This document shows positions 1 through 37,424 of a DNA stretch of 37,424 bases, piece by piece. The first letter of the stretch is position 1. Each line of letters opens with the position of its first letter. The position numbers and the translations under genes are program-made. The DNA lies in the NCBI GenBank assembly GCA_017634675.1, contig JAGBMX010000137.1:122118-159541 (forward strand), read 5' to 3'. Origin of the DNA: Selenomonadaceae bacterium (GTDB taxonomy: Bacteria > Bacillota > Negativicutes > Selenomonadales > Selenomonadaceae). Below the pieces are notes generated by a model, which made no database searches, was not told where the DNA came from, and worked only from the letters and a program-made list of their open reading frames with translations.

Positions 1-499
1 CATCTTCGCCGTAAAGCGCCACGATCCAACGGATAGGTCGTATGAATTTAAAATCCAAACTGCCCCAACGCATGTGATTGGGGAAGCTTAACGAAGTTAT
101 AAGGTTCGGCAGCACGTCCCGCAAAAGTTTTTCGGTCGCCTCGCCCTTTTTCTCCACAACCGCGTAAACATAGCCGTCTTTTTCAACCAAATCCTCCGGC
201 GCAACGCCCTTGCCTCTCGCAAATCCCGCAGCCGCCTTTGTGGGATTGTGATTTTCGTCAAACGCTATCTTAACGGCGGGTCCCTTATGCTCTTCCCTTA
301 CGTCCGCCTGACAATCCGCCAAATCCGTTACGATAAGCGCAAGCCGTCTCGGCGTACCCAGAGTTTTTACTTCGCCAAACTCTAACCTTAACTCCTTTAA
401 CGCATTCTCCGCCTTTTCGCCCAATTCTTTAAGGCTCTTAGGCGCCACATGAGCGGGGATTTCCTCCGTTCCTATCTCAAAAAGCAACGTTTTTTTCAT
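1..499 (-). CDS. glyS: Glycine--tRNA ligase beta subunit, N-terminal part (cut by window edge)
   Basis: The GlyS beta subunit works with GlyQ in the alpha2-beta2 glycyl-tRNA synthetase that charges tRNA-Gly in the cytoplasm. The visible part is about 166 residues. It opens with the family's typical N-terminus ([15 protein letters not shown]) and includes the conserved GTPRRLAL motif. The frame is open to position 1, so the gene continues outside the window. The ATG at 499-497 overlaps the glyQ stop as ATGA, which implies translational coupling and equal subunit supply. No frameshift or odd residue is visible. Confidence 0.96.
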
Positions 500-1380
500 T
501 TCGCATCCCCTCCCTTCTTTAGCATCGGGTATCCCATTTCTTCCCGTTGTTTTAAATACGCTTCGGCGCAAAGTCTCGCCAACCTGCGCACCCTTCCTAT
601 AAACGCAGTCCGTTCCGTTACGCTGATAGCTCCTCTTGCGTCAAGCAAATTAAATGCGTGGGAACATTTTAAAACGTAATCGTAAGCGGCGTGGACACAT
701 TCTTTTTCTATTACCCGCACCGCTTCTTTCTCATATTTCTCAAACAAATCAAACAGCAAGTTCTCATCCGACAAATCAAAGGCGTAAGTTGACTGTTCAA
801 ACTCATTTTGATGGAAAACGTCCCCATAAGTCACATTATCCGTCCACTTCACGTCATACACGTTTTCAACGCCCTGAATATACATGGCAAGCCGTTCCAA
901 GCCGTAAGTTATCTCAACCGCAACAGGCTTTATATCTTGACTTCCCACTTGCTGAAAATATGTGAACTGCGTTATCTCCATGCCGTCAAGCCAAACTTCC
1001 CAGCCTAATCCCCAAGCGCCAAGCGTTGGCGATTCCCAGTTATCCTCAACAAACCTTATATCGTGTTCCGTTGGGTCTATCCCCAAATTTTTCAAACTCT
1101 CCAAATAAAGCTCCTGTATATCGCTTGGCGACGGCTTCATTATCACCTGGAACTGATGGTGCTGATAAAGCCTGTTTGGATTATCCCCGTATCTACCGTC
1201 CGCAGGTCGTCTCGAAGGCTCCACATACGCCACGTTCCAAGGCTCCGGCCCAAGCACACGCAAAAAAGTCATGGGGTTCATCGTCCCCGCGCCTTTCTCC
1301 ACATCGTAAGGGTTCGTCAGCACGCACCCCCTCTTTCCCCAAAAATCCTGCAGCGCTAACACTATCTCCTGAAATTTCAT
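496..1380 (-). CDS. glyQ: Glycine--tRNA ligase alpha subunit
   Basis: This is the catalytic alpha subunit of bacterial tetrameric glycyl-tRNA synthetase, a class II enzyme that forms glycyl-adenylate and charges tRNA-Gly. At 294 aa it is full length for the family. Diagnostic stretches are the N-terminal [13 protein letters not shown], the [15 protein letters not shown] segment and a YVEPSRRP motif. The start codon is ATG, preceded by a weak purine-rich stretch. The stop overlaps the glyS start by four bases. No T-box motif for glycine is visible upstream (1381-1601). That leader instead carries two GC-rich hairpin repeats, described separately. Confidence 0.98.
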
Positions 1381-1407
1381 CTCTCACACTTCTCTCATTT
1401 ATTTTAT

Positions 1408-1480
1408 TGGGCTCCGCCCAAACCCGGCAGGGCGCTGCCCTGCACCCGCCAAAGGGCATTGCCCTCTGGACTCCCGGGTG
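1408..1480. repeat. GC-rich dispersed repeat, three mini-hairpins (copy 1)
   Basis: This GC-rich block lies in an AT-rich spacer upstream of glyQ. It contains three short inverted repeats in a row: GGGC-TCC-GCCC, CAGGGC-GCT-GCCCTG and AGGGC-ATT-GCCCT. A clear relative in the opposite orientation lies at 14546-14616 before fabK, with the same order of hairpins and the shared words AGAGGGCA, TGCCCTTTGGCGGG and GGGTTTGGGCG. The pattern fits a REP/MITE-like dispersed element. Its function is unknown, and in the glyQ leader it would be transcribed. Confidence 0.8.
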
Positions 1481-1552
1481 CGTTATTTATTAGTTTTGTG
1501 TTTAAAACTCCTTTTGCCCTTTAGGTAATTCCTTCTAAGATATGGCAATAAA

Positions 1553-1600
1553 GCCCTCCTCTGAGAGGAGGGATAGCCGCGAAGCGGCAGGGAGGAGTTC
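1553..1600. repeat. Dispersed palindromic repeat between ispE and glyQ
   Basis: A second hairpin element lies directly after the ispE stop codon. One stem is CCCTCCTC/GAGGAGGG with a three-base TGA loop. The next is GCCGC/GCGGC with a GAA loop. A trailing GGGAGGAG could also pair with the first CTCCTC. The arrangement resembles the segment at about 11141-11183 inside the GT41 gene. It may also slow or stop ispE transcription, but there is no T-tract of the usual kind. Confidence 0.6.
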
Positions 1601-1601
1601 A

Positions 1602-2450
1602 TTAGCTTCTAGTTTTTGTTACAAATAATTCTGCTTTAGTTTTTTCTTTCATTACTCTCGCTATATTTTCCGCGGCTTCTTTATCTTTCGCAAAAGCGAA
1701 CACCGTAGGCCCCGAACCGCTCATTTGCGCATATTCTGCGCCCGCTTCAAGCATTAAGTTTTTATATTCCTCGATTTCCTTATATTCGCTTGACGCAACC
1801 TTTTCAAGCACATTTCCCATTAAAGCGTACATTTCCTTTACATCGCCTTTTATTAGCGCCGCTTCAAACTTCACATTGTCGGGATGCTCTGTCGCAGGGT
1901 TTTTATCGTATGTTTTATACGCCCAAGGGGTTGAAATAGAAATCGGCGGTTTCGCTAACACCAGATACTTTTCGGGGAACGGAGAAAGTTCTCGTAAAAT
2001 TTCGCCCCTGCCCGTCGAAAGCATTGTGCCGCCCATTATGCAAAACGGAACGTCCGAGCCGATTGAGGCGCCTATTTCCGATAATCTTTCCATTGGCGCG
2101 TTTAAATTAAAGACTTCGTTAATCCCCAAAATCACCGCCGCCGCGTCCGCACTTCCTCCCGCAAGTCCCGCAGCCATTGGGATTCTTTTTGTCAATTTTA
2201 TCCTAACGCCGTCTTTAACTCCGAAATTTTCCTTCATAGCCGCAGCCGCTCTGTGCGCCAAATTATTTTCGTCCGCCGGCAAATCCGAACCTTCAACGGA
2301 CAACACTATTCCCGCATCCGCCTTTTCCACAACCACATCGTCATGCAAGTCTATTGACTGCATTACCATACTTACCTCATGGAAATTATCGGGGCGAACG
2401 CCTAATATATCTAGGGTTAAATTTATCTTTGCAAAAGCTTTTATCAACAT
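1602..2450 (-). CDS. ispE: 4-diphosphocytidyl-2-C-methyl-D-erythritol kinase
   Basis: IspE is a GHMP-family kinase that phosphorylates CDP-methylerythritol at the 2-hydroxyl, the fourth step of the MEP pathway to isoprenoids. The 282-aa protein has the family hallmarks: KINLTLDILG near the N-terminus, the ATP-binding glycine/serine loop PMAAGLAGGSADAAA at about residue 92, and the C-terminal QMSGSGPTVFAF motif. The ATG is preceded by AAGGTGAAGCC, a usable ribosome site. It lies nine bases after the GerMN gene, so it is probably in the same operon as the murein genes upstream. Confidence 0.97.
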   Translation of the reverse strand: MLIKAFAKINLTLDILGVRPDNFHEVSMVMQSIDLHDDVVVEKADAGIVLSVEGSDLPADENNLAHRAAAAMKENFGVKDGVRIKLTKRIPMAAGLAGGSADAAAVILGINEVFNLNAPMERLSEIGASIGSDVPFCIMGGTMLSTGRGEILRELSPFPEKYLVLAKPPISISTPWAYKTYDKNPATEHPDNVKFEAALIKGDVKEMYALMGNVLEKVASSEYKEIEEYKNLMLEAGAEYAQMSGSGPTVFAFAKDKEAAENIARVMKEKTKAELFVTKTRS

Positions 2451-2459
2451 GGCTTCACC

Positions 2460-3041
2460 TTATAATATGGATTTTATTCTCTCAATAGGCATCGTCAAGT
2501 CCATATGTCCCGCGATTGTTTCCACTTCTCGTCCGTCTATCAAAATTTTGACGGATTTCACTTCCTTAAATTCCGTCAAAGTGTTCACGATAGACCCGAC
2601 CATTAGTTCCTCGCCCGTGGAGCCGCCCACGAAATACTTTACCATATCGCCCGAAAAATCCACCGTCAGCTTTGAGCCTTTTAAACTTACGCTCTTTAAC
2701 TTCGTCTTTTTGGGGATTATCGAAATCGTGCCTTTTTTATCCGTCCCCTTTAAAAGCTCCTCTATCGCGGCTTTATACTTGTCTTTTTCCAAAGCCTTGA
2801 CTTTTCGCTCGACTGCGACTACTTTTGTGCCGTCTTCGTTGGGAAAGTATATTTTTAGCGCATGTTCTTTCGGCTCTTCCGCTTTAGGTTTCGTATCTTT
2901 TTTTACCTCCGGCTTTTTTTCCTCCGTTACCTGTTCTTGCTTTTGCTCCGGTTTTTCGGATGATTTTTCATCATCGCAACCAAGCGTTGCCAAAGATATG
3001 GCGAATATGAAGAAAACGAGCGCCAATCTCGCCATTTTCAT
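2460..3041 (-). CDS. GerMN-domain lipoprotein
   Basis: This 193-aa exported lipoprotein has a hydrophobic signal peptide ending in the lipobox LATLGC, then a low-complexity Lys/Glu/Pro linker (about residues 25-60), then a GerMN-like domain containing YFVGGSTGEELMVGSIVN and ending in a VKILIDGREVE strand. GerMN domains occur in spore-germination GerM and in other envelope proteins, usually near cell-wall hydrolases. Here the gene follows a murein amidase by 16 bases, which supports a role in envelope or peptidoglycan remodelling. The exact function is not known. The presence of the domain does not show that the organism sporulates. Confidence 0.85.
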   Translation of the reverse strand: MKMARLALVFFIFAISLATLGCDDEKSSEKPEQKQEQVTEEKKPEVKKDTKPKAEEPKEHALKIYFPNEDGTKVVAVERKVKALEKDKYKAAIEELLKGTDKKGTISIIPKKTKLKSVSLKGSKLTVDFSGDMVKYFVGGSTGEELMVGSIVNTLTEFKEVKSVKILIDGREVETIAGHMDLTMPIERIKSIL

Positions 3042-3057
3042 TAAACCTTACCACCCT

Positions 3058-4098
3058 TCATTCCGTGAAATACCGTTCTATGCCCTTCGCTATCGCAGCG
3101 GCAAGTTTGTTTTGATAATCCTCGTCCGTAAGGAGCGCTTCTTCCCTTGGATTGGTTATAAACGCAAGCTCCAAAAGAGTTGCCGGCATATTTGAATGTT
3201 TTATCACAAAGAAATTCGCCGTTTTTACGCCTCTGTTGTATAAGCCCCCCGCTTCGGCGAGTTCCTCGTTTATTACGGTAGCGAGTTTCTTTCCCTTTGC
3301 GCTTGATGCGTAATAATACGTCTCCATACCATGAGACGCAGGATTGGTAAAAGCGTTGCAATGCACGCTCACGAAAATATCCGTCTCCGGCGCAAAATTT
3401 CCTATGTTCACCCTTGCGCGAAGCTCCTGCCCCGCCGTGGATTTCCAGCCGTAAACGTCCCTGTCGTCTTCTCTTGTCATGCGTACCCTTGCGCCGTTTG
3501 CCGTCAATATCTCTTTAAGCTTTTTAGATACCGCTAAAGCCACATCACATTCTCTTGCGCCGCTTGGGCCTACCGCTCCCGAATCGCTTCCGCCGTGTCC
3601 GGGGTCAATAACGATTGCGCGGCCCTTAATTCCGGGCATGGCCGAGTCTTCCTTCTTAGGCTTCGGCTTTTTTATATCTATTACCACTCGATAAGGCTTT
3701 TTCGCCTTCTTATCCCGCTCTTTCGTATATACTCTATATCTGTCTTCCGTTAAATCTTCGTTAAGTTCTACAGCCACCTGTGTAAGCCTGTCGCCGACTT
3801 CTTGCACCTTGATTTTGGATACCATCGGATTTTTGGAAGATATATTTCTATCCAACTTGCCCGGCTCCGTATCTTTCATTTTAACGACTAATCGCGATTT
3901 CAAATAAGGTTTTACAACGGTTTCATAATCCAAATTCTTCCCGCTCATCCCCACTTCTATGCGAAAAATCTCCTCCCCGTCCTCTTCAACGGAGCTCATG
4001 TTAAAATAATTAAGAGTATGTGACGCATGAACTTCAAGTTTGGGCAATAATAAAAATAACGCAGTCAAAAGCAAACAAAAAAACGCGCGCACCCTCAA
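3058..4098 (-). CDS. N-acetylmuramoyl-L-alanine amidase (AMIN + Amidase_3)
   Basis: This periplasmic zinc amidase cuts the bond between MurNAc and the stem peptide. I start it at TTG 4098, eight bases after GAAGGAG and five bases downstream of the previous gene's stop. The longer ATG at 4176 would overlap that gene and precede the signal peptide with unlikely residues. The protein is then 346 aa: signal peptide ending near VHAS, an AMIN domain (about 25-140), a linker, and an Amidase_3 domain with VIDPGHGGSDSGA (zinc His), VSVHCNAF, and the C-terminal LLELAFITNPREE holding the catalytic Glu. It resembles AmiC-type enzymes. Confidence 0.93.
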   Translation of the reverse strand: MRVRAFFCLLLTALFLLLPKLEVHASHTLNYFNMSSVEEDGEEIFRIEVGMSGKNLDYETVVKPYLKSRLVVKMKDTEPGKLDRNISSKNPMVSKIKVQEVGDRLTQVAVELNEDLTEDRYRVYTKERDKKAKKPYRVVIDIKKPKPKKEDSAMPGIKGRAIVIDPGHGGSDSGAVGPSGARECDVALAVSKKLKEILTANGARVRMTREDDRDVYGWKSTAGQELRARVNIGNFAPETDIFVSVHCNAFTNPASHGMETYYYASSAKGKKLATVINEELAEAGGLYNRGVKTANFFVIKHSNMPATLLELAFITNPREEALLTDEDYQNKLAAAIAKGIERYFTE

Positions 4099-4103
4099 GC
4101 ATA

Positions 4104-4301
4104 TCACTCCTTCGTATTCCCGCCGAATTTTTTCTTCAATATAATTATTATCCTTATTATAAACAACAGGAACCATATAGCAAAAGTGCCGACATAAATT
4201 TTATCGAAAACCGTCAAATTGGAGAAATCCAGCCCGTGAAATATCCATAAAGCCAACAACAGTATCACAACATCCAATACATTCATAGTTTTTTTCATCA
4301 T
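4104..4301 (-). CDS. Small two-helix membrane protein, unknown function
   Basis: This is a 65-aa protein of which about two thirds is hydrophobic. Two transmembrane segments are predicted (about residues 9-22 and 39-57), separated by a short polar loop and followed by a basic tail. The first ATG (4307) sits directly against AGAAAGG, so the Met two codons on (4301) has better spacing and is used here. It lies between the hypothetical protein gene upstream and the amidase gene downstream, with gaps of only a few bases, so all three are probably co-transcribed. I do not recognise the family. It might serve as a membrane partner of the cell-wall genes. Confidence 0.6.
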   Translation of the reverse strand: MMKKTMNVLDVVILLLALWIFHGLDFSNLTVFDKIYVGTFAIWFLLFIIRIIIILKKKFGGNTKE

Positions 4302-4312
4302 CGACATCCTTT

Positions 4313-4810
4313 CTACGGCCTAGCTAATCCGTATAAAACAGCCTCGGTTACTGCGTTTTCCACTATAATTTCTCTATGTTTTTCAATATCCTTCTTTGCC
4401 GCACGATATTCCGTATATTCGTACTCGTAATTGGCGCCTCGAACGTTAAAATCCTGCGCCATCGCCGAATATGCCCTATGCGCCCGTTCGTTTGCCTCGT
4501 GTATGACTTCTTTTATCGCATCAAGTCGAATTTCCGTCAAAAAAACCCATCTGAGTTCCGCCCTACTTAACCTCCTACCAGGATTAATCGGCGGTTTTTT
4601 TATATGAAACGGCAAACCGTAAGATACCCTCCGCTCGTCTTCAGTCATCGAACGATTATAATAAATATCTACCGCATCAAGAGATATGGGACGCAATAGG
4701 AGGGAAAAAAATAAGAGCAAACCTAAAGTGAAGCAATACGTATGAATAACATTCTTCCTTTTACCAAAAGTTTCTATCATATATTTCACATTTTCTTTAA
4801 AATCCAACAT
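4313..4810 (-). CDS. Hypothetical membrane-anchored or exported protein
   Basis: This 165-aa protein has one N-terminal hydrophobic segment (about residues 23-42) and then a polar, Arg/Glu-rich domain with heptad-like Ala/Glu/Arg spacing (about 85-150), which suggests helices outside the membrane. I do not recognise it. The predicted promoter TTGCAA-N17-TAAAAT places the transcript start almost on the first ATG, so that ATG would be leaderless. An in-frame Met at 4780 with AAAGAAAA upstream is the alternative and still keeps the membrane segment. It heads the operon that runs into the amidase, GerMN and ispE genes. Confidence 0.6.
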   Translation of the reverse strand: MLDFKENVKYMIETFGKRKNVIHTYCFTLGLLLFFSLLLRPISLDAVDIYYNRSMTEDERRVSYGLPFHIKKPPINPGRRLSRAELRWVFLTEIRLDAIKEVIHEANERAHRAYSAMAQDFNVRGANYEYEYTEYRAAKKDIEKHREIIVENAVTEAVLYGLARP

Positions 4811-4817
4811 GGAAAGT

Positions 4818-4846
4818 ATTTTACCATAACAAACTTTTTATTGCAA
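4818..4846 (-). promoter_or_regulatory. Sigma-A type promoter for the 4810 operon
   Basis: On the minus strand TTGCAA (4846-4841) and TAAAAT (4823-4818) are separated by 17 bases, close to the sigma-70/sigma-A consensus. The expected start is near 4811, just before the first ATG of the downstream gene. Confidence 0.6.
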
Positions 4847-4880
4847 AAGAATAAATAAAAAAGTAAAGAAAATCTTAACA

Positions 4881-4900
4881 CCTACTTTCACCTACTTTCA
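4881..4900. repeat. Perfect 10-bp tandem duplication
   Basis: The decamer CCTACTTTCA occurs twice in direct succession in the AT-rich spacer between the flagellin gene and the 4810 operon. It is short and could be a slippage product or a binding site. No function can be assigned. Confidence 0.5.
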
Positions 4901-4956
4901 GATATAAACACTGACAAATTTATCTTGATGAATAGTATTTTTTTCAACCTAAATTA

Positions 4957-5003
4957 TAAAAAAATAAACCCTCAAAAAGTAAAACCTTTCGAGGATTTAT
5001 TTT
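4957..5003 (-). terminator. Rho-independent terminator of the flagellin gene
   Basis: Reading the minus strand, AAATAAATCCTC and GAGGGTTTATTT form a 12-bp stem with one G-T pair, followed by a T-rich tract. It lies about 100 bases after the flagellin stop codon. Confidence 0.75.
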
Positions 5004-5100
5004 TTTCTTTACAGATTATTTTTATTTTATCGGGCAACTTCGTCGTCAACGGAACTCTCACATACGCAACGTATAATCTTTAAGCAAAACTGCGTGTTGA

Positions 5101-6441
5101 CTATTGCAACAGCGTCAAGACATCAGATGCGTTATTATTAGACTGAGCTAGCATAACGGTTGAGGATTGAGCTAAGATTTTGTGCTTAGTATGATCAACC
5201 ATTTGAGAGGCAAAATCTATACCGCGAATGGTGTTATCGCTTGCTTCTACATTTTCACCCGCTATGGTAAGGTTCGCTTTAGTATAATCAAGACGATAAT
5301 GATACGAACCTAAGCGCGTCTGTTCATTAAGCGCTTTTTGAAGAGCGTTAGTTACGGTTTGAATTGCGGCATTGGCTTCCGTACGTGTTCCAATAGAAAG
5401 CGTATTTCCGTCTTTGCCACGTAATCCCAAAGCGTAACTTCTCATATCCGTCATGTACATTCTAAGATTTTGATTGGCCTTAGGTCCTGTATGAATTATT
5501 AAATCGTTGTCATCGGAAGCATCCTCTGCGCGAACGGTTTCAATAAAAGCGTTAAGAGTCTCCGTGGCGTTTTTCTTTATGTTGGCTTCAGAATCTAACA
5601 CCTTAACGGCAACACCGCCGATTTGACCCGATACCCCTTCTTCTTCGGCGCGAATCGTAATGGCATTTTTTCCGTCTACGGTGCTGACTTCAATTCCCGC
5701 TGTATCTTTGCCGACGGTCTTCCCGGATAGAATCTCAGTATCAAATGCCCTCCCATTAAGTTTGGTTTTTAGCATTTCTTCGGCTGTAGCGGCATGATTG
5801 GCGGCTTCTATAAGTTTCGTCATATTGTCTTTGCCAAGAACATTTGCCGTTACGGTTTCGCCTTGTTTAACATAAGAAATTTCAACGGTATCGTTTTCAA
5901 CAATGCCTAAATTCTCACCTTGTCGATTCTTCATATCGGTAAAAGTTGTAAGCTCCGTCGTATCCGACGAAAGCATATTGTTGGTAAGAGACGTCCTGGT
6001 TGCGCTCCCCTCGCGATTCTTCGAGCCGTCTGTCAAGGTTTTGCCGTTAAAAGTCACCCTTGCGTTATCGTCTATCTGATCGATATATTGGTTGTATTCT
6101 TTTTGAATGACAGCTCTATCCTCGTCGTCATTGGTATCGTTAGCCGCCTCTATGGCCTTAGACTGCATGATGCGCAAAATATCCACCGTATCTGCGACAG
6201 CGCCTTCTGCAACTTTTAAAAGACTGTTACCGTTTTGCGTATTTCTTACATCTTGGGCAAGATCGCGAATCATGCCCCGCATACGCTCCGAAATGGCGTA
6301 GCCTGACACATCATCCGCAGCACCGGTAACCCTTTGAGCAGAAGCCACTTTTTCGGAACTCTTTTGAAGCGCCGCTTGATTTTCGCTCATGGTTCTGTGC
6401 ATCAATATTGCTTCGTGATTATACCTGATTGTAAGCGACAT
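5101..6441 (-). CDS. fliC: Flagellin (divergent)
   Basis: Flagellin polymerises into the flagellar filament after type III export. The start is taken as ATG 6441 (MSLTIRYNHEAI), three codons inside the longest frame, with AAGGCGGTGG upstream; the protein is then 446 aa. The N-terminal D0/D1 helices are clear (AADDVSGYAISERMRG, NSLLKVAEGAV, DRAVIQKEYNQYIDQID, FNGKTLTDG). The C-terminal helix ends with TVMLAQSNNNASDVLTLL, matching the usual MLAQAN...LSLL pattern. The middle (about 150-330) is variable. The N-terminus departs from consensus: SAQRVTGAADDVSGY replaces the usual SGxRINSAADDAAGL. Divergent genes next door include a GT41 glycosyltransferase that could modify it. Confidence 0.93.
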   Translation of the reverse strand: MSLTIRYNHEAILMHRTMSENQAALQKSSEKVASAQRVTGAADDVSGYAISERMRGMIRDLAQDVRNTQNGNSLLKVAEGAVADTVDILRIMQSKAIEAANDTNDDEDRAVIQKEYNQYIDQIDDNARVTFNGKTLTDGSKNREGSATRTSLTNNMLSSDTTELTTFTDMKNRQGENLGIVENDTVEISYVKQGETVTANVLGKDNMTKLIEAANHAATAEEMLKTKLNGRAFDTEILSGKTVGKDTAGIEVSTVDGKNAITIRAEEEGVSGQIGGVAVKVLDSEANIKKNATETLNAFIETVRAEDASDDNDLIIHTGPKANQNLRMYMTDMRSYALGLRGKDGNTLSIGTRTEANAAIQTVTNALQKALNEQTRLGSYHYRLDYTKANLTIAGENVEASDNTIRGIDFASQMVDHTKHKILAQSSTVMLAQSNNNASDVLTLLQ

Positions 6442-6511
6442 ATAGTCCACCGCCTTTTCCTTGGCTTTTTTACTTCCTTGTTACAAATAAAAATATAACT
6501 CCTGTTTATAT

Positions 6512-6540
6512 ATCGTAATTTAAGCGTAAAAACTTAAGTG
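6512..6540 (-). promoter_or_regulatory. Possible sigma-28 (FliA/SigD) promoter for flagellin
   Basis: On the minus strand TTAAGTTT is followed after 12 bases by TACGATAT. The SigD/FliA consensus is TAAAGTTT-N11-GCCGATAA, so this is a partial match with spacing off by one. It lies about 70-100 bases before the flagellin start, the expected place for a late flagellar promoter. Confidence 0.45.
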
Positions 6541-6580
6541 AAAATATTAAATTGTAGAGTTAAATTGAAAAAATCTTACA

Positions 6581-6610
6581 TTGACAAATACACATGATAT
6601 GGGCTAAAAT
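6581..6610 (+). promoter_or_regulatory. Strong sigma-A promoter for the 6700-12277 block
   Basis: A consensus -35 TTGACA (6581-6586) and TAAAAT (6605-6610) are separated by 18 bases. Transcription would start near 6617, giving an 80-base leader before the ATG at 6700. It diverges from the flagellin promoter, and the two lie within about 100 bases of each other. Confidence 0.75.
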
Positions 6611-6699
6611 GAAAAAAATTCTTTACTTTTAATTTTGCGTTAAGCGACGCAGAGTTTTACGGGTAAATTTGTTATGTTAAGCTTTTTTGAGGTATTTTT

Positions 6700-8553
6700 A
6701 TGATAACAGGTAAAAGAAAATTTGACGAACTTCCTGCAAACGAGCAACTTTTTCTTAGCAATAAATACGGATTTCAGCCTAAAAGCAGCGGTTACTCAAA
6801 ATATGCAATTAATTATGTGAGAAGTTTGACTGATTCGGAAAAAATCCTCTTTCAAAAAGGTAGTTTTCTGACTCCGCATTTTCTGACTCAGAGTCTTTAT
6901 AAACTAAAAGGCAGTTTACAACCTATACGTTTTAACAGAATTATAAAAGACCATGTGGATAAATACGAATGGCTTCGCACAAATTATATCCAAATAGAGG
7001 ATTCGGCTGTAGCTGTTGTTTTTGACGATAGAAAGGATATACCTTCAGCCGTTTTCAGAAGTTTGGTGACTATGGATGAAGATGAAATCAATGCCTCTCT
7101 TCGCACCATAATGGAGGCGGATATGCGCGAGGGGTTTGATATTGAAAGAGGACATTTGATTCGTTTTTCAATATATAAAACCAATGAAGACGAATACGCC
7201 GTATTGGTTACTATGGCGCATCTTATCTACCCATATGTGAATTTGTCGGAGCTTTTTCACGAGGCGTTGGGTTTCTCTGTTGAAAAAAGACAGGAACAAT
7301 CCGTTCCGATTTCTTATAATATGGCTGACCCGCAGGTTAAATCGTATTGGGAAAAAATACTTGAATCCCTCCCGAACTTGCCGAAAATTCCTTACGTCAA
7401 ACAAAATGTTTTGCCCCAAAAACCTGCGAAAGTTTATCGAAAAAAATTATCGAGCGATTTGACCTCGGAGCTTCTTAGAATATCAAAATCAAACAGAATG
7501 CTCTTGATGGCGATAATTGAGTCTGCGTGGAGCATTTTGCTTGCAGAATACAACAACATAAAGGATATTTACTTTTCCGCTGTGTTGCCGGATAAAAAAG
7601 TCAATGCAAAAGTGCCAAGCGTAAGGATAATGCCTGTCAGGATAAAGATGGACACATCTCTTACGGTCGAGCAGTTTGTTATGAATTCCTTTCAGCAGCT
7701 TTTGGTATCTAAGCCTTATAGTTCTCTGCAAATTAACGAACTTAAGGAGATATCCGGTATTAGCGGCAAATTATTCAATCATTTTCTCAGCTTTTACGAT
7801 TTTATGGAGGAAGAAAAGGAATACTCAAGCGTCCAGGGTTCTGATAACGGAGAGTTGGTACTGAGAAATTCCTGGGATTCTGGTGGCTCTAATCTAGGAC
7901 TTTATTTCCAATATGAAAACGGCAGCATTACCCTTACTCTTATATATAATCCAAACACTTTTGCCAATTCGGAAGAATCCTTTTTAGTGGAACGTTTCTT
8001 TCAGGTAATTTTGCAGATGATGACGGACTATAATCTTCCAATGTCCATGTTCTTGGCAAGATTAGCGAAACGTTTTGAGGCGGAAGAAAATAAAGAAACC
8101 GATATTCCTAATCTTGCGCTTTATTTAAACTACGAGATTACGGGAATAGAAATTTTCAAAGGTCTGCTTCATGGAGAAGACATCACTTATATTCAGAGAA
8201 ATACTGCGCTGAAGACCTTCTTTGAAGGGGATAGAATCAGCGGAAAAGAATTGAAAGACAGCTTTGTGTTTGTATTAAAAGGTCGAATTGCGAGGAATGT
8301 GGATACGGGAGACGGCTGGTATGTCACTCTTGATATTTTAAAAGACAGGTCATTCTTAAATGCAACTTCCTTTTTGGAAAAGCCGAGGCTACCTATTTCT
8401 CTTGAAGTTTTAACCGACGAGGCGCAGATTATTTTCATAAAAAAAGAGGCGGTTGAGAAAATTGCCCAGAAAGATTATAATTTATGTAAAAGCATAATAA
8501 CGTATGCTCTGGGCGAAATGGAAAAATATCAATATCTTTGGATTCAATCATGA
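6700..8553 (+). CDS. Degenerate condensation-domain protein fused to a cNMP-binding-like domain
   Basis: This 617-aa protein has a rare architecture. Residues about 55-470 resemble the NRPS condensation/acyltransferase fold: a start like SLTDSEKILFQKGSFLTPH, a FDIERGHLIRFSIYK strand typical of C domains, and the position of the HHxxxDG active site at 173-179. That site reads AHLIYPY, keeping one His but losing the first His, Asp and Gly, so peptide-bond chemistry is unlikely. Residues about 495-610 resemble a Crp-type cyclic-nucleotide-binding beta-roll (FVFVLKGRIARN, then a FLNATSFLEKPRL segment) without a helix-turn-helix and without the usual phosphate-binding Arg. No adenylation or carrier domain is visible nearby. 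It heads the STAS/ABC/GT41 block. A role as a sensor or scaffold is inference. Confidence 0.7.
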   Translation: MITGKRKFDELPANEQLFLSNKYGFQPKSSGYSKYAINYVRSLTDSEKILFQKGSFLTPHFLTQSLYKLKGSLQPIRFNRIIKDHVDKYEWLRTNYIQIEDSAVAVVFDDRKDIPSAVFRSLVTMDEDEINASLRTIMEADMREGFDIERGHLIRFSIYKTNEDEYAVLVTMAHLIYPYVNLSELFHEALGFSVEKRQEQSVPISYNMADPQVKSYWEKILESLPNLPKIPYVKQNVLPQKPAKVYRKKLSSDLTSELLRISKSNRMLLMAIIESAWSILLAEYNNIKDIYFSAVLPDKKVNAKVPSVRIMPVRIKMDTSLTVEQFVMNSFQQLLVSKPYSSLQINELKEISGISGKLFNHFLSFYDFMEEEKEYSSVQGSDNGELVLRNSWDSGGSNLGLYFQYENGSITLTLIYNPNTFANSEESFLVERFFQVILQMMTDYNLPMSMFLARLAKRFEAEENKETDIPNLALYLNYEITGIEIFKGLLHGEDITYIQRNTALKTFFEGDRISGKELKDSFVFVLKGRIARNVDTGDGWYVTLDILKDRSFLNATSFLEKPRLPISLEVLTDEAQIIFIKKEAVEKIAQKDYNLCKSIITYALGEMEKYQYLWIQS

Positions 8554-8568
8554 TAAAGGAGAATTTTT

Positions 8569-8868
8569 ATGGAAATTACAAAAGAACAAACAGGAACAAA
8601 TTTAGTGATTTTTTTGGAAGGTCGTTTGGACGCAACCAGCGCTCCGCAGCTTGACAAGGAAATCAGTTCGTCTCTTGACGGCGTGACGGATTTGGTGTTC
8701 GATTTTGCAAAACTATCTTATATCGCTTCAGCCGGTTTAAGGAGTTTGTTGGTTGCGCAAAAACGTATGAAGAAACAGGGAAGCATGAAGCTTATCCACG
8801 TAAGTAAGGACGTATGCGACGTTTTGGAAATGACGGGCTTTATTGATTTTCTTTCAATAGAAAATTGA
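8569..8868 (+). CDS. STAS-domain anti-sigma-factor-antagonist-like protein
   Basis: This 99-aa single STAS domain belongs to the SpoIIAA/RsbV type. The strand pattern NLVIFLEGRLDATSAP at the N-terminus and YIASAGLRSLLVAQKRM match the family. Ser54 aligns with the serine that an anti-sigma kinase phosphorylates in partner-switching systems. The ATG has a good AAAGGAG site and begins 15 bases after the preceding gene, so the two are co-transcribed. No cognate kinase, phosphatase or sigma factor is in the window, so its partner must be elsewhere, or it may act on the fused upstream protein or the transporter. A perfect hairpin follows at once. Confidence 0.9.
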   Translation: MEITKEQTGTNLVIFLEGRLDATSAPQLDKEISSSLDGVTDLVFDFAKLSYIASAGLRSLLVAQKRMKKQGSMKLIHVSKDVCDVLEMTGFIDFLSIEN

Positions 8869-8869
8869 C

Positions 8870-8906
8870 GTTAAAAATCCCTTCGCTTTGCGAAGGGATT
8901 TTTAAC
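8870..8906 (+). terminator. Perfect 17-bp hairpin between the STAS and ABC transporter genes
   Basis: Two 17-base arms (8870-8886 and 8890-8906) are perfectly complementary with a TTT loop. The 3' arm contains ATTTTT but then AAC, so it could end transcription in either direction or only reduce readthrough. It begins two bases after the STAS stop codon and lies inside the apparent gene block. It probably lowers expression of the transporter and glycosyltransferase relative to the first two genes. Confidence 0.8.
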
Positions 8907-8933
8907 GATTAAAACAACCGAATGGAGAATAAT

Positions 8934-10643
8934 ATGAAACTTGGTTTTTTAAAAGCTACATGGTATCTTTTTAAGGGGTATTGGGGTTCGGAGGAAAAGT
9001 GGAAAGCCAGAGGACTTTTGGCGGCTGTTATCGCATTGAACTTAGCTTCTGTGTATTTGCTTGTTGAAATTAATACATGGTACAACGAATTTTACAATGC
9101 TCTGCAAAATTACGAAGAAGGGCTTTTTTGGCCTTTGGTGGGAAAATTTACGGCGCTCGCTTTCATTTATATTTTTATAGCCGTTTACGCTATATATTTA
9201 TGTCAGATGTTGCAATTAAAATGGCGTACTTGGATGACCGACCGTTATTTGAAGGATTGGCTTAAAGATAACGTCTATTATAGATTGCAGGTGCTAAGAA
9301 GCGATACGGATAACCCGGATCAGCGTATTTCCGAGGATATAAACCAGTTTGTAAGTCTTACCCTATCCCTTATGATAGGGTTTATAAAACAGTTGACAAC
9401 TCTTGCGGCATTTAGTGTAGTGCTGTGGAATCTTTCAGGGATTTTTACGCTGCCCGTGGGAAGCTACGAATTCCAAATTCACGGTTATATGTTCTGGTTC
9501 TCTCTCGCTTATTCAATTATAGGCACGTATTTCGTGCATATCGTGGGTAGAAAACTTATAGCGCTCAATTTTGACCAACAGAAATATGAGGCAGATTTCC
9601 GTTTCAGCATGATGAGAGTGAGGGAAAACAGCGAAAGCATTGCGTTTTACGGCGGTGAAAATTCAGAATTCGGGATATTTAAGGAACGCTTTTCAAATGT
9701 AATATCCAATTTTTGGCAACTTATGAAAAAAACGAAATTGTTGAATTTCTATGTCAACGGTTACGCTCAACTTGCAGTTATTGTGCCGCTGATTTTGGCG
9801 TCGCCCCAGTATTTTTCGGGGGCTATGACCTTAGGTGGGCTTATGCAGACCATTTCCGCATTCGGTAGGGTTCAGGACGCTCTTTCATACTTCGTTGACT
9901 CATATAATACCATCGCCCAACTTGTCGCCGTTGTACAGCGTCTTTTTGGCTTTAAAGAGCATATAACGGAAGTTTCGGATATTGAAAAGAATATAGTCGA
10001 AAACGAGAACACGACGGGTAATTTGGAAATTGTAAATTTAAACGTAAAACTTCCCAATGACAAGGTGTTGCTTAAAAATTGCAATTTGACTTTAAAAGAG
10101 GGGCAAAGGATTTTGGTAATAGGAAAATCCGGCGCAGGCAAGAGTACTTTTTTAAGGATGTTAGCTGGAATTTGGCCGTACGGTGACGGCGAGATTATTC
10201 ACCCGGCAAGTGAAAGTTTGATGTTTTTACCTCAAAAGCCGTATTTACCGCTTGGCAGCTTAAAACGGGCAATTTGCTATCCAAACGTCGATGAAAATAT
10301 ACCTAACGCTGAAGAACTTTTGGATATGGTAAAACTTTCGGATTTAAAGAATTCCTTAGATAAAACGGAAGATTGGAGCCGAATCCTCTCCTTAGGAGAG
10401 CAACAGAGATTAGCGTTTTTGAGGGCGCTTGTAGCAAAACCCAAGTGGCTATTTTTGGATGAGGCAACTTCAGCTTTAGACGAGCCGTTAGAACGTGAAA
10501 TGTACGAACTTTTGAGAAAAGAACTGCCCAAAACCGGAATAATCAGCGTTGGGCATAGAAGCACATTAAGAGAAGTACACGATGTAGAGCTGCGGTTGAC
10601 AGGAGATGGAGCTTACGAAGAAGCGGAGATTGAACGACGATGA
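8934..10643 (+). CDS. SbmA/BacA/YddA-type ABC transporter (fused permease-ATPase)
   Basis: This fused exporter half-molecule of 569 aa starts at ATG 8934; the earlier ATG at 8922 overlaps the GGAG ribosome site. The membrane part (about 1-330) has five or six hydrophobic segments and the family-typical EINTWYNEFYNALQNYE after the first helix, characteristic of the ABC_membrane_2/SbmA-BacA group linked to peptide or cobalamin-like transport. The ATPase part has Walker A GKSGAGKST, a divergent signature LSLGEQQR instead of LSGGQ, Walker B WLFLDEATSALDE and the switch His in SVGHRS. Its stop overlaps the next gene as ATGA. The substrate is unknown; peptides or modified peptides are the family precedent. 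Confidence 0.9.
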   Translation: MKLGFLKATWYLFKGYWGSEEKWKARGLLAAVIALNLASVYLLVEINTWYNEFYNALQNYEEGLFWPLVGKFTALAFIYIFIAVYAIYLCQMLQLKWRTWMTDRYLKDWLKDNVYYRLQVLRSDTDNPDQRISEDINQFVSLTLSLMIGFIKQLTTLAAFSVVLWNLSGIFTLPVGSYEFQIHGYMFWFSLAYSIIGTYFVHIVGRKLIALNFDQQKYEADFRFSMMRVRENSESIAFYGGENSEFGIFKERFSNVISNFWQLMKKTKLLNFYVNGYAQLAVIVPLILASPQYFSGAMTLGGLMQTISAFGRVQDALSYFVDSYNTIAQLVAVVQRLFGFKEHITEVSDIEKNIVENENTTGNLEIVNLNVKLPNDKVLLKNCNLTLKEGQRILVIGKSGAGKSTFLRMLAGIWPYGDGEIIHPASESLMFLPQKPYLPLGSLKRAICYPNVDENIPNAEELLDMVKLSDLKNSLDKTEDWSRILSLGEQQRLAFLRALVAKPKWLFLDEATSALDEPLEREMYELLRKELPKTGIISVGHRSTLREVHDVELRLTGDGAYEEAEIERR

Positions 10644-12277
10644 CTAAATCTGACTGGCTCGAAAACTACGAAACCTCTAAGGCTTTATGGGAAAATGGAC
10701 GCTACGACGAGGCAAAAAATGAGCTTGAAAGCTTTTGGGATAAAACAGGCGCAAAAACTTTGCCTCAAATGACGCTTTACGCCTATATTCTCCGTTCTAA
10801 GAAGTTGTATATATCTGAAATCAAGCATATTGAAGAAACGTTAGAGCTTTTTAAAGGGTCTGATGAAAAGCGTTTTTTGGCGATTTTGTATAGTCTTTTG
10901 GGGGAAGCCTATCAAAGAATTGGAAAAACTATCGAGGCGGCGAAAATTTTTCTAATTGCCGCCGAAATAGAGCCGAACGCAGAAAAAAAATTTGCAGAAA
11001 TCAGCAACGCTATTTTTGCAAGAGGGGCTTCGGATTTTTCTCCCGAAGAAATGGAAGTTTTCTATAAAAAATATCGCGATACTTGGAAATGTTATATTTC
11101 TTTAAAAACCCCTTCGCCGCCTTCGGTAACGGAGGGGTTTGCCTTTTCTGAAAGTGGAAGTGCCCAAAGTGCTGAGGGGATTAAAAAAATCCGCGTCGGC
11201 TATATGTCGCCTGATTTACACGCTCACCCGGTTGCAGATTTTTCCGCCTCCTTGTTTTTTGATTATGACAGAGAAAAATTTGAAATCTATGTTTACGATT
11301 TGGGGAGCGTAGAAGATGAAGTTACACAAGCGTTAAAACAGGGTATCAACGTATGGCGCAATGTGTATGGGTTATCGTTTGATAAAATTGCGCAAATAAT
11401 AAAGACTGACGAAATTGACATTTTGGTGGATTTGTCAGGTCACACGGCAAAAAACGCTTTGCCTGTTTTTATGCACCGAGCTGCTCCTATACAATTATCG
11501 GGAATAGGTTACGTGTTAAGTACGGGGCTTTATGAAACAGACGGATTTTTAACCGATATACACGCCTCGTCCGAAGAAAAATCCGAGTATTTTGTCGAAA
11601 AGCTTATAAGACTTCCTCATACGCATTTCTGCTATACCCCGTTCGCAACATTTCCCGCAGTAAAAAATTCTCCTTGTATAAAAAATAATTATATAACTTT
11701 CGGCTCCTTCAATAACTTTTCAAAAGTTACGGACGAATGTTTGATATTGTGGAATAAAATTTTAAAAAACAACAAAAATTTTAAGCTCATATTAAAACAT
11801 TCTCTGTTTGACAGCAAGGAAGGGTTGGAGTACACAAAGAACAGAATTAATTCCTTGGGGATTTCGACGGAGCGGATTGAATTCAGGGGTTTTAGCGAGA
11901 ATTATCTTGAGGAGTACAACGACGTTGACATAGCATTGGACACATTCCCCTATACAGGAGGCGCAACTTCTCTTGAAGCTTTGATGATGGGGGTTCCGCT
12001 GGTCACTCTTTGCGGGGTTCGTCATGGTTCTCGCTTTGGCGTAAGTTTTTTGGAAAATCTGGATTTAAATGAGCTAATAGCAAAAGATAAAAATTCCTAT
12101 GTAGAAATTGCTTCTTACATTGCAAGCGACAAAGAGTTGCTCTTAGCTTTAAGGCAAAATCTTCGGCAGATGATGTTAAATTCGCCGCTGATGGATAGAA
12201 AAAGCTACATGAAGGATATTGAGAGGATTTTTCAATATAGCTACGAATCCAAAATATGCTCAAAGTTGCCTTTGTAG
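10640..12277 (+). CDS. TPR-containing GT41 glycosyltransferase (OGT/SPINDLY-like)
   Basis: The 545-aa protein has helical TPR-like repeats (about 10-150), a short linker (157-182) and a GT41 catalytic region (183-540). GT41 marks are RVGYMSPDLHAHPVADF with His194/His196, ILVDLSGHT, FGSFNNFSKVTDE (UDP-sugar site), and DTFPYTGGATSLEALMMGVP. Such enzymes attach GlcNAc or other sugars to Ser/Thr or Asn of proteins in the cytoplasm. Start and stop of neighbours overlap (ATGA) with the ABC exporter, so synthesis is coupled. Flagellin encoded 4 kb away is a plausible target. The linker is encoded by a repeat-like insertion. The 3' end overlaps convergent recG by 37 bases. Confidence 0.88.
   Translation: MTKSDWLENYETSKALWENGRYDEAKNELESFWDKTGAKTLPQMTLYAYILRSKKLYISEIKHIEETLELFKGSDEKRFLAILYSLLGEAYQRIGKTIEAAKIFLIAAEIEPNAEKKFAEISNAIFARGASDFSPEEMEVFYKKYRDTWKCYISLKTPSPPSVTEGFAFSESGSAQSAEGIKKIRVGYMSPDLHAHPVADFSASLFFDYDREKFEIYVYDLGSVEDEVTQALKQGINVWRNVYGLSFDKIAQIIKTDEIDILVDLSGHTAKNALPVFMHRAAPIQLSGIGYVLSTGLYETDGFLTDIHASSEEKSEYFVEKLIRLPHTHFCYTPFATFPAVKNSPCIKNNYITFGSFNNFSKVTDECLILWNKILKNNKNFKLILKHSLFDSKEGLEYTKNRINSLGISTERIEFRGFSENYLEEYNDVDIALDTFPYTGGATSLEALMMGVPLVTLCGVRHGSRFGVSFLENLDLNELIAKDKNSYVEIASYIASDKELLLALRQNLRQMMLNSPLMDRKSYMKDIERIFQYSYESKICSKLPL
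11106..11183 (+). repeat. Repeat-like element inserted in-frame in the GT41 gene
   Basis: The DNA for residues about 157-182 has features of an intergenic palindromic repeat. AAACCCCT (11106-11113) pairs with AGGGGTTT (11133-11140), and a second half around AAAGTGGAAGTGCCC with AAAGTGCTGAGGGG looks like the element at 1553-1600. It is rich in Ser/Pro/Gly/Ala codons, unlike the flanking domains, and keeps the reading frame. It replaces nothing conserved. Confidence 0.5.
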
Positions 12278-14295
12278 GTAACGGATAGCAAACGCAGCGC
12301 ATTTTTGAAATCCTCGTTGTTTTCGGCGGCAATAAGGGCGGCTTCCCTTGCCATTAAAAGCAAATCCGCGTCTTCTAAGGCGTTGGCGATTTTTAAATCG
12401 CCCAACCCGTGTTGGAATTTGCCGAAAAATTCCCCGGGACCTCTTAGTTTTAAATCCTCCTCCGCGAGTTTAAACCCATCCGTAATATTTACCATTGTCT
12501 GCAAGCGGACTTTCGACGCTTCGCTGTTCATAGTCGCAACCATGATGCAATACGAATCGTATTCGCCGCGACCTATGCGGCCTCTTAGCTGATGAAGCTG
12601 CGACAAACCGAAGCGCTCGGCGTGTTCTATTACCATTACGCTTGCATTGGGGACGTTTACACCGACTTCTATAACCGTCGTAGCCACAAGCAGTTTGGTC
12701 TTACCAAGATGAAAATTCTCCATTACGTCTTCTTTATCCTTATCCTTCATTCGACCGTGAATAAGAGCGCAGGGAATATCTTTGAAAATACCGCCCTTTA
12801 GTTCTTCATAAATTTCCTCCGCGGAAGGAAGGTCAAGAGTCTCGCTCTCCTCAACGAGCGGACAGACGACGTAAGCCTGCCTGCCCTTTTCGATTTCGTC
12901 CTTGACGAATTTATATATAAGACTTCTCCTATCCGGAGAGCGAAGAAAAGTCCGCACTGGTTTTCGTCCCGGCGGAAGTTCTTGTATAAGAGACACATCC
13001 AAATCCCCGTAAACGGTCAGCGTCATTGTGCGTGGAATTGGAGTCGCCGTCATAACCAAAACGTCCGGCGTAACGCCGTTTGTTTTTTCAAGGGCGGCGC
13101 GTTGAGATATGCCGAAACGGTGCTGCTCGTCGGTTATGACAAGTCCCAATCGTGAAAATTTCACTTTATCCTCTATAAGAGCGTGGGTGCCTATTACTAT
13201 ATCGACTTGATGAGTACGGATTTTCTCATACATCTCATCATGTTCCTTTTTCGTCAATTTACCGGTTAAAAGCCCGATTCTGATACCGAAAGGTTCAAGC
13301 TGTTCCTTAAAAGAAGCGTAATGTTGCTGAGCCAAAATGCCTGTCGGCGCCATAAGCGCGCCCTGATAATCGTTCTCTACGGTCTTTACGAGAGCAAGCA
13401 TGGCGACAACCGTTTTTCCCGAACCAACATCGCCCTGTACAAGTCTCCGCATGGAGATGTCTTTTTCCATATCAAGAGCGATACTTTTAAACGCCCGTTT
13501 TTGGTCGTTGGTAAGAGCAAAGGGAATGGAAGCGTAAACCTTTTCCAATAGTTTGCCGTTTGCAAGATGTTTAACGCCTTGCACGTTGGATTGGCTCTGC
13601 TTTTTCATCGCCACCAATCCGCACTGTATAAGGTAAAGCTCTTCAAAGGCAAGTCGTCTACGAGCAAGAGCGACATCTTTCATGGTTTGCGGAAAATGCA
13701 CGCGGTAAAAAGCCTCGCTTCTTTCCATAAGACCGTATTTTTTGCCTAAATCTCTCGGCAAAATATCTTCAATCGTCGCCCGTATGCCTCTGTTAAAAAC
13801 TTCCTCAATCATAGAGCGAATCTGTTTTTGCGTAAGATTTCCCGTAACCCTGTAAATAGGAATTATCCCCTTAGGCGAAGCATCGCCCAAAACCTCGAAA
13901 GAAGGCGCGCTCATAGCAAGCGCTCCCATGCCCCCGTAAGCGTATTCTATTTCGCCTGTTAGAAGCACACGCTTTTTCCCATAAAGGGTTTTCTTTATAT
14001 AAGCGTTGTTGAACCAAGTAACTACCATATAACCGGTTCCGTCCGCAACGGTAGCCTTTATAAGTCTCATTCCCCTTTTGGAAAAAGTTTCGTTTATCGA
14101 CATGACGGAGACGATAACGCAAGCCCTCTCCCCCGCCCTAAGTGCAGATATCTTGCTTATCTTGCTCCTATCTTCATAATTTCTCGGATAATAAGTGATA
14201 AGGTCATAAACCGTAATAAGCCCCATATATTCCAAAATTTCCCGCCGCTTAGACCCTACGCCCCTCAAACAATCCAAAGTGTCTGTAAGTTCCAT
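12241..14295 (-). CDS. recG: ATP-dependent DNA helicase RecG
   Basis: RecG is a superfamily 2 helicase that reverses stalled forks and branch-migrates recombination intermediates. The 684-aa protein has the N-terminal wedge/OB domain (about 50-150), Walker A GDVGSGKTVVAMLA, a DEQH box (VITDEQHRFGISQR), the motif III segment VMTATPIPRT, and motifs V/VI including HQLRGRIGRGE. The C-terminal RecG element GPGEFFGKFQHGL is present. ATG 14295 follows AGGAGAAAACC. Length is normal for the family. Its 3' end overlaps the GT41 gene by 37 bases on the other strand. Confidence 0.98.
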   Translation of the reverse strand: MELTDTLDCLRGVGSKRREILEYMGLITVYDLITYYPRNYEDRSKISKISALRAGERACVIVSVMSINETFSKRGMRLIKATVADGTGYMVVTWFNNAYIKKTLYGKKRVLLTGEIEYAYGGMGALAMSAPSFEVLGDASPKGIIPIYRVTGNLTQKQIRSMIEEVFNRGIRATIEDILPRDLGKKYGLMERSEAFYRVHFPQTMKDVALARRRLAFEELYLIQCGLVAMKKQSQSNVQGVKHLANGKLLEKVYASIPFALTNDQKRAFKSIALDMEKDISMRRLVQGDVGSGKTVVAMLALVKTVENDYQGALMAPTGILAQQHYASFKEQLEPFGIRIGLLTGKLTKKEHDEMYEKIRTHQVDIVIGTHALIEDKVKFSRLGLVITDEQHRFGISQRAALEKTNGVTPDVLVMTATPIPRTMTLTVYGDLDVSLIQELPPGRKPVRTFLRSPDRRSLIYKFVKDEIEKGRQAYVVCPLVEESETLDLPSAEEIYEELKGGIFKDIPCALIHGRMKDKDKEDVMENFHLGKTKLLVATTVIEVGVNVPNASVMVIEHAERFGLSQLHQLRGRIGRGEYDSYCIMVATMNSEASKVRLQTMVNITDGFKLAEEDLKLRGPGEFFGKFQHGLGDLKIANALEDADLLLMAREAALIAAENNEDFKNALRLLSVTYKGNFEHILDS

Positions 14296-14311
14296 GGTTT
14301 TCTCCTAAATT

Positions 14312-14391
14312 GTTAGTTCCTTCTTTCTTTCTCTCTCTTTTTTGTAAAAAAGTGAGAAAAAGAAAGAAGCAAAGAAAGAGAGAGAAAAAAC
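14312..14391. repeat. Polypurine/polypyrimidine imperfect hairpin
   Basis: A pyrimidine tract (CTTTCTTTCTCTCTC) is followed, after a short spacer with GTAAAAAAGTGAG, by a nearly complementary purine tract (AAAGAAAGAGAGAG). The same style of sequence, with a GTGA..AAGCAAGAAAAAG core, appears at 33737-33801, so this may be another small dispersed element, or a terminator-like structure. Confidence 0.5.
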
Positions 14392-14457
14392 TTTAATAAT
14401 TTGGTTTCGTTTACATTACAAGTTTACCACTACAATGAAACTTTTCGCCAAATTTGT

Positions 14458-14495
14458 AAAATTTCCTTTAATATGAAATTTTAAAAGGAAATTTT
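14458..14495. promoter_or_regulatory. 12-bp inverted repeat upstream of fabK
   Basis: AAAATTTCCTTT and AAAGGAAATTTT are perfect inverted copies with a 14-base AT-rich spacer. It could be an operator for a fatty-acid regulator or a hairpin. No known operator consensus is claimed. Confidence 0.4.
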
Positions 14496-14545
14496 ATACT
14501 TTTTGCAGAATATAAAGTGTTATACACAAAAATAAAAAATAACCG

Positions 14546-14616
14546 TGGGCCAGAGGGCAAATGCCCTTTGGCGGGGTCAAGGGGCGGCGCCCCTTGTGGG
14601 TTTGGGCGAAGCTCAA
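14546..14616. repeat. GC-rich dispersed repeat, three mini-hairpins (copy 2)
   Basis: This is the inverted-orientation relative of the block at 1408-1480. Its hairpins are AGGGCA-AAT-GCCCT, AAGGGGC-GGC-GCCCCTT and GGGC-GAA-GCTC in the same order. It ends about eight bases before the fabK Shine-Dalgarno, so it would be part of the fabK leader RNA and could affect its stability or translation. Confidence 0.8.
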
Positions 14617-14637
14617 CAAAAAATGGAGGTTAATTAT

Positions 14638-15579
14638 ATGACAGAACTTACAAAACTTCTAGGCATCAAATACCCAATTATTCAGGGGGGTATGGCTTGG
14701 ATTTCGGACGCTAAATTGGCGGCGGCGGTGTCGAATGCAGGGGGCGCAGGGATTATCTCGACCGGCGGCAGAAGCGTAGAGTACGCGAGAGACGAGATTA
14801 GAAAGTGTAAGGAACTTACAAAAGAGCCTTTCGGCGTAAACGTTATGTTGATGGCGCCGAATAAGGACGAAATAGTGGATGTTATTTGCGAAGAAAAACC
14901 CGCGTTCGTGACGCTTGGCGCAGGAAATCCCGTGCCGTATTTTGAAAAGCTCCATGCGGCGGGAATAAAAGCCGTGCCTGTTGTGCCGAACGTAAAACTT
15001 GCAAAACGGGTTGAAGCAAAAGGCGCAGACGCAATGGTTGTGGAAGGCATGGAAGCGGGCGGCCATATCGGCGTGCTTACCACGATGGCGCTTATGACGC
15101 AGGTTATCCCCGAGGTACACATTCCCGTTATAATGGCGGGCGGTTTCGCTGATGGCAGGGGTCTTGCGGCGGCTCTATTAATGGGAGCGGCAGGCGTACA
15201 GATGGGCACACGTTTCTTGGTTGCCGAAGAATGTTCGGTTCACGACAATATGAAGCAAAAATTGATAGAAGCCGTTGATACCGATACAATCGTAACGGGG
15301 CTTACAATCGGCGGGGCTGTGCGGGGAATTAAGAATAAATTTTCCGAGGAATTTGTAGCGCTTGAGCTGTCGGGAAAAGCCACAAAACAGGAACTTTTGG
15401 ATAAAGCCACGGGCACAAACAAATTGGCGGCGGTCGATGGAGATACGGAAAACGGCATGATGCAGGCGGGGCAAAGTTTGTTGCCACTCAAAAAAATCGA
15501 GCCGGTAAAGGACATTGTTGAAAATATCATATCTGAAGCCAAACAAACCATTAACGCAGCAAAGGAGATTTCACTGTGA
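14638..15579 (+). CDS. fabK: Enoyl-[acyl-carrier-protein] reductase II (FMN-dependent)
   Basis: FabK is the flavin-dependent enoyl-ACP reductase that finishes each elongation cycle in type II fatty-acid synthesis, used by many Firmicutes instead of FabI. The start is ATG 14638 after TGGAGG; upstream in-frame codons would read through the GC-rich repeat. The 313-aa protein follows pneumococcal FabK closely: KYPIIQGGMAWISD, GAGNPVPYFEKLHAAG, EGMEAGGHIGVLTTM, GTRFLVAEECSVHDN, and an MMQAGQ motif near the C-terminus. Related nitronate monooxygenases are the alternative, but the EAGGHIG and GTRF patterns favour FabK. Its stop overlaps the next GTG start. Confidence 0.9.
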   Translation: MTELTKLLGIKYPIIQGGMAWISDAKLAAAVSNAGGAGIISTGGRSVEYARDEIRKCKELTKEPFGVNVMLMAPNKDEIVDVICEEKPAFVTLGAGNPVPYFEKLHAAGIKAVPVVPNVKLAKRVEAKGADAMVVEGMEAGGHIGVLTTMALMTQVIPEVHIPVIMAGGFADGRGLAAALLMGAAGVQMGTRFLVAEECSVHDNMKQKLIEAVDTDTIVTGLTIGGAVRGIKNKFSEEFVALELSGKATKQELLDKATGTNKLAAVDGDTENGMMQAGQSLLPLKKIEPVKDIVENIISEAKQTINAAKEISL

Positions 15580-16469
15580 AAAAGATAATACGTTTTACGC
15601 TTGCGCTGACGTTGGTTTTTACCACGCTGTTTACATCGGCTTGCGGAGACGTAGCAAAAAAAGATGTGAAGTTTAAGATTGTAGCGTCGTTTTACCCGAT
15701 GTACATAACGGCTCTAAATTTAACGGACGGAATAGATGGGGTCGAAGTCGTAAATCTTACGAACGGCAGAGTTGGTTGCTTGCACGACTATCAACTTACC
15801 ACGGGCAACATGAAAACCTTGACGGCGGCGAACGTCTTTATTATCAACGGCGGCGGTATGGAAGAATTTATGCCTAGAGTTGAAAAAGATAATCCTAAGC
15901 TTGTTGTCATCGACTCTACGAAAGATTTAAACATTGATTGGATTAAAGACGACGAAGGTCATGTAAATTCTCATGTTTGGATGAACATTCGCCATTATAT
16001 AGAGCAAGTCCGCACCATAGCGAAGGGACTGGCCGCAGCGGATCCGACTCACGCCACCGTTTATGACAACAACGCCAGACATTATGAGGAACGGCTTTTA
16101 CGCCTAGAAGAAGAAATGAAAAAAGAGCTCGAAGGCCTTCCCCACAGAGATGTTGTTACCTACCATGAATCTTTCCCGTATTTTGCCAAGGAGTTTAACA
16201 TAAACGTAGTAGCCAACATAGAAGAAGAGCCGGGACACGAGCCAAGCCCCCGTCAAATCGAAGATATGGTAAAAAAACTTTCATCGCTAAAGAACAAAGT
16301 TATATTGACAGAATCTGCGACGGCGCCAAGTTCTGCCGAAATGATAGCCTATGAAACAGGCGCGCAGATTTACGCCATAGACCCAATCGAGGGCGGCGAG
16401 TCCAACAAATACGCTTATATAGATGCAATGCGCAAAAATGCAAAAGCGCTTAGGGAGGCGCTAAAGTAA
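15576..16469 (+). CDS. Metal (zinc-type) ABC transporter substrate-binding lipoprotein
   Basis: This is a 297-aa cluster A-I (ZnuA/TroA/PsaA family) periplasmic binding lipoprotein. The signal peptide ends in lipobox FTSAC. Likely metal ligands are the His in GCLHDYQL, the His in SHVWMN, the His in VTYHESFPYF and an acidic residue near the C-terminus (IDPIEGGE). There is only a short DDEGHVNSH stretch rather than a long His-rich loop. The GTG start overlaps the fabK stop (GTGA) with AAAGGAG upstream, so both are co-translated. No ABC ATPase or permease is adjacent, so the rest of the transporter must be elsewhere. A strong terminator follows. Confidence 0.9.
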   Translation: MKKIIRFTLALTLVFTTLFTSACGDVAKKDVKFKIVASFYPMYITALNLTDGIDGVEVVNLTNGRVGCLHDYQLTTGNMKTLTAANVFIINGGGMEEFMPRVEKDNPKLVVIDSTKDLNIDWIKDDEGHVNSHVWMNIRHYIEQVRTIAKGLAAADPTHATVYDNNARHYEERLLRLEEEMKKELEGLPHRDVVTYHESFPYFAKEFNINVVANIEEEPGHEPSPRQIEDMVKKLSSLKNKVILTESATAPSSAEMIAYETGAQIYAIDPIEGGESNKYAYIDAMRKNAKALREALK

Positions 16470-16521
16470 ATTATACTTTTTTATCACAAAATCATGCAAT
16501 ATCGTTCATCGAATTAATAAT

Positions 16522-16565
16522 AAAAGCGGCTGCAACTCATAAAATCACGAGTTACAGCCGCTTTT
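16522..16565 (+). terminator. Rho-independent terminator after the metal-binding lipoprotein gene
   Basis: AAAAGCGGCTG-C-AACTC pairs with GAGTT-A-CAGCCGCTTTT, a 16-bp stem with one mismatch and a short A/T loop. It ends the fabK operon. Confidence 0.85.
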
Positions 16566-16620
16566 CTGGCATCAAATAAAGTAGTTCTCAGTTTAAGTTC
16601 TTTGCCGGACAATCTGTTTC

Positions 16621-16660
16621 ATTATTTTTCCCGTTTTGAGTTTTTAAAAAGAAAAATAAT
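16621..16660 (-). terminator. Hairpin after the phosphatase pseudogene
   Basis: ATTATTTTTC and GAAAAATAAT form a 10-bp stem about 13 bases downstream of the pseudogene stop on the minus strand. It is probably the leftover terminator of that gene. Confidence 0.5.
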
Positions 16661-16672
16661 AAAAGTAAGGGC

Positions 16673-17579
16673 TTAGAGTTTGCTTAAATTATCAAAAGAA
16701 AGAATGGCTTTTTGGAAACGAGCTTCGACATCTTTTAGGCGGTATAGACTGTCGTGGTTTTCGGTTATGCCGTTTAGTTTTAGGCGATAAACCATAGGCG
16801 GGTTATCTTCTGTTAAGATTTCACGATTTTTAAGCTGCTCAACACTTTGATATATAAGTTCCGGCGCAGCGTATTCCTCACCATGAGCCTTTGATTTTAG
16901 GTTGCTTTTCTTTTTCAATGCTTATTTGCATATCTTTTATCGTAAATGACTTGCCCGCTTTTGCCATGGGCGAATCCTTGTAATTTATGACTTTCTCGAC
17001 GGTTTTAAATGCTCTCTCAAATTTTTCTTTCATACCGTTATTGTTAAACCTGTCAAGCATTTCTTTTCTAGCCTTATCTTTGAAGCCTTCGCTGTAATAT
17101 GCAAGATGAGGACTAAAGACCAAATCGCTGCTTTCCGGTTCAAATTTATGCTCGACGGTTATATTGGCAAGAGGAAGAAAACCTGCGGCGAAAAATCTTG
17201 CGGTTGCTATGGTGCGCTGCTTTGAATTGGCGTAAAACCTCATCTCGCCATCTTTTGGTTGGTATACTTCAGAGATAAGTTTTTCGCTTGTTAATGCTCT
17301 TCTAAAGTACTACCCCATGATAGTTTCGAGTTGCCCGCCTTTAAGGGAAAGTTTTTCAGGTGCCGATGTCCATTTGAACCACTGATGCGGCGTAGCTAAT
17401 TTGATGTCAAAATTCGGCGCAGATATGGGTGACCTTATGTTACGCCTGCTTAATATAGTCATCTTTTGAAGCATATACTTTTCGTGAAAAGCTGAATCCC
17501 GCCCTACCCAATATGCATCAGTCTTGACTCATATTATTAACAAAAAGAAAAATAACAGAGTTGAAATTTTCTTGATCAT
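16673..17579 (-). pseudogene. Decayed histidine-type acid phosphatase (phytase/Agp-like)
   Basis: Read from ATG 17579 (after an intact AGGAGGA site), the minus strand encodes a recognisable histidine acid phosphatase with several lesions. A TGA stops the frame at codon 17, in the signal peptide. The active-site RHGxRxP region reads SRRNIRSPI, so the nucleophilic His is Arg. A TAG follows IMG where family members carry MMGQYFR, a likely CAG-to-TAG change. The frame then runs through FYANSKQRTIATARFFAAG (conserved family motif) to a stop at 16878. The C-terminal piece (APELIYQSVEQL, DNPPMVYRLKLNG) resumes in another frame. The catalytic GHD region and perhaps 150 codons between the pieces are missing. 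Two small open frames in this span are fragments, not separate genes. Confidence 0.88.
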
Positions 17580-17656
17580 ATGTTTATCCTCCTAAATGTA
17601 TTCACTTACCCATTCTTCTATTTTTTTTATTTTTCCTGCAACAAATAAAGGACGCA

Positions 17657-17680
17657 CAATTTGTATACAATCATACAATT
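17657..17680. promoter_or_regulatory. Possible GntR-type operator before malic enzyme
   Basis: TTGTATACAA (17661-17670) is a perfect 10-bp palindrome, followed by CATACAAT as a half-site echo. Palindromes of the TTGTATACAA kind are typical of FadR/GntR-family repressors. It lies just upstream of the malic enzyme -35 box, so it may be an operator. Confidence 0.4.
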
Positions 17681-17690
17681 TTACTTAATC

Positions 17691-17720
17691 TTGACTCAAA
17701 TGGGACTTTCGTGCTAATAT
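17691..17720 (+). promoter_or_regulatory. Sigma-A promoter for malic enzyme
   Basis: TTGACT (17691-17696) and TAATAT (17715-17720) are separated by 18 bases, giving a start near 17727 and a leader of about 50 bases before ATG 17778. Confidence 0.65.
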
Positions 17721-17777
17721 GTGAAACGCAACTCTTGTAAAAAAAGAGTGAAAGCAATTGTAGGAAGGAAGAACAAG

Positions 17778-19100
17778 ATGAATCAAACGGATAAAGACGC
17801 ATTGGCACTGCACAAAAAATATCACGGAAAGCTCGAGATGGTAAGCACTGTCCCCTTAGATTCCGCTGAAGATCTTACTTTGGCGTATACTCCGGGGGTC
17901 GCAGCTCCATGCCTTGCTATAAAAGAAAATCCCGATGCTGTTTACGATTACACATCGAAAAGAAACATGGTGGCTGTTGTTACCAACGGTACAGCAGTTT
18001 TAGGACTTGGAAATATCGGAGCTGCGGCGGGGTTGCCAGTTATGGAAGGCAAAGCGATTTTGTTTAAGGTTTTCGCTGGCGTTGACGCCGTACCCGTTTG
18101 CCTTAATACAACAGATCCCAAAGAAATAATAAGGACTGTCGAACTTTTGGAACCGGCTTATGGCGGGGTTAATTTGGAGGATATTAAAGCGCCGGAATGT
18201 TTTGATATCGAAAACGCCCTTAGGGATAAGGTGAAAATTCCGGTATTTCACGATGACCAGCACGGTACCGCAATAGTCATAACGTCCGCCCTGATGAACG
18301 CCCTTAAAATTGTAAACAAAAAGTTTGAAGAAGTTAAAATCGTCATAAACGGCGCCGGCGCCGCAGGTCAGGCTATTGCTAGGCTTCTTGCCGCGGTAAA
18401 GGCCAAACACATTATTTTATGCGACACCAAGGGCGCTATTTACGAAGGCCGCAAAGAAGGCATGAATCCCTATAAAGACGCCATAGCAAAGGTGACAAAC
18501 CGCGAAAAGGAAGCCGGGACTTTAGCGGACGTTATGAAAGGCGCAGATATCTTCGTTGGCGTATCTAAAGGTAATTGCGTCACGGAAGATATGGTAAAAA
18601 CCATGGCCAAAGACGCTATCATTATGGCGATGGCAAATCCTACCCCGGAAATTATGCCTGACGACGCAAAAGCCGCCGGAGCCAGAATTGTTGGCACAGG
18701 GCGCTCAGATTTTCCGAATCAGGTAAACAACCTTTTAGCATTCCCCGGTATCTTTAGGGGCGCATTGGATGTAAGAGCCACCGACATCAACGATGAGATG
18801 AAGATTGCCGCAGCAAAGGCGATAGCGTCGTTGGTTGAAGATGATAAACTTTCAGAAGACTATGTTATCGTAAGCCCCTTTGACGCAAGAGTTGCGCCAA
18901 CCGTGGCAAAAGCCGTAGCTCAAGCCGCAATAGATACAGGTGTTGCTCGTAGAGCAGGCTATACGGCAGACGATGTGGAAGCGCATACCAAACGACTTAC
19001 AACAGAGCTTCACCCCAACCACGAGAGTTTCTTGAAACGTATGCAAGCCGGTTTAATCAAGGCTTGGAAAAAAGTTCCCCTTGTAAAAAAACCTGCGTAA
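17778..19100 (+). CDS. NAD(P)-dependent malic enzyme (oxaloacetate-decarboxylating)
   Basis: This enzyme converts malate to pyruvate and CO2 with reduction of NAD(P)+. The start is ATG 17778 after GGAAGGAAG; the earlier frame begins at the promoter -10 box and is unlikely. The 440-aa protein has the short bacterial form without a phosphotransacetylase domain. Visible motifs are [13 protein letters not shown] near the N-terminus, the Lys-containing [13 protein letters not shown], divalent-metal site residues in [11 protein letters not shown], and the dinucleotide loop NGAGAAGQA. It stands alone between a promoter and a strong terminator. Cofactor choice (NAD or NADP) cannot be read safely. Confidence 0.95.
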
Positions 19101-19106
19101 AAAATA

Positions 19107-19140
19107 TCGAGACAGACGAATTCTTATGCGTCTGTCTCGA
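19107..19140 (+). terminator. Rho-independent terminator after malic enzyme
   Basis: TCGAGACAGACG (19107-19118) and CGTCTGTCTCGA (19129-19140) form a perfect 12-bp stem followed by TTTGATTTTATT. Confidence 0.85.
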
Positions 19141-19167
19141 TTTGATTTTATTGAAGAGGAGACGAAT

Positions 19168-20292
19168 ATGAACACAAATGAGACTTCCAGAGAAAAGATA
19201 ATAGTTAAGACAAGCGCAATAGGAATTGTCGCCAATGTGTTTTTGGCCGCTTTTAAGGCCGCAATCGGTTTCTTCAGCAATTCCATTGCAATTACGCTGG
19301 ATGCGGTAAACAATTTATCCGATGCGGCAAGTTCTCTGATTACCATTGTGGGCGCAAAATTAGCGGCTAAAGAACCTGATAAGGAACATCCCTTCGGTTA
19401 TGGACGTATCGAATACATGAGCGCCATAATTATATCTGTTATCGTATTGTATGCGGGAATAACCTCGCTTACAGAATCAGTAAAACAGATTTTTATTCCA
19501 GAAACTCCGGACTACAATTCAATTTTACTAGTAATTGTCGCCGTGGCGGTAGTTGTAAAGATTGTATTAGGACGATATGTCAAAAAAACTGGCGAGGAGG
19601 TAAATTCCGATGCGCTGATAAATTCCGGCGAAGACGCAAAGTTAGACTCGATAATCTCCGCAGCCACTCTTGTCGCGGCGGGAGTATACTTAATCAGCAA
19701 TATAGCGGTGGAAGCGTGGCTCGGCGCTATTATTTCCCTTGTCATCATAAAAGCCGGGTTTGATATGTTAAAAGAGACTGTATCAAAGATTTTAGGAGAA
19801 CGTGGCGACGCAGAATTAGCAAAAGCAATTAAGGCGACCGTAAAATCATTTTCAGGGGTACGCGGGGCCTATGATTTGGTACTCAATAATTACGGTCCAG
19901 ACGCATGGCACGGCTCAATTCATATAGAAGTCCCCGACACCTTTAGCGCCGCCGCTTTAGATAAATTATTAAGAGAGATTATGGTGGAAGTGCATAAAAA
20001 ACACAATGTGCTTTTAACTGCTATCGGCGTTTATTCTTTTAATACAAAGGATGAAGAAGCTAGGCGCATTGAAGAAAAGGTGCGTGAAATAGTTTTTTCC
20101 CATGAATACGTACGGCAAATTCACGGGTTTTACCTTATTAAAGAAACCAACACAATACGCTTCGACCTTGTAATAAGTTTTGACGCAGAAAACAGAAACA
20201 CTGTTTTCAAGGAAGCTGTGGAGGCTGTAAAACGAGAGTTCCCGAATTACAAGTTGCAAACAGTCATGGATACGGATTTTGCGGAAGAATAA
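19168..20292 (+). CDS. Cation diffusion facilitator, probable manganese-type exporter
   Basis: This CDF-family antiporter exports divalent metal across the inner membrane. The start is ATG 19168 after GAAGAGGAG; the longer frame would overlap the preceding terminator. The 374-aa protein has about six hydrophobic segments (between residues 10 and 195), then a cytoplasmic C-terminal domain that is longer than usual. The TM2 motif is DAVNNLSDA (NxxxD, N48 and D52), HPFGYGRIEY follows, and TM5 has DAKLD (DxxxD, D156 and D160) in place of the HxxxD typical of zinc carriers. NxxxD with DxxxD is the pattern reported for Mn-CDF proteins, so Mn(II) export (MntE-like) is inferred. Confidence 0.88.
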   Translation: MNTNETSREKIIVKTSAIGIVANVFLAAFKAAIGFFSNSIAITLDAVNNLSDAASSLITIVGAKLAAKEPDKEHPFGYGRIEYMSAIIISVIVLYAGITSLTESVKQIFIPETPDYNSILLVIVAVAVVVKIVLGRYVKKTGEEVNSDALINSGEDAKLDSIISAATLVAAGVYLISNIAVEAWLGAIISLVIIKAGFDMLKETVSKILGERGDAELAKAIKATVKSFSGVRGAYDLVLNNYGPDAWHGSIHIEVPDTFSAAALDKLLREIMVEVHKKHNVLLTAIGVYSFNTKDEEARRIEEKVREIVFSHEYVRQIHGFYLIKETNTIRFDLVISFDAENRNTVFKEAVEAVKREFPNYKLQTVMDTDFAEE

Positions 20293-20299
20293 ATAAGAA

Positions 20300-20332
20300 A
20301 ATGCCCTTCTCATTTTTGAGAAAGGCATTTTT
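20300..20332. terminator. Bidirectional terminator between the CDF and diguanylate cyclase genes
   Basis: AATGCC-CT-TCTC pairs with GAGAA-A-GGCATT, with A-rich and T-rich flanks on both sides. It separates two convergent genes and could serve both. Confidence 0.75.
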
Positions 20333-21517
20333 TTATTCGTCATGATCGCCCTTGTCGCCCGGCTTAACTTCCGTCTTATCCATGCGTTTTGCTTGCGCTT
20401 TGCCGTTTTCCTTGGCTATATAAAGTCCTCTATCCGCCACCTTATAGAGCGTTGCAAAATCCACGGCTTCGTTTGAGGTGCCTATCCCTATGCTGCATGA
20501 AAAACCCGTTGCGCCGCCGGTTAGCGTTACTTGCTTTAGAGCGTCTAAAACTTCGTTTGCTATTTCATCGGCGCGTTTTAGGTTTTCCTTCGCCAAATCA
20601 GGCATATAGACCATAAATTCGTCGCCGCCGACCCTGCCTATAATATCGTGGGCGCGGAAAGAGCGCATTAGGATGTTTCCAAAGGCTTTTAGCGCTTCGT
20701 CTCCCGCAAGATGCCCGTAATTATCGTTGACTTTCTTGAAATTATCGAAATCAAAGATAAAGAGCGCCTTATAAAGCCCTTCTTTGCTTTTTGCAAGAGC
20801 TTTCTTGGTGTCCGTTTCAAAGGTAAGCTTGTTCAAAAGTCCCGTCAAGAGGTCTTGACGGCTCCTGTCGGTGACTTCCGAGAATTTCTGCGCATACCAA
20901 TCAACATGCCACCATACAAAAATGCCCACTATAAAGAGAACAACAGCCACAACGCCTAAATTAGTCAGTATGAAATTCCTAATAGTGGCGTTAAACCCCT
21001 TTGCGGAGGTAGACGCTACAAGCGCACCGACAACGGAGCCGTCGCTTTCTTGGGTTATGGGTATGGCGTAGGCTTGGCTCGCCTCGTTGTTTATCACTAT
21101 GTCCTTAAACCAAATTTGATCGCCGTTTTTTAAAACATGCTCCAAAATCCGCTGATCCATCTTTAGCTTTGTAACTCGTCTCCCATTATCCATAAGGGAG
21201 GTTACCGCAACTTCCTCGCCGAAGAAAACGGTGATATCCGCGCCGGTTTCCAACTTTAAATCGTCGACTATCTCCGTTTCTTCCGACAAATTAAAGTTCA
21301 TGCCCCGCCAGATATTCCCGTCGGAACGGCGGTTGTAGTCGCCGTATCCCCTTGAAGTGTAAAAAGTAAGAGCGGCGAGCGCCGTGGAGCGCAAGTTGCC
21401 TTCTTTTTCGGCATATATCGCCGAACGGAATTGAGTGATGGAAAAAGCCAAAGAGATAATAACAAACAGTATCAGCGGCATACTGTTTGATAATAGTAGC
21501 TTTGTCCTTAAACTCAT
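20333..21517 (-). CDS. Membrane diguanylate cyclase with Cache-like sensor
   Basis: The 394-aa protein makes cyclic di-GMP. Topology: TM1 (about 8-29), an extracytoplasmic sensor of about 150 residues resembling a single Cache domain (ETGADITVFFGEEVAVTSL, then AIPITQESDGSVVGALVAS), TM2 (about 182-203), and a GGDEF domain (220-385). The active-site GGDEF is intact at 297-301, and RAHD at 288-291 is a proper RxxD inhibitory site five residues upstream, so product inhibition is expected. Its ATG overlaps the stop of the binding-protein gene (ATGA). That coupling suggests the two binding lipoproteins supply its extracellular signal. Confidence 0.95.
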   Translation of the reverse strand: MSLRTKLLLSNSMPLILFVIISLAFSITQFRSAIYAEKEGNLRSTALAALTFYTSRGYGDYNRRSDGNIWRGMNFNLSEETEIVDDLKLETGADITVFFGEEVAVTSLMDNGRRVTKLKMDQRILEHVLKNGDQIWFKDIVINNEASQAYAIPITQESDGSVVGALVASTSAKGFNATIRNFILTNLGVVAVVLFIVGIFVWWHVDWYAQKFSEVTDRSRQDLLTGLLNKLTFETDTKKALAKSKEGLYKALFIFDFDNFKKVNDNYGHLAGDEALKAFGNILMRSFRAHDIIGRVGGDEFMVYMPDLAKENLKRADEIANEVLDALKQVTLTGGATGFSCSIGIGTSNEAVDFATLYKVADRGLYIAKENGKAQAKRMDKTEVKPGDKGDHDE

Positions 21518-22476
21518 ATCTTATCCCTCGTTATAACGTCCACGCCCATATCCTTATCCACATTTTCACCCGTAAATTTACCTTCTAAGGCTTCCATCGC
21601 AAGATCAATCCCGTCACTGCCCATCTTCTTGGGTTTTTGCTGCATTGTGGCGTAGATAACCCCGGAATGAATTTGGGTCAGCGTGTAATCGCTTGTGTCA
21701 AAGCCGATTACCGCAGGTTTTATACCCATATCGTTAATCTGTTCGCACATCGCTCTCGTTATCTGCTCGTTTGCGCCGAAATACCCAACATAATTGGGGT
21801 GTTCCTTGACGTAATTTTTAATATTGCGCCTGTCTCCGTTCATTTCAAAGGCTTCCGCAACGGTGAAGTTCGTGCCTTCAAATTCGGCTCTGAAACCCTT
21901 GTCCCTAAGGATTCCGTTCTTTACGACTTTGTTTGCGCCGACTCCGATAATCCCGGAGGTTATTCCTTTTTCGGACAAGGCTTTTTTCATTACCTGCCCC
22001 GCCATGTGACCGGCTTTTTCGTTATCCGTGCGGAAAATCGCAAGACCCGGCAATGTTGCGGAACTGTCGACATAGATTATCTTAACGCCCGCATCTTTTG
22101 CCCGCTGCAATGCAGGATTAACCCCTTCGGGAGAAATAACGGAAATCAAGATGGCGTTTGCGCCGTCCGCCACGGCTTTATCTATGCACTCCATCTGTTC
22201 TTCGTTGGTGGAGTTTAGGGGGGCGCTCCATTCGTAGCGCAGATTGCCGTACTTCTTCGCCGATTGCTCGCAACCGTCGTTTATCTGTTTCCAATAATTG
22301 CTGCCTTGGTTCATTGTTATGAGATATACAACATATTTAGCGTTGGCCTCCTGCTTTACCTCGGCTTTTTCCTTTTTGCGCACTACCGTATCCTCGTCGC
22401 CGCAACCCGCTATGAAAAGCGAACAAAGGAACAAGCTCAAAAGAGCGAGAACGCTGATTAAAGTTTTTTTCCTCAA
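21514..22476 (-). CDS. Sugar-type periplasmic binding lipoprotein (Peripla_BP_4), paralogue B
   Basis: This is a binding lipoprotein of the ribose/galactose (LacI-like) fold, about 320 aa. The start is taken as TTG 22476 (MRKKTLIS) six to seven bases after GGGAGGG; the upstream ATG gives a charged extension before the signal peptide. The lipobox is FIAGC. Domain marks are YVVYLITMNQGSNYWKQI, the DGANAILISVISPEGVN strand-helix and a C-terminal VITRDKI. It is a clear paralogue of the neighbour at 22531, with the same ending and layout. There is no ABC ATPase or permease in the operon; a diguanylate cyclase follows directly. Confidence 0.92.
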   Translation of the reverse strand: MRKKTLISVLALLSLFLCSLFIAGCGDEDTVVRKKEKAEVKQEANAKYVVYLITMNQGSNYWKQINDGCEQSAKKYGNLRYEWSAPLNSTNEEQMECIDKAVADGANAILISVISPEGVNPALQRAKDAGVKIIYVDSSATLPGLAIFRTDNEKAGHMAGQVMKKALSEKGITSGIIGVGANKVVKNGILRDKGFRAEFEGTNFTVAEAFEMNGDRRNIKNYVKEHPNYVGYFGANEQITRAMCEQINDMGIKPAVIGFDTSDYTLTQIHSGVIYATMQQKPKKMGSDGIDLAMEALEGKFTGENVDKDMGVDVITRDKI

Positions 22477-22507
22477 AGGGATTCCCTCCCCCTTTACTTT
22501 AATTCCA

Positions 22508-22528
22508 TCCCGCATAAATGCGGGTATT
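22508..22528 (-). terminator. Small hairpin between the two binding-protein genes
   Basis: CCCGCAT-AA-ATGCGGG is a perfect 7-bp stem with a short AT tract on each side, immediately after the stop of the first paralogue. It may partly terminate or protect the upstream mRNA, making paralogue A more abundant than B and the cyclase. Confidence 0.5.
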
Positions 22529-22530
22529 TA

Positions 22531-23496
22531 TTAAATCTTATCCCGACTGATAATATGTACGCCTGTGTCTATCATCTGACCATTTTGCGTCACTTTGCCG
22601 TCTAACGCATCAACAGCCATTTTCACGCCCTCGTAACCCATCTTCTGCGGGTCTTGCTGCATTGTGGCGTAGGCGATATTGTCCTTTATCATGGCTAAAG
22701 TGACATCCGCCGTATCAAAGGCGATAAACACGGGCCTTGCGCCGGTCTCTTTAAGCGCATCGCCGATGGCGAAGGTTGTCTGACCGTTTGAACCGAAGAA
22801 GCCGACATAATCCAAGTGATCCTTAACGAAATTCCTTATATTTTGCCGATCGTTGTTTAAATATGCAACTTCGGACATTTTAAAATCCGTGCCTTCAAAA
22901 GTTTCAGCAAAACCTTTTACTCTGGCTTCCGCATTCTCCGTATGCCCCATGGCTGTAAGTCCTATGGTTCCGGTCTTAACGCCTCTTTCCGTCAAAGCCT
23001 TCATCATTGCGCGTCCGGCTGCTTTGCCGGCTTCGTAACTGTTGGTCTCAATCGTCGCCACGGCTTCCACCGTTGCGGCGCTGTCCACATATACAAATTT
23101 TACTCCGGCTTCCTTGGCTTTTTCTATGTAAGGATTTACTTCCGTAGGCGATACGCATGAAATTATAATTGCTTCGGCTCCCTCTGTAACCGCCTTTTTA
23201 ATGCACTCGCCCTGTTCCGTCGCATCGTGGTTGTTAGGCGCCGTCCACTTGTACTCAATATCTCCCATTTCCTCGGCGGCTTTCTTGCACCCGGCGTCGA
23301 TAAGCTGCCAAAAATTGCTGCCTTGATCCATCGTAATAAGATGAACCTTATGGCGAATTTCTTTCTTTTCCGTATCCGAAGACTTTGCCGTACTTGTCAC
23401 CGAACGCACCGACACGGAATCGTCGCCGCAACCCGCAAACAGCGCCGCAAGCATCACAAGCGCTGACAAAAAAGCTATGATTTTAAAGCGTTTCAT
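22531..23496 (-). CDS. Sugar-type periplasmic binding lipoprotein (Peripla_BP_4), paralogue A
   Basis: This 321-aa lipoprotein (lipobox LFAGC) has the two-lobed LacI-like fold. Marks include KVHLITMDQGSNFWQLID in lobe 1, EGAEAIIISCVSPTEVN, KFVYVDSAATVEAVA at the hinge side and the ending IISRDKI. It leads the operon, with a strong GAAAGGAG site before the ATG. It shares sequence throughout with paralogue B. The family binds sugars, autoinducer-2 and related small molecules; the ligand cannot be read from sequence. With no permease nearby, a sensory role with the downstream cyclase is likely. Confidence 0.93.
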   Translation of the reverse strand: MKRFKIIAFLSALVMLAALFAGCGDDSVSVRSVTSTAKSSDTEKKEIRHKVHLITMDQGSNFWQLIDAGCKKAAEEMGDIEYKWTAPNNHDATEQGECIKKAVTEGAEAIIISCVSPTEVNPYIEKAKEAGVKFVYVDSAATVEAVATIETNSYEAGKAAGRAMMKALTERGVKTGTIGLTAMGHTENAEARVKGFAETFEGTDFKMSEVAYLNNDRQNIRNFVKDHLDYVGFFGSNGQTTFAIGDALKETGARPVFIAFDTADVTLAMIKDNIAYATMQQDPQKMGYEGVKMAVDALDGKVTQNGQMIDTGVHIISRDKI

Positions 23497-23581
23497 AGAA
23501 TTTCTCCTTTCAAAAAGATTGGTAATCCCCTTAAAAATCCAAATTTTATGAAAATAATATCACACGCATCGTCTAAATTTA

Positions 23582-23608
23582 ATAGGATTTTTCTCCCGTT
23601 TATCCTAT
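23582..23608 (-). terminator. Weak hairpin at the end of the PHP operon
   Basis: ATAGGAT and ATCCTAT form a 7-bp stem that overlaps the PHP stop codon and is followed by an A/T-rich stretch. It may end the 27427-23600 operon. Confidence 0.4.
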
Positions 23609-24448
23609 AGGTCTAAGCGTCCGCTTCCGCCCGTCGAAAGTCGCTACCTTGGTATAGCCAAAAGACTTGGCATACTCCTCGGCTTCCTTTATAAAACGTC
23701 CTGCATCCTCCGGCTTATGAGCGTCAGACGAAGTGATTATCGGCAGGTTTTCATCTTTTGCTATCTTCATAAAGTCGGGGTAAGGCGAAATTTCCTCTAT
23801 CGGATAGCGATAAAATGTTCCGGTGTTTACGTCCACCGCCATATCGGCTTTTTTTAGAGCCGTCGCCACCCGTTTTAAATAAGGCTTTGTGTCAAAGTCA
23901 GGGATATGCTTAAACAGCCTTATGTTGAAGGGGTGCCCAAGTACATCGTAAAGCCCGCTTGCCGCTAAATTTTCAACTTCTTTGACGTAAATTTCGTAAA
24001 TTTCTCGCAAATCTCTGTTTTCCCATTCCGCCTTTATCTCGGAGGAATCATACGCCCAGCCGTCCAAAAAATGCACTGAACCAATAACATAATCAAAATC
24101 CCAATTTTTAAGTATCTTCGCTACTTTCTCCTGATTCTTAAAATTGCAGACCTCTATGGCGATTTTAACGGGATATTTTAACTTTAAATTCGCCATAAAG
24201 TCGAAATAATCCTTCATATCATATTTAAATTTATTTTTTTTGAGCCACTTTTTCTGAAAATCCCCTATAAAAGAATCGTCCAAAATCAAATCTTCGTAAT
24301 AAAGTTCCTCAAACTCCCGAAAGGTATGGGAATGTTCCGTTATCCCAAGTTCTGCGATACCCCGCGCCTTTGCCGCCTCGAAGAAACCTTTCACCCATTC
24401 TTCGTCGTAACTTCCGTACTCAAAGTGCATGTGATAATCTATTTTCAT
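23600..24448 (-). CDS. PHP-domain phosphoesterase (histidinol-phosphatase-like)
   Basis: This is a 282-aa PHP-family metal-dependent phosphoesterase of the HisJ/HisK size class. Likely metal ligands are His6 and His8 (YHMHF), Glu38/His39/His41 in TEHSH, the His in GSVHFLDGW, the His in DVLGHPFN, and Asp/His in SSDAHKPED. It could dephosphorylate histidinol phosphate, but no his genes are near and many PHP enzymes act on other phosphates. It follows the HAD gene by about three bases with GGGGTGAGG before the ATG, so it is the last gene of the AhbC-AhbD-HAD-PHP operon. Confidence 0.88.
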   Translation of the reverse strand: MKIDYHMHFEYGSYDEEWVKGFFEAAKARGIAELGITEHSHTFREFEELYYEDLILDDSFIGDFQKKWLKKNKFKYDMKDYFDFMANLKLKYPVKIAIEVCNFKNQEKVAKILKNWDFDYVIGSVHFLDGWAYDSSEIKAEWENRDLREIYEIYVKEVENLAASGLYDVLGHPFNIRLFKHIPDFDTKPYLKRVATALKKADMAVDVNTGTFYRYPIEEISPYPDFMKIAKDENLPIITSSDAHKPEDAGRFIKEAEEYAKSFGYTKVATFDGRKRTLRPIG

Positions 24449-24451
24449 ACC

Positions 24452-25258
24452 TCACCCCATAAATCCTTCGTCCAAAAGCTGTTTTATGGTACGCGTCACG
24501 CCGTAATCGGAATTTGCCGGCGCAATGAACTTCGCCCGTTTCTTTAACTCGTCAACCGCATTTTCCATGGCGTAACCATACCCTACGGCGTCAAGCATCT
24601 CCATGTCGTTCAAATAATCTCCGAACGCCGCGCACTCTTCCTTGTATACGCCAAAACGCTTCTGAATTTCCTCAATCGTCCGACCTTTGCTCACGCCTTT
24701 TGCCGTTATGTCCACCCAACAGTCGCTTGAGTTTACCACGGTATAATCCTTCTCATATTTTTTCACATGAGGCAAGATCCTCGTCTTAGCCTTGCCTTCG
24801 GGGTCAAAAAAAGACAGCTTGATAGGCGTGTCGTCCGCCTCGTCGAATCTGTCCACTTTTTTATAAAAACTAAAATACTTGCGCACCTCGTTCTGAAAAA
24901 TTTCCGTATCTTGAGGCTTTAATATAAAGGCGTGATGTTTCCCGCAAAACACCCTATAAGTGGATTCGTCCTCCGGCGAATTTAAAATATCCACCGCCGC
25001 ATCCTTATCCATAGGGAAAGACGCTATTTCCTCGCCTTTATAAAAAGCGATGGCGCCGTTTTCCGCCACAAACACAAAATCGTCCTTATATTTATCAAAA
25101 CTCTTGAGTAGCGAAAAATACTGCCGCCCGCTCGACGGCGCAAATTTTACGCCTTTTTCCTTCAATCTTCCGACCGCTTCTTCAAAATCCGGCGGCAACT
25201 CGCTCCTGTCATCCAAAAGCGTCCCGTCCATATCCGTAAATATCATCTTTATCATCAT
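24452..25258 (-). CDS. HAD-superfamily (Cof-type) phosphatase
   Basis: This is a 268-aa Cof/YidA-like HAD hydrolase. Catalytic motif I is FTDMDGTLLDD (nucleophile Asp, then DGT). Motif II is PSSGRQY, motif III the Lys in GVSKGRTIEE, and motif IV FGDYLNDMEML. A C2-type cap lies between them. I start it at ATG 25258, one base after the AhbD stop, preceded by GGGGGTGAT. Such enzymes dephosphorylate sugar phosphates, flavin mononucleotide or pyridoxal phosphate; the substrate cannot be assigned. Confidence 0.92.
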   Translation of the reverse strand: MMIKMIFTDMDGTLLDDRSELPPDFEEAVGRLKEKGVKFAPSSGRQYFSLLKSFDKYKDDFVFVAENGAIAFYKGEEIASFPMDKDAAVDILNSPEDESTYRVFCGKHHAFILKPQDTEIFQNEVRKYFSFYKKVDRFDEADDTPIKLSFFDPEGKAKTRILPHVKKYEKDYTVVNSSDCWVDITAKGVSKGRTIEEIQKRFGVYKEECAAFGDYLNDMEMLDAVGYGYAMENAVDELKKRAKFIAPANSDYGVTRTIKQLLDEGFMG

Positions 25259-25259
25259 A

Positions 25260-26252
25260 TCACCCCCGTCGTCCGTGATACAAACACCACGGTTCTTCCG
25301 CCATGTAATCACCGTTATGATAAAAAGCCGCCCTTGCCCTGCAACCGCCGCAGGTTCGCTTGTATTTGCACACGCCGCAACCGCCGCTGTATTCCAGTGT
25401 GCGAAGTTTGTTCAAAACCTCGCTGTTTTTCCAGATTTCATCGAAAGGCGTTTTGCGAACGTCGCCTATTTCCATGTTAAGATAGGCGCATGGTTGCACT
25501 TTGCCTTTAGGACTTATTATGGCGTAAGAAAGTCCCGCAAGACAGCCGCGCTTAAAACGCGACTTTTGTCCCAACAAATCCGCTATCCGCAAAAACTGCG
25601 GAGCGCAGGTGGGTTTTAACTCTATCTCTACCTGTTCTTGTTTTTTCATAATGCGGGTAAGCACGTTTTCGTAAGCCTGTGCCCTAAGGGATTCTTCTTC
25701 GATGGTGGCGGCTCTTCCTGTCGGCACGAGGAAGAAGAAATGATGCGCCTTTGCCCCAAGCTCTACGGCAAAATCCGTCATCGCCTCAAGTTCGGATTCG
25801 TTCCAATCCATCACCGTTGTGTGCATTTGAAAGGGAAGCCCGGCGTCTGCGCAGTTCTTCATGCCCTGCACCGCGCCTTCCCATGCGCCCTTAAAGGAAC
25901 GGAACTTATCGTGCTTGTCCTTATCCAAGGAATCCAAAGAAATTCCCATACCCTTTGCGCCGGCGGCTTTTAAATCTTTCGCCATCTCCTTTGTGATAAG
26001 GGTCCCGTTGGTGCCGAAAACCGGAATAAGCTTTAAATCCGCCGCAAACTTGACAAGTTCCAAAATATCGGGGCGCATTAAGGGTTCACCGCCCGAAAAT
26101 ATCATTATCTTAAATCCCGCCCGAGCTATTTCCGTCAAAAGTTTCTTCGCCTCAAGGGTGGAGAGTTCTTCTTCGGCTTTAACCCCCGCATCCCTATAGC
26201 AATGGGCGCAGTACATATTGCAAGCGTTGGTTGTGTTCCATGAAACTATCAA
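25260..26252 (-). CDS. ahbD: Radical SAM/SPASM protein, AhbD/NirJ2-like (heme synthesis)
   Basis: This is a 330-aa radical SAM enzyme. The iron-sulphur motif CxxxCxxC is at residues 11, 15 and 18 (ACNMYCAHCY), with the SAM-binding GGEP in FSGGEPLMRPD. The C-terminal SPASM-like part has eight or more Cys, including GGCGVCKYKRTCGGCRARAA. The CAPQFLRIAD and GCLAGLSYAIISPKGK stretches recall AhbD/NirJ2, which oxidatively decarboxylates Fe-coproporphyrin III to heme in the siroheme-dependent route. It begins with TTG overlapping the AhbC stop (TTGA). Related SPASM maturases are the alternative. Confidence 0.78.
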   Translation of the reverse strand: MIVSWNTTNACNMYCAHCYRDAGVKAEEELSTLEAKKLLTEIARAGFKIMIFSGGEPLMRPDILELVKFAADLKLIPVFGTNGTLITKEMAKDLKAAGAKGMGISLDSLDKDKHDKFRSFKGAWEGAVQGMKNCADAGLPFQMHTTVMDWNESELEAMTDFAVELGAKAHHFFFLVPTGRAATIEEESLRAQAYENVLTRIMKKQEQVEIELKPTCAPQFLRIADLLGQKSRFKRGCLAGLSYAIISPKGKVQPCAYLNMEIGDVRKTPFDEIWKNSEVLNKLRTLEYSGGCGVCKYKRTCGGCRARAAFYHNGDYMAEEPWCLYHGRRG

Positions 26253-27427
26253 TTTATGCCTATCTCCTCATCGGTTAAGTAGCAAGCGGGATCGCTCTCC
26301 CAAAAATCCCCGGTCTTAGCTTCCGCCCGCGTCCTAAAATTACCGTTGCACCATGACAAATATTTACACTTGGCGCATCTGCCCTTTAAAAGCGGCTTCC
26401 TATCCTTCAATCCTTGTAAAATGGGATGCTTGGGCTTTGTCCAAATATCTTTGAATTTTTCCTCTCGGACGTTTCCAAATGTATAATGTTGAGTGAACTG
26501 ATCCGCATGGACATACCCGAAGGGATCGACTTCGGCAAAGGCTATCCCCGAACGGTTGCCGCCGTTGTCCTGCAAGAGCTCCTTGACCCTCGCTGCGCCA
26601 ACCGTATCCCCTTCTTTTAAGAGTTTCAGGTAAATATAAACTCCGTCTGCATGGTTATCTACGGTTAAAATTTCCTTCTCAAGTCCCCGTTCCTCAAAAT
26701 CCCTCGAACGCTTTATAATAACGTTCATGGCGGCTCTTGATTCTTCGCCCGTTATGTCCTCGTCCATCATGGCGTTGCCCCTGCCCGAATACACCAGATG
26801 ATAAAAACATACTCGGTTTATATTTTCGCGCTCGATAAAGTCAAAGATATTGTTTAGTTCTTCGATATTATGGCGGTTGACTGTAAACCTAAGTCCCACC
26901 CGCTGACCTACGGCGACGCAGTTCTCAATTCCCGCCATAGCTTTTTCGTAAGCGCCTTTAACGCCCCTGAACTTATCGTTTACGTCCTCTAAACCGTCAA
27001 GGGAAACGCCCACATAACCGACGCCGATATCTTTAATGCGCCTGGCGACGTCGCGGGTTATAAGAACACCGTTGGTGGAAAGGGTTGGTCTTACGCCTTT
27101 GTTTGCGGCGTACTCCGCAAGCTCAAAAAAATCCTTTCTTATAAGGGGTTCGCCGCCGGAAAAGAGTAAGGCGGGAGCGTGAAAATCAGCCAAATCGGCG
27201 ATGAAATTCTTAGCTTCTTCCGTGGAAAGTTCGCCCGAATATTTCTTATCCTCCGACATCATGTAACAATGGCGGCATTTTAAATTGCAAGTCTTGGTAG
27301 AGTTCCACACCACAACGGGGCCCATACCTTCGCTTGCGCCGTCCCGCATCTTATGCGCGCTCTTTGTATAGCGTAAAGTGTCCCCAAAATAACTCCTCGC
27401 AAAAAGAAGTTTCGTAACGCTTATCAA
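26249..27427 (-). CDS. ahbC: Radical SAM/SPASM protein, AhbC/NirJ1-like (heme synthesis)
   Basis: The start is TTG 27427 (MISVTKLLF) after TTAGGAGAGG; the family N-terminus begins here, and the longer frame would run into the divergent gene's promoter. The 392-aa protein has CxxxCxxC at 47, 51 and 54 (TCNLKCRHCY), FSGGEPLIRKD, and a Cys-rich C-terminus (GRCAKCKYLSWCNG). The VDNHADGVYIYLKL and DPFGYVHADQF stretches recall AhbC/NirJ1, which removes acetate side chains from 12,18-didecarboxysiroheme. Together with AhbD it supports a siroheme-based heme route. The AhbA/AhbB decarboxylases are not in the window. Confidence 0.8.
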   Translation of the reverse strand: MISVTKLLFARSYFGDTLRYTKSAHKMRDGASEGMGPVVVWNSTKTCNLKCRHCYMMSEDKKYSGELSTEEAKNFIADLADFHAPALLFSGGEPLIRKDFFELAEYAANKGVRPTLSTNGVLITRDVARRIKDIGVGYVGVSLDGLEDVNDKFRGVKGAYEKAMAGIENCVAVGQRVGLRFTVNRHNIEELNNIFDFIERENINRVCFYHLVYSGRGNAMMDEDITGEESRAAMNVIIKRSRDFEERGLEKEILTVDNHADGVYIYLKLLKEGDTVGAARVKELLQDNGGNRSGIAFAEVDPFGYVHADQFTQHYTFGNVREEKFKDIWTKPKHPILQGLKDRKPLLKGRCAKCKYLSWCNGNFRTRAEAKTGDFWESDPACYLTDEEIGIN

Positions 27428-27540
27428 GTAATCCTCTCCTAAAATATATTCTTCTGTTTTAGATTTAAACTTTCGACATAAAAAGATTTTCTCCTGCATG
27501 ATAGATAAACGATAAATTTTATCAATTAGTAACAAAACAA

Positions 27541-27569
27541 TAGAAAAAAGGAAATTTTTTTGGTATAAT
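27541..27569 (+). promoter_or_regulatory. Extended -10 promoter for the 27607 gene
   Basis: TGGTATAAT is a perfect extended -10 (TATAAT at 27564-27569) with TAGAAA 17 bases upstream as a weak -35. It drives the plus-strand hypothetical gene, divergent from ahbC. Confidence 0.6.
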
Positions 27570-27606
27570 TGCAACGAATATAAAAAATCATCCGGGAGGC
27601 ATATAA

Positions 27607-28440
27607 ATGGCAAAGGATATAGATGCGGCGCTAATACGCGAGTATGAAGCGCATAAGGATTGTTCAAAAGAGGAAATGGATGAATATTTAAGAACCCTTC
27701 CCCCTAGCGAACGCGAACGGTTCCAGATGTACGCCGCAAAGATGGAACGTGAAAAACGGAAGAAGGAGCAAAAGAAGAAAGAGGAACAGCAAAATCGAAT
27801 CGGATGCCTTTTAACCGTTGTGATTTTTGCGGGGCTTATCGGGCTTATGGCGTACTTTCAAGACAACGAAAGCGCAGAAGATGCAAAGCCTGCGCCGCAA
27901 GCCAAGCAAGAAACGAGAGATTCCGGCAAGCAAGCCGCCGTAAGCGCAGAATCTGAGGAAAGCGAAGAAAATGATAAGGACGCCAAAGCAAAAGCGTTAA
28001 AACTGGCGGCGTACAACAAATGGACGGAAGAAACGGACAGACAAGCCGAAATGGTAAATTCTAACTGGAAGATGTTGTGGGAAAGTATTCTTTCCGCCAT
28101 GTCCAAAGGTGAATCGGAGCGAAAGGAAGTCGCCAAAAACCTAAAGAGTTTTGAAAAGAAACTTGAAGAATCCAAGCCTGTATTTAGCAAAATGGAATTT
28201 TCCAAGCATCTAACGAAGGACGAGCAGGAAAAACTGAAAGAAGCCAATGCGGATTATGTGGTTTGGCTTGAAGAGCGACAAAAAGCCTGCGGTGAAGCGA
28301 TCGAGATAGTGGACAAGGACTTGACCCCAGAGAAGCTGAAGGAAATCGAAGAATCAATCAAAAAAAGCGACGACAGGATGAAGAAGATAAAGGCGAGGAT
28401 TATTGAGTTTCAAAAGGGCATGGGACTTATACCGGAATAA
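27607..28440 (+). CDS. Hypothetical single-span membrane protein with coiled coil
   Basis: This is a 277-aa protein of unknown function. An N-terminal cytoplasmic part (about 1-64) is rich in Glu/Lys/Arg and likely helical. One transmembrane segment follows (about 65-84, CLLTVVIFAGLIGLMAYF). Then come a disordered Ala/Lys/Glu/Ser linker (about 85-130) and a long helical region (about 130-277) with coiled-coil spacing. The ATG is preceded by a strong GGGAGG. It stands alone, divergent from ahbC and convergent with the trmH-type gene, overlapping its end by 14 bases. I do not recognise a family. Confidence 0.75.
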   Translation: MAKDIDAALIREYEAHKDCSKEEMDEYLRTLPPSERERFQMYAAKMEREKRKKEQKKKEEQQNRIGCLLTVVIFAGLIGLMAYFQDNESAEDAKPAPQAKQETRDSGKQAAVSAESEESEENDKDAKAKALKLAAYNKWTEETDRQAEMVNSNWKMLWESILSAMSKGESERKEVAKNLKSFEKKLEESKPVFSKMEFSKHLTKDEQEKLKEANADYVVWLEERQKACGEAIEIVDKDLTPEKLKEIEESIKKSDDRMKKIKARIIEFQKGMGLIPE

Positions 28441-29236
28441 CATTTTTAAATTTATTTTGTCTTACAACCTCGTATAAAATTGCAGAGGCTGCCGATGCCA
28501 CATTTAAGGATTCCGCCTTGCCGAAAATCGGCAGGGCGATTTTTTTTGCTTCTTTTAAAATCTCTTCACTTGCCCCAAAAGCCTCGTTGCCGAAGACAAA
28601 AATGCCGCCTTTTGAAAAATCCTCATTGTAACAACAATGCTCACCTGCCGCACCCACATATAAGGGCATTTTATTTTCTTTGGCGAAATTTATTAATTCT
28701 ACGGTTGATACATCTTCCACAACAGGAATGTTAAAAATCGATCCCATGGTAGCGCGGACCACCTTATCGGAGTACGCGTCTGCCGAATTTTTCGTTAGTA
28801 TTAGAGCCTCCGCCCCAACCGCATCGGCAAGACGTATGATCGTCCCTGCATTTCCGGGATCTTTTACGCCGTCAAGTGCAATCGCAAATTTTATGTTTTT
28901 TATCATATCAAGAAAAATTTTTTTCTTTTTTATAACAAGAAAAATTCCCTGTGGGCTTTTTGTAGAGGATATTTTTTTCATTATCATATCCGTCACTTCA
29001 AATATGACCCCGATTTTCTCGTTTAAGTCCTCAATCAACTTTTTTTTTCGAGTATTTTGGACAAAATCTGTAGTAAAATAAGCATCAGTTATCTCGAAAT
29101 TGGACAACAACGCCATTTCGGAAAATCTAAGACCTTCTCCCGCAAACAATTCCGATTTATCTCGATATTTTTTTTCGCGCAGAGACGCTGCAAGTTTAAT
29201 CTTAGAGTTAGTCAAACTTGTTATTTTTTCTATCAT
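28427..29236 (-). CDS. TrmH/SpoU-family RNA methyltransferase
   Basis: This SPOUT-class 2'-O-ribose methyltransferase acts on rRNA or tRNA. The start is ATG 29236 (MIEKITSLTNSKIK) after GAGGTTGTTT, four codons inside the open frame. The 269-aa protein has an N-terminal substrate-binding domain (GEGLRFSEMALL) and the knotted catalytic domain with ALDGVKDPGNAGTIIR, VFGNEAFGAS and LNVASAASAILYEV, the three SPOUT motifs. It follows rplT but is separated from it by a perfect terminator hairpin. The exact target nucleotide is not readable from sequence. Confidence 0.93.
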   Translation of the reverse strand: MIEKITSLTNSKIKLAASLREKKYRDKSELFAGEGLRFSEMALLSNFEITDAYFTTDFVQNTRKKKLIEDLNEKIGVIFEVTDMIMKKISSTKSPQGIFLVIKKKKIFLDMIKNIKFAIALDGVKDPGNAGTIIRLADAVGAEALILTKNSADAYSDKVVRATMGSIFNIPVVEDVSTVELINFAKENKMPLYVGAAGEHCCYNEDFSKGGIFVFGNEAFGASEEILKEAKKIALPIFGKAESLNVASAASAILYEVVRQNKFKNVIPV

Positions 29237-29266
29237 AAACAACCTCAAAAATTTCTGTAAAAAAAT

Positions 29267-29302
29267 AAATTAAAAAGGAAGCCGCAGCTTCCTTTTTAAT
29301 TT
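29267..29302 (-). terminator. Perfect terminator after rplT
   Basis: AAATTAAAAAGGAAGC (29267-29282) and its exact complement (29287-29302) form a 16-bp stem with a CGCA loop, beginning at the base after the rplT stop. On the minus strand it is followed by a T-rich tract. It separates the infC-rpmI-rplT operon from the methylase. Confidence 0.9.
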
Positions 29303-29656
29303 CTAAAGATTTTTCTTTGCTATATTGACAAGCTCTGTAAATGCGTTCGCATCGTTTACAGCAAGATCCGCAAGCATTTTGCGATTGATGTCCACATTAG
29401 CTTTGGCAAGTCCCGCTATAAAGCGACTATAGCTGATGTCGTTTTGACGAGCCGCCGCATTGATACGGGCAATCCACAAACGACGGAACACGCCTTTTTT
29501 AGCTCTTCTGTCGCGACGAGCATAATAAAGCGCCTTCATTACAGTCTCGTTAGCTTTTTTAAATTGCTTGCTCTTTGCGCCGCGATAACCTTTGGCGAGC
29601 TTTAAGATTTTTTTATGACGACGATGCGCCGTAACGCCGCTTTTTACTCTTGGCAT
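29303..29656 (-). CDS. rplT: 50S ribosomal protein L20
   Basis: L20 is a 117-aa basic protein needed early in 50S assembly that binds 23S rRNA. The N-terminus [19 protein letters not shown] and the [15 protein letters not shown] motif are canonical. A strong AAGGAGGATGAAGAAC site precedes the ATG. It is the last gene of the infC operon, and in Firmicutes L20 can repress this operon through the leader RNA. No odd residues are seen. Confidence 0.98.
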
Positions 29657-29671
29657 AGTTCTTCATCCTCC

Positions 29672-29869
29672 TTACGCATAAGGGAGCATACGCTTCACGC
29701 GTTCATACTCTGCGCCGTTCACGAGAGCGGCTTTACGCAAATTTCTCTTTCTTTTCGGGGTCTTCTTCTCTAAAATATGGCTTTTATAAGCCTTGTTTCT
29801 CTTAAATTCGCCGCTTCCCGTCATGGTGAAGCGCTTTGCCGCCGCTCTACGCGTTTTCATTTTCGGCAT
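29672..29869 (-). CDS. rpmI: 50S ribosomal protein L35
   Basis: L35 is a 65-aa protein with the standard N-terminus [14 protein letters not shown] and a C-terminal LPYA. The AGGAGGAG site lies inside the infC coding region, and the first 23 bases overlap the infC 3' end in another frame. That overlap makes translational coupling likely. Its order between infC and rplT is standard. Confidence 0.98.
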
Positions 29870-30428
29870 TTATATCTCCTCCTTTATTTTCAATAGGTTT
29901 CGTCTTCGCGCTCTTTTGCGGTTTAGGCGAAACTACCATTGTCATATTCTTGCCTTCAAGCTTTGCCGCTCGTTCCAGAGAAGCAAAATCACCCATACGC
30001 TCCGCAACTTTGTCTAAAAGCTCTTGTCCAAGTTCCGGATGGGAAAGTTCACGTCCGCGAAACATAATGGTTACCTTAACCTTGTTCCCTTCTTCGATAA
30101 AACGAATGGCGTTTTTAAGTTTAACCTCAAAATCGTGCTGTTCAATATTTGGACGAAGCTTTACTTCTTTTATGGTAATAACTTTCTGTTTTTTCTTTGC
30201 TTCTTTCTCGCGTTTTTGCTGCTCGTAGCGATATTTCCCAAAATCCATAATACGGCAAACGGGTGGACGCGCCTTGGGCGCAACTTCAACTAAGTCCAAA
30301 TGCTGGTCTTCCGCCATTTTTAAAGCGTCTCTCGTTGCCATGATGCCGAGCTGTTCGCCGCTTGCGCTGGTGACGCGCACCTCTTTAATGCGAATCTCTT
30401 CGTTAATTCGCAAAGACTCTCTGCTAAT
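29847..30428 (-). CDS. infC: Translation initiation factor IF-3, start at ATT
   Basis: IF-3 prevents premature joining of the ribosomal subunits and discriminates start codons. The reading frame has no ATG in place. ATT at 30428-30426 lies nine bases after the strong site GGGAGG and is in frame, giving 193 aa beginning with [18 protein letters not shown]. The downstream TTG (30413) lacks a properly spaced ribosome site. AUU starts are the classical autoregulation device of infC, since IF-3 rejects its own message when abundant. The linker helix [12 protein letters not shown] and the C-domain motif [14 protein letters not shown] are typical. The 3' end overlaps rpmI by 23 bases. Confidence 0.93.
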
Positions 30429-30459
30429 GTAAAAACACCTCCCAATAAACTTTTAAACA

Positions 30460-30553
30460 TAAAAAAGGCGACAAAAAGCCGCCTCAAAAGTTCGATATTA
30501 ACCATGCGACCCAAGATCGGTAGGTGAGAAGCGGCGGCTTCTTCTTATTGTAC
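30460..30553 (-). promoter_or_regulatory. infC leader with attenuator (L20-leader-like)
   Basis: The leader RNA (minus strand) contains GCCGCCGC (30538-30531), GGCGGC (30483-30478) and GTCGCC (30472-30467) followed by a run of T. The middle segment can pair with the first (antiterminator or protein-binding fold) or with the last, forming the GGCGGC-TTTTT-GTCGCC terminator. This is the layout of ribosomal-protein leaders before infC-rpmI-rplT in Firmicutes, where L20 is the effector. Confidence 0.75.
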
Positions 30554-30559
30554 GGAAGG

Positions 30560-30588
30560 ATTATAACATAAGTTACAAAGTTCGTCAA
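30560..30588 (-). promoter_or_regulatory. Sigma-A promoter of the infC operon
   Basis: TTGACG (30588-30583) and a perfect TATAAT (30565-30560) are separated by 17 bases on the minus strand. Transcription would start near 30553, giving a leader of about 125 bases before the ATT start. Confidence 0.85.
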
Positions 30589-30636
30589 ATATTTTGTGTT
30601 ATTTTTATGATTTATAGTTCGAGTAACCACTATCCG

Positions 30637-31662
30637 TTAAGCGATTTTGTGAATCCAACCGGCAGGAGCCTCGATTTCTCCAAGCTGAATCCCACGAAGA
30701 GTATCGTAAAGTTTTTTTGTAACTTCGCCCATCTCATTCATGCCGCTGGGAAGACAAATTTCGTTTCCATGATCAACGATTTTACCCACTGGAGAGATAA
30801 CCGCCGCCGTACCGCAAAGTCCACATTCGGCAAAGTCTTTGACTTCGGAGAATTTAACGGGACGTTCTTCCACTTTCAGGTTAAGAATATGTTCCGCCAA
30901 ATACATAATTGAACGGCGGGTTATGGACGGAAGAATAGAATTGGATTTAGGCGTTACAATGCCGCCATCTTTAGTGACGAATATAAAATTTGCGCCACCG
31001 GTTTCTTCGACAAACGTGTGGCTTGCGGGATCTAAAAACATATTTTCGTCGAACCCGTTAGCATGAGCCGTAACGTAAGCATGAAGACTCATGGCGTAAT
31101 TTAGCCCCGCTTTTATGTGTCCCGTACCTTTAGGCGCCGCTCGGTCAAAATCGCTGACGCAAATCGTTATCGGTTTTGCGCCGCCCTTAAAATAAGGACC
31201 AACTGGGGTAGTAAACAAACGGAACTGATACTTTGTCGAGGGCTTTACGCCTATTACGATACCGGAAGCAAACATATAGGGACGAATGTATAACGACGCA
31301 CCAGTACCATAAGGAGGAACATAATCCTTATTGGCGGCAACAGTCTCTTTTACTGCCCGCAAAAATTCCTCCTTTGGAAAAGGCGGCATTTCAAGGCGCT
31401 TGGCAGAGTCTATCATGCGTTCGGCGTTCAAATCGGGACGGAAAGTAACTATGTCACCGTTCTTCTGAGTATACGCTTTTAGCCCCTCAAAAACTTCCTG
31501 ACAATACTGCAATATCCCCGCACACTCGCTTAAAGCAATCGTATCGTCTTCTATGAGGCGACCTTCTTCCCATTTTCCGTTATCGTAATTCGAAACAAAG
31601 CGATACGGCGTCTCCCTATAGCTAAAATCCAAGTTTCCCCAATCCAAATTTGGTTTTTCCAC
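30637..31662 (-). CDS. ilvE: Branched-chain amino-acid aminotransferase
   Basis: This is a class IV PLP enzyme that transfers the amino group between glutamate and the 2-oxo acids of leucine, isoleucine and valine. At 341 aa it fits the longer BCAT subgroup. Key parts are YCQEVFEGLKAY, the PLP-binding Lys in GHIKAGLNYAMS, EETGGANFIFVTKDG and the phosphate-binding GLCGTAAVISPVG. The start is GTG 31662 after AAAGGGG. It is followed at the 3' side by the infC promoter and is probably its own unit. No neighbouring ilv genes are present. Confidence 0.96.
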   Translation of the reverse strand: MEKPNLDWGNLDFSYRETPYRFVSNYDNGKWEEGRLIEDDTIALSECAGILQYCQEVFEGLKAYTQKNGDIVTFRPDLNAERMIDSAKRLEMPPFPKEEFLRAVKETVAANKDYVPPYGTGASLYIRPYMFASGIVIGVKPSTKYQFRLFTTPVGPYFKGGAKPITICVSDFDRAAPKGTGHIKAGLNYAMSLHAYVTAHANGFDENMFLDPASHTFVEETGGANFIFVTKDGGIVTPKSNSILPSITRRSIMYLAEHILNLKVEERPVKFSEVKDFAECGLCGTAAVISPVGKIVDHGNEICLPSGMNEMGEVTKKLYDTLRGIQLGEIEAPAGWIHKIA

Positions 31663-31689
31663 TTATATTTCCCCTTTCGGTTTTAATCT

Positions 31690-31715
31690 TTCCTTTTTTT
31701 TAAAAGGAAATAATT
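31690..31715 (-). terminator. A/T-rich hairpin after nnr
   Basis: TTTCCTTTT and AAAAGGAAA surround a short T-run and form a 9-bp stem in the spacer between nnr and ilvE. It is a likely weak terminator. Confidence 0.4.
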
Positions 31716-31761
31716 TTTGCAACTTCCTCGTATGTAATTTTATTCCTTGAAAGTAATTCTG

Positions 31762-33306
31762 TCAAGAACTTAAGCGTTTTCTTGCCGTTCCCAAATTTTC
31801 CAAAATATCCCTCGCCATGAGACCTTCGCCATGAAACTCATAAGCCATATTTCCTGCCATAGTATGCAAATGTACGCCTAAAATCGACGCTTTATCACCT
31901 GTTTCCTTGAAAAGACCCGCGATAGTTCCCGCCAAAACATCTCCCGCGCCTGCCGTTGCCATACCTGTATTTCCCGAATTCTCGGCGTATATTTCTCCTG
32001 TGGGGTACGCAATAAGAGTACATTCGCTTTTTACCACAAATATGGAGCGATATACGGTTGCGGTTTCTTTTACACGTCTGATTAAATCCTTCTTCAACTC
32101 GTCGATTTTCATATTCAAAAAAAGCGCTAATTCTCCTAAATGCGGAGTTAAAATTGCAATTTTTTTTGTGTTTAGCAGTTGCTCCTTATATTGCTTAAAA
32201 GCAAAAATAGCGTCCGCATCTAATACAAGCTGCGTGTTTGCGTTCGCCGCAACATCTCTTACAAGTTGCATTGTGCCGGCGTTGCGTCCTAGTCCCGGTC
32301 CCATCAAAAGGACATCGCTTTTATTGGCGAGGTTAATGATAGGCTTTAAAGCTTCTTCGCCCCCGACAAATCCCGCTTCGCATTCCGGCAAACCCAGAGT
32401 CATAACTTCAAGAGTTAGAGGTTCAACTTGCCCTTGTAAACTTTTTGGCAGCATTAATGTAGACAATCCTGCGCCTACTCGAAGAGATGCCCTTGAAGAC
32501 AATATTGCGGCGCCGGTCATTCCGTTGGATCCCGCAAGCACCGCTACTCTTCCTACGCTACCCTTATATACTCCCGATGACCTTTGTCGTAACATATTTT
32601 TTACCAAATCATATTCTATAAGTTCCGCTGTAAGTTTTCCCTCGTTTAGTAAATTTACAGGTATACCAATGGCATGATTTTTAATTTTGCCGGATAAATC
32701 TTTTCCAGGTGAAAAAAGATGCCCAAACTTTAGCGATCCCAATGATACGGTAACATCCGCTTTGATTGCAACTTCAGCTGCGCCTGTATCCGCTTCCACT
32801 CCCGAAGGAATATCTATAGCGACAACTTTTTTCCCAGCCTTATTTATTATGTCTATAACTTCAGCAATATTTTCTCGCATCTCTCCATGAAATCCGGTGC
32901 CTAATAACCCGTCTATCACACAATCTGCAAAACGGGAAAGATACATCTTAAATCTATCTATTGTGCGTTCTTCAAAGAGTTCCCCGACTTCCTGATTCAT
33001 AGCTTCGAGTATTGAAAGATTTTTTGTTGCGCTTTCGGTAAGTCTTTCCCTATCTCCTGCGAGAAAAACCTTACATTTGGCTCCGTAATTCAAAAGATGA
33101 CGCGCGCAAACGAAGGCATCGCCACCGTTATTTCCTGTTCCGGCCACTATTGCAACGGTTTTACCGTTAACTCCGTTTAAAAGCGCATTAGTTTCAAAGG
33201 CTACCGCCGCGCCAGCATTTTCCATAAGCATTATTTCATCAACAGCAAACTCCTCGGCGGCTCGCCTGTCAATTTCCTTCATTTCATCCTTTAAAGCTAT
33301 TTTCAT
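31762..33306 (-). CDS. nnr: Bifunctional NAD(P)H-hydrate epimerase/dehydratase
   Basis: Nnr repairs damaged hydrated NADH and NADPH. The N-terminal epimerase (YjeF_N) has AGTGNNGGDAFVCARHL and IPSGVEADTGA. The C-terminal ADP/ATP-dependent dehydratase has LMGPGLGRN, TPHLGELALFL and the NTGMATAGAGDVLAGTIAGL signature. I start at ATG 33306, six bases after GGAGGG; an ATG one codon earlier is too close to the site. The protein is then 514 aa. Its first 23 bases overlap the acpS 3' end, so the two are coupled. The acpS-nnr pairing is common in Firmicutes. Confidence 0.96.
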   Translation of the reverse strand: MKIALKDEMKEIDRRAAEEFAVDEIMLMENAGAAVAFETNALLNGVNGKTVAIVAGTGNNGGDAFVCARHLLNYGAKCKVFLAGDRERLTESATKNLSILEAMNQEVGELFEERTIDRFKMYLSRFADCVIDGLLGTGFHGEMRENIAEVIDIINKAGKKVVAIDIPSGVEADTGAAEVAIKADVTVSLGSLKFGHLFSPGKDLSGKIKNHAIGIPVNLLNEGKLTAELIEYDLVKNMLRQRSSGVYKGSVGRVAVLAGSNGMTGAAILSSRASLRVGAGLSTLMLPKSLQGQVEPLTLEVMTLGLPECEAGFVGGEEALKPIINLANKSDVLLMGPGLGRNAGTMQLVRDVAANANTQLVLDADAIFAFKQYKEQLLNTKKIAILTPHLGELALFLNMKIDELKKDLIRRVKETATVYRSIFVVKSECTLIAYPTGEIYAENSGNTGMATAGAGDVLAGTIAGLFKETGDKASILGVHLHTMAGNMAYEFHGEGLMARDILENLGTARKRLSS

Positions 33307-33679
33307 CATAACCCTCCATAACGCAAAAAGCCGTCGCATAGTCATATTCGTGTGAAAGTGATAGGTGAATTTCTTTCACTTTTTTTTCTTCTGCAAAACT
33401 CATTATTTCTCCATGAAGCTGTATATGCGGTGCTCCTAATTTATCCACTATGACCTCCACATCCGTCATCTTTCCTATTCGAAGCCCCGTTCCAAAAGCT
33501 TTTAGTACCGCTTCTTTTGCCGCAAACCGCGCTGCAAAAGAAGCGGCTCCGGATTTTTTTCTGGCTTTACAATAACAAATCTCGCCAATCGTATATACCC
33601 TTCTTACGAATTCTTCTCGTTCAATCGCTTTCTCAATTCTTCTAACGGAACAAATATCCGTCCCTACCCCTATTATCAT
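33284..33679 (-). CDS. acpS: Holo-[acyl-carrier-protein] synthase
   Basis: AcpS transfers 4'-phosphopantetheine from CoA to the serine of acyl carrier protein. The 131-aa protein has the metal-binding Asp in IGVGTDICSV and the Glu of RFAAKEAVLKAFGTG, both family-defining, plus the C-terminal IHLSLSHEYDYATAF. The start is ATG 33679 after GGGAGAGG. It overlaps nnr downstream. It is slightly longer than typical AcpS (about 120 aa) because of a short C-terminal tail. Confidence 0.95.
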   Translation of the reverse strand: MIIGVGTDICSVRRIEKAIEREEFVRRVYTIGEICYCKARKKSGAASFAARFAAKEAVLKAFGTGLRIGKMTDVEVIVDKLGAPHIQLHGEIMSFAEEKKVKEIHLSLSHEYDYATAFCVMEGYDENSFKG

Positions 33680-33736
33680 GACCTCTCCCAAAAAAAAAGA
33701 AGCTATCCCTCCGACAGCCCCTTTCCCATAAAAATC

Positions 33737-33801
33737 AGTTCTTTTCTTGCTTTCAATTTTTCATTTCTTTAAAAGTGAAAGCAAGAAAAAGAAAAGAAAC
33801 A
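33737..33801. repeat. Purine/pyrimidine hairpin between motB and acpS
   Basis: TTCTTTTCTTGCTTTCA and TGAAAGCAAGAAAAAGAAAAGAA are nearly complementary arms around an AT-rich loop. It resembles the structure at 14312-14391 and lies just after the motB stop on the minus strand, where it could act as a terminator. It may be a second dispersed element family. Confidence 0.5.
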
Positions 33802-33802
33802 A

Positions 33803-34597
33803 TTACTCGCCCAATTTAGCTTTCATGGCTTTACGTTCTTCCTCGTGTGGGTCGAAGTGTTGAGATCTTGCTATTAAAATTTCGACTCTTCTGTTTTGAG
33901 TGCGCCCTATTTCGTCATCGTTAGAGGCAATGGGGCGATATTCGCTGTATCCCATGGCGCTAAACCTGGCAGGATTAAGACCGCTATTTATGGATAAGAG
34001 ATATTTCATAAAGTTCAACGCCCGATAAGAACTAAGTTCCCAGTTAGAAGGATATTGGGGCGTATTTATGGGAACGTTATCGGTATGCCCCGAAATCAAC
34101 ACCCGTTGAGGAATGGTAGCCAAGAGCCCCGCCACAACGGGTCCTATCTTTTGCGCATCCCCTACAAGTTCAGCGGAACCTGACGGAAAGAGCGCCTTTT
34201 CCTTTATGCGTATCATAAGACCGTCGTCCGCAAGTTCTGTTGTAAGTTCATCCTCAAGATTGTTCTGTTCTATATATTCTTCAAGTTGACGCTGAATTTC
34301 TTCAAGCTGCTGATTTTCAGCTAAATACGCCTGATTGCCCCGATCCTCATCGCTTACCACCTGACGCATCATACTCATGTTCGGCCCCGCATTGTCAAAA
34401 AACGAGGGACCACCCATGTTAAATGCCGCTGAAAAAGCTTGGGCCAGTTGAGTAACTTTTTTTTGGTCAGTTTGTGAGATAGCAAATAGAGCGATAAAAA
34501 GGGCGAGTAAAAGAGTCATAAGGTCAGAATACGGCAGCAGCCAAGCCTCGCCGTTTTCCTCTTCATGAGGAGCGCCATGTTTTTTCTTCTTAGCCAT
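33803..34597 (-). CDS. motB: Flagellar motor stator protein MotB
   Basis: MotB anchors the stator to peptidoglycan and contributes the proton- or sodium-binding Asp. The 264-aa protein has a short charged N-terminus, one TM helix (about 19-43) containing the Asp in LPYSDLMTLLLALF, a plug/linker with a Glu/Gln-rich helix (about 95-125), and an OmpA-like peptidoglycan-binding domain with SGHTDNVPINTP and a C-terminal RRVEILIA. The ATG is preceded by AGAAGGGAT inside the motA end. Ion choice cannot be assigned with certainty. Confidence 0.97.
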   Translation of the reverse strand: MAKKKKHGAPHEEENGEAWLLPYSDLMTLLLALFIALFAISQTDQKKVTQLAQAFSAAFNMGGPSFFDNAGPNMSMMRQVVSDEDRGNQAYLAENQQLEEIQRQLEEYIEQNNLEDELTTELADDGLMIRIKEKALFPSGSAELVGDAQKIGPVVAGLLATIPQRVLISGHTDNVPINTPQYPSNWELSSYRALNFMKYLLSINSGLNPARFSAMGYSEYRPIASNDDEIGRTQNRRVEILIARSQHFDPHEEERKAMKAKLGE

Positions 34598-34600
34598 ACA

Positions 34601-35380
34601 TTATCCCTTCTGCGCCTCTAAAGCCGCTCGTTGCGACTGAGGAATAAATACTTTGAGTTTTGCTTCTATAGCCGTAGGGGAATCACCGGCTTGCAAGGAT
34701 AAAATTCCTTCAATTATCATTCGTTTTTCGCTGACTTCAGCTTCTGACAACAATTTTAATTTATTAGCAAGGGGAAGATACAAAACATAAGCCGAGAATA
34801 TGCCAAGAATTGTAGCAACAAACGCCGCAGCAATGGCGTGACCAAGTTTATTAACATCGTTCAAGTTACCGAGCGCCGCGATAAGACCAACCACGGCGCC
34901 AAGCACGCCCAGCGTAGGCGCATATGTACCGGCTTGCGTTAAAATACCGCGCCCTACTGCGTGACGACCTTGCATAACCGAAATTTCAGCATCTAAAACA
35001 TCGCCCACAAATTCTGGATCCATACCGTCAATAACCATACCAAGACCTGTTCTAAAAAAGGGATCTTCGATTTCCTGCGCCTTGCTTTCAAGAGCTAAGA
35101 TACCTTCTCTACGGGCGATTTGCGACAATTCCACAAATTGTTGCAAAAGTTCTTCTTTCGGATGAAGAGGCGGTTTGAAAAAAGTCATTTTCACGAGGGC
35201 GGGAAGGGTTTTTAACTGCTCCATGGTATGCCCTATGAAAAGACAAGAGAAAGTGCCACCTATAATAATAAGGAACGCCGCAGGATTGTTTAGAGAACTA
35301 ATTGGCGCGCCTTTAATAACCATACCAACGAAAACAGATATAAAACCGGCGACGACGCCGATCACCGTTGCTAATTCCAA
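34601..35380 (-). CDS. motA: Flagellar motor stator protein MotA
   Basis: MotA forms the ion channel with MotB and pushes on FliG. I start at TTG 35380 (MELATVIGV) seven bases after AAGGGGG, which fits the family N-terminus; the ATG at 35404 lacks a ribosome site. The protein is then 259 aa with four TM helices (about 5-22, 31-48, 146-165, 177-200), the cytoplasmic loop containing RREGILALE, and the PTLGVLGAVVGLIAAL segment of TM3. It is followed by motB after three bases. The promoter upstream is sigma-A type. Confidence 0.96.
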   Translation of the reverse strand: MELATVIGVVAGFISVFVGMVIKGAPISSLNNPAAFLIIIGGTFSCLFIGHTMEQLKTLPALVKMTFFKPPLHPKEELLQQFVELSQIARREGILALESKAQEIEDPFFRTGLGMVIDGMDPEFVGDVLDAEISVMQGRHAVGRGILTQAGTYAPTLGVLGAVVGLIAALGNLNDVNKLGHAIAAAFVATILGIFSAYVLYLPLANKLKLLSEAEVSEKRMIIEGILSLQAGDSPTAIEAKLKVFIPQSQRAALEAQKG

Positions 35381-35429
35381 AGTGCCGTCCCCCTTGTAAA
35401 ACATATTTTAAAATTTCTTACACTTGCTA

Positions 35430-35458
35430 ATAATATCATTATTCTAAAATTGTGTCAA
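35430..35458 (-). promoter_or_regulatory. Sigma-A promoter of motAB
   Basis: TTGACA (35458-35453) and TATTAT (35435-35430) are separated by 17 bases on the minus strand, with a start near 35423. A housekeeping rather than flagellar promoter is thus suggested for motAB. Confidence 0.8.
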
Positions 35459-35465
35459 TGAATTG

Positions 35466-35518
35466 AATCCCTTAAATTTTCAAATGTTTGTCAAATGTTT
35501 AACCCTTTAAATTTTCAA
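35466..35518. repeat. Short direct repeat in the motA-rpsF spacer
   Basis: CCCTTAAATTTTCAAA and CCCTTTAAATTTTCAAA occur about 33 bases apart, with a smaller CAAATGTTT doublet between them. They lie between the divergent motA and rpsF promoters and could be protein-binding sites, though AT-rich chance similarity is possible. Confidence 0.45.
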
Positions 35519-35523
35519 AGTTC

Positions 35524-35552
35524 TTGACTAAAAAAAAAAAAGATGGTATACT
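35524..35552 (+). promoter_or_regulatory. Sigma-A promoter of rpsF-ssb-rpsR
   Basis: TTGACT (35524-35529) and TATACT (35547-35552) are separated by 17 bases, mostly an A-run. The start is near 35559. The leader contains small hairpins GTTC-GAT-GAAC and GCTCTT-GAT-AAGAGC before a perfect AAGGAGGTGAT ribosome site. Confidence 0.8.
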
Positions 35553-35616
35553 CAATCGACGTTCGATGAACTTCTGCTCTTGATAAGAGCCATAGACCAT
35601 AGAAGGAGGTGATTTC

Positions 35617-35904
35617 GTGAGACAGTACGAAGTCATATTTATCGTAAAGCCCATGGAAGAAGAAGCGACTAACGCAGTCGTTGACAAATTCCGGAAGCTT
35701 ATCGCAAATAACGGCGGAACCATCGATAAGGAAGATCGCTGGGGCAGAAAACGTCTCGCTTATGAGATTAAAGAGGAGACGGAAGGCTATTACATGCTTT
35801 TCTACGTAACAGCGGAGCCTGCCTGCGTAAACGAGTGCGACCGCGTTATGAAGATTACCGACGAAATTTTAAAGCATATGATAGTGCGCGCGGACGAGGA
35901 CTAA
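35617..35904 (+). CDS. rpsF: 30S ribosomal protein S6
   Basis: S6 binds the central domain of 16S rRNA together with S18. The 95-aa protein begins at GTG 35617 behind AAGGAGGTGATTTC, an unusually complete match to the 16S 3' end. Family marks are RQYEVIFIVKPM and WGRKRLAYEIKEETEGYYMLF. It leads the rpsF-ssb-rpsR operon typical of Firmicutes; in that operon the S6:S18 pair can regulate the leader in several species. Confidence 0.98.
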   Translation: MRQYEVIFIVKPMEEEATNAVVDKFRKLIANNGGTIDKEDRWGRKRLAYEIKEETEGYYMLFYVTAEPACVNECDRVMKITDEILKHMIVRADED

Positions 35905-35923
35905 AAGTCCGGGAGGAAATGGC

Positions 35924-36379
35924 ATGAACAGAGTAGTTTTAGTAGGAAGACTTACGCGTGATCCGGAATTACGCATGACGCCGAACGGTACACCGGTTTG
36001 TACATTTTCCATTGCAGTTGATCGTCGTTTTGCAAGAAGAAGTGAAGAAAACGGTCAGCCCACGGCTGATTTTATTCCCATTGTGACTTGGCAAAAAACT
36101 GCCGAATTTTGCAATCAATATTTTTCAAAAGGCAGACGTATCGGATTGGAAGGGCGTATACAGACGCGCAATTACGAAGCCAAAGACGGTACAAAACGCT
36201 ACGTGACGGAAGTCGTCGCAGATAATGTGGAATTTGTGGATTCCAAGAATTCAAGCGGGGACAACGGCGGTTTCAACAGATCAAATTTTGCCTCCGACGA
36301 TGGATTTAACAATGTTCCTGCGGCAAATACCAATAATGCCATTGGTAGTCCCATCGATGACGAGAACATTCCATTTTGA
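35924..36379 (+). CDS. ssb: Single-stranded DNA-binding protein
   Basis: SSB coats single-stranded DNA in replication, repair and recombination. The 151-aa protein has the OB fold (MNRVVLVGRLTRDPELR, TPNGTPVCTFSIAVDRRF, TQTR-like EGRIQTRNYEAKDGTKRYVTEVVADNV region), then a Gly/Asn/Ser-rich linker, and ends with the acidic tip DDENIPF, which recruits partner proteins. GGGAGGAAATGGC precedes the ATG. It sits between rpsF and rpsR. Confidence 0.98.
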   Translation: MNRVVLVGRLTRDPELRMTPNGTPVCTFSIAVDRRFARRSEENGQPTADFIPIVTWQKTAEFCNQYFSKGRRIGLEGRIQTRNYEAKDGTKRYVTEVVADNVEFVDSKNSSGDNGGFNRSNFASDDGFNNVPAANTNNAIGSPIDDENIPF

Positions 36380-36394
36380 CGGGAGGGAAAAGTT

Positions 36395-36628
36395 TTGATA
36401 AGACGAGACAGAAGCAGAAGACCCAGAAGGAAGGTCTGCTCCTTTTGCGTAGATAAAGTAGAAACAATCGACTATAAAGACGTGGCGAAGCTTCGCCGCT
36501 TCACCACCGAGCGTGGGAAGATACTTCCCCGCCGCATATCCGGCAATTGCGCCAAGCATCAGCGCCAAGTGACAATCGCGATTAAACGCGCAAGAAATAT
36601 CGCTCTTTTACCGTTTACAGCTGATTAA
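36395..36628 (+). CDS. rpsR: 30S ribosomal protein S18
   Basis: S18 pairs with S6 on the small-subunit platform. The 77-aa protein starts at TTG 36395 after GGGAGGG. It has the basic N-terminus [26 protein letters not shown], and [20 protein letters not shown]. The CxxC plus Cys/His pattern (C, C, C, H) suggests a zinc-binding form. It is followed by a strong terminator. Confidence 0.97.
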
Positions 36629-36651
36629 TCCTGTGTGTGGTAAAAGTTTCG

Positions 36652-36688
36652 CAAAAAAAGTTGTGGTATGTTGCCGCAACTTTTTTTG
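36652..36688 (+). terminator. Terminator of the rpsF-ssb-rpsR operon
   Basis: CAAAAAAAGTTGTGG and CCGCAACTTTTTTTG form a 15-bp stem with one T-G pair and a seven-base loop, about 24 bases after the rpsR stop. Confidence 0.9.
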
Positions 36689-36717
36689 TGAAATTTTTTT
36701 GAAGAAAAATATTTTCT

Positions 36718-36744
36718 TAAGAAACAATTTAAAAATTTCGATAT
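36718..36744 (+). promoter_or_regulatory. Possible sigma-28-type promoter for the 36790 gene
   Basis: TAAGAAAC, 11 bases, then TTCGATAT resembles the TAAA...-N11-GCCGATAA layout and shares the CGATAT core with the element before flagellin. It sits about 45 bases before the ATG. Confidence 0.35.
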
Positions 36745-36789
36745 AGGAATAGTAGGTTTCAATTAAATTTCAATATCGGATGTGATAGT

Positions 36790-37209
36790 ATGTCAACCGT
36801 AAACTTAGTAGAAGGCATTAGCAATCATAATTCATCAAAAAACAGCAAAAAGGTGATACCCTCTTCCGACGTTTCGTATAAAGATATGTTGCTGTCTTTA
36901 GTGGATAAAAAAGCAATAATTGCAAAACAAGAAGAGATTTTAGAGAAAAAAAGGGAAGAACTTTTGGAAAGAATCGCTTCTCAAGAAGAAACCGCCAAAT
37001 TTAATGCGTTCGCAAAACTTATGGCAAATACAATAGTCACTACGAGAAAATTAATGCCTGACGGCACCATCTTAATCACAACAAAACGGGACGGTGAAGT
37101 TATCTCAGAGTTTAAAAAACGCCCACACATGGTGTCCAAAGTAGATCCAAATACGGGGAAAATTGAATTAAAACCCTTTATAAGTATTTTTGATATGTTG
37201 GCAACCTAA
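36790..37209 (+). CDS. Hypothetical protein, possibly flagellum-associated
   Basis: This 139-aa protein has no signal peptide or TM segment. Residues about 35-85 form a charged helix (KKAIIAKQEEILEKKREEL), probably coiled. A short beta-rich stretch follows (TRKLMPDGTILITTKRDGEVISEF), then an IELKPFISIFDML ending. The only upstream ribosome site is a weak GGATGTGA. It has its own promoter-like element of the sigma-28 type and a clear terminator. I do not recognise the family; the flagellar link is inference from the promoter only. Confidence 0.65.
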   Translation: MSTVNLVEGISNHNSSKNSKKVIPSSDVSYKDMLLSLVDKKAIIAKQEEILEKKREELLERIASQEETAKFNAFAKLMANTIVTTRKLMPDGTILITTKRDGEVISEFKKRPHMVSKVDPNTGKIELKPFISIFDMLAT

Positions 37210-37244
37210 TACTATTTTCTAGCCTCGCTTTATAAATTTCTAAC

Positions 37245-37283
37245 AAAAACCTCCGAATCAATTTATGGTTCGGAGGTTTTTTA
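37245..37283 (+). terminator. Rho-independent terminator after the 36790 gene
   Basis: AAAACCTCCGAA and TTCGGAGGTTTT form a perfect 12-bp stem with an 11-base loop and a T-run. The group II intron begins two or three bases after it. Confidence 0.9.
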
Positions 37284-37285
37284 TT

Positions 37286-37424
37286 GTGTGCCCGGCATGG
37301 GTATATTCTAATCGGTGAAAGTCCGTAGCCTGCCCTAGTAGTGGGAAAGGCATAGCTGAACACCAAGGGCGTCCATCGTGAGGTGGAGTCTGAAGGAAGG
37401 TGTAGGCAAACCTCTGGTCTGACG
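37286..37424 (+). mobile_element. Group II intron, 5' end (cut by window edge)
   Basis: From GTGTGCCCGGCATGGG onward the sequence matches the conserved 5' end and domain I of bacterial group II introns: the GTGYG-like start, CTAATCGGTGAAAGTCC, TAGTGGGAAAGGC, and the GTCCATCGTGAGGTGGAGTCTG region. The intron-encoded reverse transcriptase would lie beyond the window. Insertion directly behind an intrinsic terminator is the known habit of bacterial class C introns. The class call is inference. Confidence 0.85.

Follow-up and report, generated by a model that had tools for sequence, protein, structure and literature searches.

The window, a stretch of 37,424 nucleotides from a Selenomonadaceae bacterium, holds a block of four plus-strand genes encoding a condensation-cNMP protein (COND), a single-domain STAS protein, an ABC transporter half and a GT41 glycosyltransferase, with a flagellin gene diverging from them (Table 1). 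The open reading frames, coordinates and domains given in the original prediction are all real, and both the 15-nt spacing between COND and STAS and the ATGA overlap between the ABC and GT41 genes are present in the sequence. That prediction had read the block as a single surface-modification or peptide-export system, transcribed from one strong promoter and possibly acting on the flagellin. The four genes are not one system, however, and the conserved unit is COND together with a partner-switching module.

Table 1 Features of the locus, with positions in the window and the basis of each assignment.
Feature	Position	Strand	Basis
Condensation-cNMP protein (COND), core component, 617 aa	6700..8553	+	Predicted model, pLDDT 85.4, pTM 0.83
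Condensation-fold domain, residues 52-449 of COND	6853..8046	+	Pfam, fold comparison, motif count
CRP/FNR-type cNMP-binding-like roll, residues 467-617 of COND	8098..8550	+	Family profile, fold
Single-domain STAS protein, RsbV/SpoIIAA-like, 99 aa	8569..8868	+	TIGR00377 above cutoff; conserved Ser54 at phospho-acceptor position
Intrinsic-terminator-like hairpin, 18-bp stem, at the COND-STAS/ABC-GT41 boundary	8869..8907	.	Folding energy
ABCD/Rv1819c-type ABC transporter half, 573 aa, ABC_membrane_2 and ABC_tran	8922..10643	+	Pfam, structural relative
TPR-GT41 SPINDLY-like protein glycosyltransferase, 545 aa	10640..12277	+	Pfam
Flagellin, divergent from COND (context only)	5101..6450	-	Profile match
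Sigma-70-like promoter candidate TTGACA-N18-TAAAAT, upstream of COND	6581..6610	+	Consensus match

Transcription units, ABC transporter and glycosyltransferase

The candidate promoter matches the -35 and -10 consensus at 11 of 12 positions and is the best in the region, where promoter-like sites occur at chance level (20 observed, 19.4 expected); in a low-identity alignment it was not conserved in the upstream DNA of congeners. The hairpin that parts STAS from the ABC gene has a perfect stem (-28.2 kcal/mol, z -8.7) with a GC core followed by ATTTTT, and hairpins also lie downstream of STAS in three relatives. Given the chance-level sites and the hairpin, transcription of four genes from one strong promoter was not confirmed. 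Because of the hairpin boundary and their independent distribution, the ABC and GT41 genes probably form a transcription unit separate from COND-STAS.

The ABC protein had been called an SbmA-type exporter, and it does match SbmA_BacA in Pfam (E 8.7e-45), in addition to ABC_membrane_2 (E 5.9e-61) and ABC_tran. The name is nevertheless imprecise, as SbmA/BacA is proton-driven and has no nucleotide-binding domain, whereas ABC_tran is fused in the window protein, whose closest solved relative is the ABCD-type Rv1819c (6tqe, E 1e-103). Its gene is a core gene, present in 37 of 37 Selenomonadaceae tested with or without COND, and no conserved neighbourhood was seen in about 19 further loci. The neighbouring protein is, as predicted, a putative protein glycosyltransferase with a strong GT41 catalytic domain (Pfam, E 5.7e-40) and weak TPR repeats below the Pfam cutoffs. 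GT41 genes are multicopy and often near flagellar genes: in many genera flagellin is about 15 kb away or less, and in a congener a GT41 gene adjoins fliK-flgD.

The pairing of ABC with GT41 recurs in each of the genus's three genomes, and all four genes are contiguous only in the genome of origin (G000) and one congener (G001). A genome survey of the four-gene order, the refuting check set by the original prediction, went against it for ABC and GT41, which are not conserved neighbours of COND-STAS, and did not do so for the COND-STAS pair. A single system acting on the flagellin would accord with the two contiguous cases, with G291 and G207, where the ABC gene likewise comes after STAS or next to COND, respectively, and with the recurrent proximity of GT41 to flagellin. 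The hairpin, the placement of COND-STAS and ABC-GT41 on different contigs in G002 and the presence of the ABC gene regardless of COND speak against a four-gene operon, which was rejected, and make such a system most improbable. A link to flagellin is plausible for GT41 alone, given its proximity; for COND, presence was not significantly associated with that of flagellin in the 37 Selenomonadaceae (p = 0.24) and one adjacency was seen besides the window (in G021), and flagellin was rejected as its partner.

Folds and motifs of the condensation-cNMP protein

Pfam recognises a Condensation domain in COND (E 1.3e-29), and in the predicted structure this region forms a complete CAT-like two-lobe fold. 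The best structural match is SgcC5, a free-standing condensation enzyme (Z 24.1), tied with several NRPS domains; with SrfA-C, TycB and SgcC5 the protein shares the complete condensation fold (Z 22-24, about 400 residues). Unlike these, COND has lost HHxxxDG, carries a C-terminal CNB roll and has no neighbouring adenylation or carrier domain in the window. The motif is intact in none of the 86 COND-family proteins, Gln replacing the catalytic His in 54 rows. The window protein reads AHLIYPY here (A173-H174-L-I-Y-P-Y) and so keeps the second motif His, H174, a position that is His in 6 of the 86 rows; some residual catalysis is therefore conceivable. Neither carrier nor adenylation domains were found among the scanned window proteins flanking the block, in line with the original prediction, and the query used gave no NRPS-like multidomain match in the genome of origin. 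Only at locus L193 was a carrier protein present: a distant homologue with PHITFDG belongs to an NRPS-like cluster there and has a two-carrier protein as its neighbour.

For the roll, the cNMP_binding match of the single protein falls under the Pfam cutoff (E 1.7e-4), the family profile matched CRP-type chains (E 4e-10), and the predicted fold (pLDDT 93) resembles CRP/FNR sensor domains (Z 16.6), including a long C-helix; profile and fold together make the assignment secure. It differs from CRP/FNR in having no DNA-binding HTH domain and in the phosphate-binding-cassette Arg, which is not conserved at its position (S/A/L/V in most rows); in the COND family, Lys or Arg sits one residue before the canonical column. 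A similarity of the CNB region to encapsulin 2B was dropped as too weak (E 0.021). Motif loss, family profile and predicted folds agree on a condensation fold that is mostly dead and is joined to a cNMP-like roll, as had been proposed, and structure prediction of the 617-aa protein returned both parts. COND is probably an NRPS-derived pseudoenzyme.

Association with partner-switching genes

The COND family is almost confined to Selenomonadaceae, and its genes there show linkage to a partner-switching module made up of STAS, PP2C phosphatase and an RsbW-like HATPase. Four genera have complete operons, in three gene orders, namely HATPase-STAS-PP2C-COND (g21), PP2C-STAS-HATPase-COND (g3, g7) and PP2C-HATPase-COND-STAS (g17; L149, L152), while partial operons read HATPase-COND-STAS (g27), PP2C-STAS-COND (g28, g13) or COND-STAS (g1, g2, g17). 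The HATPase_c_2 kinase gene adjoins COND in g3, g7, g17, g21 and g27. Of 84 COND loci, 34, spread over 11 of 16 genera, have a same-strand partner gene no more than 3.6 kb away, and 50 have no adjoining partner gene, including 24 of 26 loci in g13; on the tree, the linkage involves at least six separate changes. The module is found in rumen Selenomonadaceae.

In the 37 Selenomonadaceae, COND and the kinase were both present in 15 genomes, both absent in 19 and discordant in three (Fisher p = 2e-7, which overstates the evidence, as rows within one genus are not independent). Gene counts were made by tblastn, antisense ORFs having masked some genes in the ORF calls (L037, L040, L043), and many of the surveyed genomes are incomplete assemblies, the genome of origin being 85% complete. 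The search for co-occurring RsbU/RsbW genes was thus positive by both co-occurrence and shared operons, and we regard the genomic linkage of COND to the partner switch as well supported. Our literature search, which covered open-access papers and left most subscription journals outside, found no paper on condensation with STAS, condensation with cNMP or partner switching in Negativicutes.

The STAS protein of the window (Pfam, E 1.7e-14) has a Ser54 that is invariant in a seven-row alignment, and it appears to be the phosphorylatable protein originally proposed, a canonical single-domain antagonist. The block itself contains neither kinase nor phosphatase, as had been stated, but the genome has both in an 868-aa fusion on another contig (C54), dCache_1-HAMP-SpoIIE (PP2C)-HATPase_c_2, with a SpoIIE match of E 3.7e-45 in Pfam. 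Its kinase domain groups with the COND-operon kinases (100/99), and C87, the other RsbW-like kinase tested from this genome, groups elsewhere. Because of this orthology, the fusion is likely to be paired with the COND-STAS of the window across contigs. No SigB/F/G sigma factor scored above the curated TIGR02980 cutoff in 25 Selenomonadaceae; the cutoff was passed by 9 of 16 other members of the class.

CNB domains are also found in Pycsar effectors. An anti-phage defence role was rejected, as PADLOC returned nothing for COND, STAS, GT41, the C54 fusion or the kinase, and only low-scoring ATPase-type matches for the ABC protein.

Possible role of COND in partner switching

We favour, with a probability of roughly 0.55, a reading in which COND and STAS belong together to a partner-switching module of the non-sigma kind, COND replacing the sigma factor as partner and the C54 fusion supplying the rest. 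A periplasmic ligand sensed by dCache would set PP2C activity, the HATPase domain would phosphorylate Ser54 of STAS and PP2C would dephosphorylate it, and the phosphorylation state would determine the partner to which STAS or the kinase is bound. COND would then use its condensation cleft and CRP-like roll to serve as an effector or as a platform for binding; that it binds directly, and with what direction of control and output, we infer. COND may be a target or a co-regulator of the switch. Since it is linked to a sigma-type switch and no such sigma factor was detected, it is possibly the unrecognised target. That the target is an NRPS condensation/CRP-like-roll pseudoenzyme, neither sigma factor nor cyclase, in a lineage that retained the switch without SigB/F/G, is a tentative proposal, at somewhat less than even odds.

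COND could instead be the input, its roll or cleft binding a metabolite such as an acyl- or phosphopantetheine-bearing ligand and signalling to kinase and STAS, which would act on a separate target. The CRP-type sensor fold suits this, and genomic linkage is silent on direction, but a dedicated PP2C with dCache or a membrane sensor already provides input, the cNMP-binding Arg is not conserved and the operons examined revealed no further output, so that we consider it unlikely. That COND is an active transferase of acyl or aminoacyl groups, with the partner switch gating its activity, is a distinctly poorer prospect: the missing HHxxxDG motif, the prevalent Gln and the lack of NRPS-like multidomain matches to the query in the genome stand against the complete fold, the retained H174, the similarity to SgcC5 and the NRPS-like setting of the distant homologue.

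It is also conceivable, and very unlikely in our view, that STAS and its kinase target the flagellar anti-sigma factor FlgM and thereby FliA, with COND as an accessory. Such a role would follow the precedent of Pseudomonas HsbA, which binds FlgM when unphosphorylated (PMC6482189), and some of the COND copies have flagellin (L036) or fliL-fliM (L043) as neighbours. Against it, COND presence has no significant association with flagellin, and no flgM was identified beside the operons, where no profile search for this gene was made.

The favoured partner-switching module resembles RsbU-RsbV-RsbW and SpoIIAA-SpoIIAB in its STAS protein with a conserved phospho-acceptor Ser, HATPase_c_2 kinase and SpoIIE-type PP2C, and differs in that COND is linked to it in place of SigB/F/G. 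In SiaABCD of P. aeruginosa, the PP2C-like phosphatase SiaA and the kinase SiaB set the phosphorylation of SiaC (T68), and the system includes the diguanylate cyclase SiaD, not a sigma factor (PMC7647112). A phosphatase and a kinase thus act on an antagonist-like protein without a sigma factor there as well (PMC7647112), whereas in the COND module COND itself is the candidate effector, phosphorylation is presumed to fall on the canonical Ser of a single-domain STAS protein, and kinase and phosphatase can be fused. In Vibrio fischeri, the part of the source used here describes the STAS protein SypA, which acts downstream, as controlled by the kinase/PP2C protein SypE, as proposed for the COND module; SypE has an additional receiver domain, that part describes no condensation protein, and it presents the downstream partner of SypA as still sought (PMC10120452).

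Partner switches that lack a matching sigma factor pose a known puzzle, because what they control is often unknown. Here, comparative genomics points to a specific protein as the candidate partner, one that can be tested and is conserved in many Selenomonadaceae genera. If the reading is true, an NRPS condensation domain would have been repurposed for regulation, from a peptide-synthesis enzyme to a regulatory binding partner.

Genomic company of the condensation-cNMP protein

The 617-aa condensation-cNMP protein is very probably (probability about 0.9) linked with a partner switch, comprising a STAS protein, an RsbW-like HATPase_c_2 kinase and an RsbU-like SpoIIE phosphatase (PP2C). When 380 genomes of the class were searched with a profile, full-length members of its family proved almost confined to Selenomonadaceae, with full-length homologues in three other genomes (G037, G048 and G304); those of G048 include a tandem pair. 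RsbU-like and RsbW-like genes were found adjoining when the flanking DNA was read; Pfam identified the former as phosphatases of dCache/HAMP/SpoIIE or 5TMR/SpoIIE type and the latter as HATPase_c_2 kinases. In a tblastn census of 84 loci, a STAS, HATPase or PP2C gene was linked (within 3.6 kb, same strand) at 34, representing 11/16 genera and several gene orders. STAS was adjacent at 31/84 loci vs approximately 1% expected by chance, which we estimated from the at most nine STAS homologues per 2-3 Mb genome. No partner gene was adjacent at 24 of the 26 loci in genus g13, and on the family tree the linkage label has to change six times or more along starred branches, which indicates recurrent gain or loss of linkage and not one shared inheritance.

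Across 37 Selenomonadaceae, the protein and the kinase were both present in 15, both absent in 19 and discordant in 3 (Fisher p = 2e-7), and the original prediction's suggestion to look for co-occurring RsbU/RsbW genes was also borne out for PP2C (p = 1.3e-6), these p values being too small owing to shared ancestry, with genomes spanning ~30 genera; for flagellin p was 0.24. The kinase and phosphatase noted as missing from the block are present elsewhere in the same genome, fused in an 868-aa dCache-HAMP-PP2C-HATPase_c_2 protein on contig C54, and congener G002 has a similar fusion. Because the C54 kinase domain appears orthologous to the kinases of condensation-cNMP operons (grouping support 100/99), we infer that this fusion pairs with the window STAS; the other RsbW-like kinase, on C87, groups elsewhere and adjoins its own STAS.

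Elsewhere, directly upstream of PP2C-HATPase-COND-STAS genes (COND, condensation-cNMP), lies a gene for a MATE transporter that carries a fused RsbW-like HATPase_c_2 domain, and a ~210-aa gene following STAS in genus g17 has no significant Pfam match and an N-terminus that, judged by eye, is faintly HATPase-like.

Coordinates of the features discussed (window positions where no locus or contig is named)
Feature	Genome	Position	Strand
Flagellin	G000 (window)	5101-6450	-
Condensation-cNMP protein	G000 (window)	6700-8553	+
STAS	G000 (window)	8569-8868	+
Hairpin	G000 (window)	8869-8907	
ABC transporter	G000 (window)	8922-10643	+
TPR-GT41 glycosyltransferase	G000 (window)	10640-12277	+
PP2C-HATPase fusion, C54	G000	L105:8719-11325	
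Intact paralogue, C82	G000	L059:3974-5968	
Paralogue fragment (L003), query residues 8-340	G000	C107:310-1317	
Paralogue fragment (L004), query residues 352-451	G000	C138:888-1187	
Tandem condensation-cNMP pair	G048	L054:8081-11870	
MATE-HATPase_c_2 fusion	G258	L152:2302-4044	
~210-aa gene after STAS	g17	L152:8906-9523	
~210-aa gene after STAS	g17	L038:11536-12198	
Condensation-cNMP protein in NRPS-like cluster	G304	L193:6258-8342	

Fold, active sites and origin

All four predicted open reading frames were found, with their domains, at the positions given for them. The N-terminal condensation domain is significant from the single sequence (E 1.3e-29) and the C-terminal cNMP-like roll sub-threshold (E 1.7e-4), and both were recovered by family profile and predicted structure. 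The 25-row profile matched NRPS condensation domains (E 7e-59) and, at positions 482-612, CRP-type regulators (E 4e-10) in the PDB. The AlphaFold model of the complete protein has pLDDT 85.4 and pTM 0.83, and that of the C-terminal part by itself pLDDT 93.4; VIA-align placed residues to ~465 with condensation enzymes (best SgcC5, Z 24.1, rmsd 5.3 A over 396 residues) and the C-terminal part with CRP/FNR proteins (best Z 16.6, rmsd 2.0 A over 132 residues). A DNA-binding domain is absent, because the chain stops after the C-helix.

None of 86 family proteins carries a complete HHxxxDG motif; the catalytic His column holds Gln in 54 and His in six, among them the window protein (AHLIYPY, H174), and the column where CNB domains have their canonical phosphate-binding Arg does not conserve it. 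One remote homologue, in G304 and thus from beyond the bacterial family, retains PHITFDG and has both domains over Pfam cutoffs. It adjoins an NRPS-like gene and a gene whose product has two carrier domains joined by a long Gln/Met-rich repeat, which points to a possible NRPS origin.

The window's genome also encodes an intact paralogue of 665-670 aa, whose motif SHLIMDF keeps His and Asp and which adjoins no partner-switch gene. Another paralogue is present as two fragments, each at the end of a contig and directly against an IS630-like transposase, suggesting disruption by insertion; its homologues in congeners G001 and G002 are uninterrupted and adjoin a DUF2225 gene.

Extent of the transcription unit

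The block had been read as one four-gene unit for surface modification or peptide export, perhaps acting on flagellin. Against a single unit stand a hairpin between STAS and the ABC gene, the separate contigs of the two gene pairs in G002, where fliK and flgD follow GT41, and the occurrence of the ABC protein in 37/37 Selenomonadaceae searched, with or without the condensation-cNMP protein, and in most of the class. The hairpin, occurring once within the window, has a perfect 18-bp stem (CCCTTCGC-TTT-GCGAAGGG, then ATTTTT; -28.2 kcal/mol, z -8.7), and stable hairpins also lie 3' of STAS in G001, G002 and G291. Judged from sequence, COND-STAS and ABC-GT41 are thus best read as two transcription units, and a four-gene surface-modification system is highly improbable. 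Since the order COND-STAS-ABC recurs in G291 (g27) and ABC-COND-COND occurs in G207 (g13), a functional connection to the ABC gene may exist, yet is not the rule. The predicted ABC exporter stood as far as its transporter domains; its closest solved relative is Rv1819c.

GT41 genes, often arrayed, lie within ~15 kb of window-type flagellin in many genera (G005, G007, G010, G017-G022, G030, G031, G033, G035 and G052), and this recurrent proximity suggests that GT41 enzymes glycosylate flagellin as a trait of the family.

A candidate partner switch

SigB/F/G exceeded the curated cutoff in 0/25 Selenomonadaceae, vs 9/16 other class members and one of the controls, and the switch is therefore expected to have a partner that is not a classical sigma factor. 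The recurrent neighbour of the partner-switch genes is the condensation-cNMP protein, and we give about even odds to its being their direct partner or effector. In such a switch, dCache would supply the input, PP2C and HATPase would oppose each other on Ser54 of STAS, and an exchange of partners would free or capture the condensation-cNMP protein. This would resemble SiaABCD (PMC7647112) and SypA/SypE (PMC10120452), and would differ from sigma-B control. Searches of the open literature, which leave most subscription journals outside their coverage, returned no description of such a system.
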